From Pseudomonadota bacterium (lineage in GTDB: Bacteria > Pseudomonadota > Gammaproteobacteria > CALCKW01), in NCBI GenBank assembly GCA_039196715.1, contig JBCCUP010000010.1:1-64000 (forward strand): a stretch of 64,000 bases of DNA, written 5' to 3'. The position numbers and the translations under genes were made by a program. This document shows positions 1-64,000 of this stretch, in pieces; within the stretch, counting starts at the first letter, position 1, and every line of letters begins with the position of its first letter. The notes beneath the pieces were generated by a model, which did not search any database, was not told the DNA's origin, and saw nothing but the letters and a program-made list of their open reading frames with translations.

Positions 1-1
1 G

Positions 2-148
2 TACCGGAACTCAGACCAACGGGCACGTGCACTCCCTCACTGGCTCCACCGCTACAACTGGCACCGCCCGCACGCCAGTCTCGGCTACCAACAACCCATC
101 ACCCGACTCGGTATCGATGTGAACAACCTACTGGCTATACAAAGCTAG
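2..148 (+). CDS. IS481-family transposase, C-terminal fragment (cut by window edge)
   Basis: Reading from base 2 gives 48 residues ending in TAG. The stretch contains HWLHRYNWHRPHASLGYQ and then ITRLGIDVNNLL, the typical end of IS481-type DDE transposases (YN..RPH..L....P..R). The rest of the gene lies outside the window, so I cannot say whether the element is intact. I do not see a clear terminal inverted repeat between the stop codon and the bolA end at 196. This is the only mobile-element trace in the window. Confidence 0.75.
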   Translation, partial: YRNSDQRARALPHWLHRYNWHRPHASLGYQQPITRLGIDVNNLLAIQS

Positions 149-195
149 GCCCTGGCCAACACCCGCGTGGCGCGGCCGGTGGACGGGAAAACGGT

Positions 196-510
196 TTAGC
201 TGCGGTCACCGCCCAGACAGAGGGGGGTGTCGCTGCTGGTTTCGTTGCGCGCCCGCCACTCGGCCGGTGTGAAGGTGTGCAACGACAGCGCGTGGATCAG
301 CTCGATTTCGGCCTTGAGGGTGCTGTTGATACGGCGGTGCCGTTGCAACAGCCGTTGACCCTCGAAATCCGTCGACACCACCGTGACCTTGAAGTGGCTC
401 TCCGAGCCCGCCGGGACGTTGTGCTTGTGGCTCTCGTTTTCGACGGCGAGGTGTTCGGGCGTGAGAGCCTCGTTGAGGGTGTTGCGGATGCGGTTTTCGA
501 TCGTCGGCAT
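196..510 (-). CDS. bolA: BolA family protein
   Basis: A 104-residue protein of normal BolA length. BolA proteins have a class II KH-like fold, work with monothiol glutaredoxins in iron-sulfur trafficking, and in enterobacteria also affect morphology and transcription. Visible family signs are the N-terminal IENRIRNTLNEAL helix, the ENESHKHNVPAGSESHFKV segment carrying the conserved histidine, FEGQRLLQRHRRIN, and the late segment IHALSLHTFTPAEW. It stands alone, on the same strand as the porin whose terminator lies between them, so it is probably transcribed separately. Confidence 0.93.
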   Translation of the reverse strand: MPTIENRIRNTLNEALTPEHLAVENESHKHNVPAGSESHFKVTVVSTDFEGQRLLQRHRRINSTLKAEIELIHALSLHTFTPAEWRARNETSSDTPLCLGGDRS

Positions 511-551
511 GGCGTCTGTGGGTCGGCCAGTAGGGTGACGACACTATAACG

Positions 552-586
552 AAAAAAGCCCGAGTGCCTTGCGGCACCCGGGCTTT
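552..586 (-). terminator. Rho-independent terminator of the porin gene
   Basis: On the minus strand the sequence reads AAAGCCCGGGTGCC, a short GCAA loop, then GGCACTCGGGC followed by six T. This GC-rich stem with a T-tract starts 17 bp after the porin stop codon, the classical arrangement for intrinsic termination. Confidence 0.9.
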
Positions 587-603
587 GCTGGGCTTCGACT
601 GAC

Positions 604-1485
604 TTAGAAGTCGAACTTCAGCGCTGCGTTCAGAGCAGTAACGTCTTCGTCCGCAGCTGTCGCACCATCTTGAGAGAACAGCTCGTACCAGATCAGAGCG
701 CGGTCGCTGAGGCTCTGCGTGTAGCCGATACCAACGCCTTCACGCGTGTAGTCTGTACCGTCCTCTTCAGTTGAACCAATCCACGCGTAAACGTCACCAA
801 ACGCCACCTGAACGTTAAAGGCATCGGTGTCGCCAGCTGAGCCGTCGAAGTCAGCGTCCTGTGAACCGACCACCAACCGGATTTGGCCACCGTCGAACTT
901 GTACGCGCCTGTCACAGCTGTCTTGGAGCCGTCGTTGTTGGCAGCGCCGCCGGTGTTTGACGCCACGGCAGCACCGAGGGTCAGAGCGCCAGCGGAGTAC
1001 ACGATGGCGCCGTCAACACGGTCGACGTCTTCGTTGTTGGCGTCAGAGAAGAGGTGCGCGCTGACTGCGAAGCTCACTGCGCCTGCAGAGCCGTCGTAGC
1101 GGATGCCACCGTTGGCCTCTGCAGAACCGAGCTGGCCGAAACCACCGTTCCACCAGGTGAGGTCGCGGTTACCGGCTTTGTCGAATGCCGGGTCGATCAC
1201 ACCGAGAGAGACCTGACCCCAGTCGCCTTTCATGCCGACGGCGTAAGTGCGGTTCACAACGTTGCCGTTGCGAGAGTCAGACAAACGCAGTTCGAGCTTG
1301 CCGAATACGCCAGCGTCGTTGCTGCCGGACATCTTGATACGAGAGCCGAAGTTTTGAAGGGTTGTGCTGTCGTCGTTGGCGTTGATGCCGTAACGCAGTG
1401 AACCAGTCAGTGAAGACTCAGCGTGTGCAACTGACATGGCGCCAGTAGCAGCAGCGATCGCAGTTGCGAGCAGTGCCTTTTTCAT
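604..1485 (-). CDS. Gram-negative outer-membrane porin
   Basis: A 293-residue beta-barrel porin of the general Gram-negative type. The start is the ATG at 1485, opening a classical signal peptide (MKKALLATAIAAATGAMSVA, cleavage near AHA-ES). It is preceded by a GGAGA ribosome site; an in-frame ATG at 1560 would put 25 unrelated residues before the signal. The mature part begins SSLTGSLRYGIN, alternates polar and apolar residues as expected of strands, and ends in KFDF, the terminal aromatic that BAM recognises. It is shorter than OmpC/OmpF and resembles small porins of marine gammaproteobacteria. Solute specificity cannot be told from sequence. Confidence 0.9.
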   Translation of the reverse strand: MKKALLATAIAAATGAMSVAHAESSLTGSLRYGINANDDSTTLQNFGSRIKMSGSNDAGVFGKLELRLSDSRNGNVVNRTYAVGMKGDWGQVSLGVIDPAFDKAGNRDLTWWNGGFGQLGSAEANGGIRYDGSAGAVSFAVSAHLFSDANNEDVDRVDGAIVYSAGALTLGAAVASNTGGAANNDGSKTAVTGAYKFDGGQIRLVVGSQDADFDGSAGDTDAFNVQVAFGDVYAWIGSTEEDGTDYTREGVGIGYTQSLSDRALIWYELFSQDGATAADEDVTALNAALKFDF

Positions 1486-1559
1486 GTTGGAGATTCTCCG
1501 ATGTGTCAGAACAGTTCTTGGCGGCGTCTCTGTTGTTTTTGTGACGCCACACCCCAGCA

Positions 1560-1588
1560 AATCTAGAGCGTGAATTGTTTTTTTGCAA
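1560..1588 (-). promoter_or_regulatory. Probable sigma-70 promoter of the porin gene
   Basis: Reading the minus strand, TTGCAA (1588-1583) and TAGATT (1565-1560) are separated by exactly 17 bp. Each matches four of six consensus bases. The predicted start would leave a leader of about 70 nt before the porin ATG at 1485. The surrounding bases are AT-rich compared with the rest of the window. Assigned by motif and position only. Confidence 0.55.
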
Positions 1589-2009
1589 CATCCATCACAG
1601 AAAATTTCTGGTGCGGCCCTTGTGGGTGCGGGTTTTTACTGACCTGAATGGAGTAGGCTTAGGTCTATCCCATTGTAATTTAAGATATTTATTCCAGGTT
1701 GATGTCCTGTCGAGGGTTGGTCACACACCTGAATTTTTTCTGATGGGCACTCAAATAAGCGCTGACTGCCTCGAAATGATGCGTTTTTGTGCCGGCCACG
1801 GGTGTCCCTGCGGGGCGACGGTTGCCCTGGAGCCTGCCGCACAGGGTGTGTTGTATTCTTGCAACATCCCGTCGTTCAGGCACGTGGCGCCAAGGTTTTG
1901 GCGTCCGAGCGCACACTGACCCGCCCGTCGGCGTCGTTTTCTGGTGCGTGCGCGGCGGCCTGGTGATCGCGCGACCGGACTGTCACACGGCCTGAGCTGG
2001 CAGGGTGGA
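1589..2009. other. Intergenic region without a convincing gene
   Basis: About 420 bp between the porin promoter and the end of the RpiR-type gene. Bases 1620-1760 are markedly AT-richer than the flanks. Open frames here lack ribosome sites and recognisable protein features. The 11-mer TTGCAACATCC occurs at 1859-1869 and again at 1583-1593, overlapping the porin -35 element; it could be a regulator site. I see no clear terminator for the RpiR gene. Confidence 0.5.
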
Positions 2010-2918
2010 TCAGGCTTCGACGTGCAGGTCGGCGATCAGCGATTCGTGGATCTTCAGTTTGGTCAGCGCACTGTCGCCGAGCACCTGGGCGACGCGCTGA
2101 CTCAATGACTCGGCCAGCACGATGGCCGCGGCCAGACCGTTGCTGAACCCCGCGTCCGAGGTGGGCGCAACCAGGCAATGCGAGGCGGTCGCGGCGAGCG
2201 GCGAATCGGCGCGGTCGGTGATTGCCACCATGTACAAGCGCTTCTTGTGCGCTGTGTGGGCCGCCATCAGCGTGTTGCGGCTGTAGGGTCTGAAGCCGAA
2301 GCACACGAGTGCGTCGCTGGGTTGCATCGGGGCGAGCCCGTGGGCTATGCCGTGCTCGGCCGTGTTGAGCTGACTGACGTCGTCGCGCACCAGCCCGAGC
2401 GTGTAGGACAGCGACACCGCGGCGGCGTTGGCCTGGCGCATCCCGTAAATGCGCACGCGCGGCGCCGTGGCCAGCACGTCCACAACGGCCGACAAGGTGT
2501 CCGGGTCGATGGCGGCGAGCATGCCGTCGATGTTGCGCTGCTCGCGCTCGGCGATGCGCTGGGTCAGGGCGATGGCGCTGAGTTCGGCCGGTTGTACGAC
2601 GCGAAGGCGTTCGGCCTGCTCACTGTAATAGTGTCCGGTGTTGTGAACGTGGCGTTTGAAGACGTCCTGGAACTCGGCGAAGTTCTCGTAGCCGAGGGTT
2701 CGGGCAAGGCGTGACAGCGTCGAGGCATTCACGCCCTGGTCCGCAGCGAGTGAGGAGATCGAGCCGTTCGCGGCGTAGTGCGGGTCGTTGATCAGCGCAT
2801 CGATGACCGCCAGGCTGCGCTTGCCGAGTTTGACCGGCGCCACACCCGCGCGCACGGCAGCCAGCATGTCACCGAGTTGGTCGACGCTGTACGGTGCACT
2901 GGTCACGCGTCCGGGCAC
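2010..2918 (-). CDS. MurR/RpiR-family transcriptional regulator (HTH + SIS)
   Basis: A 302-residue regulator. The N-terminal RpiR-type helix-turn-helix (about residues 15-95) includes ISSLAADQGVNASTLSRLAR and LGYENFAEFQDVFKR. A C-terminal SIS phosphosugar-binding domain (about 130-280) includes ARVRIYGMRQANAAA-like and DALVCFGFRPYSRNT segments. Such proteins usually sense phosphosugars and control sugar catabolism. I chose the GTG at 2918, 10 bp after the minE stop with GAGG eight bases upstream; a GTG at 2906 and an ATG at 2867 are alternatives. It lies directly downstream of minE, so read-through from the min operon is likely. No sugar pathway is adjacent to suggest a target. Confidence 0.87.
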   Translation of the reverse strand: MPGRVTSAPYSVDQLGDMLAAVRAGVAPVKLGKRSLAVIDALINDPHYAANGSISSLAADQGVNASTLSRLARTLGYENFAEFQDVFKRHVHNTGHYYSEQAERLRVVQPAELSAIALTQRIAEREQRNIDGMLAAIDPDTLSAVVDVLATAPRVRIYGMRQANAAAVSLSYTLGLVRDDVSQLNTAEHGIAHGLAPMQPSDALVCFGFRPYSRNTLMAAHTAHKKRLYMVAITDRADSPLAATASHCLVAPTSDAGFSNGLAAAIVLAESLSQRVAQVLGDSALTKLKIHESLIADLHVEA

Positions 2919-2928
2919 CGTGAGGGCC

Positions 2929-3201
2929 TCAGGCGTGGTCGGACAGGTTGATGTTGAGCTCGAGAATGTCGCAGTTGTCGCTCTTTTCGACCCGCACGTC
3001 GACATCTTCGTCCTGCACCGGCGCGTACTTGCGTATCACGTCGAGCAGTTCCTGCTTCAGTTTGGGCAGGTAGTCCGGCGCATCCGCACGCTTCTTGTTG
3101 CGCGCGCCGCGCTCGTGGGCGATGACGACGGACAGGCGCTCTTTGGCGATGTTGGCCGTTTGCTCTTCCCGCTTACCGAGAAAAAATTCGATCAAACCCA
3201 T
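2929..3201 (-). CDS. minE: Cell division topological specificity factor MinE
   Basis: A 90-residue MinE. The N-terminal membrane and MinD-contact region reads MGLIEFFLGKREEQTANIAK and is followed by the conserved RLSVVIAHER helix that activates the MinD ATPase. The C-terminal dimerisation domain contains YLPKLKQELLDVIRKYAPV and ends in a beta strand (LELNINLSD). It drives the pole-to-pole oscillation that confines MinCD inhibition to the poles. It starts 6 bp after the minD stop, in the usual minC-minD-minE order. Confidence 0.97.
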   Translation of the reverse strand: MGLIEFFLGKREEQTANIAKERLSVVIAHERGARNKKRADAPDYLPKLKQELLDVIRKYAPVQDEDVDVRVEKSDNCDILELNINLSDHA

Positions 3202-3207
3202 GGCAGC

Positions 3208-4017
3208 TTACCCAAACAACCGGCGGAACAGGCCCTTCTTCTCGGCTTCGAGGAAACGCATGGGACGTTTCTCGCCAAGCAGCCGTGCGACGGCGTCGTC
3301 GTAGGCCTGGCCTGCGTTAGTGTCGGACTCCAGAACCACCGGGCGTCCCTGGTTGGACGACTCGAGCACGATCTTGGATTCCGGAATCACGCCGAGCAGT
3401 GGGATCGCGAGCAACTCGACAATGTCGTTCACGCTGAGCATCTGGCCTGTGTCCACCCGGTTCGGGTCGTAGCGCGTGACGAGCAGCCGTTCCTGCACCG
3501 GCGGTTGCCCGAGTTCGGCGCGTCGGGACTTGCTCTGCAGGATGCCGAGGATGCGGTCGGAGTCGCGCACCGAGGACACCTCGGGGTTGGTCACGACGAT
3601 CGCCTCGTCGGCGAAGTAGAGCGCCATGCGCGCGCCGTGTTCGATGCCTGCAGGCGAATCGCAGATGATGTACTCGAAGCGGTCGCGCATGAGGTCCTTG
3701 AGCACCTTCTCCACGCCCTCTTTGGTCAGCGCGTCCTTGTCCCGTGTCTGAGAGGCCGGCAGGATGTAGAGGTTGTCCACGCGCTTGTCGCGTATGAGGG
3801 TCTGCTTGAGGTTGGCTTCGCCCTTGATCAGGTTGACGAGGTCGTAGACCACGCGGCGCTCACAGCCCATGATCAGGTCGAGGTTACGCAAGCCCACATC
3901 GAAATCGATCACGGCGGTTTTCTTGCCCGCGCGGGCCAGACCAGCCGCGATCGAGGCGCTGGTGGTGGTCTTGCCAACACCGCCCTTGCCGGAGGTGACA
4001 ACAATGATCTTGGACAA
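3208..4017 (-). CDS. minD: Septum site-determining ATPase MinD
   Basis: A 269-residue ParA/MinD ATPase. The TTG start at 4017 is preceded by a strong GGAGGA site and gives the expected N-terminus LSKIIVVTSGKGGVGKTT, with the deviant Walker A near residues 10-17. Later motifs are DFDVGLRNLDL, CDSPAGIEHGA and NPEVSSVRDSDRILG. The C-terminus KKGLFRRLFG is the amphipathic membrane-targeting helix. ATP-bound dimers sit on the inner membrane, recruit MinC and are released by MinE. It starts 13 bp after minC. Confidence 0.97.
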   Translation of the reverse strand: MSKIIVVTSGKGGVGKTTTSASIAAGLARAGKKTAVIDFDVGLRNLDLIMGCERRVVYDLVNLIKGEANLKQTLIRDKRVDNLYILPASQTRDKDALTKEGVEKVLKDLMRDRFEYIICDSPAGIEHGARMALYFADEAIVVTNPEVSSVRDSDRILGILQSKSRRAELGQPPVQERLLVTRYDPNRVDTGQMLSVNDIVELLAIPLLGVIPESKIVLESSNQGRPVVLESDTNAGQAYDDAVARLLGEKRPMRFLEAEKKGLFRRLFG

Positions 4018-4030
4018 CGTAAGTCCTCCG

Positions 4031-4798
4031 TTAAAACGGTTCGATGATAAGGTTGTCGTCGTCAAGCCAAGCTTGCACACGGCACCCTTTTAGCTCTTCG
4101 GGGATCTCCTCGAAGAGCCTGTAGGTGCCGGCTACCGAGATGAGTTCCGCTTCGAGCGACTCGCAAAAAATGCGTGAGCGCTCGTTGCCGCCGATGCCAC
4201 ACAGTGCCCGGCCACGCAGCGGCCCGTACACGTGGATGCTGCCGTCGGCGATCAACTCCGAACCCGCGCTGGTGGCACCCATGATCACGAGATCGCCCTG
4301 CCGCGCATAGACCTGCTGCCCGGACCGCACCGGCCGCGTCTCGACGCGCGGGGCCCCGGTGACCACCTTGGTCTCGGCCTTGTCGTCGCTGTCGCCGGTG
4401 TCGATGTCCTTGCCCGCGTCCGTGTTGAGGAACGGCAACTTCAGTCGAGCCAGCTCGTCGTGCAAGTCCTCGGCGGCGCCGCGTGCGGCAATCGGCACGA
4501 TGTCGCTCTCGCGCACCGCCTCGATCAGGCCTTCGAGCTTGTCGGGTGCGATCGCCTTGAGCTCGGCGAAGTCGACCAGAACCGGCGCCCCGCGGAAGAA
4601 GGTCGGCGCCTGGTTCACCTTCTCGGCGATCGACTCGCTGACCTGCTTCGGGTCGTCGTTGCGCAGCTGCAGGGACATCAGGGTGACAGTGCCACCCTTG
4701 AGTTCAACGGCGCGGTCGGCGTGGCTCACGGCCGCAGCCTCCGAGTCGGTCTGGCGATGCTGAGTGACGGAAGCGAGCCGGGGCGGGTCATGGGTCAA
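4031..4798 (-). CDS. minC: Septum site-determining protein MinC
   Basis: A 255-residue MinC. The N-terminal FtsZ-inhibiting domain (to about residue 130) includes APTFFRGAPVLVDFAEL. An acidic, variable linker (KDIDTGDSDDKAETK) joins it to the C-terminal beta-helix domain with SGQQVYARQGDLVIMGATS, IHVYGPLRGRALCGI and FCESLEAELISVAGTYR, which dimerises and binds MinD. The first ATG at 4798 was kept; about 40 residues precede the usual family start, so a later start is possible. First gene of minCDE; a TTGACA hexamer lies upstream at about 4838 (minus strand), but I find no good -10 at the right distance. Confidence 0.95.
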   Translation of the reverse strand: MTHDPPRLASVTQHRQTDSEAAAVSHADRAVELKGGTVTLMSLQLRNDDPKQVSESIAEKVNQAPTFFRGAPVLVDFAELKAIAPDKLEGLIEAVRESDIVPIAARGAAEDLHDELARLKLPFLNTDAGKDIDTGDSDDKAETKVVTGAPRVETRPVRSGQQVYARQGDLVIMGATSAGSELIADGSIHVYGPLRGRALCGIGGNERSRIFCESLEAELISVAGTYRLFEEIPEELKGCRVQAWLDDDNLIIEPF

Positions 4799-4893
4799 AA
4801 CTGCGTGCAGGAAGCGCGTAGTTTACCCGACTTTGTTGTCAAGGGCGTAGGTAAAAAAAGGGCGGGCGGCGGGTTCGGGGCGGCCGTTCTGGC

Positions 4894-5184
4894 TCAGTCT
4901 TCGCCCGGTTTCCAGACACCCACCGCGGGCTCGGGTTCGGGTTGCTGCCGCGCGCGGTGTTGCTCGACATCCTGCATCACGTGACCCGCAAAGGCACGCA
5001 TCTCGTCGAGTACGTCGTTCTTTTGCGCACTGTTCAGACCGTCCACGCGGCCGAGCAGGAACCCGATCATGCCGGCGAAGTACTGTGCGCTGACGGCGTC
5101 TTCGCTCGCACGTTCGTCGTGGCGTTTCAAGACGTCCAGCAGCTCTGAGATCAGTTGGCCGGAAAAGCGGAGTTCATCGCTCAT
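4894..5184 (-). CDS. Conserved small protein of unknown function
   Basis: A 96-residue protein I do not recognise. It is predicted to be mostly helical (MSDELRFSGQLISELLDVLK, then FAGMIGFLLGRVDGLNSAQK and DVLDEMRAFAGHVMQDVEQ) with a Pro/Glu-rich tail. There is no signal peptide, and only one weakly hydrophobic stretch (FAGMIGFLLG), too short for a clear membrane span. Codon use matches its neighbours and the ATG follows the DUF2835 gene by 37 bp, so it is probably real and co-transcribed with it. Confidence 0.65.
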   Translation of the reverse strand: MSDELRFSGQLISELLDVLKRHDERASEDAVSAQYFAGMIGFLLGRVDGLNSAQKNDVLDEMRAFAGHVMQDVEQHRARQQPEPEPAVGVWKPGED

Positions 5185-5221
5185 GGTCTGGGTCGGTGCG
5201 TGGGCGGGTGGTCAGTATGCC

Positions 5222-5449
5222 TCAGCCGGTCTGGACGCGGTCGATCCGCTGCAGACGGTTGTCGGCGTCGATGGTCAGGCGGAAGCGCCCGTGTATGCCG
5301 GTGGCCGTGACAAAGGGGCGCATGCGTTCGGCGGGAAACTGAACGCGCTGCCCGTTCCGCGCGCGCGCCACGATCACCTGGCCCGGCCGGCGGTAGAACT
5401 GCAACCAGCGCTCTTCGTCCAGCGCGATGTCGACTTCCAGCGACGGCAT
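5222..5449 (-). CDS. DUF2835 family protein
   Basis: A 75-residue protein fitting DUF2835, a small family seen mainly in gammaproteobacteria. Typical features are LDEERWLQFYRRPGQVIVAR, the segment GQRVQFPAERMRPFVT, GIHGRFRL and a final RLQRID strand. The function of the family is not known. It lies about 100 bp downstream of nrdJb on the same strand and may be read through from it. Confidence 0.8.
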   Translation of the reverse strand: MPSLEVDIALDEERWLQFYRRPGQVIVARARNGQRVQFPAERMRPFVTATGIHGRFRLTIDADNRLQRIDRVQTG

Positions 5450-5548
5450 GGTCAGGGGCCGCCGAACCGCCCACCGGCGCGGGGGGGGCAGGGCTGTGCG
5501 GGGTCCGCGCCCGCGCGTTTCATTCGATTGCGGTTGCGCGCGTGTGCG

Positions 5549-6259
5549 CTAACCGCATTTCGAATCGCCGCAGTTGAGACAGGTCATGCACCCGTCCATC
5601 TGGATCACGGCTTTTGCGTTGCAGCGCGTGCAGACGACGGCGCTCGCCGGAAACTCGGTTTGGTTGTTGGCGGGCAGGTCTGCCGGCCCCGGCGTGGCGG
5701 TGAGCTCGAACTCGGCACGCTTGGCATCGATGAACTTCTTTTGCACCTGGTCGAGCTCGGGCGGGCGGATCATGCCGATGGAAATCAGGTGTTGTTCGAT
5801 GACGTCGCCAATCTCCGCCACCAGCGACGGCATGTACTTGCCCTTGTTCCAGTAGCCACCCTTGGGGTCGAACACCGAGCGCAGCTCCTCGACCAGAAAG
5901 GTGACGTCGCCACCTTTGCGGAACACGGCGGACATGATGCGCGTGAGCGCGACGATCCACTGGAAGTGCTCCATGCTCTTCGAGTTGACAAAGACCTCGA
6001 ACGGGCGCCGCAACTCGTGTTCGGTGCCCGGGTTCAGCACGATGTCATTGATCGTGATGAACATGGAGTGCTCCGACACGTGCGCCGGTGTGCGCAGCTT
6101 GTACGTCGAACCGAGCAGCACCTCCGGGCGGTCCAGCGCCTCGTGCATGTGGATGACGTCGGCCTTGTGTGGTGCCTCTTCGACCGCTTCCGGCGCCGGC
6201 TCGGCGTCGGGTCGGCTGACCTTGTAGCCGACGATGGATTTGCTGATCTTGACTGTCAT
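5549..6259 (-). CDS. nrdJb: Class II ribonucleotide reductase, accessory subunit NrdJb
   Basis: A 236-residue protein corresponding to the separate C-terminal part of adenosylcobalamin-dependent ribonucleotide reductase in Pseudomonas-type split enzymes. Recognisable parts are YKLRTPAHVSEHSMFITIND, RPFEVFVNSKSMEHFQWI, TRIMSAVFRKGGDV and a C-terminal cysteine cluster (VCTRC ... GCMTCLNCGDSKCG) that resembles a zinc ribbon and supplies the cysteines for re-reduction. The gene starts 57 bp after nrdJa, so the two are co-transcribed and both should be needed for dNTP synthesis. Confidence 0.9.
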   Translation of the reverse strand: MTVKISKSIVGYKVSRPDAEPAPEAVEEAPHKADVIHMHEALDRPEVLLGSTYKLRTPAHVSEHSMFITINDIVLNPGTEHELRRPFEVFVNSKSMEHFQWIVALTRIMSAVFRKGGDVTFLVEELRSVFDPKGGYWNKGKYMPSLVAEIGDVIEQHLISIGMIRPPELDQVQKKFIDAKRAEFELTATPGPADLPANNQTEFPASAVVCTRCNAKAVIQMDGCMTCLNCGDSKCG

Positions 6260-6316
6260 GGTGTCTGTCTCGTTGTGTTCCCGGCAGCGCCGCGTACGCC
6301 CGTGTGCGGCGCGCGG

Positions 6317-8473
6317 TCAGAATTTGCCGTAGTAGCCTTCCTTGAGCGCGTCGAACAGGTTGGCCGCGGTGTGGGTTTCACCGTCGTATTCGATCTCTTC
6401 GTTGCCTTTGACCGACACGGTGCTGCCGTCCTCGAGCGTGAACTCATACACGGTGTTCTCGAGGTCGCTCTCCTTGACCAGCACGCCCTGGAACGCCTCG
6501 GGGTTGAAGCGGAAGGTGGTGCAGCCCTTCAGACCCTTTTCATAGGCGTGGAGGTAGATGTCCTTGAAGTCCTCGTAAGGGTAATCGGTCGGGACATTGG
6601 CCGTCTTGGAAATGGACGAATCGATCCAGCTCTGCGCAGCGGCTTGCACATCGACGTGCTGCATCGGCGAGATGTCATCGGCGGTGACGAAGTACGCCGG
6701 CAACTGGCGCTCCGGGTCGTCCGAGAATGGCATGGCCGCGTCGTTGATCAGCGTTCTGTAGGCGAGCAACTCGTAGGAGAAAACGTCCACTTTCTCCTTG
6801 GTTTTCTTGCCTTCACGGATCACGTTGCGCGCGTAGTGGTGTGCAAAACTCGGCTCGATACCGTTGCTGGCGTTGTTCGCCAGTGAGAGTGAAATGGTGC
6901 CGGTCGGTGCAATGGAACTGTGGTGGGTGAACCGGGCGCCGGTCTCGGCGAGCTCAGCCACCAGCTCGCTGTCCACGCTTGCAATACGCTGCATGTAGCG
7001 GCTGTACTTCGCGTGCAGCACGCGGCCCTTGATCTCGTCGCCTACCGCGTAGCCGTCGTCGGCCATCTCCGGTCGCATGCGCAGCATGTCGCCGGTGACG
7101 GTGAAGGTCTCGTCCATGATCGGGGCCGGCCCTTTCTCACGCGCGAGATCGAGCGCGGTACGCCAGCCGGTCACGGCCAGTTCGCGCGACACCTGCTCAG
7201 TGAACGCCAGAGAGGCGTCCGATCCGTAAGTCAGGCCGAGCAGGGTCATGGTGGATCCGAGGCCCAGGAAGCCCATGCCGTGGCGGCGCTTGCGCAGGAT
7301 CTCCCCGCGCTGTTCGCCGAGCGGCAGGCCGTTGATCTCGACCACGTTGTCGAGCATGCGGGTGAAGACGCTGACCACCTCACGAAACGCGTCCCAGTCG
7401 AACGCCGCGTTGTCGGTGAAGGGTTCGCGCACGAAGCGGGTCAGGTTGATCGAGCCGAGCAGGCAGGCGCCGTAGGGCGGCAGCGGCTGTTCGCCGCAGG
7501 GGTTGGTCGCGCGGATCGATTCGCACCACCAGTTGTTGTTCTGCTCGTTGACCTTGTCGATCAGGATGAACCCCGGCTCGGCGTAGTCGTAGGTGGAGCT
7601 CATGATGAGGTTCCACAAGCGCGACGCTCGCAGGGTCTGGTAGACCTTGCACGCCACCAGACCGGCGTCGTTGTGCACCAGGCCGTCGGTGGTTGGCCAG
7701 GTGCGCCAGACCACCTGGGTGGCGTCGTCGAGGTCGATGCCGTCCTCGAGTTCGTTTTCCCGAATCGGGAACGCCAGCTGCCAGTCGGCGTCCACCTTGA
7801 CGGCTTCGATGAAATCCTCGGTGATCAGCAGCGACAAGTTGAACTGACGCAGCCGGCCGTCTTCACGCTTGGCGCGAATGAACTCGAGCACGTCCGGGTG
7901 GCGCACGTCAAAGGTGCCCATCTGGGCGCCGCGTCGACCGCCGGCCGAGGACACGGTGAAACACATGCTGTCGTAGATGTCCATGAACGACAGCGGACCC
8001 GAGGTGTGCGCGCCCGCACCGGACACGTAGGCACCGCGCGGGCGCAGGGTCGAGAAGTCGTAGCCGATGCCGCAGCCGGCCTTGAGCGTCATACCCGCTT
8101 CGTACACCTTGCTGAGTATGTCGTCCATGCTGTCGCCGATCGTGCCGGAGACCGTGCAGTTGATTGTCGAAGTGGCGGGCTTGTGGGCCTGGGCGCCGGC
8201 GTTGGACGTGATCCGGCCCGCCGGGATGGCGCCTTGTTGCAGTGCCCAGGTAAACCGCTCGGTCCAGTGCGTGCGCAGCGCCTCGGTGGCCTCGACACCG
8301 GCCAACGCAGTGGCGATCCGCGCGTAGCTGGCCTGGATGTCGGCGTCGACGGGTTCGCCCGATTTGGTTTTGAGCCGGTACTTCTTGTCCCAGATGTCCA
8401 GCGACGCGTCCTGCATGGGGACCGCGGGCGCGTCCGTGGGTGACTTCACGAGGTGGAGCGTGGTGTTGCTCAT
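6317..8473 (-). CDS. nrdJa: Adenosylcobalamin-dependent ribonucleoside-diphosphate reductase, catalytic subunit NrdJa
   Basis: A 718-residue catalytic subunit that makes deoxyribonucleotides using adenosylcobalamin as radical source, with or without oxygen. The 10-stranded barrel motifs are present: TINCTVSGTIGDSM with a redox cysteine, LKAGCGIGYDFSTLRPRGA, the ATNPCGEQPLPPYG loop with the thiyl-radical cysteine, and HHSSIAPTGTISL. The start is the ATG at 8473 (MSNTTLHL), with AAGGA 13 bases upstream; an in-frame ATG at 8530 would add unrelated residues. NrdJb follows downstream. NrdR-like sites precede it. No class I or III reductase genes are in the window. Confidence 0.95.
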   Translation of the reverse strand: MSNTTLHLVKSPTDAPAVPMQDASLDIWDKKYRLKTKSGEPVDADIQASYARIATALAGVEATEALRTHWTERFTWALQQGAIPAGRITSNAGAQAHKPATSTINCTVSGTIGDSMDDILSKVYEAGMTLKAGCGIGYDFSTLRPRGAYVSGAGAHTSGPLSFMDIYDSMCFTVSSAGGRRGAQMGTFDVRHPDVLEFIRAKREDGRLRQFNLSLLITEDFIEAVKVDADWQLAFPIRENELEDGIDLDDATQVVWRTWPTTDGLVHNDAGLVACKVYQTLRASRLWNLIMSSTYDYAEPGFILIDKVNEQNNNWWCESIRATNPCGEQPLPPYGACLLGSINLTRFVREPFTDNAAFDWDAFREVVSVFTRMLDNVVEINGLPLGEQRGEILRKRRHGMGFLGLGSTMTLLGLTYGSDASLAFTEQVSRELAVTGWRTALDLAREKGPAPIMDETFTVTGDMLRMRPEMADDGYAVGDEIKGRVLHAKYSRYMQRIASVDSELVAELAETGARFTHHSSIAPTGTISLSLANNASNGIEPSFAHHYARNVIREGKKTKEKVDVFSYELLAYRTLINDAAMPFSDDPERQLPAYFVTADDISPMQHVDVQAAAQSWIDSSISKTANVPTDYPYEDFKDIYLHAYEKGLKGCTTFRFNPEAFQGVLVKESDLENTVYEFTLEDGSTVSVKGNEEIEYDGETHTAANLFDALKEGYYGKF

Positions 8474-8539
8474 GGGGTTGTCAGTGTCCTTGCGGTTCTG
8501 TTCGGGGTGCGTTCGGTCACGCGCCCGCACGACTCTTGG

Positions 8540-8586
8540 CTACCAGATATTGTAGTCCAGCTTTCCAAGAGCACTAGATCTTGTTA
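8540..8586 (-). promoter_or_regulatory. Tandem NrdR-box-like sites upstream of nrdJa
   Basis: Two imperfect palindromes resemble the NrdR box (ACACWATATATWGTGT). The distal one, GCACTAGATCTTGTTA at 8571-8586, matches about 11 of 16 positions. The proximal one, read on the minus strand from 8555 to 8540 (CTACAATATCTGGTAG), matches about 10 of 16. Their centres are 31 bp apart, three helical turns, the spacing known for NrdR box pairs. The proximal site contains TACAAT, a good -10 hexamer, at 8554-8549, so binding would block transcription of nrdJa-nrdJb. Confidence 0.6.
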
Positions 8587-9202
8587 TCGCCGCAGCGGCG
8601 AACCTCACTGATCCGCGAAAATCGCGGCGCATAGCCTCCCCGGCACGGCCCAGACGGGGTGCGCAGGTGGGGCGTTTTCAGTGTCCTCCCATCACCGCCG
8701 AAGCCGGCGAATCAACGGCTTGGGCGTCGGCGGTGCGGTGTGCCACACAGGGTGCCGGTCTGTCGCCGGTTCGCTGCACGGGGGAGCCATTCTGGGCAGC
8801 AAGCCTGGCCTCGTCAAGTGGAAAAGAGAAACACAATACGCTGTGTCCCACGGGCCCGGCGGCTACCACATGGTGTGGTTCACGGCAACGATGAGACCCG
8901 GTCGCACACGGTCGATCCGGTGCGTAGTACTACCGTCCCATGGGCCGTCACTCGGGCGTGTTGGGACACGGCGGCGGGTCGGTTGGGGTTCGCCTGGCGT
9001 TCCCGCGCTGCGTGCAGCCGGTGTTTCACGCTGGCAACGACCGCCGCGGGCGACGGCGACAGCGTGTGCCAGCGCTGCAACACGGTCACGGCTGCGTCGC
9101 CGTGCAGCGTGCGTGGAGGTCAAAGTGTGAACTGGGCCACGGCGAGCTCGAGGGCTCGGTTCGTAGTCTGCAGCCCAGTCTTTTCGCCGCAGGGTCTCCG
9201 AC
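8587..9202. other. Intergenic region without a convincing gene
   Basis: About 615 bp between the nrdJ regulatory region and the DUF3391 gene. Several open frames cross it on both strands, but their translations are Arg/Pro/Ser-rich, lack recognisable domains and ribosome sites, and look like chance frames of GC-rich DNA. I looked for a cobalamin riboswitch and found neither the B12 box nor the conserved core. Any promoter of the DUF3391 gene should lie near its right end. Confidence 0.5.
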
Positions 9203-9514
9203 GTGCCGCACACCCCGACCTTTGACAACGACATCAGCCGTGAAGGCGCTTGCACGGGCGGTTTCTCGACCGCGGTTTCCACGGTCAGTGTGTTCGACCT
9301 CGAGATCGGCATGTTTGTCGAAGAGCTCGACAAACCCTGGATCGAGAGCACCTTCATGTTGCAGGGCTTTTTCATCGAGAGCGAGGAGCAGATCCAACAG
9401 CTCCAAGACGAATGCCTGTTCGTGAAGGTCAACCAGGCGTCACTCGCCAACGCAAGCCGTCGCCGCCGGGAGGCCAAGCGCCGACTGCAGCTCATCAGCG
9501 GCGCCCGCGACTGA
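9203..9514 (+). CDS. Orphan DUF3391-domain protein
   Basis: A 103-residue protein. Residues about 27-80 fit DUF3391, the domain normally at the N-terminus of HD-GYP cyclic-di-GMP phosphodiesterases: VFDLEIGMFVEELDKPWIES, then FMLQGFFIESEEQIQQLQDE and CLFVKV. The protein ends 25 residues later in a basic helix (NASRRRREAKRRLQL) and no HD-GYP domain follows; the next gene is an ABC transporter. The start is the ATG at 9203, without a strong ribosome site. It may be a truncated remnant or a real stand-alone adaptor. The domain call is firm, the role unknown. Confidence 0.8.
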   Translation: MPHTPTFDNDISREGACTGGFSTAVSTVSVFDLEIGMFVEELDKPWIESTFMLQGFFIESEEQIQQLQDECLFVKVNQASLANASRRRREAKRRLQLISGARD

Positions 9515-9652
9515 GCTGACGGTCAGCGCAGGGGCTCAACACCCGCGCTTGCACAGGGCCACGCCCAACCTTTGCGCGCCGGCAAGGTCCGGTGTGGCGT
9601 GGTGTCAGTGAGGCGACAATTGCGTATGATCGGCGCCTGTAGCCACAGCGAG

Positions 9653-11473
9653 ATGGCGATGAAAGCCGCCGAAAACAACCTGTCTCCCGTCCAGGCGCCT
9701 CCACCGACTCCGCAACCTGCCACGCTCACCGTAACCGACCTGAGTGTTTGCTTCGAAACGCAACACGGGGTGGTGCCGGCCGTGGAAAACGTGTCGTTCT
9801 CCGTGCGGCCGGGTGAGACCGTGGCGGTGGTGGGGGAGTCCGGATCCGGCAAGAGTGTGACAGCGCAGGCCATCATGGGCATCCTGCCGCGCACGGCCCG
9901 CATGACCTCGGGACAGTTGCAATTCGGGGGAGGCGGGGAGACGCCCGTCGACCTGCACACGCTCGACCCGCGCGGCACGGCCTACCGTGCGCTGCGCGGC
10001 GAACACATGGCGATGATCTTCCAGGAACCCATGGTGGCGCTCTCGCCGGTGCACACGATCGGCGCCCAGATCGACGAGGTCATCGAGGTCCACGCGCCGT
10101 CCTCGCGACGGAATGCAAAGGCGCGAACGCTTGCGATGCTCGAGCACGTCGGCCTGCCCGACCCGGAGCGTGCCTACGCACTCTATCCCCACCAGATGTC
10201 CGGTGGCATGCGCCAGCGCGCCATGATCGCCATGGCCATGATTTGCAAGCCCAAGCTGCTCGTCGCCGACGAACCGACGACCGCGCTGGACGTGTCGGTA
10301 CAGGCCCAGATCCTCGCGCTGATTCGTACATTGCAGGCCGAGAACGACATGGCTGTGGTGTTGATCAGCCACGACATGGGCGTGGTTGCGAACATGGCAG
10401 ACCACGTTGTCGTCATGTACCGCGGACAGGTGGTCGAGCGTGGGCCGCGGGATGCGATTTTCGAACGGCCAGGTCACCCTTACCTGAAGCACCTGCTTGA
10501 CGCCGTGCCGAGTGTGCGACACCGTCAGGGTGAGACCGAGCACATCGACGAAGAACCCAGGGTTGTATTACACGTCGACGAGGCCTTGAAAACCTACGCG
10601 ATCAATGGCCGGGACGATTTCACCGCAGTCGACCGCGTGAGCCTGAGCCTGTTCCGCGGAGAGAGTCTCGGCCTGGTTGGCGAGAGCGGCTGTGGCAAGT
10701 CGACGCTTTGCCGCATGATCATGCACGCGATTCAGCCGACCGACGGCGGGGTGCGTTTTCGGCACGACGGTCGGCTGGTGGACATCGACCGTTTGAAGGG
10801 TAGCGACCTCCTGCACTACCGGCGCTCGGTTCAGATGGTTCTGCAGGACCCGTACTCCGCGCTCAATCCGCGCATGACCGTGCGCGAAATCCTGACCGAG
10901 CCGCTGACCATCCACGGCCGCTACCGGGGATCGACGGCGGGCAAGCGCGCGGCCGATGTCCTCAAGCAGGTCGGCTTGCCCACCAGCGTGCTCGACCGCT
11001 ACCCGCACGCGTTTTCAGGTGGGCAGCGACAGCGGATCAACATCGCCCGCGCGTTGATGCTGCACCCTCAGGTGCTGATTCTGGATGAACCCGTGTCGGC
11101 ACTCGACGTGTCGGTGCAGGCCCAGATTCTCGAGCTGTTGCGCCACCTGCACCAGGAGTTGGGTTTGACCATGGTTTTCATTTCCCACAACCTCGCGGTC
11201 GTCAACGAACTGGCCGACCGCGTCGCGGTGATGTGCCGCGGCATGCTCGTCGAGATCGGGGCCCGCGAAGACATCATGAACAACCCGACACACCCGTACA
11301 CCCAGAGCCTGTTGGCGGCGGTTCCCGAGACCTCGGGCGACATGGATTTCGAGAAGGCGGTACAAACCGACAGCACCCCGATCGACTGGCCCATGCCGTG
11401 GCGGCCCCTGGAGGGCGGCGAGCGGGCCTGGCATGAGGTGTCACCCGGGCACCGTGTGCAGGTGTGGTCATGA
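9653..11473 (+). CDS. Peptide-type ABC transporter, fused double ATP-binding protein
   Basis: About 606 residues with two complete nucleotide-binding domains, like YejF or an OppD-OppF fusion. The first has Walker A GESGSGKS (near residue 61), signature MSGGMRQR (near 181) and Walker B LLVADEPTTALD. The second has GESGCGKS (near 343), FSGGQRQR (near 454) and VLILDEPVSALD. Each is followed by a C-terminal oligopeptide-transporter extension (HPYLKHLLDAVP, HPYTQSLLAAVPE). It would energise import of peptides or related solutes. The start is uncertain: ATG at 9653 was chosen, with ATG at 9626 or 9659 also possible. It overlaps the binding-protein gene by ATGA. Confidence 0.93.
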   Translation: MAMKAAENNLSPVQAPPPTPQPATLTVTDLSVCFETQHGVVPAVENVSFSVRPGETVAVVGESGSGKSVTAQAIMGILPRTARMTSGQLQFGGGGETPVDLHTLDPRGTAYRALRGEHMAMIFQEPMVALSPVHTIGAQIDEVIEVHAPSSRRNAKARTLAMLEHVGLPDPERAYALYPHQMSGGMRQRAMIAMAMICKPKLLVADEPTTALDVSVQAQILALIRTLQAENDMAVVLISHDMGVVANMADHVVVMYRGQVVERGPRDAIFERPGHPYLKHLLDAVPSVRHRQGETEHIDEEPRVVLHVDEALKTYAINGRDDFTAVDRVSLSLFRGESLGLVGESGCGKSTLCRMIMHAIQPTDGGVRFRHDGRLVDIDRLKGSDLLHYRRSVQMVLQDPYSALNPRMTVREILTEPLTIHGRYRGSTAGKRAADVLKQVGLPTSVLDRYPHAFSGGQRQRINIARALMLHPQVLILDEPVSALDVSVQAQILELLRHLHQELGLTMVFISHNLAVVNELADRVAVMCRGMLVEIGAREDIMNNPTHPYTQSLLAAVPETSGDMDFEKAVQTDSTPIDWPMPWRPLEGGERAWHEVSPGHRVQVWS

Positions 11474-13350
11474 GGCGCGTCTGGGCGATGGGTGCGGCAC
11501 TCACCCTGTGCGGCTCGGTTCTCGCAGCCGAGGTGCCCTTTTTCGAAGACGCCGTCGCGAGCGGCGCCTTGCCACCGGTCGAAGACCGGCTGCCCGCGAC
11601 GCCACTGCTCGGCGAGGACACCCTGCGTCGCGAACTTGGCCAGTATGGCGGTGAACTCAAATTGTTGATGTCGCGCAGCAAGGACATCCGGTTGATGACC
11701 GTCTACGGTTACGCCCGGCTGGTGCGGTACAACGACGCTTTCGAGTTGGTGCCGGACATCCTCGAGTCGGTCGATGTGCGTGACGGGCGGGAATTCACCT
11801 TGCGCCTGCGACCGGGCCACCGTTGGTCCGACGGACACCCGTTCACCAGCGAGGATTTCCGCTACTACTGGGACGACGTGGCGAACGACCCCGAACTGGC
11901 CGCCAAGGGCCTGCCACGCGAGCTGCTGGTCGAGGGTCAGCGGCCGACCTTCGACGTGATCGACGAGTATACGGTGCGCTACACCTGGCCGGCACCGCAT
12001 CCGGGCTTTCTGCTGTCGCTTGCGGGGCCCAGGCCGATCTACATCTACCGGCCCGCACACTTCATGCGGCAATTCCACAAGAGCTACGCGGACCCCGATG
12101 AGCTGGCCCGGAAGGTCGAGGAGGCCAGTGCACGCAACTGGTCGTCTTTGCACTACCGCAACGACCGCGCCTACCGCGCCAACGTGCCAGAGCGCCCGAC
12201 ATTGCAACCCTGGCGAAACACGGTGTCGCCGCCAGCGAGCCGCTTCGTGTTCGAGCGAAACGCGTATTTTCACCGTGTCGACGCCGAGGGCCGTCAGCTG
12301 CCCTACATCGACACGGTCATTGTCGACATCACGGCGAAGGATCTGGTGCCGGCCAAGGTTGCGTCGGGCGACGCTAATTTACAGCTTCGATACCTCGGGA
12401 TGGGCGACTACACCTTCCTGCGCGAGCACGAACTTCGGGGCGACTACCGGGTGGCGCACTGGCGAAGCGGGCGTGGCTCCGAGTTGGCACTCTACCCGAA
12501 CCTCAACGCCAACGACCCCGCGTGGCGGGCGTTGAACCGCTCGCCGGACTATCGGCGCGCGCTTTCGCTCGCGATCGACCGGCACGAGATCAACGAGGTG
12601 ATCTTTTTTGGTCTGGCCAAGGCGGGTCCGAACACGGTGCTGCCCGACAGCAGCCTCTACGACCCGGCGTTCGACCGGGGCCACTTGCGCGATGTCGACA
12701 CGGCAAATTACCTGCTCGACGGGCTTGGGCTGGCCGAACGCAACCGCCGGGGCATCCGGCTGCTGCCCGACGGGCGGCCGATGGAGTTGATCATTCACAC
12801 CGCCGGCGAGCGTTCTGCCGAAGTGGACATGTTGGAACTGATTCGCGACCACTGGCAGGAAATCGGCATCCAGGTGTTCATCCGGCCGTCGCAGCGCGAT
12901 GTCTTTCGCAAGCGGGTGCAGTCCGGTGACGCGGTGATGTCGACCTGGTACGGCCTCGACAACGCCCTGGCGTCGGCGGACATGAACCCGCGCGAACTGG
13001 CACCAAACTCGGATTACGACCTCAATTGGCCGAGCTGGGGCGCCAACCGCATGAACGGCAGCGGTGAGGCCGCCGACGACCCGCACGTGAGGCGCCTGAT
13101 CGCCTTGCACGAAGACTGGGAGACCGCGACGGACCGCATCGGTCGTGAAGCCGCGTGGCGCGGCATGCTGGCGATCCACCACGAGCAGGTGTTCAACATC
13201 GGCACCGTGTCTGGTGTGTTGCAGCCGGTTGTGATCTCGAACCGCCTGCACAACGTGCCCGTCAACGCCTGGTACAGCTGGGAGCCTGCGGCGGTGTTCG
13301 GCGTGTATCGCCCGGATCTCTTTTTCTTCGATTCGGCGGGGGCCTCGTGA
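11470..13350 (+). CDS. Periplasmic solute-binding protein, family 5 (peptide type)
   Basis: A 626-residue family 5 binding protein, captor of the adjacent ABC importer. The N-terminal signal peptide (MRRVWAMGAALTLCGSVLAA) has cleavage near LAA-EV. Family marks are LVPDILESVDVRDGREFTLRLRPG-type sequence around residues 95-115, RWSDGHPFTSEDFRYYWDD and the later block SPDYRRALSLAIDRHEIN. It is longer than DppA/OppA and closer in size to YejA-like proteins. The ATG at 11470 overlaps the ATPase stop (ATGA); the next permease overlaps its own stop (GTGA). Substrate cannot be assigned. Confidence 0.92.
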   Translation: MRRVWAMGAALTLCGSVLAAEVPFFEDAVASGALPPVEDRLPATPLLGEDTLRRELGQYGGELKLLMSRSKDIRLMTVYGYARLVRYNDAFELVPDILESVDVRDGREFTLRLRPGHRWSDGHPFTSEDFRYYWDDVANDPELAAKGLPRELLVEGQRPTFDVIDEYTVRYTWPAPHPGFLLSLAGPRPIYIYRPAHFMRQFHKSYADPDELARKVEEASARNWSSLHYRNDRAYRANVPERPTLQPWRNTVSPPASRFVFERNAYFHRVDAEGRQLPYIDTVIVDITAKDLVPAKVASGDANLQLRYLGMGDYTFLREHELRGDYRVAHWRSGRGSELALYPNLNANDPAWRALNRSPDYRRALSLAIDRHEINEVIFFGLAKAGPNTVLPDSSLYDPAFDRGHLRDVDTANYLLDGLGLAERNRRGIRLLPDGRPMELIIHTAGERSAEVDMLELIRDHWQEIGIQVFIRPSQRDVFRKRVQSGDAVMSTWYGLDNALASADMNPRELAPNSDYDLNWPSWGANRMNGSGEAADDPHVRRLIALHEDWETATDRIGREAAWRGMLAIHHEQVFNIGTVSGVLQPVVISNRLHNVPVNAWYSWEPAAVFGVYRPDLFFFDSAGAS

Positions 13351-14354
13351 ACAGCATGGGGGCCTACGTCATCCGGCGCATCCTGACGATGCTGCCGACG
13401 CTCTTTTTCATCAGCGTGGTGGTCTTTGCGATCATTCAGCTGCCGCCGGGCGACTACCTCGAGAGCTACATCGCCGAGCTCCAGGCCGCCGGTGAGACGG
13501 TCGACATGGCGCGCGTGGAATTCCTGCGCACCGAATACGGCCTCGATCAGCCACTGTACGTGCAGTACTGGCGGTGGATTTCCGGCCTGATGATGGGCGA
13601 CCCCGGCTGGTCGTTCGAGCACGACCGCCCGGTCTCGGAAGTGGTCGGTGACCGGCTTTACCTGACTATCCTGCTGTCGGTCCTGACGGTGTTGTTCACC
13701 TGGCTCGTCGCCTTTCCGATCGGCATCTACTCCGCGTTGAAGCCCTACAGCTGGGGTGACTATGGCCTGACCTTCGTCGGTTTCATCGGGCTGGCAACGC
13801 CCAATTTCCTGCTCGCGCTGGTGGTGTTGTATTTCGCGAACGTCTGGTTCGGCATCTCGATCGGCGGCCTGATGGACCCGGAGTACCTCGATCAGCCCTG
13901 GAGCCTGGACAAGGCAAAGTCGGTGTTGAGCCACATCTGGATCCCGGTGGTGATCATCGGTACGGCTGGCACGGCGTCGCTGATGCGGCGCCTGCGGGCC
14001 AACCTGCTCGATGAGCTCGATCGGCCCTACGTCGTCACCGCGCGGGCCAAGGGCCTGCCCGAGGGCAAGGTCATTCGCCGTTACCCCTTGCGCGTGGCAT
14101 TGAACTTCTTCGTCGCCGATCTCGGCAACCTGTTGCCGCAGGTGGTCTCGGGCGCCGAGGTCGTGGCGCTGGTGCTGTCGCTGCCCACCACCGGCCCGGT
14201 TCTCATCCAGGCCCTGCAGAGCCAGGACATGTACCTCGCTGGCTCCTTCGTGATGTTCCTCGCAGCACTGACGGTAGTCGGTGCGCTGGTGTCGGACCTG
14301 CTGTTGGCGTGGCTCGATCCCCGAGTCAACCTGCGATCGGGGGCCAACGCATGA
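13347..14354 (+). CDS. Peptide-type ABC transporter permease (DppB/YejB-like)
   Basis: About 335 residues. The N-terminus MGAYVIRRILTMLPTLFFIS followed by a membrane helix is typical of DppB-type permeases. A periplasmic segment with EFLRTEYGLDQPLYVQYWRW comes next, then five more helices. The EAA loop that docks on the ATPase reads LLDELDRPYVVTARAKGLPE. The start is taken as the GTG at 13347, which overlaps the binding-protein stop by 4 bp in the style of this operon; the ATG at 13356 is the alternative. Confidence 0.93.
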   Translation: MNSMGAYVIRRILTMLPTLFFISVVVFAIIQLPPGDYLESYIAELQAAGETVDMARVEFLRTEYGLDQPLYVQYWRWISGLMMGDPGWSFEHDRPVSEVVGDRLYLTILLSVLTVLFTWLVAFPIGIYSALKPYSWGDYGLTFVGFIGLATPNFLLALVVLYFANVWFGISIGGLMDPEYLDQPWSLDKAKSVLSHIWIPVVIIGTAGTASLMRRLRANLLDELDRPYVVTARAKGLPEGKVIRRYPLRVALNFFVADLGNLLPQVVSGAEVVALVLSLPTTGPVLIQALQSQDMYLAGSFVMFLAALTVVGALVSDLLLAWLDPRVNLRSGANA

Positions 14355-15499
14355 GCCGCGATGACACCCACTACGTCTCCGATGTACCCTGGTCGGCAGA
14401 CGAGCCGCTGCCGAGTGCGAACAGCGCGGTCGACGAGGAGCCGCGCACGCTCTTCTGGCGCCGTTTTCGGCGCCACAAGCTCGCGGTGTTCTCCGGCTGG
14501 CTGCTGTTGCTGATATACCTCGTCGCCTTGTTTGCCGAGGTGTTCGCACCCTACGGGCTGCACGAACGCAACGCGGACCGCATCTACTCACCACCCCAGC
14601 CCGTGCACCTCTTCCACGAGGGCCGTTTCCTCGGGCCCTTCGTCTACGGCTGGGATTTCGAGCGCAACATGGCGATGATGCGTCGAGACTATGCCGAGGA
14701 CCGGTCCGAGCAATTCCGGGTGCAGTTTTTCTGCGCGGGTGAGCCGCGTCAGTCGCCCTTCGGGTTCGAGGTGTCGTGGCGGCTGTTCTGCGCCGCCGAC
14801 GGTGGGTCGGTCTACCTGCTCGGCACCGACCGGCTCGGTCGTGACATCTTCTCGCGCATCCTCTTTGGCGCACGCATTTCGTTGACCATCGGCCTGGTCG
14901 GTATCGCGCTCAGCTTCGTGCTCGGAATCGTCATCGGCGGGCTCGCGGGCTACCTCGGCGGCTGGGTTGACGCCATCGTGCAGCGCGCGATCGAAGTGGT
15001 GCGCTCTTTTCCGGAGCTGCCCCTCTGGATGGCGTTGGCGGCGGTGATCCCGGTGACCTGGCCACCGGAGGCGGTGTTTCTGGGGATCACGGTGATCCTC
15101 GCACTGATGGATTGGACCGGGTTGGCGAGGGCGGTCAGGGGCAAGTTTCTCGCGCTCAGACAGGAAGAGTACGTGCTCGCGGCTGAGCTCATGGGCGCGA
15201 GCAACGGCCGCGTCATCCGGCGTCACCTGGTGCCGGGCTTTTCAAGCCACCTGATCGCCTCGGCCACGCTCTCCGTGCCCGGCATGATTCTCGGTGAGAC
15301 GGCACTCAGTTTTCTCGGACTGGGCCTGCGGCCACCGATCACCAGTTGGGGTGTGCTGCTGAATGAAGCGCAGAACATCAACGCGGTCGCAGTCTACCCG
15401 TGGTTGATGTTTCCGGTGGTGCCGGTGATCATCGTGATCCTGGCGTTCAATTTCCTGGGTGATGGATTGCGGGATGCAGCAGACCCCTACAAGACCTGA
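14351..15499 (+). CDS. Peptide-type ABC transporter permease (DppC/YejE-like)
   Basis: A 382-residue permease. It has a cytoplasmic N-terminus (about 50 residues), a first helix FSGWLLLLIYLVALFAEVFA, then a periplasmic insertion of roughly 95 residues before the conserved LLGTDRLGRDIFSRILFGAR. The insertion holds two cysteines (FFCAGE, RLFCAADG) that could pair. The EAA loop is EEYVLAAELMGASNGRVIRR and the C-terminal FLGDGLRDAADPY is diagnostic of the DppC group. Large insertions of this kind are seen in YejE-like members. It overlaps the preceding permease by ATGA and ends the operon. Confidence 0.93.
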   Translation: MSRDDTHYVSDVPWSADEPLPSANSAVDEEPRTLFWRRFRRHKLAVFSGWLLLLIYLVALFAEVFAPYGLHERNADRIYSPPQPVHLFHEGRFLGPFVYGWDFERNMAMMRRDYAEDRSEQFRVQFFCAGEPRQSPFGFEVSWRLFCAADGGSVYLLGTDRLGRDIFSRILFGARISLTIGLVGIALSFVLGIVIGGLAGYLGGWVDAIVQRAIEVVRSFPELPLWMALAAVIPVTWPPEAVFLGITVILALMDWTGLARAVRGKFLALRQEEYVLAAELMGASNGRVIRRHLVPGFSSHLIASATLSVPGMILGETALSFLGLGLRPPITSWGVLLNEAQNINAVAVYPWLMFPVVPVIIVILAFNFLGDGLRDAADPYKT

Positions 15500-15519
15500 A
15501 CCGGGTCGCGCGGGACGCC

Positions 15520-16731
15520 GTGACTGCTGAAATCGGCGTGCTGCTCAAGGGCTACCCACGGCTGTCAGAAACCTTCATCGCCCAGGAACTTCGCAGCCTG
15601 GAAAAACGCGGCTTTCGGCTGCGTTTCTACTCCCTGCGCCACCCCACCGACACCAGTGTGCACCCGGTGCATCGGGAGATGGAGGCGCCGGTGCACTACC
15701 TGCCCGAGTACCTGCACCAGGAACCGGTGCGCGTGCTGCGGGCCCTCGCTGCGCAGGTGTGGCGCCCGGCCTTCTGGCGCCTGCTACCGGGTTTTGCGCA
15801 CCATCTCGCCCGCGACCGTTCGCGCAACCGGGTGCGGCGACTCGGCCAGGCGGTGGTGCTCGCACACGAGCTCGCGCCAGACGTGCACCGGCTCTACGCG
15901 CATTTTCTGCACACGCCCTCGAGCGTGGCCTGGTACACGGCCCAGTTGACCGGATTGCCGTGGAGCGCGTCCGCGCACGCCAAGGACATCTACACCTCGC
16001 CGGACTGGGAGTTGCGCGAGAAGCTCTCGGCGCTCGACTGGGTCGCGACGTGCACGGCGTTCAACCACCGGCATTTGCAAAGCCTGGCTGCTGCGCCGGA
16101 GCGGGTGCATTTGGTTTACCACGGCCTCGATTTCAGCCGATTCGAGCCCGCCGCCCCGCGCCGGGCCGACGGGCCGCTGCAGCTCGTTTCGGTTGGCCGG
16201 GCGGTGCCAAAGAAGGGGTACCCGGTGCTGCTCGACGCGCTTGCGGCGCTGCCGGAGCGCCTTGATTGGCGGTTCAGCCACATTGGCGGTGGGCCCGAAC
16301 TCGACGTGCTCAAGGCCCGGGCTGCGGCCCTCGGTCTGACGGCGCGTATCGACTGGCGCGGTGCCTTGCCGCAAGACGCGGTGATTGCAGCCCTGCGCAG
16401 CAGTGACGTGTTCGTGTTGGCGAGCCAGGTGCTTGCCGATGGCGACCGGGACGGCTTGCCGAATGTGTTGATGGAGGCCCAGTCGCAGGGGGTGTCCTGC
16501 GTCGCGACGGCGGTGTCCGGCATCCCGGAACTCATCGAGGACGGCGCCACGGGGCGCCTGGTGCCGCCGGGTGACCCGGCCCGGCTGGCCGAGGCCATTC
16601 TGGCGCTGGCCGACGACCCGGACGCCCGCTGTGCCATGGCGCTGGCTGGCCAGCGGCGCGTTCGGGATGAGTTCAACCACGACCACACCATGGGCCAGCT
16701 GGTCGCGCTGTTCGACCGCGCCAGCGTATGA
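15520..16731 (+). CDS. Glycosyltransferase family 4 protein
   Basis: A 403-residue GT-B fold glycosyltransferase. The N-terminal acceptor domain begins IGVLLKGYPRLSETFIAQEL, the common opening of GT4 enzymes of exopolysaccharide and colanic-acid type. The C-terminal GT1 domain (from about residue 215) contains LVSVGRAVPKKGYPVLLDAL, HIGGGPELDVL and the donor-binding segment DRDGLPNVLMEAQSQGVSCV with the E-x7-E-like motif. It would transfer a sugar from a nucleotide donor at the cytoplasmic side of the membrane; substrates unknown. GTG start, 20 bp after the transporter. The following glycosyltransferase overlaps by ATGA. Confidence 0.9.
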   Translation: MTAEIGVLLKGYPRLSETFIAQELRSLEKRGFRLRFYSLRHPTDTSVHPVHREMEAPVHYLPEYLHQEPVRVLRALAAQVWRPAFWRLLPGFAHHLARDRSRNRVRRLGQAVVLAHELAPDVHRLYAHFLHTPSSVAWYTAQLTGLPWSASAHAKDIYTSPDWELREKLSALDWVATCTAFNHRHLQSLAAAPERVHLVYHGLDFSRFEPAAPRRADGPLQLVSVGRAVPKKGYPVLLDALAALPERLDWRFSHIGGGPELDVLKARAAALGLTARIDWRGALPQDAVIAALRSSDVFVLASQVLADGDRDGLPNVLMEAQSQGVSCVATAVSGIPELIEDGATGRLVPPGDPARLAEAILALADDPDARCAMALAGQRRVRDEFNHDHTMGQLVALFDRASV

Positions 16732-17873
16732 GCGTGCCGCTGGCGTTCTACGCGCCACTGAAGCCGCCCGACCACCTGGTTGCGTCGGGTGATCGGACGA
16801 TTGCGCGCCTGTTGGTACAGGCCCTTGCCGCTGCCGATTTCGGCGTGCAGGTGGCGTCGGCGTTCCGCAGCTTCGAGGGGCGGGGTGATCGCGCGCGCCA
16901 GCGCGCGCTGCGGCAAGCCGGCCGCACGGAGGCGCGGCAGCTGGTCGCAAGGCTGGCGTGTCTGCCGCGTGCGCATCGGCCCGCGGTGTGGTTCAGCTAC
17001 CACCTCTACCACAAGGCGCCGGACTGGATCGGGCCGCTGGTTGCGCGCGCGCTCGGTATTCCCTACGTGTTGGCCGAGGCGTCGTACGCGCGAAAGCAGG
17101 CACGGGGCCCGTGGTCGCACGGGCTCGCAGGCACGCGCCAGGCGATCACCCAGGCGGCCTGCCTGTTGAGCCTGAATCCGCGTGACGTCGGCGGCCTGAT
17201 CACCGTGCGCGGTGGGATCGAGGGCATACACACACTGCGGCCGTTTCTCGACACGGGGCCCTTTGCCGGCCCGCGACAGCGCGAGCGGGCGGCGCTCGCC
17301 GAGGCGCACGGGCTCGACCCGGCGGTGCCGTGGTTGATCAGCGTGGGAATGCTGCGCCGGGGCGACAAACTCGCGTCCTTCGAACGGCAAGCTCGGGTGC
17401 TGGCCTCCCTGACCGGGCGGCCCTGGCACTGGCTGATCATCGGCGACGGCGATGCGGCAGCGGACGTCGATCGGGCCACTGCACCGATCACCGCGCGCGT
17501 CACCCGCCTCGGCGCACTGCCTCAGTCGGCGGTGTCGACCTGGTTGCGAAACAGCGACCTCGCGGTGTGGCCCGCCATCAACGAGGCGATCGGCATGGCC
17601 CTGCTCGAGGCACAGGCGGCGGGACTGCCGGTCGTCGCCGGCCACACCGACGGGGTCGCGGCGGTCTGTGACAACGCCGGCTGCAGCGTGGTGCCGCAAA
17701 CGGAGGACGCGCTGACGACGGCGCTGGCGCAGGCGCTGGACCACCGCGGTCAGTGGGCAGCGTGGGGCGCGATTGCGCGCGCCAGCGTGCCGGGCATCGC
17801 CGAGGCGGGCGCCACGCTGCGGCGCTGCGTGGCGCCGCTGGTGACGGGCGGCACGCCGCCGCGACGGAACTGA
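16728..17873 (+). CDS. Glycosyltransferase family 4-like protein
   Basis: A 381-residue GT-B protein translated from an ATG overlapping the previous stop. The N-terminal half starts PLAFYAPLKPPDHLVASGDR, a pattern seen in a GT4 subgroup. The C-terminal half has LISVGMLRRGDKLASFERQA, HWLIIGDGDAAADV, and the donor loop NEAIGMALLEAQAAGLPVV. The two coupled glycosyltransferases probably add consecutive sugars to the same glycan. No flippase, polymerase or lipid carrier transferase lies beside them, so the product is unknown. Confidence 0.85.
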   Translation: MSVPLAFYAPLKPPDHLVASGDRTIARLLVQALAAADFGVQVASAFRSFEGRGDRARQRALRQAGRTEARQLVARLACLPRAHRPAVWFSYHLYHKAPDWIGPLVARALGIPYVLAEASYARKQARGPWSHGLAGTRQAITQAACLLSLNPRDVGGLITVRGGIEGIHTLRPFLDTGPFAGPRQRERAALAEAHGLDPAVPWLISVGMLRRGDKLASFERQARVLASLTGRPWHWLIIGDGDAAADVDRATAPITARVTRLGALPQSAVSTWLRNSDLAVWPAINEAIGMALLEAQAAGLPVVAGHTDGVAAVCDNAGCSVVPQTEDALTTALAQALDHRGQWAAWGAIARASVPGIAEAGATLRRCVAPLVTGGTPPRRN

Positions 17874-17907
17874 ACACACCCGCGGCCTGATGGGAGGGAC
17901 AGGGCAC

Positions 17908-18819
17908 ATGGCAGTACGGCGCATCGCTCGGCTCAGTCTGGCGGCGAACCGGGTCGACCGCAGTCTGGCGTTCTATCGGGACAGGCTTGGCATGGCACTG
18001 CGGTCGCGCGCCGTAGACGGTGCAGTTGAGCGTTGTGTCTTCGGCTTTGTCGACAGTCCCGATCGCCGCACCTCCGGTGCGCGGGCAGATGCCGAACTCG
18101 AGTTGGTACACGGCGTTCCGAGCGGCGTGTCAGCCGAGACGGCTGGCGCGGCGGCGCCGGACGGCTACTGGAAGGTAGGGGTAACCCTGCCGAACGTCGA
18201 TCGCGCGTGTCACGCGCTGCGGCAACGGGGTGTGCAAGTCTCCGAGCCTGCGCAGTTTCGCGACATCGGGTACCTGTGTCACCTCGCAGATGCCGATGGC
18301 CACACCCTCGAACTGCTGCAGCACCGCTTTGCCGCCACAGCTGCTGCCGGCCCCGCAGTTCCCGCGGTGCCCGCGCAGGCGCTGATGGGCCAGCCCACAC
18401 TGGCCCACATCAGCCTGCGCATCACCGATCCAACGTGCAGCCTCGCGTTCTACCGCGACGGGCTCGGCTTGCACCTGCTGTCCGAGCAGGTGGTCGACGC
18501 GCACGGCTTCAGCTTGTATTTTCTCGGGGTCGAGCCTGGCTCGCCACCCACTGACGACTGGGCGTCAGTGGCGCACCGGGAGTGGCTGTGGCAGCGGCCC
18601 GACACGCTGGTCGAATTGCAGCACGTGTGGCACCCCGAGCGCCGTCAAGCGCGCTACGCCACCGGGCCGGAGACGGGCTTCCTCGGCGTGACCTGCGCCG
18701 TTGATGATCCGGCGGCACACCGGGCCGCGGTGCTGCGCGTGCCGGGTGCGGCGCCTCACGGTGCGTCAACGGTCACTGACCCCGACGGGTACGCGATCCA
18801 CCTGGTCCAGCAAGGTTGA
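17908..18819 (+). CDS. VOC superfamily protein with two glyoxalase-like domains
   Basis: A 303-residue protein made of two vicinal-oxygen-chelate halves. The first half has RIARLSLAANRVDRSLAFYR and DADGHTLELLQH; the second has LAHISLRITDPTCSLAFYRD and DPDGYAIHLVQ. Each half shows the expected H and E positions of a metal site. This layout fits lactoylglutathione lyase-like or dioxygenase-like enzymes, and the substrate cannot be told. The ATG at 17908 is chosen because GGGAGGG lies about nine bases upstream; an ATG at 17890 precedes that site. Confidence 0.85.
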   Translation: MAVRRIARLSLAANRVDRSLAFYRDRLGMALRSRAVDGAVERCVFGFVDSPDRRTSGARADAELELVHGVPSGVSAETAGAAAPDGYWKVGVTLPNVDRACHALRQRGVQVSEPAQFRDIGYLCHLADADGHTLELLQHRFAATAAAGPAVPAVPAQALMGQPTLAHISLRITDPTCSLAFYRDGLGLHLLSEQVVDAHGFSLYFLGVEPGSPPTDDWASVAHREWLWQRPDTLVELQHVWHPERRQARYATGPETGFLGVTCAVDDPAAHRAAVLRVPGAAPHGASTVTDPDGYAIHLVQQG

Positions 18820-18937
18820 GCACCGGAACAGCGGAGCACCGGGCGCATCGAGTTGACAGCGCGCGGCCGACGGTCGATGGTGTTACGGTGCGCCCGCGAC
18901 GGGGCGGCAGCGTGGCGCTGCCGGTGTGCAACAGACG

Positions 18938-19144
18938 ATGACACCCCAGACGACGTCACTCGCCGACGCGCGCGATGATAGCGACCGCCAGGGCACACTG
19001 ACCGGTGTGCCGGACGAGGACACCGCCGAGCAAGACGGGGCCCGTGTCAGTGGCCGCAGGCTCGGTGCCGTGCGGTCGGGTGTCGGTGTCGAGCTCGTCG
19101 AGTGTGCCAACTGCTCTGCGGCCCTGCCGGTGCCCGGCGCGTGA
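18938..19144 (+). CDS. Possible small open reading frame (uncertain)
   Basis: A 68-codon frame from ATG 18938 (or GTG 18926) whose TGA overlaps the GTG start of the GNAT gene (GTGA), an arrangement common in this window. The protein (MTPQTTSLADARDDSDRQGT..., ending VECANCSAALPVPGA) is acidic and has no recognisable domain. Third-position GC is high but somewhat lower than in sure neighbours. It may be chance. If it is not real, about 320 bp between 18820 and 19140 hold no gene. Confidence 0.22.
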   Translation: MTPQTTSLADARDDSDRQGTLTGVPDEDTAEQDGARVSGRRLGAVRSGVGVELVECANCSAALPVPGA

Positions 19145-19650
19145 GCCCGCTCGCCTTCAACACCGCCCGTCTTCGCGTTGGCCCCTGGCGAGACCTCGCT
19201 GAGGCAGCGCTCGACAGACCGCTGAACGCCATCGTGGCCGAGACCCTCACGGCGCGTGTCACCGCGGCCTTGCCGCCCGGTTGGCAGGGCGCGTACGACG
19301 GCGTGCGTGCGGACCGCTGGATCAGCGAGCGCGAAGGGGAATGCACCTGTTTGCTCGGTGTCGACCGCGAGTGTGCGCAGCCGGTCGCCCTGGTGTTGCT
19401 GTTTCCGGAATCGACGCGGTCGCTCAGGCTCGGCTACCTGTTGCACGAACGCAGTTGGGGGCAGGGGTACGCCACCGAGTTGATCCGCGGGTTGATCGCT
19501 GCCTGCCACGACGCCGGCATCGACCGCGTCTCGGGCGGGGTTGCGCCCGAGAACGCCGCCTCGGCCCGGGTGCTCGAGAAGGCCGGTTTCGTCGAGCAGC
19601 CGATGTCGGCAGCAGACGCAGAGCGGCTGTTTGTCTGGACCGCGCCCTGA
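19141..19650 (+). CDS. GNAT family N-acetyltransferase (RimJ/RimL type)
   Basis: A 169-residue acetyltransferase of the ribosomal-protein-alanine or small-molecule type. The N-terminus SPLAFNTARLRVGPWRDL is a typical RimJ/RimL opening. The acetyl-CoA site is RSWGQGYATELIRGLI (about residues 107-122) and the C-terminal block is VAPENAASARVLEKAGFV. The GTG at 19141 puts the family start at residue 3. The acceptor is unknown. It is followed, after about 230 bp, by the dehydrogenase gene. Confidence 0.87.
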   Translation: MSPLAFNTARLRVGPWRDLAEAALDRPLNAIVAETLTARVTAALPPGWQGAYDGVRADRWISEREGECTCLLGVDRECAQPVALVLLFPESTRSLRLGYLLHERSWGQGYATELIRGLIAACHDAGIDRVSGGVAPENAASARVLEKAGFVEQPMSAADAERLFVWTAP

Positions 19651-19878
19651 TCGCCCTCCCGTGCAGGGGTGCGACGCCCCAGGGTGGTAAATACAAGGCT
19701 GGTGTATGACGGCCGCCTGCTCGCAGCGCGGTACGCATGGCACGTTTGCTACACTGGCGGGCCGGGACGAGCGCGAGGGGTGCACGATGGCAAGCGAACT
19801 CACACTGGCGATCGACGCTGGGACGCCGGGGCGTGTACGGCACGAACAGCGGTCAGCGCCCGTCGGTGGTGTGCGCCG

Positions 19879-20856
19879 GTGAAGGTCCATATCCTCGACG
19901 ACTGGTTCGACACCTTGCGGCGCTTGCCGTGTTTCACGCGACTGGCTGAACACGACGTCACGGTGTGGACCGACCACACCGAAGACCCTGACACGCTGGC
20001 AGAGCGACTTCGGGACGCGGAAGCACTGGTGTTGTTCCGCGAGCGCACCGCGATCACGGCCGACCTGCTCGCACGGTTGCCCGCGTTGCAATTGATCTCG
20101 CAGCGGAGCGTCTACCCGCACATCGATGTCGACGCGTGCACACGCTCGTCGGTGTTACTGTGCTCGAACATGCACGCCGACACTCCGTCCTACGCGGCCG
20201 CGGAACTGACCCTTGGCTTGATCCTCGCCCAGGCGCGCCAAATCCCCCAACAGGTGGCGTCGATCCGGGCGGGAACCTGGCAGATGGGGGTCGGACGCAC
20301 GTTGCGCGGCCGCACCCTGGGGCTCTACGGCTACGGCCGCATCGGCAAGGCCGTGGCGGGCTACGCCGAGGCCCTGGGTATGCGGGTGCAGTGGTGGGCA
20401 TCCGATTCGGGTCGCGAGCGCGCGGCGGCCGAGGGTGCAGTGCTTGCAGAAAGCCGCAGGGCGTTTTTCGAACGCGCCGATGTGATCAGCCTGCACGTGC
20501 GCTTGAAGCCCGACACGCGGGGCATCATCACGCGCAAGGACATCGGCTACATGCAGCCCGGTGCCGTGCTGGTCAACACGTCACGGTCCGGCTTGATCGA
20601 GGCGGGTGCGCTCGAGGCGGCGGTTGCGGACGGGCGTGTGTGTGCGGCCGTCGACGTGTTCGAGCACGAGCCCTTTGTCGACACCGACAGCCCGCTCCTG
20701 ACCCACCCCAACGCGCTGGCGACGCCGCACATCGGGTACGTCACCGAAGACGAATTCGACCTCCAGTTCAGCGACATCTTCGACCAGGTCAACGCCTACG
20801 CCGACGGCGCCCCGATCCACATGATCAACCCGTCGGTCTGGGCGGCCCGGTCGTGA
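19879..20856 (+). CDS. D-2-hydroxyacid dehydrogenase, NAD-binding
   Basis: A 325-residue member of the D-isomer-specific 2-hydroxyacid dehydrogenases, reducing a 2-keto acid with NAD(P)H or the reverse. The Rossmann motif is LGLYGYGRIGKAVAGYAEAL (about residues 147-166). The catalytic triad positions are visible: Arg in VNTSRSGLIE, Glu in DVFEHEP and His in TPHIGYVTED. It is closest in character to phosphoglycerate dehydrogenase-like enzymes without an ACT domain. The GTG at 19879 (VKVHILDDWFDTL) gives the normal N-terminus; longer frames upstream do not look like protein. It overlaps the next GNAT gene by GTGA. Confidence 0.92.
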   Translation: MKVHILDDWFDTLRRLPCFTRLAEHDVTVWTDHTEDPDTLAERLRDAEALVLFRERTAITADLLARLPALQLISQRSVYPHIDVDACTRSSVLLCSNMHADTPSYAAAELTLGLILAQARQIPQQVASIRAGTWQMGVGRTLRGRTLGLYGYGRIGKAVAGYAEALGMRVQWWASDSGRERAAAEGAVLAESRRAFFERADVISLHVRLKPDTRGIITRKDIGYMQPGAVLVNTSRSGLIEAGALEAAVADGRVCAAVDVFEHEPFVDTDSPLLTHPNALATPHIGYVTEDEFDLQFSDIFDQVNAYADGAPIHMINPSVWAARS

Positions 20857-21458
20857 GCGCAGGCACCGCGGCAGCCGGCGAGGTGCAGATCGAAGCGGCC
20901 GGGACGGCCGACGCCGCGATGCTCGCGACCCTGTTCACCGAGTCGTCCGGCGGCGTGTGGCCCGCCGTCTGGCGCGTGCACGCGCGCGCGTCGGAAACGG
21001 TGTCGGCCGCAGGCGCGCGGGTCATCCGGGAGGGCGTCAGCGGTGTGTGCCTCGGCAACACGGTGGTCGCGACCCTGGCCGGCGAGCGGCTCGGAGCGCT
21101 GTGTTGCTACCAGGAGCGGCCGGGCGGACCAGACGCTGCGCTGCCTGCGGCCTTGCAGTCGGCCTTGCGTCCCTACGCGGCCTTGTCGGACCCGCAGAGT
21201 TGGTTTGTGGCCGAATTGGCCTGCCAGCCGAGCGTGCGTGGCCGAGGGCTCGGGACGCGGTTGCTCGAACACGCCGCGCAGCAGGGTCGCGCGCGCGGAC
21301 TGCCTCGCCTGAGCTTACGGGTATTCGCGGAAAACACCGGTGCGGTGCGGTTGTACCGGCGTTTCGGCTTCGATGTCGTGGGTGAGCAGCCGGTGGTGGC
21401 TCACCCCGACATCACCGCACGGGGCTCGGTCTACGCGATGGCCAAAGCCCTGGCCTGA
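20853..21458 (+). CDS. GNAT family N-acetyltransferase
   Basis: A 201-residue acetyltransferase starting at a GTG overlapping the dehydrogenase stop. The acetyl-CoA loop reads VRGRGLGTRLLEHAAQQGRA, preceded by the strand WFVAELACQPS and followed by LRVFAENTGAVRLYRRFGFD. Translational coupling suggests its substrate may be connected with the hydroxyacid dehydrogenase product, but nothing in the sequence fixes it. Confidence 0.87.
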   Translation: MSAGTAAAGEVQIEAAGTADAAMLATLFTESSGGVWPAVWRVHARASETVSAAGARVIREGVSGVCLGNTVVATLAGERLGALCCYQERPGGPDAALPAALQSALRPYAALSDPQSWFVAELACQPSVRGRGLGTRLLEHAAQQGRARGLPRLSLRVFAENTGAVRLYRRFGFDVVGEQPVVAHPDITARGSVYAMAKALA

Positions 21459-21477
21459 GCGCGCCCGCCACTGCGGA

Positions 21478-21681
21478 TCAGGCGGCTGGCAGTTGGCCAA
21501 CGGGCGTGCGCGGGTAGCGTGTGCGAAACCACTCGGCGGTGAACACGCCGAGTGGCGCCGAGAACCTGATGCCGAACAGGGCAATGCGCCAGAAGTCGCC
21601 CGTGCGACATGCGGGAAACAGCAGGCGCTTTTACACGCCCAGAGCGCGGCAGACTGCCATGATGCCGATCGGATAGCTCAT
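21478..21681 (-). pseudogene. Possible decayed reading frame in a 270-bp gap
   Basis: Between the GNAT gene and the acyl-CoA ligase the minus strand reads MSYPIGIMAVCRALGV, an in-frame TAA (21633-21631), then 50 more codons including FWRIALFGIRFSAPLGVF and a stop at 21478. The first part faintly recalls the MCR.LGVS segment of IS3-type transposases, but this is too short to trust. There is no ribosome site. It may be a gene remnant or chance. Confidence 0.2.
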
Positions 21682-21729
21682 GCCCGGCACCTCTTTCTAC
21701 CGGCCTGCCCGCTCGTCCCGCGTGCGGGT

Positions 21730-23295
21730 TCAGCCTGGGCTGCCGGTGGCGAGCGCATCGCGCAGCACACGCCGCAAGATCTTACCGGAGAGCGATTTGG
21801 GGATCTCGTCGACGAAATGCACCTCGTGCACCTGCTTGTAGTGCGCGAGCGACTGTGCGAGGTGCGCCTGGATGTCGGCGACGGTGGGGGCGTTATCCCC
21901 GGTAACGACGTAGGCCACCGGCACTTCACCGGCTTCGGGGTCAGGCATGCCAATTACGGCAGCGTCCGTGATGGCGCCGTGGGTCACGAGCAGCGCTTCG
22001 ATCTCGGCGGGCGCGACCTGAAACCCCTTGTACTTGATCAGCTCCTTCAGCCGGTCGACGATGAACAGGTAGCCGTTGGTGTCGACGTAGGCAATGTCAC
22101 CGGTCTTCAGCCAGCCCTCGGCTGTGATCGTGTCGGCGGTGGCCTCGGGCTTGTTCAGGTAGCCCTTCATCACCAGCGGGCCGCGCACCCACAGCTCACC
22201 CTCGCTGCCGCGCGGCAGCGGCTCCCCGGACTCGATGTCGACGATCATGCACTCGGTGTTCGGCAGCAAACGGCCCGAGGCACCCGGACGGTAAGCCGAG
22301 GCCGAGCTGGTGTGGGAGACCGGGCTGAGCTCGGTCATGCCGAAACCCTGCAGCATCAGGCAGTCGAGTCGGGCGGCGACGGCGTCGGAGACGTCGGCGC
22401 CCATCGGCGCCGCGCCGGAGAGCACCTGCTCGACGCTGCTGAGGTCGAATTCGTCCACCAGCGGGTGCTTGGCGAGGGCGAGCGCGACCGGTGGGACGAT
22501 CCACATGCGCCGCGATCGGTGGTCCTGGCAGAGCTTCAGGAACAGCGACAGATCAAAGCGCGGCATGGTGACGATGCTGCCGCCGCCCGCCAGGTGCACG
22601 TTCATGATCACGTTCATGCCGTAGATATGGAAGAAGGGCAGGAAGCCCACCGCCACTTCGCCGGGCCGGAAATCGGATCCGGTCACGACCTGGTCGATGT
22701 TGACCACCACATTGCGGTGCGTGAGCATCACGCCTTTGGGCAGCCCGGTCGTGCCGGACGAGTAGGGCAGCACGACCACGTGCTCGTCGAGGTCGATCGG
22801 CACCTGCGTGGTCAGCGGGTCGCCATAGCAGGCATCGAGCGTGGTGTCGGCGTCGCTGCCTCCCATGACCAGCACGGGTTGGCCTGCTGCGTTGGCGACG
22901 GCTTCGGCGGCGACCTCGGCAAACGCGGGCACCGTGACCAGGACGGCTGCGCCGGCATCGGTGAGTTGGTGCGTGACTTCCGGTGCGGTGTAGGTCGGGT
23001 TCAGTGTGGTGACCGTGCCACCGGCCCAGGCCACGGCGTGGAAGACCACGCAGTACTCCGGCACGTTGGGTGCCATGATCGCAACGGTGCTGCCTGCGCC
23101 GTAGCCGCGGGCCGACAGCCCGCCCGCCAGACGTTGAACACGGTCGATGAAGTCGCGTGCGGTCATCGACTCGCCACTCACCCCGTCTGTCAGGACCACG
23201 GCGTCGGGGCGGGTTTCGAGGTTGGCAAACACCCGCTCTGTCATGCTCAAATCGGTCAGCGCGATGTCCGCAAAGGTCGATGTGATCACGGTCAT
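21730..23295 (-). CDS. AMP-dependent acyl/aryl-CoA ligase (4-coumarate-CoA ligase-like)
   Basis: A 521-residue member of the ANL superfamily. It activates a carboxylic acid to an acyl-adenylate and then to the CoA thioester. The P-loop is LPYSSGTTGLPKGVMLTHRN (about residue 175), followed by MLQGFGMTELSPVSH, the hinge/A8 region VDRLKELIKYKGFQVAPAEIE and the catalytic lysine region PKSLSGKILRR near the end. Domain order and length fit 4CL-like ligases. The ATG at 23295 has GAGGAG upstream. It stands alone, with no beta-oxidation or phenylpropanoid genes nearby, so the acid is unknown. Confidence 0.92.
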   Translation of the reverse strand: MTVITSTFADIALTDLSMTERVFANLETRPDAVVLTDGVSGESMTARDFIDRVQRLAGGLSARGYGAGSTVAIMAPNVPEYCVVFHAVAWAGGTVTTLNPTYTAPEVTHQLTDAGAAVLVTVPAFAEVAAEAVANAAGQPVLVMGGSDADTTLDACYGDPLTTQVPIDLDEHVVVLPYSSGTTGLPKGVMLTHRNVVVNIDQVVTGSDFRPGEVAVGFLPFFHIYGMNVIMNVHLAGGGSIVTMPRFDLSLFLKLCQDHRSRRMWIVPPVALALAKHPLVDEFDLSSVEQVLSGAAPMGADVSDAVAARLDCLMLQGFGMTELSPVSHTSSASAYRPGASGRLLPNTECMIVDIESGEPLPRGSEGELWVRGPLVMKGYLNKPEATADTITAEGWLKTGDIAYVDTNGYLFIVDRLKELIKYKGFQVAPAEIEALLVTHGAITDAAVIGMPDPEAGEVPVAYVVTGDNAPTVADIQAHLAQSLAHYKQVHEVHFVDEIPKSLSGKILRRVLRDALATGSPG

Positions 23296-23743
23296 GGTTG
23301 CGTCTCCTCGAGGTGAACGACAGACGACCTCGCGGCGCCCTCGCACAGACTACCACCGCTGCCCAAGCTGCCCCAGTCTGGGTCACGTGTGCCGGAATAC
23401 GCGTCTGGCGTGCACCGCGATCGCGCTCCAGGCCGCGTTTCTCGGCGCGACCGCGTTGGGTCGCACGCCGGTCTGGCGGGATGTCTGCCTTTCCTGCGGG
23501 CGCATTGGTGGCGTTCTGCACTGCTGTTGGTCGCGTATGATATTGCAGCCCCGACACCTCGTTTTTTGCACCTCATCGGTGCGCGCCGTCGCGGTGTCGC
23601 ACCACGGCGGGTCGCGTCAAACCCAGGTCGTCTCGAAAGTACTGCCCTAAAGCGTTGATTACGTTGAGAGAAAAAAAATTGCGCCGCCTGGCACGCATTT
23701 CGGACCAGTGGGAGTACCTGTTCAATCCACAGAGAGACAAAAC
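23296..23743 (+). promoter_or_regulatory. Divergent upstream region of urtA with a sigma-54-like element
   Basis: The roughly 450 bp between the divergent ligase and urtA genes hold no convincing gene. The last 100 bp turn AT-rich (eight A at 23672-23679). TGGCACG at 23689-23695 is a perfect sigma-54 -24 element, but the -12 element four bases later (TCGGA at 23700-23704) matches TTGCA at only three of five positions. It would place a start about 30 nt before the urtA GTG. A GCACC...GGGT half-palindrome near 23597 is a weak NtrC-like candidate. Nitrogen control of urea uptake would make sense but is inferred. Confidence 0.35.
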
Positions 23744-25039
23744 GTGTACTCCAAGAAAAGGCTGACCAAAACACTGAGTGCCTCGGCAATTGCGCTGAGT
23801 TGCGCGCTGGCGGGTCACACCGCGGCGGCGTCTGACACCATCAAGGTGGGCGTGCTGCACTCCTTGTCAGGGTCCATGGCAATCAGTGAAACCACGCTGA
23901 AAGACACCATGCTGATGCTGGTCGAACAGCAGAATGAAAAGGGTGGTCTGCTCGGCAAGCAGCTTGAGGCCGTGGTTGTCGACCCGGCATCGGACTGGCC
24001 GCTGTTTGCCGAAAAGGCGCGCGAGCTGATCGAAGTCCAGGAGGTCGCCGCGATCTTTGGGTCGTGGACGTCGGTGTCGCGCAAGTCGGTGTTGCCGGTG
24101 GTCGAAGAGCTGAACGGCCTGATGTTCTACCCGGTGCAATACGAGGGCGAGGAGTCGTCCAAGAACATCTTCTACACCGGCGCCGCGCCGAACCAGCAAG
24201 CGATTCCGGCGGTCGAGTACCTGCGTGACGAGCTTGGCGTCGAGCGCTGGGCGCTGCTCGGCACCGACTACGTGTACCCGCGCACCACCAACAAGATCCT
24301 CGCAGCCTGGCTGGCCGACATCGGCGTCGCCGAGGAGGACATCCTTGTCAACTACACGCCGTTCGGCCACTCGGACTGGCAGTCCATCGTGTCGGATGTG
24401 AAGGCCTTCGGCTCGGCTGGCAAGAAGACCGCCGTCGTCTCCACCATCAACGGCGACGCCAACGTGCCGTTCTACAAGGAACTCGGCAACCAGGGCATCA
24501 GCGCCGAAGACATTCCGGTGGTCGCCTTCTCCGTCGGTGAAGAGGAGCTCTCGGGCATCGACACCGCCCCGCTGGTTGGGCACCTCGCGGCCTGGAACTA
24601 CTTCATGAGTGTCGACAGTGAGGAGAACGAGGCGTTCATCGACAGCTGGCTCGACTTCATCGGTGACGAGGACCGCGTGACCAACGACCCGATGGAAGCC
24701 CACTACATCGGCTTCAACATGTGGGTCAAAGCGGTTGAAGCGGCCGGCACCACCGACACCGATGCCGTGGTCAACTCGATCCTGGGTGTGTCCGTGCCGA
24801 ACCTCTCCGGCGGTTTCTCCACCATGATGCCGAACCACCACATCACCAAGCCCGTGCTGATCGGCGAGGTGCAGGATGACGGTCAGTTCGACATCGTCTG
24901 GGAAACGCCCGGACTGGTCGCAGGGGACGCGTGGTCGGATTTTCTGCCCGGTTCCAAGGACCTGATTGCCGATTGGCGCGCGCCGATGACCTGCGGCAAC
25001 TTCAATGTCATCAGCGGCCGTTGCGGCGGTGGCAGCTGA
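23744..25039 (+). CDS. urtA: Urea ABC transporter, substrate-binding protein UrtA
   Basis: A 431-residue periplasmic protein of the branched-chain amino acid/urea type. Signal peptide: SKKRLTKTLSASAIALSCAL, cleavage near AAA-SD. Urea-specific family marks are IKVGVLHSLSGSMAISE, FGSWTSVSRKSVLPVVEELN, the block GLMFYPVQYEGEESSKNIFY, and near the end NHHITKPVLIGEVQDDGQF. The start is a GTG at 23744 with a GAGAGA site. It is the first gene of urtABCDE and captures urea at low concentrations. Confidence 0.96.
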   Translation: MYSKKRLTKTLSASAIALSCALAGHTAAASDTIKVGVLHSLSGSMAISETTLKDTMLMLVEQQNEKGGLLGKQLEAVVVDPASDWPLFAEKARELIEVQEVAAIFGSWTSVSRKSVLPVVEELNGLMFYPVQYEGEESSKNIFYTGAAPNQQAIPAVEYLRDELGVERWALLGTDYVYPRTTNKILAAWLADIGVAEEDILVNYTPFGHSDWQSIVSDVKAFGSAGKKTAVVSTINGDANVPFYKELGNQGISAEDIPVVAFSVGEEELSGIDTAPLVGHLAAWNYFMSVDSEENEAFIDSWLDFIGDEDRVTNDPMEAHYIGFNMWVKAVEAAGTTDTDAVVNSILGVSVPNLSGGFSTMMPNHHITKPVLIGEVQDDGQFDIVWETPGLVAGDAWSDFLPGSKDLIADWRAPMTCGNFNVISGRCGGGS

Positions 25040-25079
25040 GCGCTGCGTGCGCATTCACTGAACCCAGTTGGTCTTCCTC

Positions 25080-26726
25080 ATGTTGGTGATTCAGGGCGGC
25101 ACTCGGCCGCCCGCTTTTTTGCTCGCGTGTGTGCTTTTCTGCACGGTGGTCCTGGGCCTGGTGCCCGGTCGAGCTGTGGCGGCGACCTTGTCCCCGGAGC
25201 TCGAGTCGGCGTTGTTCGATCTCACCACACGTGACAAGGCCCTGCGGCAGGATGCCATCGACCGCATCGCCGGCAGCGGTGATGCACTGAGCGAGGACCT
25301 GCTGCGGATGCTGCTCGAAGGGGACCTCTACCTCTGGAAACCCGAGAAGCGCGTGGTACGGGCCGAGAAAGACGGTCGCCGTTTTGTACTCTATGCACTG
25401 GCTGACGGCGCCGAACTCGCCACGGTGGGGCGCCGCGACGCCAAGAAGGTCGCGATCAACAACACCTTGCGGGGTGCGGTCAGATCCGCGCTCGCAACGC
25501 TCGACCTGGTCGCGGCCGACCGCGACAAACGCCTGTCTGCGGTACGCGCCCAGTTCGCCACGCTCGGCGTGCCGGTCGACCGCATTGACAGCTTGCTCGC
25601 AGCAGAGTCGGACAGCGGTGTGGCGGCCGCGCTGCGGTTGTTGCGTGCGTTGACCGTCGTTGCCGACGGTGACACCGACCGCGGGCCCCTGATGGACGGC
25701 ATCGCCGCCCTGAGTCAGGCTTACGAACCCGCTGCCCTGACCACCCTCGGCGCGCGACTGGTGCAAACCGACGACGCCGAACTGCGCGACGCGTTGGGCG
25801 CGGCGATCCTGCGTATCGAGGCCCGCAAGACGCGTTTCGGAATCATCGAACAGGTGATTTTCGGGCTCAGTCTCGGCTCCATACTCGTGCTTGCGGCGAT
25901 TGGTCTTGCAATCACGTTTGGCGTGATGGGCGTGATCAACATGGCGCACGGTGAGCTGATCATGCTCGGGGCCTACACCACCTGGGGCATGCAACAACTG
26001 CTGCCGACGCAACCCGGTCTGGCGTTGGTGCTGGCGCTGCCAGCGGGTTTCCTCGTGTCGGCGGCGGTCGGCATGGCGATGGAGCGGTTTGCCATCAGCA
26101 AGCTCTACGGTCGCCCGCTCGAGACTCTGCTTCTGACCTTCGGCTTCAGTCTTATCCTGCAGCAGACGGTGCGCACCGTGATCTCGGCGCGCAACGTCGC
26201 GGTCAGCAACCCGTCCTGGATGAGTGGGTCGATCGAATTCAACCCGCTGTTGTCCGTGACTGCCAACCGGGTGGTCATCTTCGGCCTCTGCCTCGCGGTG
26301 TTTGCGGTGCTCTGGTGGGTCATGCACCGCACACAGTTCGGATTGCAACTGCGGGCAGTGACGCAGAACCGGGCGATGGCGCGCTGTGTCGGCATCCGTT
26401 CGCGGCACATCGACACGCTGACCTTCGGCCTGGGTGCCGGGCTCGCAGGCATCGCCGGTGTCGCGCTCAGTCAAGTCGGCAATGTCGGACCGAACCTCGG
26501 CCAGGCCTGGATTGTCGATTCCTTTCTCGTGGTGGTGTTCGGCGGCGTGGGCAACCTCTGGGGCGCGCTGATAGGTGGGCTCAGCATCGGTGTCACGACC
26601 AAGTTGATCGAACCCTGGTCCGGCGCCGTCCTGGCAAAAGTGCTGCTGCTGGTCGCTGTGATTGTCTTCATTCAACGTCGGCCACGGGGGCTCTTTCCGC
26701 CCACCGGCCGCAGCGCGGGAGACTGA
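25080..26726 (+). CDS. urtB: Urea ABC transporter, permease UrtB
   Basis: A 548-residue permease. As is usual for UrtB, an N-terminal export signal and a soluble region of about 240 residues (LSPELESALFDLTTRDKALR, KRVVRAEKDGRRFVLYAL) precede the LivH-like membrane domain. That domain contains GVMGVINMAHGELIMLGAYT, LLTFGFSLILQQTVR, RAVTQNRAMARCVGI and VVFGGVGNLWGALIGGLSIG. ATG 25080 was preferred over the upstream TTG at 25068. It starts about 40 bp after urtA and ends 3 bp before urtC. Confidence 0.95.
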   Translation: MLVIQGGTRPPAFLLACVLFCTVVLGLVPGRAVAATLSPELESALFDLTTRDKALRQDAIDRIAGSGDALSEDLLRMLLEGDLYLWKPEKRVVRAEKDGRRFVLYALADGAELATVGRRDAKKVAINNTLRGAVRSALATLDLVAADRDKRLSAVRAQFATLGVPVDRIDSLLAAESDSGVAAALRLLRALTVVADGDTDRGPLMDGIAALSQAYEPAALTTLGARLVQTDDAELRDALGAAILRIEARKTRFGIIEQVIFGLSLGSILVLAAIGLAITFGVMGVINMAHGELIMLGAYTTWGMQQLLPTQPGLALVLALPAGFLVSAAVGMAMERFAISKLYGRPLETLLLTFGFSLILQQTVRTVISARNVAVSNPSWMSGSIEFNPLLSVTANRVVIFGLCLAVFAVLWWVMHRTQFGLQLRAVTQNRAMARCVGIRSRHIDTLTFGLGAGLAGIAGVALSQVGNVGPNLGQAWIVDSFLVVVFGGVGNLWGALIGGLSIGVTTKLIEPWSGAVLAKVLLLVAVIVFIQRRPRGLFPPTGRSAGD

Positions 26727-26729
26727 GTC

Positions 26730-27821
26730 ATGGGCCTTGCCATGCGTGCCATGGGGCAGGACCGCGCCGGTTGCGTGTTGCTCGCCGTGCTGTTGCTTGC
26801 CGCAGTCTGGGTGCCGATTGCGTCGCTGGCGTTGCCAGACACGCACCCCTTGCACCTCGGCGCGTATTCGGTGTCCCTGTGGGGTAAATACCTGTGCTTC
26901 GGGCTGCTTGCGCTGAGCCTTGACATCGTCTGGGGCAAGCTTGGCATTCTGAGCCTCGGCCACGGGGTCTTCTTCGGCCTCGGCGGCTACGTGATGGGCA
27001 TGTACCTGATGCGTCAGGTCGGTGATCGTGGCGTCTACGGTGACCCCATCCTGCCGGACTTCATGGTCTTCCTGAACTGGGACGCACTGCCCTGGTACTG
27101 GTACGGCTTCGACCATGCGTGGTTCGCGCTCCCGATGATCCTGATCGTGCCGGGCCTGCTCGCCTTTGTGTTCGGTGCCCTCGCGTTTCGCAGTCGTGTG
27201 ACCGGTGTGTACCTTTCGATCATCACCCAGGCGATGACCTACGCCGTGATGCTGGCCTTCTTCCGCAACGAACTCGGCTTCGGTGGCAACAACGGCCTGA
27301 CCGGCTTCTTCGACATCGTCGGCTTCGACCTGCGCGAGGACAGCACCCGCGCGGCGCTCTTCTCCGCCAGTGCCGTCGCGCTGGTGGTCAGCTACGTGCT
27401 GTGCCGCGCGGTGTTCGCGACACGGCTCGGCCTCGTCTGCACCGCGGTGCGGGATGCCGAGAGCCGCGTGCGGTTTCTCGGCTACCGCACCGACCGCGTG
27501 AAATTGTCGGTTTTTGTGTTGTCGGCGTGCATCGCCGGCGTCGCCGGTGCGCTGTACGTACCGCAGGTCGGGATCATCAATCCGGGCGAGTTTTCGCCGC
27601 TGAATTCGATCGAGATCGTGATCTGGGTCGCCCTGGGTGGGCGGGGCACGCTCTGGGGTGCCGTGGTCGGTGCGGTCGTTGTCAACTACGCCAAGACCCA
27701 GTTCACCGGCTGGGTGCCGGAGGGCTGGCTCTTCCTGCTCGGTGGGCTGTTCGTGTTGACCACACTGTACCTGCCTCGTGGTATCGCGATGCTGTTCAGT
27801 TCGAAGCGGGTGCAGCCATGA
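26730..27821 (+). CDS. urtC: Urea ABC transporter, permease UrtC
   Basis: A 363-residue LivM-like permease, partner of UrtB in the membrane. Typical motifs are LSLDIVWGKLGILSLGHGVF, RVTGVYLSIITQAMTYA, FGGNNGLTGF, TAVRDAESRVRFLGY and PLNSIEIVIWVALGGRGTLW. About eight to ten hydrophobic spans are evident. It overlaps urtD by ATGA. Confidence 0.95.
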   Translation: MGLAMRAMGQDRAGCVLLAVLLLAAVWVPIASLALPDTHPLHLGAYSVSLWGKYLCFGLLALSLDIVWGKLGILSLGHGVFFGLGGYVMGMYLMRQVGDRGVYGDPILPDFMVFLNWDALPWYWYGFDHAWFALPMILIVPGLLAFVFGALAFRSRVTGVYLSIITQAMTYAVMLAFFRNELGFGGNNGLTGFFDIVGFDLREDSTRAALFSASAVALVVSYVLCRAVFATRLGLVCTAVRDAESRVRFLGYRTDRVKLSVFVLSACIAGVAGALYVPQVGIINPGEFSPLNSIEIVIWVALGGRGTLWGAVVGAVVVNYAKTQFTGWVPEGWLFLLGGLFVLTTLYLPRGIAMLFSSKRVQP

Positions 27822-28618
27822 GCCCGATCAACCGGCGGGCCATCACCCGCAACCGGGGCGTGCCGCAACTCGACACCTCGCACGGCACGGTGTTGTACCT
27901 CGAGGGCGTGTCGGTGAGTTTCGATGGCTTCAAGGCCATCGACGACCTGAGCTTGTACATCAACGACGGCGAGCTGCGCTGCGTGATCGGGCCCAACGGG
28001 GCCGGCAAAACCACCTTGATGGACATCATCACCGGCAAGACGCGCCCGGACACAGGGGAGGCCTGGTTTGGCCAGACCATCGACCTGCTGCAGCTCGATG
28101 AGGCGGCGATTGCCAACCTCGGCATCGGGCGCAAGTTCCAGCAACCCACGGTGTTCGACGAGCTGAGTGTCTGGCAGAACCTCGAGTTGGCGATGGCCGG
28201 CCCGCGCAACGTGCTGGCCGTGCTGCGTGCGATGCTCAGCGCCGAGCAACGGGACCAGGCCGGCGGTGTGCTCGAGCGCATCGGCCTGACGGCGCTGCGC
28301 GACGCGCAAGCCGGCACCTTGTCGCACGGGCAGAAACAGTGGCTGGAAATCGGCATGTTGCTCATGCAGCAACCGCGCTTGCTGCTCGTCGATGAGCCGG
28401 TCACGGGCATGACCCACCAGGAGATGGCCCAGACCGGGGAGTTGCTGCGCTCACTCGCCGGTGAGCACAGCGTGGTGGTGGTCGAACACGACATGGATTT
28501 CGTGCGCTCGCTGGACAGCCCGGTGACCGTGTTGCACCAGGGCTCGGTGCTGGCCGAGGGTGACCTCGACCGTATCCAGGACAACGCAGAGGTCCGCGCC
28601 GTGTATCTCGGGGAATAG
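27818..28618 (+). CDS. urtD: Urea ABC transporter, ATP-binding protein UrtD
   Basis: A 266-residue LivG-like ATPase. It has Walker A IGPNGAGKTTLMDIITGKTR, Q-loop region IGRKFQQPTVFDEL, a signature written LSHGQKQWLEIGMLL, as expected in UrtD, and Walker B LLLVDEPVTGM followed by the switch His in VVVEHDMDFV. The N-terminal 25 residues are a basic extension. The start at 27818 overlaps the urtC stop; urtE follows after 2 bp. Confidence 0.95.
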   Translation: MSPINRRAITRNRGVPQLDTSHGTVLYLEGVSVSFDGFKAIDDLSLYINDGELRCVIGPNGAGKTTLMDIITGKTRPDTGEAWFGQTIDLLQLDEAAIANLGIGRKFQQPTVFDELSVWQNLELAMAGPRNVLAVLRAMLSAEQRDQAGGVLERIGLTALRDAQAGTLSHGQKQWLEIGMLLMQQPRLLLVDEPVTGMTHQEMAQTGELLRSLAGEHSVVVVEHDMDFVRSLDSPVTVLHQGSVLAEGDLDRIQDNAEVRAVYLGE

Positions 28619-28620
28619 CC

Positions 28621-29325
28621 GTGCTGCGCATACAACAACTCGAACAGCACTACGGCGAAAGCCTGACTTTGAAATCGATCGACCTCGACGTTCCGGAGGG
28701 TGCGTGCGCCTGCGTGATGGGCCGGAACGGGGTGGGCAAGACCACGCTCGTGCGGTGCATCATGGGGCTGGAGGCTGCGAGCAAAGGTGCGATCCGCTTT
28801 CGTGACATGGACATCACCAGGATGCGCACCGAGCGGCGTGCTGCCCAGGGCATCGGCTACGTGCCCCAGGGGCGTCAGGTGTTCCCGACCCTCACGGTGG
28901 AAGAGAACATCCTGACCGGGTTGTTCGGCAACCGAAGCCGCGCGAGCCGGGGTCGCGGCATACCGGCGCACATCCACGCCTTGTTTCCGGTGCTCAAGGA
29001 CATGCGCCGCCGGCGTGGCGGCGACCTCTCGGGCGGCCAGCAACAGCAGCTGGCGATTGCGCGTGCGCTCATGATCGACCCGGCGTTGCTGATCCTCGAC
29101 GAGCCGACCGAGGGCATCCAGCCGAACCTAGTCGCCGACATCAGCAGCCTGATTCGCACGCTGATCGCCGAGCAGGGCCTGACCGTCCTGTTGGTCGAGC
29201 AGAAACTCCCGTTCATCCGCAAGACGGCCGACACGGTGTGCATCCTCGACCGCGGTGAAGCCGTCGCGGCCGGGACGCTCGACATCCTTGACGATGCACT
29301 GGTCAGCAAGCACCTGACTGTCTGA
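28621..29325 (+). CDS. urtE: Urea ABC transporter, ATP-binding protein UrtE
   Basis: A 234-residue LivF-like ATPase, the second nucleotide-binding subunit of the importer. It has Walker A MGRNGVGKTTLVRCIMGLE, IGYVPQGRQVFPTLTVEENI, signature DLSGGQQQQLAIARALM and Walker B LLILDEPTEGIQPN. The GTG at 28621 gives LRIQQLEQHYGES. It ends the operon. The urease operon arrives from the other strand 128 bp downstream, with no clear terminator between them. Confidence 0.95.
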   Translation: MLRIQQLEQHYGESLTLKSIDLDVPEGACACVMGRNGVGKTTLVRCIMGLEAASKGAIRFRDMDITRMRTERRAAQGIGYVPQGRQVFPTLTVEENILTGLFGNRSRASRGRGIPAHIHALFPVLKDMRRRRGGDLSGGQQQQLAIARALMIDPALLILDEPTEGIQPNLVADISSLIRTLIAEQGLTVLLVEQKLPFIRKTADTVCILDRGEAVAAGTLDILDDALVSKHLTV

Positions 29326-29452
29326 GCGGCCCTGTGGGTTGGCTTTCGACTGCATCGGCGTCGGCACGCGCAGCACCCGCTCTGCTTCGTACCGTACCGG
29401 CGTGCCGGGGTCGGGTGCCGTGCGAACTGCCCGTCCGATCGGACACGCCGGC

Positions 29453-30073
29453 TCAGGCGGGTTGCAACAAGCCGGCGTGCGCGATGAATTTCTCGATTGC
29501 GCCGAGCCCTTCGCCGGTTTTCATGTTGGCGAAGGTCCACGGGCGTTCGCCCCGCATGCGGTTCGTGTCGCTCTCCATGACCTCGAGCGAGGCACCCACG
29601 TGCGGCGCCAGGTCGATCTTGTTGATCACCAGCAGATCGCTCTTGGTGATGCCGGGCCCGCCCTTGCGTGGAATCTTCTCGCCCTCTGCCACGTCAATGA
29701 CATAGACGGTCAGGTCGGCGAGCTCCGGGCTGAAGGTCGCCGAGAGGTTGTCTCCACCGCTCTCGACGAAGACCACGTCGAGGTTCGGAAACGCGGCCTG
29801 CAGGTCGTCGATGGCCGCGAGGTTCATCGACGCGTCCTCGCGGATGGCGGTGTGCGGACAACCGCCGGTTTCCACCCCCACGATGCGCTCCGGCGGCAGT
29901 GCGCCAGCCTCGGTCAGGATGCGCTGGTCCTCGCGCGTGTAGATGTCGTTGGTGACCACGGCGATGTCGTAGCGGTCGCGCATCGATTTGCAGAGCACCT
30001 CGAGCAGCGCAGTCTTGCCGGACCCGACCGGGCCACCGATACCGACGCGCAGAGGAGAGCTGGTTGTGTTCAT
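29453..30073 (-). CDS. ureG: Urease accessory GTPase UreG
   Basis: A 206-residue SIMIBI GTPase that powers nickel insertion into urease with UreD, UreF and UreE. P-loop [17 protein letters not shown], metal/dimer motif [18 protein letters not shown] with the Cys-Pro-His nickel site, [18 protein letters not shown], and the guanine motif VINKIDLAP. The ATG at 30073 ([12 protein letters not shown]) fits the family; a longer frame adds residues antisense to ureF. Last gene of the urease operon, 10 bp after ureF. Confidence 0.96.
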
Positions 30074-30083
30074 GGTGTGTGAC

Positions 30084-30767
30084 TCAGGAGCGATAGAGGC
30101 GGGAATACTGGGTTTCGTGTGCGGCGCTCGCAAAACTGGCCGCGGGCAACGAACACCCGATGTCGTCGTCGTCGACCGTGTGCGCGGCGGAGATCGCCGC
30201 GTGGAGGTCAGGCCAGAGTTGCATCAGCAGGCACTGCCCGTCACTTTGCCCGAGCGGGATGTGCTTCACGCCGACGAGCACGGTGTTCTCGAGCCACCCC
30301 CAGGCGTGGGCGGTTCGTGTGCCTTCGGACGGCATGCCGAGCAGCACGGCGGCGCGGGCGAGGCCGGCGAGCGGGGTGCAGAGCAGCGCGTCCCGGTGGA
30401 TCTGTGGGTCGTCGGGAAACAGGCGATCGAGCAGGCTGAGCACGGCGCGGGCGCGGGTGCGCTCCTCGTCGCGCAACTCGCGCGTCTCTCGACAGGCCAG
30501 TGTCCACTGCGCCCAGCGGCGCGCGCCGTCGACGTCGTCCGCCTCCAGTGCGGTGTGCAAGCGGTGCAGCAGCGGCAGGTCCTGACGCGCGAGCGGTCCG
30601 GCGATCCAGTCGGCACACCAGGCGTGCAGGCTGGCAGTGTCGTGCACCCACCCGGTTTCGATCGCCCACTCCAGGCCCTGCGAGTAGCTGAAGGCACCGA
30701 CCGGCAGGTTGGCGCTTGAGAACTGCAGCAGTGGCCCGAGCCAGACGGTGGTCTCAGTTGTGTGCAT
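30084..30767 (-). CDS. ureF: Urease accessory protein UreF
   Basis: A 227-residue all-helical UreF, which couples UreG to the UreD-apoenzyme complex. Family marks are [20 protein letters not shown] near the N-terminus, followed by [10 protein letters not shown], the block [11 protein letters not shown] and C-terminal [20 protein letters not shown]. The ATG at 30767 places the conserved motif near residue 15; the gene overlaps the ureE end by 14 bp. An ATG at 30794 is possible but reaches further into ureE. Confidence 0.94.
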
Positions 30768-31218
30768 GGGTGTGGCCGCCGTGGTGGTGTCCACCGCCGT
30801 AGGCCCCGGCTTCGGGCTCGAAGGGGGCGTCGGTGTGAGTCACCTGCAGACCGAGTCCGTCCAACATCCCGTCGAGGACGTGGTCGCGGCTGTACACCAG
30901 ACAGCCGGAGCGGATCTGCAACGGCACATGCCGGTTGCCGAGGTGGTAGCAGGCCCGAGCAAACAGCAGCGGGTCGCTGCACTCGCACACCGAGACCGGC
31001 TCGCTGGCCGCGACCACACGCACGCAGACCCCGTCGTCGCTCACCAGCACGTCCTGCGGTTGCAGGCTGCTGCCGCGCGGCAGGTTCACGCCGACGTCTT
31101 CGCCGGTGTCGAGCGTTGCGCGCAGCCGCGAGTGGGTGCGTTGCTGGCTGTCGAGCGTGAGGGTCGGCAGTGCCGCGCGGTCGGTCGGCTCGGGGTGCAC
31201 GTGGGTCAGGGTGATCAT
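30754..31218 (-). CDS. ureE: Urease nickel metallochaperone UreE
   Basis: A 154-residue UreE. The N-terminal peptide-binding half contains [20 protein letters not shown] and [18 protein letters not shown]. The C-terminal metal-binding half contains [15 protein letters not shown] with the conserved dimer-interface histidine and ends in a His-rich tail ([14 protein letters not shown]) that binds several nickel ions. It delivers Ni to UreG/urease. Sits 14 bp after ureC and overlaps ureF. Confidence 0.95.
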
Positions 31219-31232
31219 CGCGTGGGCTTGGC

Positions 31233-32930
31233 TCAGAACAGATAGTACTTCTGCGCCAGGGGCAGCTCGGTGGCCGGTTCACAGGTCAGGTGCACACCGT
31301 CGGCGTGCACGGCGTAGGTCTGTGGGTCGACACTGATGTCCGGCTGGTAGTCGTTCAGCACCATGTCGGCCTTGGTCACCGTGCGACACTGGGACACCGC
31401 GTGCAAGCTGGCCTTCAGATCGAGACGCTCGCCAATCCCGTCGGACACGGCCGCCTGGCTCACGAAACTCAGTGACAGGCCTGCGTTTCCACCGAATGCG
31501 GCAAACATCGGCCGGTAGTGGACCGGCTGGGGCGTCGGTATCGAGGCGTTCGGGTCGCCCATCGGTGCGGTGGCAATGGCGCCACCCTTGAGCACGAGGC
31601 TGGGCTTGGTGCCGAAAAAGGCCGGCTTCCAGAGCACCAGATCGGCGAGTTTGCCGACCTCCACCGACCCGACTTCATCGGCGATGCCGTGGGTGAGGGC
31701 GGGGTTGATGGTGTACTTTGCAATGTAGCGCCGCGCGCGCAGGTTGTCGGTGTGCGCGGCGTCACCCTCGAGCGTGCCGCGCTGTTCGCGCATCTTGTGC
31801 GCGGTTTGCCAGGTGCGGCTGATGACCTCACCGACCCGGCCCATCGCCTGCGAGTCCGAGGCAATCATCGAGAAGGCGCCGAGGTCCTGAAGGATGTCCT
31901 CGGCCGCAATGGTCTCGCGGCGAATACGCGACTCCGCAAAGGCGATGTCTTCGGGTATCGACGCCTTGAGGTGGTGGCACACCATCAGCATGTCGAGGTG
32001 TTCGTCGACCGTGTTGATGGTGTAGGGACGTGTCGGGTTGGTTGACGAAGGCAGCACGTTTGGCTGGCCACAGGCCCGAATGATGTCCGGCGCGTGGCCA
32101 CCGCCGGCACCTTCGGTGTGGTAGGTGTGGATCGTGCGGCCTTTCATCGCCGCGAGCGTGTCCTCGACGAAACCCGATTCGTTCAGGGTGTCGGTGTGGA
32201 TCGCGACCTGGATGTCGAAGCGGTCGGCCACCGACAGGCAGCAGTCGATTGCGGCCGGCGTGGTGCCCCAGTCCTCGTGCAGCTTCAGGCCCATGGCACC
32301 GGCTCGGATCTGGTCCTCCAGGGCTGCAGGTTGGCTCGCGTTGCCCTTGCCCAACAGGCCGATGTTCATCGGAAACGCGTCGGCTGCGCGCAACATGCTC
32401 GCAAGATGGAAGGCACCCGGGGTAGCGGTGGTGGCGTTGGTCCCGGTCGCAGGGCCGGTGCCACCGCCGAGCATTGTCGTCACACCGGAACACAGGGCTT
32501 CGTCGATCTGCTGGGGGCAGATCATGTGGATGTGTGCATCGACCCCGCCGGCGGTGAGGATCATGCCCTCGCCGGCGATGACTTCGGTGCCGGGGCCGAC
32601 AGGGATGGTCACGCCATTCTGGGTGTCGGGGTTGCCGCCCTTGCCGATGGCGTGGATGCGACCGTCCTTGAGCCCGACATCGGCCTTGATCACGCCCGTG
32701 TGGTCGAGGATGAGCGCGTTGGTGATGACAGTGTCGACCACATCCGGGCCACCCTGGCACTGACCCATGCCGTCGCGGATCACCTTGCCGCCACCGAAGC
32801 TGATCTCGTCGCCGAAGACGGTGTGATCAACGTCCGGGGAAATCCAGAGTGCCGTGTCGCCCAGGCGTACACGGTCGCCCACCGTGGGCCCGTAGAGTTG
32901 CGCGTACGCGCGTCGGTCGAGTTCCACCAT
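31233..32930 (-). CDS. ureC: Urease alpha (catalytic) subunit UreC
   Basis: A 565-residue urease alpha subunit, the nickel enzyme that hydrolyses urea to ammonia and carbamate in the cytoplasm. Active-site features are intact: HIH in [15 protein letters not shown], the carbamylated lysine in [38 protein letters not shown], flap region [20 protein letters not shown], and the Asp ligand region [12 protein letters not shown]. The start ATG overlaps the ureAB stop (ATGA). Full length compared with other bacterial UreC. Confidence 0.98.
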
Positions 32931-33571
32931 CAGTCTGTCTCCGCCGTGTCCAGAGGGCCTTGTATCTCACCGCGGAAGCCGTACACCCGCCGTGCACCAC
33001 CGTAGGGCACGAGCTCGACGTCGCGCGACTGCCCCGGCTCGAAACGCACCGCCGTGCCGGCGGCGATGTTCAGACGCCAACCGCGCGCGGCGTCGCGATC
33101 AAAAGACAGCGCGGGGTTGGTTTCGAAAAAGTGGTAGTGCGACCCGACCTGGATGGGGCGATCGCCGGTATTCGCCACCGTCAGCGTGCGGGTCTCTCGG
33201 TCTGCGTTCAGGGTGATCGTGCCCTCGGCGCAATCGAGCGCACCGGGCGCGTGCTCGTCCACCGGGGGAGGCCCGACCGGCTGGTGCACGGTGACGAGTT
33301 TGGTGCCGTCGGGGAACGTCGCCTCGACCTGCACTTCATCGAGCAGGGCGACGACGCCGTCCATGAGCTGATCCGGTGTCAACAAGGTCTGTCCACGCGC
33401 CATGAGCTCGGCGACGCTCTCGCCGTCTCGGGCGCCTTCGAGGATGGCCAGGCTCAGGTAGGCCACGGCCTCGGGGTAGTTCAGTTTGCAGCCGCGTGCG
33501 AGCCTGCGCTCCGCCAGCAGCGCTGCGCTGAACAGCAGCAGCTTGTCTTTTTCGCGTGGGGTCAGTTCCAT
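32930..33571 (-). CDS. ureAB: Fused urease gamma-beta subunit
   Basis: A 213-residue protein joining the two small urease subunits, normally separate UreA and UreB in proteobacteria. Residues 1-100 are gamma ([60 protein letters not shown]). After a linker with [10 protein letters not shown], residues about 112-213 are beta ([20 protein letters not shown], the block [32 protein letters not shown]). The arrangement is like Helicobacter UreA. ATG 33571 is the gamma-family start; a longer frame is antisense to nothing useful. Ends in ATGA with ureC. Confidence 0.95.
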
Positions 33572-33581
33572 GGTCGGGTTC

Positions 33582-34493
33582 TCAAGTGGACCAGATGCGC
33601 GGCGGCGTGCCGTGTTCACCCAGCACGGTCGGGCGCAGCGCACGCCACAGGGCTTCCGTGGTGTGGCGCCAGGCCCGGCCATCGTCGCCGAGGTAGCGTG
33701 CGATCAGCAGATCGTCTACGCAGGTGAGGACAGTGTGCGAGTTAGTCAGGGCTGCGCGCAAGCTTTCACACACAGCCGGGTCTACCGGTGTGGCCAACAG
33801 GGTGCCAGTGTAGGCATGTGAGCGCATGCCTGCCGCGTCGTTGACCCAATTTGGTGCGCCGATGCGGGTGGTTTCGGTCCACAATGGTGCGTCCTCGCGC
33901 AGGATGTCGGTGCGCCAACGCATCTCGCCTTGGTCGAAGACTTCACCGGCTTCAGGTCTGCCGAAACAGTGGGTTTCACGCCAGATCACACGGGCGCGCG
34001 GCGCCACGCGTATGCGGGTGCGGGCGTGTGTGCGCGCGCCGTTGAAATGGATCGTTTCGTGGGGCAGATACTCGAGGCTGGCGCCGTTGTCCAAATCGCA
34101 TTCGAGCGTGAGGTTTGCTGTCGGTCCAGCGCTGCGGTACATCAGGCTCGCGCCGGGTGTCAGCACCTGAGCCTGGGCGTCGGCGTCGAGCCGCAGGCGT
34201 ATGTCAAGGGTGTCTCCGCCCACGACACCGGCAGGCGGGTGCAGCAGGTGCACCTGGCACCGTCCGCCCTCGGGGTACAACGGGCGTTGGATGCGAAGGG
34301 GGCCGGTGTGACGGTGTCGCAGCACGGTTTGCGGACCCTGCGTGCGGAAGTGCATGTCGAGGTGGGCTCGCCAGCGCCGTTCGGGCGCACTGGGTGTCGC
34401 GTCGGAGGGGGGGCTTGCGTGGCCCGGATCGGATTCTGGTCGGTACACCGTCGGCGGGGTGTCTCGGTGAGTGCGCAATCCAGTGTACCGCAC
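33582..34493 (-). CDS. ureD: Urease accessory protein UreD
   Basis: A roughly 303-residue UreD (UreH), the scaffold that binds apourease and recruits UreF-UreG. Family marks are [38 protein letters not shown], the block [13 protein letters not shown] and [20 protein letters not shown]. The GTG at 34493 was kept, but the family domain begins only near residue 40, so a downstream start such as the GTG at 34448 is possible. First gene of the urease operon, 36 bp after the deacetylase gene; a promoter may lie inside that gene. Confidence 0.93.
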
Positions 34494-34529
34494 CCGTCAG
34501 GTCGGGTCATGCCAGCCAAGCGGTGACGT

Positions 34530-35255
34530 TCAGACGCCCAACCGCTCCCGTGTGCAGACAACCCGCGCGCCGGTCATGGCGCCGATCTCGAAGAACAGTT
34601 CGTCGAGGAAGGCCCAGCAGGCATCGTCGTGATCGAGGTGGTGGCTCATGATGCCGATCGGGCGGTTCGGCTGCGCGGCCAGGGCGGCGATCAGCGTGTC
34701 CACGCAGGCGTCGGTTCCGCGGAAACACCGTGCTTGCCAATCGATGATGTCGACATCCACCGGCATATTATGCAAGCCAGGTGCAGGCTCGTTGTTGAAT
34801 CGTGCGGAGAAGCCGGTGATCCCTGCGGAATGCATGGCCTTGTAGTGCACGGGTGCCATGCGGTTCCAGGGGGGCACGAACACCGGCTGGTATAGCGTGC
34901 CGACATGCTGTTTGAGCAGGCGCACGCCATTCTGAAGCTCAGAGCGTACCTCGGCCTGGCACCGCGTTTCGGGGAACTCGCATTTGCGTGCTGGCGCAAC
35001 GGCGTGGTTGGCGTGGGCGTGGCCGTGCTGCAGGCAGGTCACGCGTGCGCGGTGTGGTGCGAGAACGTCTGCGAAGCCGTCCTGGACCCAGCTTGGCACC
35101 ACCGCGAGGGACACGGGCACTCCGTGTGCCTGTGAGAGTCGGAGCAGCGTGTCGAGCTTGGGATCCGCCCTGTGCGCATCGTCATCACGCCACCAGAACT
35201 GCACGTCTCCCGAGGTGTGCGCGACGGCGTTGCGCAAGGCACTGAATGGCGTCAT
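34530..35255 (-). CDS. NodB-like polysaccharide deacetylase family protein
   Basis: A 241-residue protein with a NodB-type barrel. Motif 1 is VQFWWRDDDAHRAD with adjacent aspartates, motif 2 the His-rich LQHGHAHANHA, and motif 3 VFVPPWNRMAP. These supply the metal-binding Asp-His-His set of carbohydrate esterase family 4 relatives, so removal of an acetyl group from an amino sugar is likely but unproven. No signal peptide is evident, so it would act in the cytoplasm, perhaps on a lipid-linked or nucleotide sugar. It starts 1 bp after the preceding glycosyltransferase. Confidence 0.82.
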   Translation of the reverse strand: MTPFSALRNAVAHTSGDVQFWWRDDDAHRADPKLDTLLRLSQAHGVPVSLAVVPSWVQDGFADVLAPHRARVTCLQHGHAHANHAVAPARKCEFPETRCQAEVRSELQNGVRLLKQHVGTLYQPVFVPPWNRMAPVHYKAMHSAGITGFSARFNNEPAPGLHNMPVDVDIIDWQARCFRGTDACVDTLIAALAAQPNRPIGIMSHHLDHDDACWAFLDELFFEIGAMTGARVVCTRERLGV

Positions 35256-35256
35256 C

Positions 35257-36384
35257 TCAGTCTCCGAGCAGACGGCACAGGTGATCGGCGGTGGCCGAAG
35301 CGCCTTCGAGGTTGATTGCAGGCCAGTGACGCACCTGCATCACCTTGGACACGGCGTTTTGCAAACGCGCCGGTGTGATGTCGTCGGCTACCAGGCTTGC
35401 AAATGCATCGTGCGTCGCGAGTCGGTCCGCGCGCAGCTGCTGTTCGGTCTCCGTTTCGGTAGAGAAGGGCACCAGCACAGACGGGGTGCGCGTTACCAGG
35501 AGGTCGCACACGGTGTTGTACCCGGCTTGGGAAACCGACGCCGCGTGCGAGGCCATGAGCTCGACCAGGTTGGGGTGGCTGCGCAGCACGGCGATGTGCG
35601 GGTGGTTCACCGCAGCAAGCCGTGCGAAGGCCACGTCTGGGCAGTGCGGGCCGGCGACGAGTGTCCAGGGGTGCGTGGCGTTTGCCGCAGCCAGTGCGGC
35701 TGCCAGAGCGGTCTCGAGCAGCGGTGCGCCGACGGCACCGCCACCGACGGACACCAGCACACCGCGCCGCTCCGCGTGTGCCGCCAGTGGCGACGGCGCC
35801 ACGAGTCCGGTGTAGTGCAACGATGCAAGTTGAGCCGCCTCCCGGAAACTCGCGTCGAGGGGCACGAACTCCGGGTCGCCGTGCACCAACACGGCGTCAA
35901 AAAGGCGGTTGGCCAAGTCGACCGCCCACTGCCGTTTCTCCGCGGCACGTGTGCCGGCCTTCGCGACCAGGATATCGCGCAGCGAACAGACCACGGTGCA
36001 ACCGGTCGACGCGGCCTGCTCGAGCAACGGCAGCAGTTCGAACCGCAACATGCGACGGCCGAAGGGGAAGAGCTCCAGCACCAGCGCGTCGGGTTCGAGT
36101 CGGTCGAACAACGCGGCCAGGGCCTGCTGACGCCGCGCCCGGTAGGCGTCGCCCACCGGCGCCCCGGTGTCGTCGACCAGGCCGCTGAAATCCGCGTCGG
36201 CGGCGCGCAGACTGGGCAGGTGGTGCGTGCGGGCGTGTGTCGAGAGGCCCAGAGCGCTCGGCCCACCGAGTGCGATGTGGGTGTCGAAGCCACGGGCGTG
36301 CAGGGCGTTGGCGATCAGTTGGGTGCGTCGTTCGTGGCCGACACCGAGCAGGCTCTGGCTGTGGATCAGGACGCGTTTGCTCAC
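35257..36384 (-). CDS. MurG-like predicted glycosyltransferase (COG4671-type)
   Basis: A 375-residue GT-B fold protein. The N-terminus is VLIHSQSLLGVGHERRTQLI, the G-x-G-H opening of the COG4671/MurG group. The C-terminal donor domain has GVLVSVGGGAVGAPLLETAL and the typical loop HAASVSQAGYNTVCDLLVTR, then PSVLVPFSTETETEQQLRA. It has no signal peptide. The GTG at 36384 overlaps the stop of the related glycosyltransferase upstream (GTGA), pointing to a joint pathway. Substrates unknown. Confidence 0.83.
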   Translation of the reverse strand: MSKRVLIHSQSLLGVGHERRTQLIANALHARGFDTHIALGGPSALGLSTHARTHHLPSLRAADADFSGLVDDTGAPVGDAYRARRQQALAALFDRLEPDALVLELFPFGRRMLRFELLPLLEQAASTGCTVVCSLRDILVAKAGTRAAEKRQWAVDLANRLFDAVLVHGDPEFVPLDASFREAAQLASLHYTGLVAPSPLAAHAERRGVLVSVGGGAVGAPLLETALAAALAAANATHPWTLVAGPHCPDVAFARLAAVNHPHIAVLRSHPNLVELMASHAASVSQAGYNTVCDLLVTRTPSVLVPFSTETETEQQLRADRLATHDAFASLVADDITPARLQNAVSKVMQVRHWPAINLEGASATADHLCRLLGD

Positions 36385-37604
36385 GCAGGTGCGCCGCTGC
36401 GTGTGCCCTTGAGCAGCCTGCCCGTTTCGCGCGAGATCCAGTTCAGCCCGCTCAGGTAGCCGCGTGGCATGCCGGTCTTGCTCGGCGAGGCCTGGGTGTG
36501 CAGGTGTTGCAGCGCCCTCACCACGGCGTCGCGGTCACGCAACAGCTCCGGTTCGAGCATCTGCGTGAATCCGAGGTCGGCGGAGCGGCTCGCCCGGATG
36601 AACTGCTCCAGTCGCGGCACCTTGCGCGGCACGATCAGGGCAGGCTTGTCGAGCGAGAGGATTTCACAGTAGGTGTTGTACCCGCCCATCGCAACCACCG
36701 CGTGGCTGTTCGCCATCAGGCCTTCGAGGTTGTTGTCAAAGGACAGCACGTGGAGTCTGGGGTGCCCGCGCGCGATCCGTTGCAGGGCCCGTCGGATCTT
36801 CTGCGGCATGAACGGTCCGAGCACGACCACGGCGGGCAGGGCGAGGCTGTCGCCAGCGTTGACGTAGGCGTCTATCACGGCGCGGCACATGTCTTCTCCG
36901 TCGCCGCCGCCACCGGGTGTGACCAGGATGTAGCGTTCGAAGGGTGTCGACGCGAGGCGGGACTTGGGGCTCACGGCGCGCCGCAGGTACCCGGTGTGCC
37001 GCGCACGCCGCATGACCGCCTCGGGCACCGGTAAGCCGGCCATCGGATTGCCCATCTCGGTGGGGCCGTAGATCCAGATGTTGTCGTACAGGTCGATGTG
37101 GTCGTAGACGTGTTTCTTGTTCCACTCGGCGCTGAGCTTCTCGGTCTCGTCCAGCACCTCGCGCAGGCCCAGCACGGTCTTGCAGGGCGTTTCGCGCAGC
37201 GCCTGCAAGGTTCGCAAGACCTCACCCTGCAGCCCCAGCGGTTCCTTGTCGACGATGAACAGGTCGGGCTGGAAGGTCTCGGCGGTGTGGTAGATGATCG
37301 ACTCGCGGATCTTTAGCGTCTGTTGGATGTCTATGTGCATCGCGAGCGAGGTGTAGTCGCCGTTGTACAGCTTGATCACGCCGGGGATGCGGATGAAATC
37401 CACGCGAGCCGCGAAATCGAATCGGCCGATGATCGGCGAGCCGGTGATGATCAACACCGACAGGCCCTTGAAACTGCGCACCAGTTGGTGCGCGATGACG
37501 CGGCAGCGGCGAAGGTGCCCCAGGCCGTAGGAGTCGTGGCTGTAGATCAGGACGCGTGCGTCCCGCAGCCGCTGGCCCGTGGGGTTGTCTGTGGCGTCGT
37601 ACAT
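36381..37604 (-). CDS. Predicted glycosyltransferase (COG4671-type)
   Basis: A 407-residue GT-B protein related to the next gene. N-terminal ARVLIYSHDSYGLGHLRRCR leads into LSVLIITGSPIIGRFDF. The middle has VDKEPLGLQGEVLRTLQALR, and the donor domain has ILVTPGGGGDGEDMCRAVID, VVAMGGYNTYCEILSLDKPA and LIVPRKVPRLEQFIRA. The ATG at 37604 is preferred over longer frames because upstream residues look non-coding. First gene of a three-gene unit with a second glycosyltransferase and a deacetylase. A 28-bp inverted repeat lies 26 bp upstream of its start. Confidence 0.85.
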   Translation of the reverse strand: MYDATDNPTGQRLRDARVLIYSHDSYGLGHLRRCRVIAHQLVRSFKGLSVLIITGSPIIGRFDFAARVDFIRIPGVIKLYNGDYTSLAMHIDIQQTLKIRESIIYHTAETFQPDLFIVDKEPLGLQGEVLRTLQALRETPCKTVLGLREVLDETEKLSAEWNKKHVYDHIDLYDNIWIYGPTEMGNPMAGLPVPEAVMRRARHTGYLRRAVSPKSRLASTPFERYILVTPGGGGDGEDMCRAVIDAYVNAGDSLALPAVVVLGPFMPQKIRRALQRIARGHPRLHVLSFDNNLEGLMANSHAVVAMGGYNTYCEILSLDKPALIVPRKVPRLEQFIRASRSADLGFTQMLEPELLRDRDAVVRALQHLHTQASPSKTGMPRGYLSGLNWISRETGRLLKGTRSGAPA

Positions 37605-37629
37605 GGACGGGTACGTCGAGCCTCGTCTT

Positions 37630-37657
37630 CGCAAGCGGTACACTGTACCAGCTTGCG
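37630..37657. promoter_or_regulatory. 28-bp inverted repeat in divergent promoter region (candidate operator)
   Basis: Left arm CGCAAGCGGTACA (37630-37642), centre C, right arm TGTACC-A-GCTTGCG (37644-37657). The arms are perfectly complementary except for one extra A. It lies between the start codons of the glycosyltransferase (minus, 37604) and the small membrane protein (plus, 37723). TACACT at its centre could serve as a -10. There is no T-tract. Most likely a dimeric regulator site, but a transcript hairpin cannot be excluded. Confidence 0.5.
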
Positions 37658-37722
37658 CACCGGTGTCACCGCCCGGCGGACGGCGCCCGTGACACCGTTC
37701 CAACTGCCTCTGGGGGGCGCTT

Positions 37723-38046
37723 GTGACTGAAACCGACGTCAGCCGGCCGAAAATGGCTCCGGTGTTGCAGTTCTTTATGCTGCTGTGGCCCGTCGTCTTT
37801 ACCTGTTTTTACTTCATCTACGCGCTGCTGGGGCTCGTGGTGAGCGGAGACGACCTGCTCTACTGGCAAGCCGAGTCACGAAACGTGGCCGGCATTGTTG
37901 CGCCGGGCATTCTGGCGTTCGTCGGGCTCTGTCTGGTTTACGTGGCGTGGCAGCGTCTCGGGCTCTACCACCCGGTCGCGGTGTCCTCGCTGATTCACGG
38001 CATCATCTGCCTCTCGCTGACCGCCCTGATCTTCGCCTACAGCTGA
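37723..38046 (+). CDS. Small membrane protein of unknown function
   Basis: A 107-residue protein with three evident hydrophobic spans: about residues 14-42 (VLQFFMLLWPVVFTCFYFIY and on), 58-76 (IVAPGILAFVGLCLVYVA) and 86-106 (VSSLIHGIICLSLTALIFAY). No domain is recognised. GTG start with a G-rich ribosome site (GGGGGG) about nine bases upstream. It is transcribed divergently from the glycan-type cluster and its end overlaps the convergent cca gene by 10 bp. Confidence 0.72.
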   Translation: MTETDVSRPKMAPVLQFFMLLWPVVFTCFYFIYALLGLVVSGDDLLYWQAESRNVAGIVAPGILAFVGLCLVYVAWQRLGLYHPVAVSSLIHGIICLSLTALIFAYS

Positions 38047-39257
38047 TCCGACGCGGCGCGTACCGCCCGAATGCGGGCAGCGCGCACCGCGGCCTGACGC
38101 CGCTCGGTCGGGACGCCAGCGACCGCCGCAGCGGCGTCCACGCCGGCCATCGCCGCCGCTGCCCGGCGCAAGGTGTCGGCCTGCGGGTAGGGCGCTGAGG
38201 CCCGGCCTGCGCGGCCGCGAGCGTCCGCCTCGCACACCGTGAGGAACTGCTCGAAGCGCGCCGGTCTGCGCAAGGCGTCCAGTGCCGTCAGGGTGTCGAC
38301 GAGCGTGCCGGGGCGCAGACGGTCCGCGCGGTGGCTGTGCAGGTGCCAGCGTGTGCTCATCACCGCCAGTTCTCGCCATGCCGTGGGCGCCTTGAGCCGC
38401 TTGCAGCACGCGTTGACGAGCGGGACACCGCGGTTTTCATGGTCGATGTGGCGGGGCCACGCACTCGGGTCAGTGGCGCCCTTGCCGAGGTCATGGCAGA
38501 GCACGGCGAAGCGGGTTGCGGTGTCCGCACCGAGCGCCACGGCCTGATCCAGGGCCAGCAGGGTGTGCTCGCCACTGTCCACCTCGGGGTGGTGCGCCTC
38601 GGGTTGAGGCACGCCGAACAGGTCGTTCAATTCGGGCCAGATTGCCTGCAGGGCCTCGCAGTCGCGCAGTACCTCGAAAAAGCGGCGTGGTGCGTCGGTG
38701 GCGAGTGCGCGCTGCAACTCCTGTTGAATGCGTTCTGCCGGGAGCGTGCCGAGTTCGCCGCTGTCGACCATCTGCTGCATGAGCGCGAGGGTATCGGCCG
38801 CCACCGTGAAACCGAGCGGGGCAAAGCGGGCGGCGAAGCGCGCCGTGCGCAACACGCGCAACGGGTCCTCGCTGAAGGCGTCGGAGACGTGCCGCAATCG
38901 GCGGTTTTCGAGGTCCTGCAACCCCCCCCAGGGGTCAATGATGTCGCCCGCGTCCGATTGCGCCATGGCGTTGATGGTCAGGTCGCGCCGACACAGGTCT
39001 TGTTCTAGAGTGACGTGAGGGCCGGCGTCCACGTCGAAACCGTGGTGCCCCGCGCGCGTCTTGCGTTCAGTGCGGGCGAGCGCGTGCTCTTCGTGGGTCT
39101 CCGGGTGCAGGAAAACGGGGAAATCCTTGCCGACTTGCCGAAATCCGGCAGCCTGCATGTCGGTTGGGGTGGCGCCGACCACCACCCAGTCCCGGTCTGC
39201 TACAGGCAAGTTCAGCGCGGCGTCTCGGACGGCGCCGCCCACCAGAAAGGTCTCCAT
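38037..39257 (-). CDS. cca: CCA tRNA nucleotidyltransferase with HD domain
   Basis: A 406-residue class II CCA-adding enzyme that builds or repairs the 3' CCA of tRNAs. The nucleotidyltransferase head has FLVGGAVRDAALNLPVADRD (residues 3-22), the next block FPVFLHPETHEEHALARTER, CRRDLTINAMAQ and EDPLRVLRTARFAARF. The C-terminal HD phosphohydrolase domain has SGEHTLLALDQAVAL and VLCHDLGKG. This matches the multifunctional gammaproteobacterial Cca. ATG 39257 is the family start. Only 23 bp separate it from the divergent lipoprotein gene start. Confidence 0.95.
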   Translation of the reverse strand: METFLVGGAVRDAALNLPVADRDWVVVGATPTDMQAAGFRQVGKDFPVFLHPETHEEHALARTERKTRAGHHGFDVDAGPHVTLEQDLCRRDLTINAMAQSDAGDIIDPWGGLQDLENRRLRHVSDAFSEDPLRVLRTARFAARFAPLGFTVAADTLALMQQMVDSGELGTLPAERIQQELQRALATDAPRRFFEVLRDCEALQAIWPELNDLFGVPQPEAHHPEVDSGEHTLLALDQAVALGADTATRFAVLCHDLGKGATDPSAWPRHIDHENRGVPLVNACCKRLKAPTAWRELAVMSTRWHLHSHRADRLRPGTLVDTLTALDALRRPARFEQFLTVCEADARGRAGRASAPYPQADTLRRAAAAMAGVDAAAAVAGVPTERRQAAVRAARIRAVRAASDQL

Positions 39258-39280
39258 GGGATGAGTGTGACGTGCACGGA

Positions 39281-40339
39281 ATGACGCTGTCCAGAGCGCT
39301 GGCGCTGTGCGCCGTGTGCAGCGCTTTGGCGGGGTGCAGCACGGTCGGATATTACGCGCAGGCGGTCGGCGGCCACATGGCGCTGATGCGCGCGCGCGTG
39401 CCCGTTGAGGAGGCCATGGCCGACCCCGCACTCGCGCCGGCGCTGCGGGCCAAGCTGGCGAGCGCGCAGGACGCCCGCCGCTTCGCCATCGAGACGCTCG
39501 GCCTGCCTGACAACGGCAGCTACAACACCTGGGTCGACCTCGGCCGCCCGGCGGTCACCTGGAACGTCGTGGCAACGCACCGGTTCTCGGTCGAGCCGGA
39601 GCGCTGGTGCTTCCCGGTGGCCGGTTGCCTGAGCTACCGCGGCTACTTTGCCCGCGACGACGCGCTGCGCTACGCCGACCGCCTCGCCGCGCAGGGCCTC
39701 GACACCACGGTCACCGGTGCGACAGCCTACTCCAGCCTCGGGTGGTTCAAGGACCCGCTGGTCAGCACCATGTTTCGGGGTGACGACACCGCCCTGGCGG
39801 GTGTGTTGTTTCACGAGCTGGCGCACCAGCAGCTCTACGTCGGTGACGACAGCAGCTTCAATGAGTCGTTCGCGAGTTTCGTGGAACTGGCTGGCGTGGA
39901 GGCCTGGTTGCAGCAGGTGTCACGACCGGAACTGCTCGAGCCCTGGCTCGCACGCCGCGATCGGCGCGCCGACTTCATTGCGCTGCTCGCGGTGGCGCGT
40001 GCCGATCTCGCTGCACTCTACCGCGGGGGCGGGGACGACGCGGCACTCGCCGAGGGCAAGGCGGCGGCGTTTGCGCAGCTGCGGTCGGACTACGCCGAAC
40101 TCAAGGCGCGGTGGGGGGGCTATCCCGGCTACGACCACTGGTTCTCCAAGCCGCTCAACAATGCCCGCCTCGCGGGCGTCGGCACCTACACTCAGTGGGT
40201 GGGTGCCTTCGAAGCGTTGTTCGATCAGTCGGATCGGGATTTCCAGGCGTTTTTTGCTGCGGCTGCCAAGTTGGCGGCCTTGCCACCAGATCTGCGTCGG
40301 GCGCGGCTGACCGCGCTGTCGACGCACCGGGACGGGTGA
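39281..40339 (+). CDS. Predicted zinc aminopeptidase lipoprotein (DUF2265/Aminopep family)
   Basis: A 352-residue protein. The N-terminal lipobox LAGC (signal MTLSRALALCAVCSALAGC) directs it to the envelope. The metal motif is VLFHELAHQQLYVGDDSSFN with HExxH and a downstream glutamate in NESFASFVE. Other family marks are RWCFPVAGCLSYRGYF and YPGYDHWFSKPLNNARL. These fit the family annotated as predicted aminopeptidase (PF10023). Natural substrate unknown. A GTG three codons upstream (39272) is an alternative start. Confidence 0.88.
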   Translation: MTLSRALALCAVCSALAGCSTVGYYAQAVGGHMALMRARVPVEEAMADPALAPALRAKLASAQDARRFAIETLGLPDNGSYNTWVDLGRPAVTWNVVATHRFSVEPERWCFPVAGCLSYRGYFARDDALRYADRLAAQGLDTTVTGATAYSSLGWFKDPLVSTMFRGDDTALAGVLFHELAHQQLYVGDDSSFNESFASFVELAGVEAWLQQVSRPELLEPWLARRDRRADFIALLAVARADLAALYRGGGDDAALAEGKAAAFAQLRSDYAELKARWGGYPGYDHWFSKPLNNARLAGVGTYTQWVGAFEALFDQSDRDFQAFFAAAAKLAALPPDLRRARLTALSTHRDG

Positions 40340-40341
40340 AG

Positions 40342-40878
40342 ATGACATCGCGAGTGAGCGTTTTGATCTTGTCGGACACGCACGGGCATGTGCACGACAA
40401 CATCGCGCGGTTGTCGGAACGCATGGACTGGGTGGTGCATTGCGGCGATATCGGCGATGCACACGTGCTCGGTAAATTGCAGCCACGGCACCGCATTGTC
40501 AGCGTGTTCGGCAACAACGAGGCGCCCTCGCGCGTCAGCGCCGAGGACAGCCGCTTGTTCGACAGCCTGCCCGAACACGCTGAACTGACCCTGCCGGGCG
40601 GTGTGCTGGCTGTGGTGCACGGCCACCGGCAGAACCCGGCGCGGCGCCGCCACGAGTTGCTGAGGAAGCGCTTCCCTGCAGCGCGGGCCATCGCCTACGG
40701 TCACAGCCACAAGCTGGTGTTGGACCACAGCCAGCCGCCGGCCGTGGTCAACCCCGGTGCGGCCGGGCGGGATCGCACCTTCGGCGGCCCGAGTTGTCTG
40801 GTGCTGCAGGCCGCGGAACAGGGCTGGTTTTTCAGCTCGCACCGCTTTTCCCTGAAGCGAGAACGCCGTCGGCGGTGA
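40342..40878 (+). CDS. YfcE-like metallophosphoesterase
   Basis: A 178-residue calcineurin-like phosphoesterase of the YfcE/MJ0936 type. Metal-site motifs in order are ILSDTHGHVHDN, VVHCGDIGD, VFGNNEAPS, AVVHGHRQNP and AIAYGHSHKLVLDHSQPPAV followed by NPGAAGRDR. Such enzymes act on phosphodiesters in vitro with Mn; the physiological substrate is unclear. Start ATG 40342, or the GTG at 40336 that overlaps the preceding stop. Co-transcribed with the lipoprotein gene. Confidence 0.9.
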   Translation: MTSRVSVLILSDTHGHVHDNIARLSERMDWVVHCGDIGDAHVLGKLQPRHRIVSVFGNNEAPSRVSAEDSRLFDSLPEHAELTLPGGVLAVVHGHRQNPARRRHELLRKRFPAARAIAYGHSHKLVLDHSQPPAVVNPGAAGRDRTFGGPSCLVLQAAEQGWFFSSHRFSLKRERRRR

Positions 40879-40930
40879 ACAGCGTTGCGCGACCCGGTGG
40901 CGCGTCGACCGGCGCCGTGGCCAGACCGTG

Positions 40931-40949
40931 TTTGGTTTTTCTAACCAAA
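40931..40949. repeat. Inverted repeat TTTGGTT-N5-AACCAAA
   Basis: Perfect 7-bp arms around a 5-base centre, 50 bp after the phosphoesterase stop. The stem is AT-rich and no T-tract follows, so it is a poor terminator. Together with the palindrome at 41018 it sits in a distinctly AT-rich 130-bp patch upstream of the histidine kinase gene and may be a protein-binding site. Confidence 0.4.
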
Positions 40950-41017
40950 TTGGCTCAATTTAATCACGGCAAAGTGGCGTGAATAGAGCTACAAAATACA
41001 GATAGGAACGAGAATCA

Positions 41018-41032
41018 GTTGCAAGTTGCAAC
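41018..41032. promoter_or_regulatory. 15-bp perfect palindrome GTTGCAAGTTGCAAC (candidate operator)
   Basis: Seven-base arms GTTGCAA / TTGCAAC around a single G, 108 bp before the histidine kinase GTG. It lies in an AT-rich patch (40930-41060) that stands out from the GC-rich surroundings. The same TTGCAAC core occurs near the porin promoter (1583-1589). No regulator can be named. Confidence 0.45.
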
Positions 41033-41140
41033 GTTTGAATTTCAGTTGTATTTTCTTACCACGCGCCGCGAACGCGCCGACAGGGCCTCGACCCGGGCGC
41101 GCATCCGTGACGGATTGATGGCTTTCAGTTGAGGCAGAGC

Positions 41141-42610
41141 GTGACCGACCGCCGCAGAGGAATGGCCCGCACGGGGTCAAGGCAAGTGCTTTTGTGCATT
41201 GTGCTGGTCTCGGCTGTGCTCGGGCTGGCGGTGGGGCTCGCCGAAACGCAGTGGCGCGCGGCCCGCAGCAGTGTGGCGTTGCAGACCTCGCTCGACACCC
41301 TGCTCGTTGATCTCAACAAGCTCGTTGCCCGGCGCGCCAGCTCCGAACGTATCCAGTCCACCCTCAACGGTTTCGCTTCTGGCGCGGGACTCGAGTGGCT
41401 GACCTACCGCATCGGCGAGAAGCGCTGGGACGTCTTGTCGCTCGGCGCCGAGACGATCAAGGCGATGGCCAGTGACCAGACCCTCGCGCGCACGCTGCCC
41501 GGCTCGGCGGCCTCACTCGAAACGCGCATGCCTGACAGCGCGCCCTGGGACATCCTCTGGCCGGTGGTTGCAGCCACCTTTGGCGGGGCCGTCGCGCTGC
41601 TCTGGCTCGGTCTGTTCGGCCCGCTGCAACGCGTCCTGGGTCAGCCCGTGGCCTCGAACGACCCGGTGGTTGAACCGGTGGCGGCGTATGCGCGACTGGC
41701 GTTGATGCCCCGGGTGTTCGAGTCGGGCCGCGCGCTGCTCGAGCGCGTGCAGGCGCGTGCGCCGCGAGCACAGACGGCGGCTGTCGACGTCAACACCGAA
41801 GACGTCGACTCGGCTTGGGAGGTGTTGCGACTGCGCCAGCAATACACTGATCTGCTGCACAACACCGCCGAGAAAGTGCGGCGCGCCGAGCGCAAGTCCA
41901 CCTTGCGGCACATCGTCGAGAAGGTCTGCCATGAAGTGCGCAACCCCATGGCGAGCATGCAGACGACGTTGACCCACATTCAGCTCGAGGTCGGCAGTTC
42001 ATCGCTGCCGATGCAGCGGGCCACACGTCGGCTTGAACGCGACATCGGTCGGATCGAGTACCACCTCGGAGATTTGCTGCAATTCAGCGACGCGTACCAG
42101 CACCGTGATGAGGTGATCGATGTGGCGGACGCCTTGCACCGCCTGGCGCGGACCCTGACACCGCACGCCGACATCAGCGTGCGGGTGGTGAGCGACGTGG
42201 ACAACCAGGTGCAGGTCGATGCGGCCCGCTTGAACAGCGCCTTGATGCACGTCTACGACAACGCGCTGTTGGCGGTGCTGGAGCGCATTCGGAGCGACTC
42301 GACGCACCTTGGCGAAGTGGTCTTTCGCAGCTGGTCCCGCGGTGGGCGCGTGCTCATCGCGGTTGACGACAACGGCGTGGGGTTGAACGAGAGCGAGGCC
42401 GAGCGTGTGTTCGAACCGCTCTACACCACGCGGCCCAAGGGCTTTGGGCTGGGCCTGGCCATGACCAAGCGCTTTGTCGACCACTACGGTGGGTCGGTGC
42501 GTGCGGTGCCTACGGCCACCGGCACCCGGGTCGAGCTGTCGCTGCCCTGCAGGCTCGGCATGGCGCCCCCCGTGCCCGCGGAATTGCCGCACGCCGCAGT
42601 AGAGAACTGA
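41141..42610 (+). CDS. Orphan membrane sensor histidine kinase
   Basis: A 489-residue kinase. A first membrane helix (LLCIVLVSAVLGLAVGLA), a short periplasmic region of about 90 residues and a second helix (VVAATFGGAVALLWLGLF) precede a cytoplasmic linker. The H-box is TLRHIVEKVCHEVRNPMASM; the ATPase part has an N-box MHVYDNALLAVL, G1 VDDNGVGLNE, F-box ERVFEPLYTTRPKG and G2 FGLGLAMTKRFVDHYGG. The GTG at 41141 has GAGG six bases upstream. No response regulator gene is adjacent, so its partner is elsewhere. Confidence 0.9.
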   Translation: MTDRRRGMARTGSRQVLLCIVLVSAVLGLAVGLAETQWRAARSSVALQTSLDTLLVDLNKLVARRASSERIQSTLNGFASGAGLEWLTYRIGEKRWDVLSLGAETIKAMASDQTLARTLPGSAASLETRMPDSAPWDILWPVVAATFGGAVALLWLGLFGPLQRVLGQPVASNDPVVEPVAAYARLALMPRVFESGRALLERVQARAPRAQTAAVDVNTEDVDSAWEVLRLRQQYTDLLHNTAEKVRRAERKSTLRHIVEKVCHEVRNPMASMQTTLTHIQLEVGSSSLPMQRATRRLERDIGRIEYHLGDLLQFSDAYQHRDEVIDVADALHRLARTLTPHADISVRVVSDVDNQVQVDAARLNSALMHVYDNALLAVLERIRSDSTHLGEVVFRSWSRGGRVLIAVDDNGVGLNESEAERVFEPLYTTRPKGFGLGLAMTKRFVDHYGGSVRAVPTATGTRVELSLPCRLGMAPPVPAELPHAAVEN

Positions 42611-42622
42611 GCGTGCGCCGCG

Positions 42623-43822
42623 CTAGAAGCGCACCAGGCGGATTCGCGGACCGGCGGCAAATCGGAGTGTGCCGAGGTCGATGACCTGCGAGGCGCCGCC
42701 CGCACTCACCGTGAGCGTGCGCGCACCCGGGGGCACCGGGACCCGCCAGAGTTCCAGCCGGGCCGGCAAGCCGTACCACCCGCGGGTGTCCGCCACTTCG
42801 GACACCAGGATTGCAAAGGCCAACAACTGCGTGGCGAGGTTGTCGCTGGTGCGCAGCTCCTCTGCCACCTGGCTCTTGACCGCCAAACGCATCCCCTGGC
42901 GCAACAGCAAGCGTCCGGCGCGCGCGTCGAGCGAGGCGCGCGCAAGGCCGTCGATGTCGCTGCGCGCGGTCTCCGCCGGTGGCAGCGCGTCGGTGTCGAA
43001 GGCGACGCGCGTGGCGGCTGGTGTCGGTCGGTGGTTCGGGTAGGCCGGGAAGGCGATCTGCCAGTCGATGCCGTTGTGCAGGTGGCTCGAGAACTTGCGC
43101 GACACCTGGCCGCTTGAGACCACGAGGACGAGTTCGCCGTGCGCGGCCTCGTGCGCGGCCGCCAGGTCCGGCGGCACCGGTGGCCGGGCTTCGCCGCTGC
43201 CGAGCTGGCGTGCCAGTCGCGCGGTCGTCGCGGGCAAGGTGTCCGGCGGCAGCGAGCGGGCGGCGACGTAGGCGTCGTTGATCTGGCCGGCGAGTTCGAA
43301 ACTGAGTGCGATCAGCGCGCGCGTCACGTTTGCGGCAGCGAGCTCGTTGTCGCCGGCCTGCAAGCGCTGTGTCGCCCGCCGCGCCTCGACGGCGGCGCTC
43401 TCGGCGTTGCCGGCGAGCAGGAAACTCAGCATGGCGTAGCTGTGTGCAAGCAGGCGCTCGCTCGATTCACCGGTGTAGCGTGTGGTGGCCTCGCTGGTCA
43501 GCAGGGCCCGTGCTTCATCGCGCAGACTGATGCGGTCCTGTTCGTCGATGTAGTCGACCGCGGCGACGAAGCTCTGCGCCGCGGCGTCGAAAGCGTTGCT
43601 GTGCAGCGCCACCGTGCCCCGTTCGAGCAGGTAGACCAGGCGGTCGCGCTCGGGCACCTCGGCCTCGGCCGACTCGAGTGCGACCAGCGCGCCCGCGGAG
43701 TCGCCACCGTGGTGCAGTGCCCGCGCCTGGTCGAGCACCGGCGTTGCGCAGCCGACCAGACACAGCACGGCGCCAAGCGCGGCGAGGTGAAACCCCGTCC
43801 GGCGCGGTGGGAGGGTGCGCAC
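42623..43822 (-). CDS. COG3014-like lipoprotein
   Basis: A 399-residue lipoprotein with lipobox LVGC (signal FHLAALGAVLCLVGC). The N-terminal half is helical and repeat-like (ALHHGGDSAGALVALESAEA, LLERGTVALHSNAFDAAAQS), suggesting TPR-type packing. The C-terminal half contains GELVLVVSSGQVSRKFS and a final beta-rich region (LELWRVPVPPGARTLTV). It matches the uncharacterised COG3014 group, commonly beside LpoB-like genes. The start overlaps the lpoB stop, so the two are co-translated. Role probably in envelope or peptidoglycan synthesis; inferred from its neighbour. Confidence 0.75.
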   Translation of the reverse strand: MRTLPPRRTGFHLAALGAVLCLVGCATPVLDQARALHHGGDSAGALVALESAEAEVPERDRLVYLLERGTVALHSNAFDAAAQSFVAAVDYIDEQDRISLRDEARALLTSEATTRYTGESSERLLAHSYAMLSFLLAGNAESAAVEARRATQRLQAGDNELAAANVTRALIALSFELAGQINDAYVAARSLPPDTLPATTARLARQLGSGEARPPVPPDLAAAHEAAHGELVLVVSSGQVSRKFSSHLHNGIDWQIAFPAYPNHRPTPAATRVAFDTDALPPAETARSDIDGLARASLDARAGRLLLRQGMRLAVKSQVAEELRTSDNLATQLLAFAILVSEVADTRGWYGLPARLELWRVPVPPGARTLTVSAGGASQVIDLGTLRFAAGPRIRLVRF

Positions 43823-44421
43823 TACCAGCCGATGATCGGCCGTGAGGATTCGCGAGCGAGCTCGGCCTTGTCGGCCCAGCGAATCTCACCGGTCTGGATG
43901 TCGGTCAACTCGAGGTTCAGGCTGTAGTAGACGAGTTTCTTGCGGTTCAAGCGCCACTGGCGCGGTTGCTTTTTTTCGATCGACCGCAGGCTGCCTGCGA
44001 GGATCAGATCGGCGCCGAGCTTGCGGGCGCTGGCGGCACGCTCGGCGGTGGCGCCCTGCTCGGCGAGTTCGGCCTTGAGGTTGGCGCGCTGCTCGCGGCT
44101 GATGAAGCGGTAGCGCCCGGATTGCAGTAAGGCAAGGCGGATGTCGTCGGTGATACCGGCGGTGCTGATGTGCTCGCTGGTTTCGTTGGCGACGTCGTAC
44201 ACGACCAGCACGGGCGCATCGCCACCGCTGTAGGCGGCGCGGCTCAGCAGGCTGTCGGTGAGGTCTTTGACGATCGCGTTCTTGTCCGAGAAGCTGTACT
44301 GCGCGTCGTACTGGATGTCGCTGGTGGGGTCGATGGACCGCGTGGTGGCCGCGCACCCGGCGAGTGACACCACGGTCACGGCGAGCAGCGCGGTGGCGGT
44401 GCGTTTCAGAGTCGTAGACAT
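43822..44421 (-). CDS. lpoB: Penicillin-binding protein activator LpoB-like lipoprotein
   Basis: A 199-residue outer-membrane lipoprotein with lipobox SLAGC (signal ALLAVTVVSLAGC). It has the CsgG/LpoB-type fold segments VLVVYDVANETSEHISTAGI, GRYRFISREQRANLKAEL, then KLGADLILAGSLRSIEKKQ and LVYYSLNLELTDIQTGEIRW. In E. coli LpoB reaches through the peptidoglycan to activate PBP1B. Here the disordered Pro-rich linker of E. coli LpoB is short or missing. Upstream partner of the COG3014-like gene. Confidence 0.87.
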   Translation of the reverse strand: MSTTLKRTATALLAVTVVSLAGCAATTRSIDPTSDIQYDAQYSFSDKNAIVKDLTDSLLSRAAYSGGDAPVLVVYDVANETSEHISTAGITDDIRLALLQSGRYRFISREQRANLKAELAEQGATAERAASARKLGADLILAGSLRSIEKKQPRQWRLNRKKLVYYSLNLELTDIQTGEIRWADKAELARESSRPIIGW

Positions 44422-44497
44422 GGAGGCATTCCCAACTGAACCAAAGGTGAATGGGCGGCGCGCAGCGCCGGGCCCGTGTGGTGCGCATCGGCGGCGT

Positions 44498-45853
44498 TCA
44501 AACGGCCGGGCGCCTCAGACGATCATAGTGTCTGATCTGCCAGATGACGCGCAGGCCGAGTCCGATCGAGCTGATCGTCAGCCCGATGATCAGGCCGTAC
44601 CACAGACCGGCGACGCCGAGCCCCACGCCGTGCGCGAGCCAGAAGCCCAGGCCGAAGGCCACGCACCAGTAGGAGAACGCGTTGATCAGCATCGGCGCCC
44701 GCGTGTCGTGCAAGCCGCGCAGGATCCCGAACATGGTTGCCTGCATGCCGTCCGACAACTGAAAGACCGCGGCGAGCACCAGGAGTTGCGCCGCGAGCGC
44801 GCGCAGCGCGGGATCGGGTGTGTAGAGCGCGGCAATCGGGTCCCGGAATGCCCAGAGCAGCAGGGCCGTGAATCCGGCGAGCACGCAAGTCAACAGAAAC
44901 CCGGCGACAGCCCGCAAGCGCACCGCGGGCCCGAAGCCGCGGCCGTGGACGCGGCCCACGCGGGCGGTCAGGGCGAGCGACAAGCCGAGCGGCAACATGT
45001 ACGCAAAAGACGTCGCACCGATCGCAATGTTGTGTGCGCCCATGGGCAGCACACCTAGCGCACCCGCCTGCATCGCCGTGGCCGAGAAGAGGCCCGCCTC
45101 GAACAGCAAGGCGAGGTAGATCGGCAGCGACAGGGACAACAGCGCGCCGATGGCCTGTCGGTCGGGCGGGCTGTAGCGGGCGAACACGCCGTACTTCGCC
45201 ATGCGCGGCCCGGCAATCCACCACAGCAGGACCGCCGCCATGCTCCACTGGACCGCTGTGGTCGCCCAGCCGATGCCGGCCAACCCGAGTTCGGGCAGGC
45301 CAAACCAACCCAGTCCCAGTCCCAGGTCGGCGACGATGTTGATGCCGAGGCCGATCGCCTGGGCCCAGAGCATCACGCCGGTCCGGCCGTCGGCCTCGCA
45401 GACGTTGCGTGCCGCGATCACGATGGCTGCTGCTGGCAGGCTGAACGCCGCGGGCACCAGGTACTCCGGCACGCGCGCCGCCAGACGGGGGTCGAGCGGG
45501 GTGAGGTGGAGCACCTGGGCGAGCACCAGCAGGGCCGCGGTCACTGTGACGCCCAACGCAAGGGCCAACCACAGTCCCTGGCGTGTGAGTTCCCCGACCT
45601 CGCTTCGGCGGCGCTCGCCAAGCAGCGTGGCGATGCTCGGCGACAGCCCCGCGAGCAAACCGATGCAGGCGATCAGGCCGATGAACCACATCGCTGCACC
45701 GAGGCCGCTGGCGGCGAGTTCCTCCGACCCGATGCGGCCGGCGACCAGGGTGTCAACGAGCCCGTTGCTGACTTGCAGTATCTGTGCACCGATCAGCGGC
45801 AACGCCACGGCGAGCGTGCGCTTGAGTTCGGATCGCAATTGCTGAGTGAACAT
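44498..45853 (-). CDS. MATE family multidrug efflux transporter (NorM type)
   Basis: A 451-residue protein with twelve expected membrane helices in two pseudo-symmetric halves. Family marks are LALPLIGAQILQVSNGLVDT-like sequence at the N-terminus, VAGRIGSEELAASGLG, the loop GLLAGLSPSIATLLGERRRS, and the second half starting LLSLSLPIYLALLFEAGLFS with GVLPMGAHNIAIGATSFAYM. NorM-type MATE proteins expel cationic drugs using Na+ or H+. Flanked by unrelated genes; own promoter expected in the 85 bp after the heparinase gene. Confidence 0.92.
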   Translation of the reverse strand: MFTQQLRSELKRTLAVALPLIGAQILQVSNGLVDTLVAGRIGSEELAASGLGAAMWFIGLIACIGLLAGLSPSIATLLGERRRSEVGELTRQGLWLALALGVTVTAALLVLAQVLHLTPLDPRLAARVPEYLVPAAFSLPAAAIVIAARNVCEADGRTGVMLWAQAIGLGINIVADLGLGLGWFGLPELGLAGIGWATTAVQWSMAAVLLWWIAGPRMAKYGVFARYSPPDRQAIGALLSLSLPIYLALLFEAGLFSATAMQAGALGVLPMGAHNIAIGATSFAYMLPLGLSLALTARVGRVHGRGFGPAVRLRAVAGFLLTCVLAGFTALLLWAFRDPIAALYTPDPALRALAAQLLVLAAVFQLSDGMQATMFGILRGLHDTRAPMLINAFSYWCVAFGLGFWLAHGVGLGVAGLWYGLIIGLTISSIGLGLRVIWQIRHYDRLRRPAV

Positions 45854-45938
45854 GACGGGCGGTCACGCCGTGGCGGGCCGCGAAGTGTAGCAGTCGACTG
45901 GGCCGCCAGCGCGCGTGGCCCGCTGTGCTCGGCGGTGC

Positions 45939-47648
45939 TCAGTCGCGTTCAAGCACCGTGATGCGGGTGCTGTGCTGCAGCGTGCCCGAAGCGGTGCCGA
46001 GCTCGATCCGGAGCCTGAAGGTGTCGTGGCTGTGGCCGTGGTCGGGGTGGTAGGTTGCGGGCTCCACGGTCATCGGCCCTTCTGACTCGACCCGCACCTG
46101 CGTGCCGCCGGTGCACACCGTCGCGTGCGTCGCGTCCTCGAGATGCACGTCGCAATCCGGGTGCAGAAACAGGGTGGCGGTGCACGGCTGGTCCGCCCCG
46201 CCGTGCACGGTGTCGTGCAGGGTCAGGGTGTCTGGCGTCGCCTCGAACGTGCGTTCGTGCACCGGCGCGCCCGACAGGCGGGTGTAGCCGTCGTGCGCGC
46301 CCTGCAGCGTGAAGCCGTGATCGGTCACGGTGTGACGGCATGCGGTGATGCGTGCACGGCGTCCCACGCGGAAGGATTTCCAGAACTCACTCTGGTCCTC
46401 CTCGGCGATCGAGACCGTGCTGTGCGCAGGGGTCGAGCGGGAGTAGGCGCGCATCGGCCCGTCCTGGTACTCGAACACTCCCGGGTCGGTGAACACGCGT
46501 TGTCCGGCGATGCTCCATTCGAAACTCAGGGCGTCGCCGTGGCCGTGTGCAGGCAGGAAATCCGGTGCCAGGGCTGCGCAATCGACCAACAGAAGGTCGC
46601 GCGCGTGACGCAGGCCGTAGTAGCCGCTGCTCGGCAGTGCGATCAGTGCGCTTGGCTCGATCTCTTCAGCAAACACCGCGCGCCAGGCGTTGAGCACGTC
46701 CTCGGGTTGGTAGGCGAAATACAGGCCTGCATCGTTGAACAGACTCACGCCGCCGTCGGGGTGATGAAACTCGGCCGTGACCTGCGCCATGTCGGCGAGC
46801 CGCGCGGCCAACTCGGTTTTCAGCTCGCCTTCGTGCAAGGCGGTGTAGCTCTCGAGGAAGTCCACCATGACCTGGTTGTGGTACGTCGGGCTCAGTTCGT
46901 AGTGCATGCCATCGGCCAGCACCTGTTCGTCGAGCTCCTGTTTCAGCAGCGACTCGCCCAGTGCACGCCACCGGTCCGCTTCGGGGCCATCAAAGTAGCG
47001 ACTGCCCCAGAGCAAGGCCTTGACGTTCTTCAACAGGTGGTTCCCGCCCAGGTCGACCTCGAGGTTGCTCTCGAGAAAGCGCAGTTGGGCCAGCAGTGAC
47101 CCGTGCACCCGCGTGCGCTGTGCCTCGTCCAGCGGCAGGCGGTCGGACGCCAGCAGCTGCATCCAGACCACGATACGCAACGAGAGGGTGTAGCTGTTCC
47201 AGGTGTCCAACCAGTAGTTCGGAACGTAGGGTTTCACCTGCTCGATCCAATCGAGCACGACGTCACGCGCCAGCGGGCCGGGCAGCGCCTCGAGGAACTC
47301 GTGGTAGTGCAGGGTCAGCAGCCAGAGCAGTTTCTTGCGGTGCAGCTCGTCCGGGCGCCAGGCGAAGGGCAGCGCAAAGGCCCGTTCGATGTTGAGAAAG
47401 CGCACGGTGACGTCGGCGTCGCCGTAGCCGACCACGTGGTGCAGTCGGTCGGGCATGATTGGCTGGACCGGGTTGGGCGACAGCGGCACGCCGCTCGGGT
47501 CGTGCCAGGCGACTGCGTTGGCACGCGCCGGCGTCATCCAGCGCACGAGCAGCTTGCGCTTGGCCGTGAGCCGCAGCCGGTGCCAGAGCTGGATGGGGCG
47601 CGTGTGCTTCACGGCGTGCCACAGCAGTCTCAGTTTCTCCAGCGTCAC
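45939..47648 (-). CDS. Heparinase II/III-type polysaccharide lyase-like protein
   Basis: A 569-residue protein. The N-terminal alpha-toroid (to about residue 330) includes RFLNIERAFALPFAWRPDEL, the segment WNSYTLSLRIVVWMQLL, GGNHLLKNVKALLWGSRYF and the later DGMHYELSPTYHNQVMVDFL. The C-terminal beta region has DFLPAHGHGDALSFEWSIAG, with the His/Tyr set of the lyase family, and AYSRSTPAHSTVSI. Such proteins cleave uronic-acid glycans, or act in export-linked polysaccharide clusters. No signal peptide. The GTG at 47648 follows GAGGGGAG; earlier frames are implausible. Confidence 0.88.
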   Translation of the reverse strand: MTLEKLRLLWHAVKHTRPIQLWHRLRLTAKRKLLVRWMTPARANAVAWHDPSGVPLSPNPVQPIMPDRLHHVVGYGDADVTVRFLNIERAFALPFAWRPDELHRKKLLWLLTLHYHEFLEALPGPLARDVVLDWIEQVKPYVPNYWLDTWNSYTLSLRIVVWMQLLASDRLPLDEAQRTRVHGSLLAQLRFLESNLEVDLGGNHLLKNVKALLWGSRYFDGPEADRWRALGESLLKQELDEQVLADGMHYELSPTYHNQVMVDFLESYTALHEGELKTELAARLADMAQVTAEFHHPDGGVSLFNDAGLYFAYQPEDVLNAWRAVFAEEIEPSALIALPSSGYYGLRHARDLLLVDCAALAPDFLPAHGHGDALSFEWSIAGQRVFTDPGVFEYQDGPMRAYSRSTPAHSTVSIAEEDQSEFWKSFRVGRRARITACRHTVTDHGFTLQGAHDGYTRLSGAPVHERTFEATPDTLTLHDTVHGGADQPCTATLFLHPDCDVHLEDATHATVCTGGTQVRVESEGPMTVEPATYHPDHGHSHDTFRLRIELGTASGTLQHSTRITVLERD

Positions 47649-47815
47649 GGGGCTCCCCTCGGCGGTGTCGGGCAAACGGCGCTGCACCGAGCCTAGCAGC
47701 CCGGGGGCGACAGCTCGGCTGTGCGCGGTGGCCTCGCCACGACGGCTCGGGCGTCGCGGCACCCACACCCGCGTGTCGGCGCCGTGGGTGACAGCTTGAG
47801 CCCGGTGAGCGGGCC

Positions 47816-48739
47816 TCAGTCCGGAAACTCGCCCAGCCAATCCCTGTTCGTGAGGAAATAGTCGGTCAGGCGCGCTTCTTCGGAGCCCGCGTCGGCCTGG
47901 CGGTTGTAGCGCCAGCGCACCTCCGGCGGCATTGACATCAGGATGGACTCGGTGCGGCCGCCGGATTGCAGTCCGAACAGCGTGCCGCGGTCCCAGACCA
48001 GGTTGAACTCGACATAGCGACCGCGGCGCAGCAGCTGGAAATCACGTTCGCGCTCGCCGTAGGGTGTGTCCCGGCGACGCTCGGCGATGGGCACGTACGC
48101 GGGCAGGAAGTGGTCGCCGACCGACTGCATGAACGCAAACGCGGTGTCGAATCCCGACGCCGTGTAGTCGTCGAAGAACAACCCGCCGACGCCGCGCGGC
48201 TCATTGCGGTGCTTGAGGTGGAAGTACGCATCGCACTGCGCCTTGAGCGTCGCGTAGTCCGCATCCTCGAACGGGGCACAGGCGTTGCGTGCCGTACGGT
48301 GCCAGTGCACGCAGTCGTCGGTGAAGCCGTAGTACGGCGTGAGGTCGAAGCCCCCCCCGAACCACCACACCGGCGCGCCCTCGCGTGGGTGTGCGAGGAA
48401 AAAGCGCACATTGGCGTGGCTGGTCGGCACGTAGGGGTTTTGCGGGTGCAACACCAGGGAAACCCCCATGGCCTCGAACGGCGCACCGGCGAGCTCGGGC
48501 CGGTTGGCCGTCGCCGACGGGGGCAGGGTGTCTCCCGTGACGTGCGAGAAATTCACACCGGCCTGCTCGAACAGTGCGCCGCTGCTCAGCACGCGCGAGC
48601 GTCCGCCGCCGCCGGCGTCGCGTGCCCAGTCGTCCTCGTGGAACGGCGTCCCGTCCAGGCGAGTGAGTGTGCTGCACACCGTATCCTGCAAGCCACGCAG
48701 GTAGTCGCGCACCGCGCGTGAATCGAGGGTTTCAGACAT
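47816..48739 (-). CDS. hemF: Oxygen-dependent coproporphyrinogen-III oxidase
   Basis: A 307-residue HemF, which converts coproporphyrinogen III to protoporphyrinogen IX in aerobic haem synthesis. Conserved blocks are [59 protein letters not shown] and [20 protein letters not shown] with the late [17 protein letters not shown]. The ATG at 48739 gives the standard N-terminus. It is divergent from the aminotransferase gene, 116 bp away. Confidence 0.97.
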
Positions 48740-48855
48740 GTGGGCATTGTACGTGTCACCAGGCGCGTCGGTGGAGGATGAGTTTTTTCCGACAACGCCG
48801 CGCGCTGATGGCATCATGCGCATCCCCCGTTGCCCCCAATCACCTGAGCGTTGCC

Positions 48856-49986
48856 ATGGCCTCCCTGTTGCCCGATCTCGATCCCGAAGGACTCCTGGAG
48901 TACTCCGTTGTGTTTACCGACCGGTCGGTGAACCACATGTCACAGCGGTTTCAAGGGGCCATGAACGACATCCAGTCCTGGCTGGTCGAGGCCTACGCCG
49001 CTGAGACGGCGGTGCTGGTGCCCGGCGGCGGCAGTGTCGCGATGGAGTCCGTGGCACGCCAGCTCATGACCGGCAAGCGCTGCCTCGTGATCCGCAACGG
49101 CTTCTTCAGCTACCGGTGGTCTCAGATCTTCGAGATGGGCGCAATCCCCGCCAGCGAGACCGTGCTGCGCGCCCGGCAACTCGGTAACGAGCGGACCTCG
49201 CCGTTCACACCGCCGCCGATCGCTGAGGTGCTCGATCAGATCGCGCGCGAACGGCCGGACGTCGTCGTGGCCCCGCACGTGGAAACCTCCGCCGGCATGT
49301 TGTTGCCGGACGACTACCTCGAAGCGGTCGCGTCGGCGGTGCACGCGGTCGGTGGTCTCTTCGTGCTCGATTGTGTCGCCAGCGGTGCGGCGTGGGTGGA
49401 CATGCGCGCGCGCGGCATCGACGTGCTGATCTCGGCGCCCCAGAAAGGCTGGACGTCCACACCGTGTGCTGGACTTGTCATGTTGGGTGAAGCGGGCGTG
49501 GCGGCAGTCGAGGCTTCCAGCAGTTCGAGCTTCGCGTTAGACCTCAAGAAATGGCTCACGATCATGCGGGCCTACACCGGCGGGGGACACGCTTACCACG
49601 CGACCCTGCCGACCGACGGTTTGATCACGCTGCGAGACGCCATGCACGAGGCACGCGCGGTGGGACTCGACGTGCTGCGCGACCGGCAATTCGCACTCGG
49701 CCGTGGCGTGCGCGACATCCTCGCGAGCCGGGGCGTCGCCAGCGTCGCGGCGCCCGGTTTCGAGGCGCCTGGGGTGGTCGTGTGCTTCACCGACCAGCCG
49801 GACTGGCACAACGGCAGCGCCTTTGCGCGCGCCGGCGTGCAGATCGCCGCCGGGGTGCCGTTGCAAGTCGGCGAGCGATCGGACTACCTGTCGTTTCGCA
49901 TTGGCCTGTTCGGGCTCGACAAGCTTGTCGATGTCGACGGCGCGGTCGATCGCTTCGCGGCTGCGCTTGACCGCGTCGCCGCGTGA
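48856..49986 (+). CDS. Class V aminotransferase (alanine-glyoxylate type)
   Basis: A 376-residue PLP enzyme of fold type I. Marks are [53 protein letters not shown] with the pyridoxal Asp, and the Schiff-base lysine in [20 protein letters not shown]. The C-terminal domain ends [13 protein letters not shown]. It fits alanine-glyoxylate or serine-glyoxylate aminotransferase-like proteins; the actual donor and acceptor are not evident. ATG 48856 was chosen by alignment to the family core; ATG 48808 is possible. Confidence 0.87.
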
Positions 49987-50026
49987 TCTGCGAGCCGCAG
50001 CCGGTACACCGCGACGGAGGGGTGCG

Positions 50027-51004
50027 ATGCGTTTCGCGCTGAGCTGTCTGGGCGTGTTCGCACTCACCTTGGCTGTGCTCTGGCACGTCGGGCCGCGCGA
50101 GCCCGTCGGGCTCTCGCCCGCGTTGCCCTTCGATACGCCACCGACCGACATCGAGACCTGGCTTGCCGAACAGGAAGCCGCGGTCGCCGGCATCCGCGAG
50201 GGCGTTGCGAAGGAAATCGTCTGGGCCGACCCCGCTACGCGCGCGAGGACGCCGCTGGCGATTGTCTACCTGCACGGCTACTCGGCCACGTCCGCCGAGA
50301 CGCGCCCGTTTGCCGACAACCTCGCCGCCGCGCTCGGCGCGAACCTGCACTTTACCCGCCTGACCGGGCACGGACGCGACGGCGATGCGATGGCCACGGC
50401 GCGGGTGCAGGATTGGATCGACGACACCGCCGAGGCGCTGGCCGTGGGGCGCGCGATCGGCGATCGGGTGGTGGTGATCGGCACCTCGACCGGTGGCACG
50501 CTGGCGACCCTGGCGGCGGCCGATCCCGCCTTCGGGCGCATCGATGCGACGGTTCTGATCTCGCCGAACTACCGGGTCAAAGCCGCCGGTTCGGCCCTGT
50601 TGACCGCGCCGTTCGCGCGTCAGTTGGTGCCCTTGCTCGTCGGCGACACGCGCGAGTGGGCGCCGCGAAACCCCGAGCATGGTCGGTTCTGGACCACCCG
50701 CTACCCGAACGTGGCGTTGTTGCCGATGGCGGCCACGGTGCAGGCGACATCCGAGGTCGATTTTGGCGCGATCACGGTGCCGGCGTTCTTCGTCTTCAGT
50801 GACGCGGACCAGGTTGTCGACGCCAAGGTGACCCGCAGCGTCGTCGCCCGGTGGGGCGGTGAGGCCCGCGTGCACGCCGTCGATGTTCCGCCGCCGAACG
50901 ACGAATACGCCCACGTGATTGCGGGTGACATCCTGAGCCCCACGTTGACCGCACCCTTGGTGGCTGCCACGCGTGCGTGGCTCGCGGACGCGTTGGATCT
51001 CTGA
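50027..51004 (+). CDS. Alpha/beta hydrolase with N-terminal signal anchor
   Basis: A 325-residue protein with an N-terminal hydrophobic segment (ALSCLGVFALTLAVLW) and then an alpha/beta-hydrolase domain. IVYLHGYSATSAETRPFADN includes the oxyanion HG, the nucleophile is in VVVIGTSTGGTLATLAAA, the Asp in FFVFSDADQVVD and the His in DEYAHVIAGD. Esterase or lipase activity at the membrane or in the periplasm is likely, substrate unknown. The ATG has GGAGGGG nicely placed. It follows the aminotransferase by 40 bp and may share its transcript. Confidence 0.88.
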   Translation: MRFALSCLGVFALTLAVLWHVGPREPVGLSPALPFDTPPTDIETWLAEQEAAVAGIREGVAKEIVWADPATRARTPLAIVYLHGYSATSAETRPFADNLAAALGANLHFTRLTGHGRDGDAMATARVQDWIDDTAEALAVGRAIGDRVVVIGTSTGGTLATLAAADPAFGRIDATVLISPNYRVKAAGSALLTAPFARQLVPLLVGDTREWAPRNPEHGRFWTTRYPNVALLPMAATVQATSEVDFGAITVPAFFVFSDADQVVDAKVTRSVVARWGGEARVHAVDVPPPNDEYAHVIAGDILSPTLTAPLVAATRAWLADALDL

Positions 51005-51015
51005 CCGACCCGGGC

Positions 51016-51579
51016 TCAGCGCAAGCGGACGCCGTCGGCGAGCCGGTAAATGGCACTTGGCGCGGCGGCGCCGCCGAGCTCGCCCGCGACCACCGCGTCG
51101 ACACCTTCGAGCGCATCAAGCTCGGCGTCGTCGCGGATCGCGGGTTCGCCACTGCGGTTGGCACTGGTCGACACCAGGGCATGGCCCAGCACGTCACAGA
51201 GCGCGCGGACGGTCGGGTGTGCGGACACGCGGACCGCAAGGGTGTCCCGGCCGCCGGTGACCAAACCGACAGCGGTAGGACGCGCTGGCACCACCCACGT
51301 GGTGTGGCCGGGCCACGTCGGCTCGACGAGCGCACGGGCGCGTGCGTCGAGCGGGGCAATCCACGCGTCCAGGTGTTCGGCAACACCCGCAACGAGGATC
51401 AGCCCCTTGTCCTCAGCGCGCGTTTTGGTTGCGAGGACGCGGCGCAGGGCGTCTGTGTTCGCCGGGTCACAACCGAGGCCGAAAACCGCCTCGGTGGGGT
51501 AGGCGATGACACCACTGGCACGCACGATGCGCGCCGCTTCGGCCACGTCGACGCGGGGCAGGGCGTCAGGAGCCGACAT
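51016..51579 (-). CDS. tsaC: Threonylcarbamoyl-AMP synthase TsaC
   Basis: A 187-residue YrdC/Sua5-domain protein that makes threonylcarbamoyl-AMP for t6A37 of ANN-decoding tRNAs. Marks are GVIAYPTEAVFGLGCDP, the block LATKTRAEDKGLILVAG, WPGHTTWVVPA, DTLAVRVSAHP and VSTSANRSGEPAIRDDAEL. It is of the short TsaC type without the Sua5 extension. Its start overlaps the topA end by 14 bp, so it is read from the topA transcript. Confidence 0.95.
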   Translation of the reverse strand: MSAPDALPRVDVAEAARIVRASGVIAYPTEAVFGLGCDPANTDALRRVLATKTRAEDKGLILVAGVAEHLDAWIAPLDARARALVEPTWPGHTTWVVPARPTAVGLVTGGRDTLAVRVSAHPTVRALCDVLGHALVSTSANRSGEPAIRDDAELDALEGVDAVVAGELGGAAAPSAIYRLADGVRLR

Positions 51580-54055
51580 CGCCCTCGGATTTGCTCGCCG
51601 CAGCGACCTTCTTCGAAGCGACTTTCTTTGCAGCGGTTTTCTTCTTTGCCCCGGCTTTCTTCTTGGCGGTCGCCTTCTTCTTCGCCGCGGTTTTCTTCGC
51701 CGGCGCCTTGGCAGCGACCTTCTTCGCCGCGACCTTCTTGCCGCGTTTCTCCGGCGCCTCGGCGATCATCTTCTCGGCGGTGGCGAGGTCCATGGCCTTG
51801 AGGGCAACGAGGTCCTCCTTGAGCTCTTTGGGCAGCTTGGCGTTCTTCACCCCGTCACTGAGGTACGGGCCCCAGCGGCCGTTCAGCAACTGGATGTCTG
51901 TGCCCTCGAACTTCTTGATCACGCGGTTGCGGTCGGTCTCCTGCTTCTCGGCGACCAGTTCGCGGGCGCGCGCCTCGGTGATGGTGTACGGATCGTCTTC
52001 CTTGATCGAGGCGTACTTCACCTTGTCGTCGTCGCTGCAATGAAACTTCACGTACGGGCCGAAGCGGCCGATCGCCACCGAAATCTTGTCGTCGCCCTCG
52101 CCGAAGTGCCGCGGCAGGTCGAACAGCTTGAGCGCGTCCTCGAGCGTGATCGAGTCCATCTTCTGGCCGGGTTTCAGGCCAGCGAAGGTCGGCTTCTCCT
52201 CGTCGTCGCGGGTGCCGATCTGCACGAACGCGCCGTAGCGCCCAATGCGCACGCTGATCGGTTTGCCGGTCTTGGGGTCGGTGCCGAGCTCGCGCGCCTG
52301 CACCGCTTCGTCCCGTGAGACGGTCTCTTCCTTTTCGTTCACCTGCCGGATGAACGGGTGCCAGAAATCGCGCATCAGCGGCACCCAGTCCTTCTCCCCG
52401 CGCGACACCGCATCGAGCTCGTCCTCGAGGTTGGCGGTGAAGTCGTAGTCGACGTAGCGGGTGAAATGCTTGGCGAGGAACCGGTGCACGACCCGACCGA
52501 CGTCGGTCGGGATGAACCGGCGGCCATCCATCTCGACGTAATCGCGGTGCTGCAAGGTGCTGATGATGGCGGCGTAGGTCGAGGGCCGGCCGATGCCGTG
52601 TTCCTCGAGCGCCTTCACCAGGCTCGCCTCCGAGTAGCGCGGTGGCGGCTCGGTGAAGTGCTGGCCGAGTTTGATGTCGTCGAGCGACACCGTCTCGCCC
52701 TCGGTCATCGGCGGCAGACGCTTTTCGTCTTCGTCGTCCGACTTGGCGTCATCGGTGCCCTCCATGTAGACCGCCATGAAACCCGGGTGGCGGATGGTGG
52801 AGCCGCTCGCGCGGAAGCTGTTCCGAGCGTCGGCCGCGAGGTCGACCGACACCTGATCGAGCGTGGCGTAAATCATCTGGCTGGCCACGGTCCGGCGCCA
52901 GATAATGGTGTAGAGCTTGAGCTGATCGGGCTGCAACACGCTCTTGAGCTCTTCGGGCGTGCGCGTCGCGTTGGTCGGCCGGATGGCCTCGTGCGCCTCC
53001 TGGGCGTTCTTGCTCTTGGTCTTGTAGACGTTCGGCGTCTCGGGCACGTTGTCGTCGCCGTAGCGCTCGGCGATGTACCCGCGGATTTCGGCCACCGCCT
53101 CGTTGGCGAGGTTCACCGAGTCGGTTCGCATGTAGGTGATCAGGCCGGTGACTTCACCGCCGATGTCGATGCCCTCGTACAGCTGCTGTGCGACGCGCAT
53201 CGAGCGGCTGGCCGAGAAGCCGAGTTTGCGCACCGCCTCCTGTTGCATGGTCGAGGTGGTGAAAGGCGGCGCCGGGTTGCGCTTGCGTTGTTTCTTCTCG
53301 ACCTTGGCCACGGTCAGTGTGCCGCTGGCGGCGGCGTTGATCGCATCCTTGACCGATTGGGCGCGCTCGCCATCGGTGATCGTGAACTGCTTGACGCGCT
53401 CGCCCTCGAGGGTGTGCAGGCGCGCGCCGAACGCCCCTTTTTCGTTGTGCACGGCGGCTTCGACCGACCAGTACTCCTGCGCCACGAAGGCCTCGATCTC
53501 GTCTTCGCGCTCGCAGATCATGCGCAGCGCGGGGCTCTGCACCCGACCGGCCGACAGACCGCGGCGAATCTTCTTCCACAGCAGCGGCGACAGGTTGAAA
53601 CCGACCAGGTAGTCGAGCGCGCGCCGCGCCTGCTGCGCGTTGACGAGATCGAAACTGATTTCGCGCGGCTGTGCCACCGCTTCGCGCACCGCTGCTTTGG
53701 TGATCTGGTAGAACACCACGCGCTTGGGTGGCGCGATGCCCTCGAGCAGACCGCGTTCGCGCAACTCCTCGACAAGGTGCCAACTGATGGCCTCGCCTTC
53801 GCGGTCCGGGTCAGTCGCGAGCAGCAGGTGGTCGGACTTCTTCAGCAGCTTTGCGATGGCCTGGATGTGCTTTTCCTTGTCCTCGATGGTCTGGTAGCGC
53901 ATGCGGAAGTCGGCGTCCGGATCCACCGCGCCTTCCTTGGGCACCAGGTCACGCACGTGGCCATAGGACGCGAGCACCTCGTAGTCGTTGCCGAGGTACT
54001 TCTTGATCGTCTTGCCCTTGGCAGGTGACTCAACGATGACGAGGCTTTTGCTCAT
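51566..54055 (-). CDS. topA: DNA topoisomerase I (type IA)
   Basis: An 829-residue enzyme that relaxes negative supercoils. The Toprim domain starts SKSLVIVESPAKGKTIKKYL and carries LLLATDPDREGEAISWHL. The active tyrosine is in TGLITYMRTDSVNLANEA. Later come GIGRPSTYAAIISTLQHRDY and RRFIPTDVGRVVHRFLAKHF. The C-terminus has short Toprim C-terminal repeats (RIGRYGAFVQIG, IGRFGPYVKFH, NGRWGPYLSDG) but no tetracysteine zinc fingers, unlike E. coli. It ends in about 65 Lys/Ala-rich residues of histone-H1-like type. ATG 54055 has GGAAAGAG upstream. Confidence 0.96.
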   Translation of the reverse strand: MSKSLVIVESPAKGKTIKKYLGNDYEVLASYGHVRDLVPKEGAVDPDADFRMRYQTIEDKEKHIQAIAKLLKKSDHLLLATDPDREGEAISWHLVEELRERGLLEGIAPPKRVVFYQITKAAVREAVAQPREISFDLVNAQQARRALDYLVGFNLSPLLWKKIRRGLSAGRVQSPALRMICEREDEIEAFVAQEYWSVEAAVHNEKGAFGARLHTLEGERVKQFTITDGERAQSVKDAINAAASGTLTVAKVEKKQRKRNPAPPFTTSTMQQEAVRKLGFSASRSMRVAQQLYEGIDIGGEVTGLITYMRTDSVNLANEAVAEIRGYIAERYGDDNVPETPNVYKTKSKNAQEAHEAIRPTNATRTPEELKSVLQPDQLKLYTIIWRRTVASQMIYATLDQVSVDLAADARNSFRASGSTIRHPGFMAVYMEGTDDAKSDDEDEKRLPPMTEGETVSLDDIKLGQHFTEPPPRYSEASLVKALEEHGIGRPSTYAAIISTLQHRDYVEMDGRRFIPTDVGRVVHRFLAKHFTRYVDYDFTANLEDELDAVSRGEKDWVPLMRDFWHPFIRQVNEKEETVSRDEAVQARELGTDPKTGKPISVRIGRYGAFVQIGTRDDEEKPTFAGLKPGQKMDSITLEDALKLFDLPRHFGEGDDKISVAIGRFGPYVKFHCSDDDKVKYASIKEDDPYTITEARARELVAEKQETDRNRVIKKFEGTDIQLLNGRWGPYLSDGVKNAKLPKELKEDLVALKAMDLATAEKMIAEAPEKRGKKVAAKKVAAKAPAKKTAAKKKATAKKKAGAKKKTAAKKVASKKVAAASKSEGDVGS
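51590..51750 (-). repeat. Low-complexity Lys/Ala repeat encoding the TopA tail
   Basis: The DNA here is an imperfect tandem of AAGAAG and GCC/GCG-type codons and translates to repeated AAKK, AKKK and KKVA units (for example KKTAAKKKATAKKKAGAKKK). Such tracts expand and contract easily. The basic tail probably adds non-specific DNA binding to topoisomerase I. Confidence 0.75.
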
Positions 54056-54250
54056 GCTCTTTCCGGTGTGGGGCGCGGTACTCGGCCCCGGTGTAATCGT
54101 TTGTGTGCCCGGTGTATGGGGCCGTTGCAGCGCGATCCAAGGTGTTTGGCGCGGCGACAAACACGGGGCAGATGCCGGCGGAGCATACCGGTGGGAGTGC
54201 CGAGCCGTCCACGATCCCTGTGTCTGAGGCAGGTGAATCCGCGGTCTGAG

Positions 54251-55402
54251 TCAAGCGTCAATCGTGCCGACGGCGGCGTTTTGGCGGCTGAAGCGCCCAT
54301 CTTTCTCGCGGCACACGTGCCCGCCGAGTTCGAGCAGCAGCAGCATCGATGACACGTTCGCAACCGAGTCCCCCGTGCGGGTGACCAGCGTGTCGACGCT
54401 GAGCGTGTCGTGTCCGAGGCAGTGCAACAGGTGTCGGTGCGCGTCTGGCAGCGCGGTGCCGGCCGGTTCGGCGTCCGCGTTCGAGGTGACGCGCTCGGCG
54501 TCTGCACCGGGTGTGAGGTGTCCGGAGCTGGCCGCGAGTGCCGGGCCGATGTCCTCGAGTACGTCGGCGCTGCACTCGACCAGCTTCGCACCCTCGCGAA
54601 TCAAGCGGTGGCAGCCACGCGCCATCGGGTTGTGGATCGAGCCCGGGATGGCCATGACGGATCGACCCTGCTCGCCCGCCTGGCGGGCCGTGATCAGTGA
54701 GCCGCTGCGCACCGCTGCCTCGACCACCAGAACGCCCAGCGAAACCGCACTGATAAGACGGTTGCGACGCGGAAAATGGTGCGGCCTTGGCGCGGTGCCG
54801 AGTGGAAATTCGCTGATCAGCACGCCCTGTTGGGCGATGTCGTGGGCCAGTGCGCGGTTGGCTGCGGGGTACACGCGGTCGGCCCCGGTGCCGACCACGG
54901 CCAGGGTCATGCCGCCGGCGTCGAGTGCGCCCCGGTGCGCCGCGGCGTCGATGCCCGCGGCGAGGCCGCTGACCACCACGAGCCCGCGTACTGCGAGGTC
55001 TGCGGCGAACGAACGGGCGTTTTCCTCGCCGCCCCGACTCGGGTTGCGGCTGCCGACGACGGCGATCTTCGGTGGGGCGAGCAGGTCGAGGTCACCCCGT
55101 GCCCAGAGCACGAGCGGCGCGTCGTCGAGTGCGGAGAGGCCCCGTGGGTAGGCCGGGTGTTCGCAACTCAGCAGGTGGCAGTCGGACGCCTTGGCCCAGT
55201 CGGTGTCCGCCGCACACTCGGACGCGGCGAGTGCGCGCCAGGCCACGACGTCGCCCGCCGGAAACCCGGCGGCGATCAACGTGCGGTCGTCGGCCCCGGC
55301 AAGGCGGTCGAGTCCGCCGAGCTGGTGCACCAGTGCGTGTTTGTCGTGGGCACTGTGGCCCGGCAGGCGGTGCAGCGCGACAGCGGCGAGTTCAGGCGTC
55401 AT
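54251..55402 (-). CDS. dprA: DNA-processing protein DprA
   Basis: A 383-residue DprA (Smf), which protects incoming single-stranded DNA and loads RecA during natural transformation. An N-terminal SAM-like region precedes the Rossmann core with IAVVGSRNPSRGGEENARSF, VVVSGLAAGIDAAAHRGALD, LAVVGTGADRVYPAANRAL, the block HHFPRRNRLISAVSLGVLVV and SGSLITARQAGEQGRSVMA. The C-terminal winged-helix (DML1-like) part is TLSVDTLVTRTGDSVANVSS. The ATG at 55402 is the family start. Its own 100-bp leader contains a strong hairpin. Confidence 0.95.
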   Translation of the reverse strand: MTPELAAVALHRLPGHSAHDKHALVHQLGGLDRLAGADDRTLIAAGFPAGDVVAWRALAASECAADTDWAKASDCHLLSCEHPAYPRGLSALDDAPLVLWARGDLDLLAPPKIAVVGSRNPSRGGEENARSFAADLAVRGLVVVSGLAAGIDAAAHRGALDAGGMTLAVVGTGADRVYPAANRALAHDIAQQGVLISEFPLGTAPRPHHFPRRNRLISAVSLGVLVVEAAVRSGSLITARQAGEQGRSVMAIPGSIHNPMARGCHRLIREGAKLVECSADVLEDIGPALAASSGHLTPGADAERVTSNADAEPAGTALPDAHRHLLHCLGHDTLSVDTLVTRTGDSVANVSSMLLLLELGGHVCREKDGRFSRQNAAVGTIDA

Positions 55403-55455
55403 GACACGAGTATACGGCCGGTCGAAGCCGCCGCCGCACGCGCTGCCCAAACGCT

Positions 55456-55479
55456 CACGGCCCGCGGGTGCGGGCCGTG
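55456..55479 (-). terminator. Strong hairpin between the LysM gene and dprA
   Basis: Perfect 10-bp stem CACGGCCCGC / GCGGGCCGTG around a 4-base loop, starting about 24 bp after the LysM-protein stop on the minus strand. The T-tract is poor (GTTTG some bases later). It can act as a terminator or transcript-stabilising end for the LysM gene, or modulate dprA expression. Confidence 0.5.
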
Positions 55480-55502
55480 TTGCACGCGCGATGCGGTTCG
55501 GT

Positions 55503-56708
55503 TCAGAAACCCTGGAACGAGTCGTACAGGTCGATCGGCATCTGCGCCTCGAGGATCATCGCGTAGCTGACCCAATCGAAGGACTGGAACACGATCGCGA
55601 CACCCTTGCGCTGGCTCGGCAGAGTCACGCGGTCCGGCGTCCTAGGGTTCAGGGTCTTGTCGAGCATCTTGCGCTCGCGGCCCATGAGCTCGACCATGCT
55701 GCCGGCCTGGAGCCCGTCCTGTGCGCCGCGGTTGAACACCACAACCTGGTACTGACCCGCTTTCGAGAGCGCGTCGACCAGCGAGATGATGGTGCCTCGC
55801 ATGTTGCCCTTGACCAGAATCGGCTTGAGGTCGCGGTAGGTCGCGTCCCCTTCGTACTTGGTCAGGCGGTCGCCGCGCAGCACCTCGCGGCCGGTCTTGA
55901 TCAGCTGCAACGTGCTCGGGTCGCCGAAGTACTGCACCTGGGCTTCGCCGGTGTGCAGGGCCTCGTAGCCGAGGATTTCGTTGGTGTCGGGGTCGATCAA
56001 CGGCTTGTTGGGACGCAGTACGTGGTAGATCGATTCCGACTCGTCGGTGATGCCGCGCACGTAGATCGAATCCGGTGCGGCACTGATCACGCGGCCCTGG
56101 GTGTTGGCCAGCACGTACGGCGCCGCGTCGAGGGTTTGCTTGCTCACCACCCGCGGCTTGGCGTCGAAGTTCTTCAGCACGTCGGCGGCGATCACCGGCA
56201 CGGCCTGCTCGAGTTCGGCTTCGCGGACGCGGGGCTGCAGAATCGTCTTGCCACGCTTGCCGCGGTGTATCGACAGCACGGGTTTGCCGTCGACCATGCG
56301 CAGCCCGATCTTGTCGCCCGGGAAAATCAGGTGGGGGTCGGCAATCTGCGGGTTCTGGTGCCAGATCTCGGGCCAGGTGTAGGCGTCCTCGAGAAAATGG
56401 GCTGCGATGTCCCACAGCGTGTCGTGTTTCTGCACCGTATAGGTGTCCGGCGCGTCTTCGCGCAGCACGACCTCATCCGGGTTGCGCTTGAGTGCGGCGG
56501 TGCGCGGGACATCCGACTCCGTGGTCGGCGCGACGACGATCGCAATGTCCTCGGCGCTGGGCAGCTCCGCGATGGGCTCGTCGGCGGGGGCGGTTTCCCA
56601 CAACGCGCAACCGCTGAGGCTGAACACGGCGGCAATCGAGGCGGCTGCGAGAGTGAGGCGCAGTCTGCGGCGTGTCGCGGAGACCTGCGGGTGCGTGAAA
56701 GTGGCCAT
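55503..56708 (-). CDS. LysM-domain lipoprotein
   Basis: A 401-residue protein with an arginine-rich N-terminus, hydrophobic segment and lipobox SLSGC (about residue 34). One LysM domain (about residues 89-140) reads YTVQKHDTLWDIAAHFLEDA, then YTWPEIWHQNPQIADPHLIF and PGDKIGL; it binds peptidoglycan. The large C-terminal region (KPRVVSKQTLDAAPYVLANT, ISLVDALSKAGQYQVVVFNR) is typical of the gammaproteobacterial LysM protein encoded next to dprA and def. It probably sits in the envelope with a structural role. Divergent from def, 160 bp away. Confidence 0.9.
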   Translation of the reverse strand: MATFTHPQVSATRRRLRLTLAAASIAAVFSLSGCALWETAPADEPIAELPSAEDIAIVVAPTTESDVPRTAALKRNPDEVVLREDAPDTYTVQKHDTLWDIAAHFLEDAYTWPEIWHQNPQIADPHLIFPGDKIGLRMVDGKPVLSIHRGKRGKTILQPRVREAELEQAVPVIAADVLKNFDAKPRVVSKQTLDAAPYVLANTQGRVISAAPDSIYVRGITDESESIYHVLRPNKPLIDPDTNEILGYEALHTGEAQVQYFGDPSTLQLIKTGREVLRGDRLTKYEGDATYRDLKPILVKGNMRGTIISLVDALSKAGQYQVVVFNRGAQDGLQAGSMVELMGRERKMLDKTLNPRTPDRVTLPSQRKGVAIVFQSFDWVSYAMILEAQMPIDLYDSFQGF

Positions 56709-56867
56709 GCGTCGTTTCTAATCCTGCGTGTTGGATGTATGCAGCGCCCTGTGCGCGATACAATGCACGGCTGACAGGCTGACCGTGCGGGGTCCAGGTG
56801 CGTTTGCTGCTCGAAACCCTCGCAAATGCGATGCCTGAATCGCGCGTTCCCTCAAATTGGTAGTCTC

Positions 56868-57371
56868 ATGGCGCTTCTCGACATCCTTGTGGTTCCCGAT
56901 CCGCGGTTGCGGAAAACGGCGCGGCCGGTGTCCGATGTGGATGACGTCGTCAGGCAGTTGACGGACGACATGCTCGAGACCATGTACGACGCGCCGGGCA
57001 TCGGCCTGGCCGCCACCCAGGTGAACGTGCACAAACGGGTTGTGGTCATCGACCTCTCCGAAGACAAGTCTGATGCCATGGTGCTGATCAACCCCGAAAT
57101 CGTCGCACGCGATGGCGAGGCGCAAATGCAGGAGGGGTGCTTGTCGATTCCGGGTATTTTCGAGGACGTCAGCCGCTCGGCGCAGGTCACGGTCAGCGCC
57201 CTGGACCGCACCGGCGCGCGCTTTGAACGCACCGCAGACGGGCTCCTCGCGGCGTGCATCCAGCACGAGATCGATCACCTCGACGGCAAGCTCTTTCTCG
57301 ACTACCTCTCGCCGCTGAAGCGCAACCGCATCGTCAAGAAGATGGAAAAGCAGCAGCGCGGCGGGCGCTGA
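56868..57371 (+). CDS. def: Peptide deformylase
   Basis: A 167-residue metalloenzyme that removes the formyl group from nascent proteins. The three signature motifs are intact: [21 protein letters not shown] with the metal Cys, and [18 protein letters not shown] with HExxH. The ATG at 56868 gives the normal [15 protein letters not shown] opening. fmt starts 4 bp downstream, so formylation and deformylation are co-expressed. Confidence 0.97.
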
Positions 57372-57375
57372 GCGC

Positions 57376-58308
57376 GTGCGGGTCGTCTTCGCCGGGACAC
57401 CGGATTTCGCCGTCCCGACCTTCGACGCGTTGCGGGCGGCCGGGCACGAACTCGTCGGCTGCTACACCCAGCCGGACCGCCCGGCGGGGCGGGGTCGTGC
57501 GCCGCGCGCCAGTCCGGTCAAGCAGGCCGCGCTGGACGCAGGTGTGGCGGTCTTTCAACCGCCCTCGGTCAAGGGCCCTGAGGCGCAGGCGGCCTTGGCC
57601 GAGCTGAACCCCGAGATCATGGTGGTCGTGGCCTACGGCCTGCTGCTGCCGCGCACGATTCTCGACACGCCGGCGTTCGGCTGCGTCAATGTGCACGCGT
57701 CTCTGTTGCCGCGCTGGCGCGGGGCGGCGCCGATCCAGCGTGCCATCCTCGCCGGCGATACGGAGTCGGGCGTCTGCGTCATGCAGATGGAAGCGGGGCT
57801 CGACACCGGGCCGGTCTGGTCGCGCTGGCGCTGTCCCCTCGACGGTCGGGAAACGGCCACAGCGCTGCACGACACACTGGCCGAGGCCGGTGCCGCGCTG
57901 CTGGTCGAGACGTTGCCTGAGATCGCCGCCGGTGCGCGGACACCCGAGGCCCAGGACGACAGCAGGGCGACCTACGCGCACAAACTGGAAAAGGGCGAGG
58001 CCCGCATCGACTGGCGCGACCCGGCTGACGCCGTCGCGCGCCAGGTCATGGCCTTCAACGCCTGGCCGGTCGCGCAGTGCTCCGGGCCGGACGGGGTGAT
58101 CCGCGTCTGGCTGGCGCGCGCGCGCGCGCAGGGGGCATTGCCACCGGGCGCGCCGGGCGCCGTGCTCGCCGAGGACGCCGACGGCGTGGTGGTGCAAACC
58201 GGTGAGGGTGTGTTGGCGATCACCCGGTTGCAGTTGCCCGGCAAGCGTCAGCTCAGCGCGGCGGAGTTTGTCAACGGTCGATCGCTGCTCGGTCACACGC
58301 TGGCGTGA
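57376..58308 (+). CDS. fmt: Methionyl-tRNA formyltransferase
   Basis: A 310-residue enzyme formylating Met-tRNAfMet with 10-formyl-THF. Catalytic-domain motifs are VVFAGTPDFAVPTFDALRAA at the start, VVVAYGLLLPRTIL, the HxSLLP block NVHASLLPRWRGAAPIQRAI and MQMEAGLDTGPV. The C-terminal tRNA-binding domain has WRDPADAVARQVMAFNAWP. GTG start; overlaps rsmB by GTGA. Confidence 0.97.
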   Translation: MRVVFAGTPDFAVPTFDALRAAGHELVGCYTQPDRPAGRGRAPRASPVKQAALDAGVAVFQPPSVKGPEAQAALAELNPEIMVVVAYGLLLPRTILDTPAFGCVNVHASLLPRWRGAAPIQRAILAGDTESGVCVMQMEAGLDTGPVWSRWRCPLDGRETATALHDTLAEAGAALLVETLPEIAAGARTPEAQDDSRATYAHKLEKGEARIDWRDPADAVARQVMAFNAWPVAQCSGPDGVIRVWLARARAQGALPPGAPGAVLAEDADGVVVQTGEGVLAITRLQLPGKRQLSAAEFVNGRSLLGHTLA

Positions 58309-59633
58309 ACACACACGCGCCCGATCCGGTTCGCCAGCACGCCTGTCTGGCGCTCGATGCCGTGTTGCGCGAGGGGCGGTCACTCGAGTCCGCTTTGCCC
58401 GACGGTGAACTCGCGGGCGCCGCACGACGCCGGTGCCGCGCTCTGGTGTACGCGGGGTGTCGCTGGCAACCACGCCTCGATGCGGTCATCCGACGGCTGC
58501 TGAGCCGGCCGCTGCGACGGCGTGACCGGCGGGTCGGCAGCGTTGTGCTGCTGGCCCTGACCGAGCTCGAGTACGTCGACGGCGCGCCACACGCGGTCGT
58601 CGACGACGCCGTCCGGCTCACCGGGGCGCTCGGCCACGCGCCTTTGCGCGGTCTGGTCAACGCCGTTTTGCGGCGCTTTCTGCGCGAGCGCGTGTCGCTG
58701 CTTGCGGCGGTCGACAGCGACCCGGCCGCCGCCGCCGCGCACCCGGCCTGGTTGTACGCGACGCTCGAACGGGATTGGCCGGCGTCGGTTCACGCAATCG
58801 CGGAAGCCAACAACGCGCGCGCGCCGATGACGCTGCGGGTCGCGGCGACAGACGACCGGGACGCCTACCGCGCGCGTCTCGCGGCGCAGGGGCTGGTGGC
58901 GACACCGGGCCCAGGTGCCAGCGACCTCGTGCTCGCTTCGCCGGTCGACGTGGCTGAACTGCCGTATTTCGAGCACGGCGCCTGCTCGGTGCAGGACAGC
59001 GCGGCGCAATTCGCGGCCCAGCTGCTCGCGCCGCGCGCCGGCGAGCGGGTGCTGGACGCCTGCGCGGCGCCCGGTGGCAAGACGGGTCACCTGCTCGAAC
59101 TGGGCGGGGAGGCACTGGCCCTGACGGCGCTCGACGCGTCGTCTGCCCGCCTGGCGCGGGTCTCGGACACCGTGCGACGGCTCGGCTGCGAGGGCGTCAC
59201 GGTGCAGGCGGCCGACGCGAGCGAACCTGCGCAGTGGTGGGACGGCGTGCCCTTTGACGGCGTGCTGCTCGATGCGCCTTGCAGCGGCCTCGGTGTGGTC
59301 CGGCGACATCCCGATATCAAGGTGTTGCGTCGGCCCACCGACATCGAGGCGCTGGCCGCGGTGCAGGCGCGGTTGCTCGACGCGCTGTGGCCGCTGCTGA
59401 AACCCGGCGGCAGGTTGCTGTACGCGACCTGTTCGACCGTGCGGCGCGAGAACGACGAGCAGGTCGAACGCTTCCTCGACCGCACGGTGGACGCGGTGCC
59501 GGCCACGCTCGAATTGCCTGTGGGCCGCGTGTCCGGACCGGGTTGGCAGATATTCCCGGGTGAAATGGGGTGCGACGGCTTTTATTATGCGCTCATGCAC
59601 CGCAGCCCGGTTCAGACTGCGCACCATGACTAA
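58305..59633 (+). CDS. rsmB: 16S rRNA (cytosine-967-C5)-methyltransferase RsmB
   Basis: A 442-residue RsmB. The N-terminal NusB-like domain (QHACLALDAVLREGRSLESA, the late part LRGLVNAVLRRFLRER) is followed by the SAM-dependent methyltransferase: SVQDSAAQFAAQLLAPRAGE, DACAAPGGKTGHLLEL, catalytic DAPCSGLGVVRRHPDIK and the second cysteine in LYATCSTVRREN. The GTG at 58305 overlaps fmt. It ends 8 bp inside the DUF4390 gene. Confidence 0.96.
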   Translation: MNTHAPDPVRQHACLALDAVLREGRSLESALPDGELAGAARRRCRALVYAGCRWQPRLDAVIRRLLSRPLRRRDRRVGSVVLLALTELEYVDGAPHAVVDDAVRLTGALGHAPLRGLVNAVLRRFLRERVSLLAAVDSDPAAAAAHPAWLYATLERDWPASVHAIAEANNARAPMTLRVAATDDRDAYRARLAAQGLVATPGPGASDLVLASPVDVAELPYFEHGACSVQDSAAQFAAQLLAPRAGERVLDACAAPGGKTGHLLELGGEALALTALDASSARLARVSDTVRRLGCEGVTVQAADASEPAQWWDGVPFDGVLLDAPCSGLGVVRRHPDIKVLRRPTDIEALAAVQARLLDALWPLLKPGGRLLYATCSTVRRENDEQVERFLDRTVDAVPATLELPVGRVSGPGWQIFPGEMGCDGFYYALMHRSPVQTAHHD

Positions 59634-60219
59634 CCTGCGCCGCCGCCGCACTTCGACACCCGGACACTGGCCCTGGCTGTGTGCCTGTGCGTTGGCGTTC
59701 CTGCTCCTGGCGGGGTCCGCGCGCGCCGACGAGGGGCGCGTGGAGTACCGCTCGCTGGTCTCCTACGTGATCGACGGCGACGTCATGCTCGAGAGTGACG
59801 TGAGCGTGCGGCTCAGCGGGCTCACCCGGGCGGCGCTGCAAAGTGGGGTGGCACTTGAATTCGATGTCGAAATCGACGTCATCCGACAACGCAGCTTCTG
59901 GCCCGACCTGACCCTGCGCCGGTACCAGATCCCGGTCCGTCTCAGCTACCAGGACCTGACACGCAGTTACCGGCTCGAGCGACTCAACTCGGGCCAGCGC
60001 GCCAGCTTCCCCGACCTCGACACCGCGCTCGACGCCGTGGCGCAGCTGCGCGACGTGGTGCTGATTCCCGACGACCAGCTCAGCCGGCCCGGCCGCTACT
60101 ACGGTGTCATGCGGGTGCAGCTCGACCTCGACGCGCTGCCGTCACCCCTGCGAACGCAGGCGTATTTCTCGCGGGCGTGGACCCTGAAGAACGGTGAGCA
60201 GACGTGGCCACTCCGGTGA
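59626..60219 (+). CDS. DUF4390 family exported protein
   Basis: A 197-residue protein with an N-terminal signal (WLCACALAFLLLAGSARADE) and a beta-rich mature part (YRSLVSYVIDGDVMLESDVS, RYQIPVRLSYQDLTRSYRLE and the end TQAYFSRAWTLKNGEQTW). It fits DUF4390, regularly found between rsmB and ntrY in gammaproteobacteria, suggesting a link to NtrY sensing, though none is proven. The ATG at 59626 overlaps rsmB, and its end overlaps ntrY by 16 bp. Confidence 0.88.
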   Translation: MTNLRRRRTSTPGHWPWLCACALAFLLLAGSARADEGRVEYRSLVSYVIDGDVMLESDVSVRLSGLTRAALQSGVALEFDVEIDVIRQRSFWPDLTLRRYQIPVRLSYQDLTRSYRLERLNSGQRASFPDLDTALDAVAQLRDVVLIPDDQLSRPGRYYGVMRVQLDLDALPSPLRTQAYFSRAWTLKNGEQTWPLR

Positions 60220-62363
60220 AGATCGCGCGCGAGGGCGACACCGGCACCTGGCTGATGGTGGCGGTGTTTGCCGCGGTATTGCTCTCGCTCTACCTGCTCG
60301 GCAACAGCGCCGACAACATGGAGCGCTTCGGTCGCGTCAACGATTACCTGCTGGTCATCGACGCCTTGCTGACCCTCGTGGTGTTCTGGATGGTCGCCGT
60401 CAACGCCTGGCGGCTGTTCGGCGACTTGCGCTCGGGCGTCGCCGGCTCCCGGCTCACGGTGCGTCTGGTCATCCTGCTGACACTGACAGCCCTGATTCCC
60501 GTGACCATCATCTACGTGTTCTCCGTGCGCTTTCTGCGGTCGGGTATCGACAGCTGGTTCAACGTCCAGGTTGAGCAGGCGCTCGACAGTGCGCTGGTGC
60601 TGAGCCGCGAGTCGGTCGGCGACGAGATCCGCGAGATTCAGCGGCGCGCGAACCAGATTGCCTCGCGCCTGGCGGACCTCGAATCGGATGTTCTGGTGCC
60701 GGCCATGAGCGGCGCGCTCGGGGCCTTCAACGCGCGCGAGCTCAACCTGCGAGGGCGTCAGGGCGAGCTCGAGGTGTCGGTCAGTGACGGTTTCGGCTTT
60801 CCCACCAACAGCCTGGCGGCCCCGGTGGTGGCCCAGGTCCTGTCCGGCGAGACGCTGGTGGAGATTGAGGAGCACGAGCAGGACGGCTTGTCGATTCGTG
60901 TGCTGACGCCTCTGTCGGACAATCGCCAATTGCGCTCGGCGTTTCTGCTCGAGGCGCGCTTTGCGCTCGATGAGCGGCGCCGCCAACTGGGCGAGGAGGT
61001 GCAGTCGACCTTTCAGCGGTACCAGCAGCTCACGTTCATGCGCGAGCCGCTGAAATTCAGCTTTGTCGCGACCCTGAGTCTGATTCTCGCGCTTTCTGTG
61101 CTGGCGGCGATCTGGATCGCGTTTCGCCTGGCCCGCTCACTGATGCGGCCGGTGCACAACCTGGCGGAGGGTACGCTTGCCGTGAGCCAGGGTGACTTCA
61201 GTCAGCGCTTGCCGCCGGGTGGGCGTGACGAACTCGGGTTTCTCGTGAATTCCTTCAACCAGATGGTATCGCAGTTGCAAAGTGCGCGTGACCAGGCCGA
61301 CAGCAGTCAGGCCGAGGTCGAGCAACAGCGGGCCTACCTGCAGGCGGTGGTTGGACGAATTTCCACGGGGGTGTTGACGCTTGATGATCAGGCGCGGCCG
61401 CGCACGATCAACGATGCCGGGGCTGCGATGTTGGGGCAGGATCCGGACGAAATCATCGGCATGACCATGCGCGACGCAGTGTCCGGGAGCGGCGCCTACG
61501 CGTCGCTGGCGCGCGTCGCCCTGCCTCACCTCGCCGTCGGTGAACCGACCTGGCAAGAGAACGTCGACCTGCCGACGGCACGCGGTACGCGCACCCTGGT
61601 GTGTCGCGGTGCGAAGATGGACGTGGCCGGCGGCGGTCATGTGCTGGTTGTCGACGACATCTCACCTATCGTGCGTGCCGAACGCGATGCGGCCTGGAGT
61701 GAGGTGGCCCGTCGCCTTGCTCACGAGATCAAGAACCCGCTCACGCCGATTCAACTCTCTGCGGAACGGCTCAGGCACCGCTATCTCGAGACACTCGGAG
61801 ACGACGCGCGCGTGCTCGACCGCGCGACGCGCACGATTGTCGAACAGGTGGAGAGCATGAAGTCGATGGTGAAGGCCTTCGCCGAGTACGCCGATACACC
61901 GGCCTTGCAATTCACGGACGTCGACTTGTCGGTGCTCCTGGGTGATGTGGTCGAACTCTACCGCGGCCTGCCGTCCGGGCGTGATATCAAGCTCAGCTGC
62001 GCGGACGGTTTGCCGGCGATCAACGGCGACGAGGGGCGGTTGCGCCAGTTGTTGCACAACCTGGTCAAGAACGCGCTGGAAGCCCAGGAAGGGCAACCGT
62101 TTGCACGCGTCGATATCTGGCTAGAGAGCACCGACGCCGGTCGGTCGGTGGAGTTGCGGATCCGCGACCGCGGGCCGGGCTTCGATCTCGGTCGCATCGA
62201 CCGGATCTTCGAGCCTTATGTGACAGGCAAAGTCCGCGGAACGGGGCTAGGCTTGGCAATTGTGAAACAAATTGTCACCGAGCACGACGGTGACATCGAC
62301 TTGGGGAATGCCGAGGGCGGCGGCGCCGTGATCACGGTGCGCTTTCCGGTGTTGGCAGGATGA
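60204..62363 (+). CDS. ntrY: NtrY-like membrane sensor histidine kinase
   Basis: A 719-residue kinase. Three N-terminal membrane helices (about residues 16-36, 48-68, 84-104), a periplasmic sensor of about 180 residues and a fourth helix (FVATLSLILALSVLAAIWIA) lead to HAMP (RSLMRPVHNLAEGTLAVSQG), PAS (RISTGVLTLDDQARP), the H-box RRLAHEIKNPLTPIQLSAER and the ATPase boxes LVKNALEAQEG, RDRGPGFDLG, IFEPYVTGKVRGTGLGLAIV. This is the NtrY layout, linked to nitrogen or redox control. GTG start; ntrX follows after 7 bp. Confidence 0.93.
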   Translation: MATPVKIAREGDTGTWLMVAVFAAVLLSLYLLGNSADNMERFGRVNDYLLVIDALLTLVVFWMVAVNAWRLFGDLRSGVAGSRLTVRLVILLTLTALIPVTIIYVFSVRFLRSGIDSWFNVQVEQALDSALVLSRESVGDEIREIQRRANQIASRLADLESDVLVPAMSGALGAFNARELNLRGRQGELEVSVSDGFGFPTNSLAAPVVAQVLSGETLVEIEEHEQDGLSIRVLTPLSDNRQLRSAFLLEARFALDERRRQLGEEVQSTFQRYQQLTFMREPLKFSFVATLSLILALSVLAAIWIAFRLARSLMRPVHNLAEGTLAVSQGDFSQRLPPGGRDELGFLVNSFNQMVSQLQSARDQADSSQAEVEQQRAYLQAVVGRISTGVLTLDDQARPRTINDAGAAMLGQDPDEIIGMTMRDAVSGSGAYASLARVALPHLAVGEPTWQENVDLPTARGTRTLVCRGAKMDVAGGGHVLVVDDISPIVRAERDAAWSEVARRLAHEIKNPLTPIQLSAERLRHRYLETLGDDARVLDRATRTIVEQVESMKSMVKAFAEYADTPALQFTDVDLSVLLGDVVELYRGLPSGRDIKLSCADGLPAINGDEGRLRQLLHNLVKNALEAQEGQPFARVDIWLESTDAGRSVELRIRDRGPGFDLGRIDRIFEPYVTGKVRGTGLGLAIVKQIVTEHDGDIDLGNAEGGGAVITVRFPVLAG

Positions 62364-62370
62364 GTGACGC

Positions 62371-63744
62371 ATGACAGCGAAATCGATTTTGGTGGTTGAC
62401 GATGAGCCGGATATCCGCGACACCGTTCAGGAGATCCTCATCGATGAAGGCTATGACGTGTCAACCGCGGAGAACGCCGCGGTGGCGCGCGAACTGCGGG
62501 ACACGCTGAAACCGGACCTGGTGCTGCTCGACGTCTGGATGCCGGACGAGGACGGCATCACGGTGCTGGCGGGTTGGCAGGAGAGTGGGGCGCTGGAGTG
62601 CCCGGTGGTGATGATGTCAGGGCACGGTACTGTCGAGACCGCGGTGGAAGCGACGCGGCTCGGTGCCGTGGATTTCGTCGAGAAGCCCCTGTCGTTGCAA
62701 AAGCTGTTGCGCACGGTGGACAAGTCGTTGCGCAGTTGGAACGCGCCCTCGCCGCACACCGACGCGGCCGTTCAGCCCTCGCCGATGCCGTGGGTCGGGT
62801 CGAGCGATTACAGCCGTGACCTGCGTGAGCAACTGCCCAAAGTGGCCTCGAGTTCGGCGCCGGTGCTGCTCACCGGGCCGGCTGGGTCGTTGAAGCATCA
62901 ACTCGCCCAACGCCTGCACGTCGACGGCGAACGGCACGGCCAACCCTACGTCGTCGTGCGCTGCGACGCGCTCGACCCACGCACCCTGGCGGTGGAGCTG
63001 TTCGGCGGCGAGCACGCCGGCGAACGCACGGTCGGCTCGCTCGAGCAAGCCGCCGGCGGCACGCTGTTCCTGCAGGACGTGTTCGAGTTGCCGCGCGTGG
63101 CGCAGAAGCAGCTCAGTGCCTGCCTCGCGTCGGGCGTCTACCACCGCGTCGGCGGTGCCGCCTCGCTGCAGCTCGACGCGCGCGTGGTGGCCTCGGTCGA
63201 CGGCGAAGCGCTGGCCGACAGCCCGGAAGTCAGCGAAGACCTCTTCTACCAACTCAACGTCGTGCCCATTCGCACCCGGCCGTTGGCCGAGCACAAGGAA
63301 GACATCCCCGCCATTGTCGACGCCGTGATCGACCACCTGGTGGCGATCGAATCGCTGACCTACCGGCACATGGGGGTGGCGGCCAAGAACCGGCTGCGCC
63401 ACGCCGACTGGCCGGGCGACCTCGTGCAGTTGCTGAACCTGATCAAACGCCTGCTGATTCTCGGCGACGGGCTCGAAATCACGGTCGCCGAGGTCGACAC
63501 CGCGCTGAGCGATGCCACGCCGCTCGAGCCCATGCTCGGCCAGGAGGGCGAACTGTTCCGGCTGCCGATGCACCTGCCGCTGCGGGAGGCGCGTGCCGAG
63601 TTCGAGCGTGTCTACCTGGCCCAACAGTTGAAAGACGTTGACGGACGCATGGGCGAACTGGCAACGCGGGTGGGAATGGAACGCACGCACCTCTACCGCA
63701 AACTGCGCAGCCTGGGTATCGAGACCAAACGGGCGGGCGACTGA
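62371..63744 (+). CDS. ntrX: NtrX-like response regulator with a degenerate AAA+ domain
   Basis: A 457-residue NtrC-family regulator, partner of NtrY. The receiver (1-120) is intact: VVDDEPD, phospho-Asp in [20 protein letters not shown], and Lys in FVEKPLS. The central domain keeps the fold but not the function: Walker A reads GPAGSLKH (normally GESGTGKE), GAFTGA is absent, Walker B reads GGTLFLQD instead of GGTLFLDE, and the arginine finger in LFYRLNV is Gln. The C-terminal Fis-like HTH ([20 protein letters not shown]) is intact. It should bind DNA but not hydrolyse ATP or remodel sigma-54. Confidence 0.92.
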
Positions 63745-63752
63745 GAGTCGGC

Positions 63753-64000
63753 ATGAAGATCATCATCCTGGGGGCGGGGCAGGTCGGGACGGCCGTGGCG
63801 CGAAACCTCGCCGACGAGAACAACGACGTGACCATCGTCGACACCAACGCGGATGTCCTGCAGGAGATGCAATCCCGGCTGGACCTGCGCGCGGTGGTCG
63901 GGCCGGCATCGCACCCGGACATCCTGCGCCGTGCGGGCGCGGACGACGCCGACCTCCTGATCGCCTGCACCAGCGCGGACGAGGTCAACATGATGGCCTG
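63753..64000 (+). CDS. trkA: Trk potassium-uptake regulator TrkA (N-terminal part, cut by window edge)
   Basis: The first 82 codons of Trk[21 protein letters not shown] is the RCK-domain NAD-binding start, followed by [40 protein letters not shown] and [11 protein letters not shown]. TrkA gates the TrkH K+ channel on the cytoplasmic face. It starts 8 bp after ntrX, the gene order usual in gammaproteobacteria. The gene continues beyond the window. Confidence 0.93.

Follow-up and report, generated by a model that had tools for sequence, protein, structure and literature searches.

Apparent loss of the AAA+ ATPase machinery in an NtrX-type response regulator and in its relatives across Gammaproteobacteria

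The window analyzed here is a stretch of 64,000 nucleotides from a gammaproteobacterial genome (contig JBCCUP010000010.1, positions 1 to 64,000). Five of its genes, rsmB, plrP, ntrY, ntrX, and trkA, form a tightly packed run on the plus strand (Table 1), which corresponds to the usual NtrX cluster. Among the related loci with room for the respective neighbor, ntrY lies upstream of ntrX in 71 of 72 and plrP in 58 of 67, and rsmB is found at 58 of 62; trkA follows ntrX in 55 of 96 related loci. The start listed for plrP is the likely one, the open reading frame itself opening at position 59560. In Bordetella, PlrP has genetic support as the third component of such systems (PMC13001219). Four long frames overlapping genes on the opposite strand were also observed, at 55191-56774 (+), 56718-57278 (-), 58380-59651 (-), and 62617-63690 (-); they were not taken as genes, and their occurrence antisense to real genes is most likely a consequence of the high G+C content.

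The ntrX product contains four Pfam domains: Response_reg, Sigma54_activat, AAA_lid_14, and HTH_8. Its best NCBIfam model is NtrX (NF051870), which scores 348 bits and is ahead of the other NtrC-family models by more than 100 bits, and its best PDB match is NtrX of Brucella abortus (5m7n, E 4.3e-81). The score stays below the equivalog cut-off of NF051870 (600 bits), which is a curated score of one naming model rather than a biological feature; the protein was therefore named an NtrX ortholog on the basis of synteny and best match. Domains, best matches, and gene neighborhood together identify it by sequence as an NtrX (PlrR-type) ortholog belonging to an NtrY/PlrP two-component system. An earlier reading, made from the DNA letters alone (hereafter, the sequence-only reading), had placed the open reading frame and its strand exactly, and all of the strings that it quoted or referred to (GPAGSLKH, LFLQDV, ASVDGE, SEDLFYQL, PLAEHKED, and a further ten-residue segment) occur in the protein.

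Table 1. Genes of the ntrX cluster and domains and AAA+ motif positions of NtrX, in window coordinates
Feature	Positions	Strand	Description and basis
rsmB	58305..59633	+	PF01189
plrP (DUF4390)	59626..60219	+	Periplasmic third component of NtrYX/PlrSR systems; PF14334, E 7.9e-38; PMC13001219
ntrY	60204..62363	+	Cognate sensor kinase; HAMP, PAS, HisKA, and HATPase domains intact (Pfam)
ntrX	62371..63744	+	NtrX/PlrR-type response regulator, 457 aa; ORF; receiver, degenerate AAA+, Fis HTH
Receiver domain	62371..62730	+	aa 1-120; Pfam; phospho-acceptor D54, codon 62530-62532
AAA+ core and lid, degenerate	62788..63525	+	aa 140-385; Pfam; fold kept in AlphaFold model
Walker A	62875..62898	+	Retains G169, G172, and K175; Leu174 replaces the third Gly and His176 the acidic residue
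Site of deleted GAFTGA loop	63007..63027	+	GEHAGER; each of the 95 class NtrX has a gap here, as does Brucella NtrX
Walker B	63064..63081	+	LFLQDV, aa 232-237; DE now QD, neither acid kept in register
Sensor I region	63190..63207	+	ASVDGE, aa 274-279; Asp277
Arginine-finger segment	63232..63255	+	SEDLFYQL, aa 288-295; S288, Q294, both Arg lost
Sensor II segment	63409..63438	+	Ten residues, aa 347-356; Arg now Val352
Fis-type HTH	63568..63735	+	aa 400-455, intact; Pfam HTH_8
trkA, gene start	63753..63998	+	Runs off window end; TrkA_N

For the motif analysis, the window NtrX was aligned with NtrC4 of Aquifex and with Brucella NtrX, and 12 AAA+ features were scored. Three of the 12 are kept in the window protein, against 12 in NtrC4, 10 in Brucella NtrX, and a median of 7 in the class. 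The sequence-only reading had described the P-loop as lost, but it is not wholly so: in GPAGSLKH (aa 169-176) two of the glycines and the lysine stay in place, while the third glycine and the acidic residue are gone. A leucine for the glycine before the P-loop lysine is expected to hinder phosphate binding. Neither a complete Walker A (GxxxxGK[E/D]) nor a Walker B DE is found (GPAGSLKH and LFLQDV), the replacement of DE by QD having been seen correctly before, and the switch asparagine is replaced by Arg197. The GAFTGA loop is absent, as previously proposed, through a 5-residue deletion relative to NtrC4, with a gap at the same place in Brucella NtrX. At sensor I the aspartate is neither Asn nor His; a missing Asn was thus rightly noted but is not diagnostic, since NtrC proteins have His here in 31 of 31 cases. 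The arginine fingers required reassignment. They sit in the segment FREDLYYRL (NtrC1 R299 = PspF R168; PMC7175178), and the first of them corresponds to Ser288 and the second to Gln294, so that the glutamine formerly taken for the first finger is the second. The histidine of PLAEHKED (aa 304-311), proposed as the second, lies downstream of the fingers in a segment whose usual form in the class is PPLREH. Both finger arginines and the sensor II arginine are lost (S288, Q294, V352). The receiver and the HTH domain are intact, as had been stated: D10, D11, D54, S83, and K105 of the receiver are invariant in a 44-sequence alignment, and the HTH domain matches Pfam HTH_8. Judging from these residues, AAA+ catalysis by the window NtrX is almost certainly gone, and its contact with sigma-54 through GAFTGA is ruled out at the level of sequence.

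The fold of the AAA+ domain is nevertheless predicted to be kept. An AlphaFold2 model based on a 44-row alignment reached a mean pLDDT of 87, and its AAA+ domain superposes on that of FleQ at 2.0-2.2 A over 241-244 residues; the pTM of 0.56 makes the arrangement of domains in the model unreliable.

The derived residues are common to the genus. The window NtrX and three congeners have the P-loop GP[AS]GSLKH and the Walker B FLQD in common, and all four lack the first arginine finger and the sensor II arginine. Asp at sensor I is found in two of the three congeners; the second arginine finger, lost in the window protein, is kept in all three. The four proteins form one clade (support 97), and the ntrX frame is intact in the four separate genomes. 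Whole-gene dN/dS is 0.05-0.11 by NG86, a range that is rough because dS exceeds 1, obtained from the three pairs short of full saturation. In the comparison with genome G002, 7 of the 8 P-loop residues are identical against a background of 47% (P about 0.02), and HTH identity within the genus is 78-91%. The recurrence of the derived P-loop and of the derived Walker B in three other genomes means that the motif losses are not due to chance. They are shared by a clade under purifying selection, which the sequence-only reading had named as support for its interpretation. As the order is represented by this one genus among the genomes surveyed, the depth of the loss between genus and class is not datable.

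The NtrC-family paralogs served as a control. The same genome encodes rpoN and the paralogs NtrC, FleQ, and FlrC bearing GAFTGA or GAYTGA, hence sigma-54 itself has not been lost. The catalytic columns, including GAFTGA, are invariant in 31 of 31 class NtrC proteins; these rows are the best-scoring matches to the NtrC of the window genome, which somewhat flatters their conservation. The NtrC of genome G001 was left out of the control, being split over two contig ends. Identities to G002 in the receiver, AAA+, and HTH domains are.84/.47/.78 for NtrX,.58/.77/.73 for NtrC, and.56/.83/.72 for FlrC, i.e. the receiver is better conserved than the AAA+ domain in NtrX, and the reverse holds in NtrC and FlrC. 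Over the class, the mean column entropies of the three domains are 0.95/1.58/1.15 bits for NtrX and, with the same flattering of the NtrC rows, 1.01/0.57/0.72 bits for NtrC. GAFTGA is also missing from two other NtrC-family regulators of the window genome (G000), at C19:42050-43204 (L005) and C69:12578-13678 (L006). Walker A is canonical in both; LLLDEI and FRSDLYYRL are retained in L006, and the Walker B of L005 is LFLSAV.

The class survey covered 95 NtrX proteins outside the genus, taken from genomes drawn evenly across the class Gammaproteobacteria, with inclusion at E <= 1e-80 to the window protein, a threshold that misses more diverged NtrX. An initial set of homologues had been chosen by peptide patterns including EDLFYQLN, and the evenly drawn sample led to the same conclusions. 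GAFTGA is absent in all 95 proteins. The P-loop pattern GxxGxG[KR] is kept in 88, and the third P-loop glycine, Leu in the genus, is fixed in 91. By comparison, Walker A Lys and Walker B DE are both intact in 26 of the 95, the second arginine finger is present in 20, and the complete set of Walker A, Walker B, and both fingers remains in only 12. When the 246 positions of the NtrX AAA+ domain are ranked by column entropy, the catalytic ones fall near the least conserved end (switch Asn 219, sensor I 208, second finger 199, Walker B Asp 196) and the P-loop glycines near the most conserved; of the NtrX domains, the receiver is conserved best across the class. The Walker B aspartate changed at least 25 times on a tree from which the motif columns had been left out, so that its losses are repeated ones. 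Lineages with a broken P-loop keep on average 1.2 of five other features versus 2.9 in the remainder, the four genus proteins being counted in the 1.2. A separate observation concerns the Walker A lysine, which is replaced by arginine (GxxGxGR) in 13 of the 95 proteins (e.g. L043, L044, and L206), with at least 10 changes between lysine and other residues on the tree; such recurrent replacement might preserve the phosphate contact without catalysis.

The region downstream of plrP was also examined in genomes that have plrP and no full-length NtrX match. In two of them (L221:2958-3677 and L226:2916-3617), the syntenic regulator following plrP and ntrY consists of a receiver and an HTH domain, with a short linker replacing the AAA+ domain; identity to the window protein is about 60% in the receiver and about 50% in the HTH domain. 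Both genomes were placed to class only, and the GTDB class includes betaproteobacteria. Their state agrees with that of betaproteobacterial NtrX, which is reported to have no AAA+ domain (PMC13001219). Four further regulators at conserved plrP-ntrY loci (L220, L222, L223, and L228) have a more eroded AAA+ domain, 26-29% identical to that of the window protein. In most gammaproteobacterial relatives the NtrX AAA+ domain thus appears, at the level of sequence, to be decaying, and in a few it is missing altogether. What had been presented as the oddity of one gene is instead, as read from the surveyed proteins, the extreme of a loss of AAA+ catalysis that runs through NtrX of the whole class and continues to deletion of the domain.

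These data place the window NtrX among several known systems. Alphaproteobacterial NtrX of B. abortus (5m7n, 5m7o, 5m7p) shares with it the three domains, the GAFTGA deletion, the NtrY partner, and a full-length sequence identity of about 36%, but retains GPSGAGKE, LYLDEV, both arginine fingers, and the sensor II arginine, nearly all of which the window protein has lost. PlrR, the betaproteobacterial NtrX, shares the rsmB-plrP-ntrY-ntrX neighborhood and the combination of receiver and Fis HTH, and works without a functional AAA+ domain (PMC13001219), as proposed here for the window NtrX; the domain reported there as missing is present, predicted folded, and degenerate in the window protein. 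The sigma-70 bEBPs without GAFTGA (NtrC of R. capsulatus, NtrC of Caulobacter, and VspR; PMC10274813) resemble it in the absence of this loop and in predicted independence of sigma-54. They belong to a different orthologous group, however, and the NtrC examples need ATP binding or Walker A/B, whereas Walker B and one P-loop glycine are gone from the window NtrX. NtrC proper, represented in the window genome by its own paralog (L003/L209), has the same architecture and ancestry, but every AAA+ motif is kept (31/31) and the AAA+ domain is the best conserved one.

We propose, with a probability of about 0.78, that the window NtrX is a phosphorylation-controlled, hydrolysis-free DNA-binding regulator with an AAA+ scaffold that is unable to serve sigma-54. 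NtrY would phosphorylate D54 of the receiver, and phosphorylated NtrX, most likely as a dimer, would bind DNA through its Fis-type HTH domain and control promoters that do not need remodeling by sigma-54 activators, presumably those of sigma-70. The AAA+ domain would no longer hydrolyze ATP or contact sigma-54 and would remain as a folded scaffold between the receiver and the HTH domain. With an intact kinase, phospho-acceptor pocket, and HTH domain but a decayed motor, the most parsimonious view is that the signal passes from phosphorylation to DNA binding. Other bEBPs without GAFTGA act at sigma-70 promoters, including R. capsulatus NtrC, VspR, and Caulobacter NtrC (PMC10274813). In the genus, nucleotide binding has probably been lost as well, because the P-loop glycine is replaced by leucine. 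The terms "purely DNA-binding" and "sigma-70-type" used in the sequence-only reading are plausible, given the two syntenic orthologs that have no AAA+ domain; its observations hold with the corrections given above, and its interpretation, which is partly supported, was mostly right within a different frame.

Some of the evidence runs against this proposal. Structures of Brucella NtrX, which likewise lacks GAFTGA, exist with ATP and with ADP (5m7n, 5m7p), and Caulobacter NtrC, another protein lacking this loop, still needs its Walker A and Walker B residues (PMC10274813). Retention of Gly169, Gly172, and Lys175, together with conservation of the derived P-loop in the genus, suggests that the pocket may still bind something. 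The AAA+ domain could thus bind ATP or ADP without hydrolysis, its occupancy tuning oligomerization or DNA binding, as in R. capsulatus NtrC, where ATP binding is required and hydrolysis is not (PMC10274813). The class-wide maintenance of GxxGxG[KR] while the catalytic residues vary favors such a role. In the genus, however, the third P-loop glycine, the Walker B aspartate, and the sensor II arginine are all lost, and the smaller number of other features kept in broken-P-loop lineages is what a disused pocket would lead one to expect; we regard this alternative as possible, at odds well short of even. A broader view, in which gammaproteobacterial NtrX forms a clade-wide pseudo-ATPase lineage between the ATP-binding (alpha) and domain-less (beta) forms, with the machinery dismantled independently many times, the P-loop shell kept, and a new function acquired by the pocket in the genus, either structural or through a nucleotide-independent ligand, seems doubtful. 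Reuse of the pocket for another ligand, e.g. a cyclic dinucleotide, is improbable: the altered GP[AS]GSLKH and FLQD are common to the four congeners and, according to the PDB titles of VpsR and FleQ, c-di-GMP can be a ligand of AAA+ domains in this family, yet the c-di-GMP motif LFRS preceding Walker A in FleQ is present in the FleQ paralog (L007) and absent from the window NtrX, and no positive sign of a ligand was found. A pseudogene or recent decay of a single gene, to which the strong divergence of the motifs might point, is refuted by the intact frames and shared derived residues of the congeners, dN/dS of about 0.1, the conserved operon, and the intact kinase. Equally remote is an ATPase or sigma-54 activator still active through non-standard residues, given that GAFTGA of L1, the Walker B aspartate, the arginine fingers, and the sensor II arginine are all missing and that NtrC and FlrC, which do activate sigma-54 in this genome, keep these motifs, despite the preserved predicted fold and the presence of rpoN and GAFTGA-bearing activators.

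NtrYX systems are widespread, being essential or needed for infection in some bacteria, and the routine annotation of NtrX is that of a nitrogen regulator dependent on sigma-54. The absence of the AAA+ domain from betaproteobacterial NtrX has been reported (PMC13001219); its erosion in gammaproteobacterial NtrX appears to be new, no description having been found in searches of open-licence papers. The survey contradicts this label for gammaproteobacterial NtrX in both respects open to sequence analysis: not one of the 95 proteins could contact sigma-54 by way of GAFTGA, and the residues needed for ATP hydrolysis are retained in few of them. The intact, eroded, and deleted forms of the domain constitute a natural series, which allows one to ask what role an AAA+ domain plays once its motor is no longer needed.
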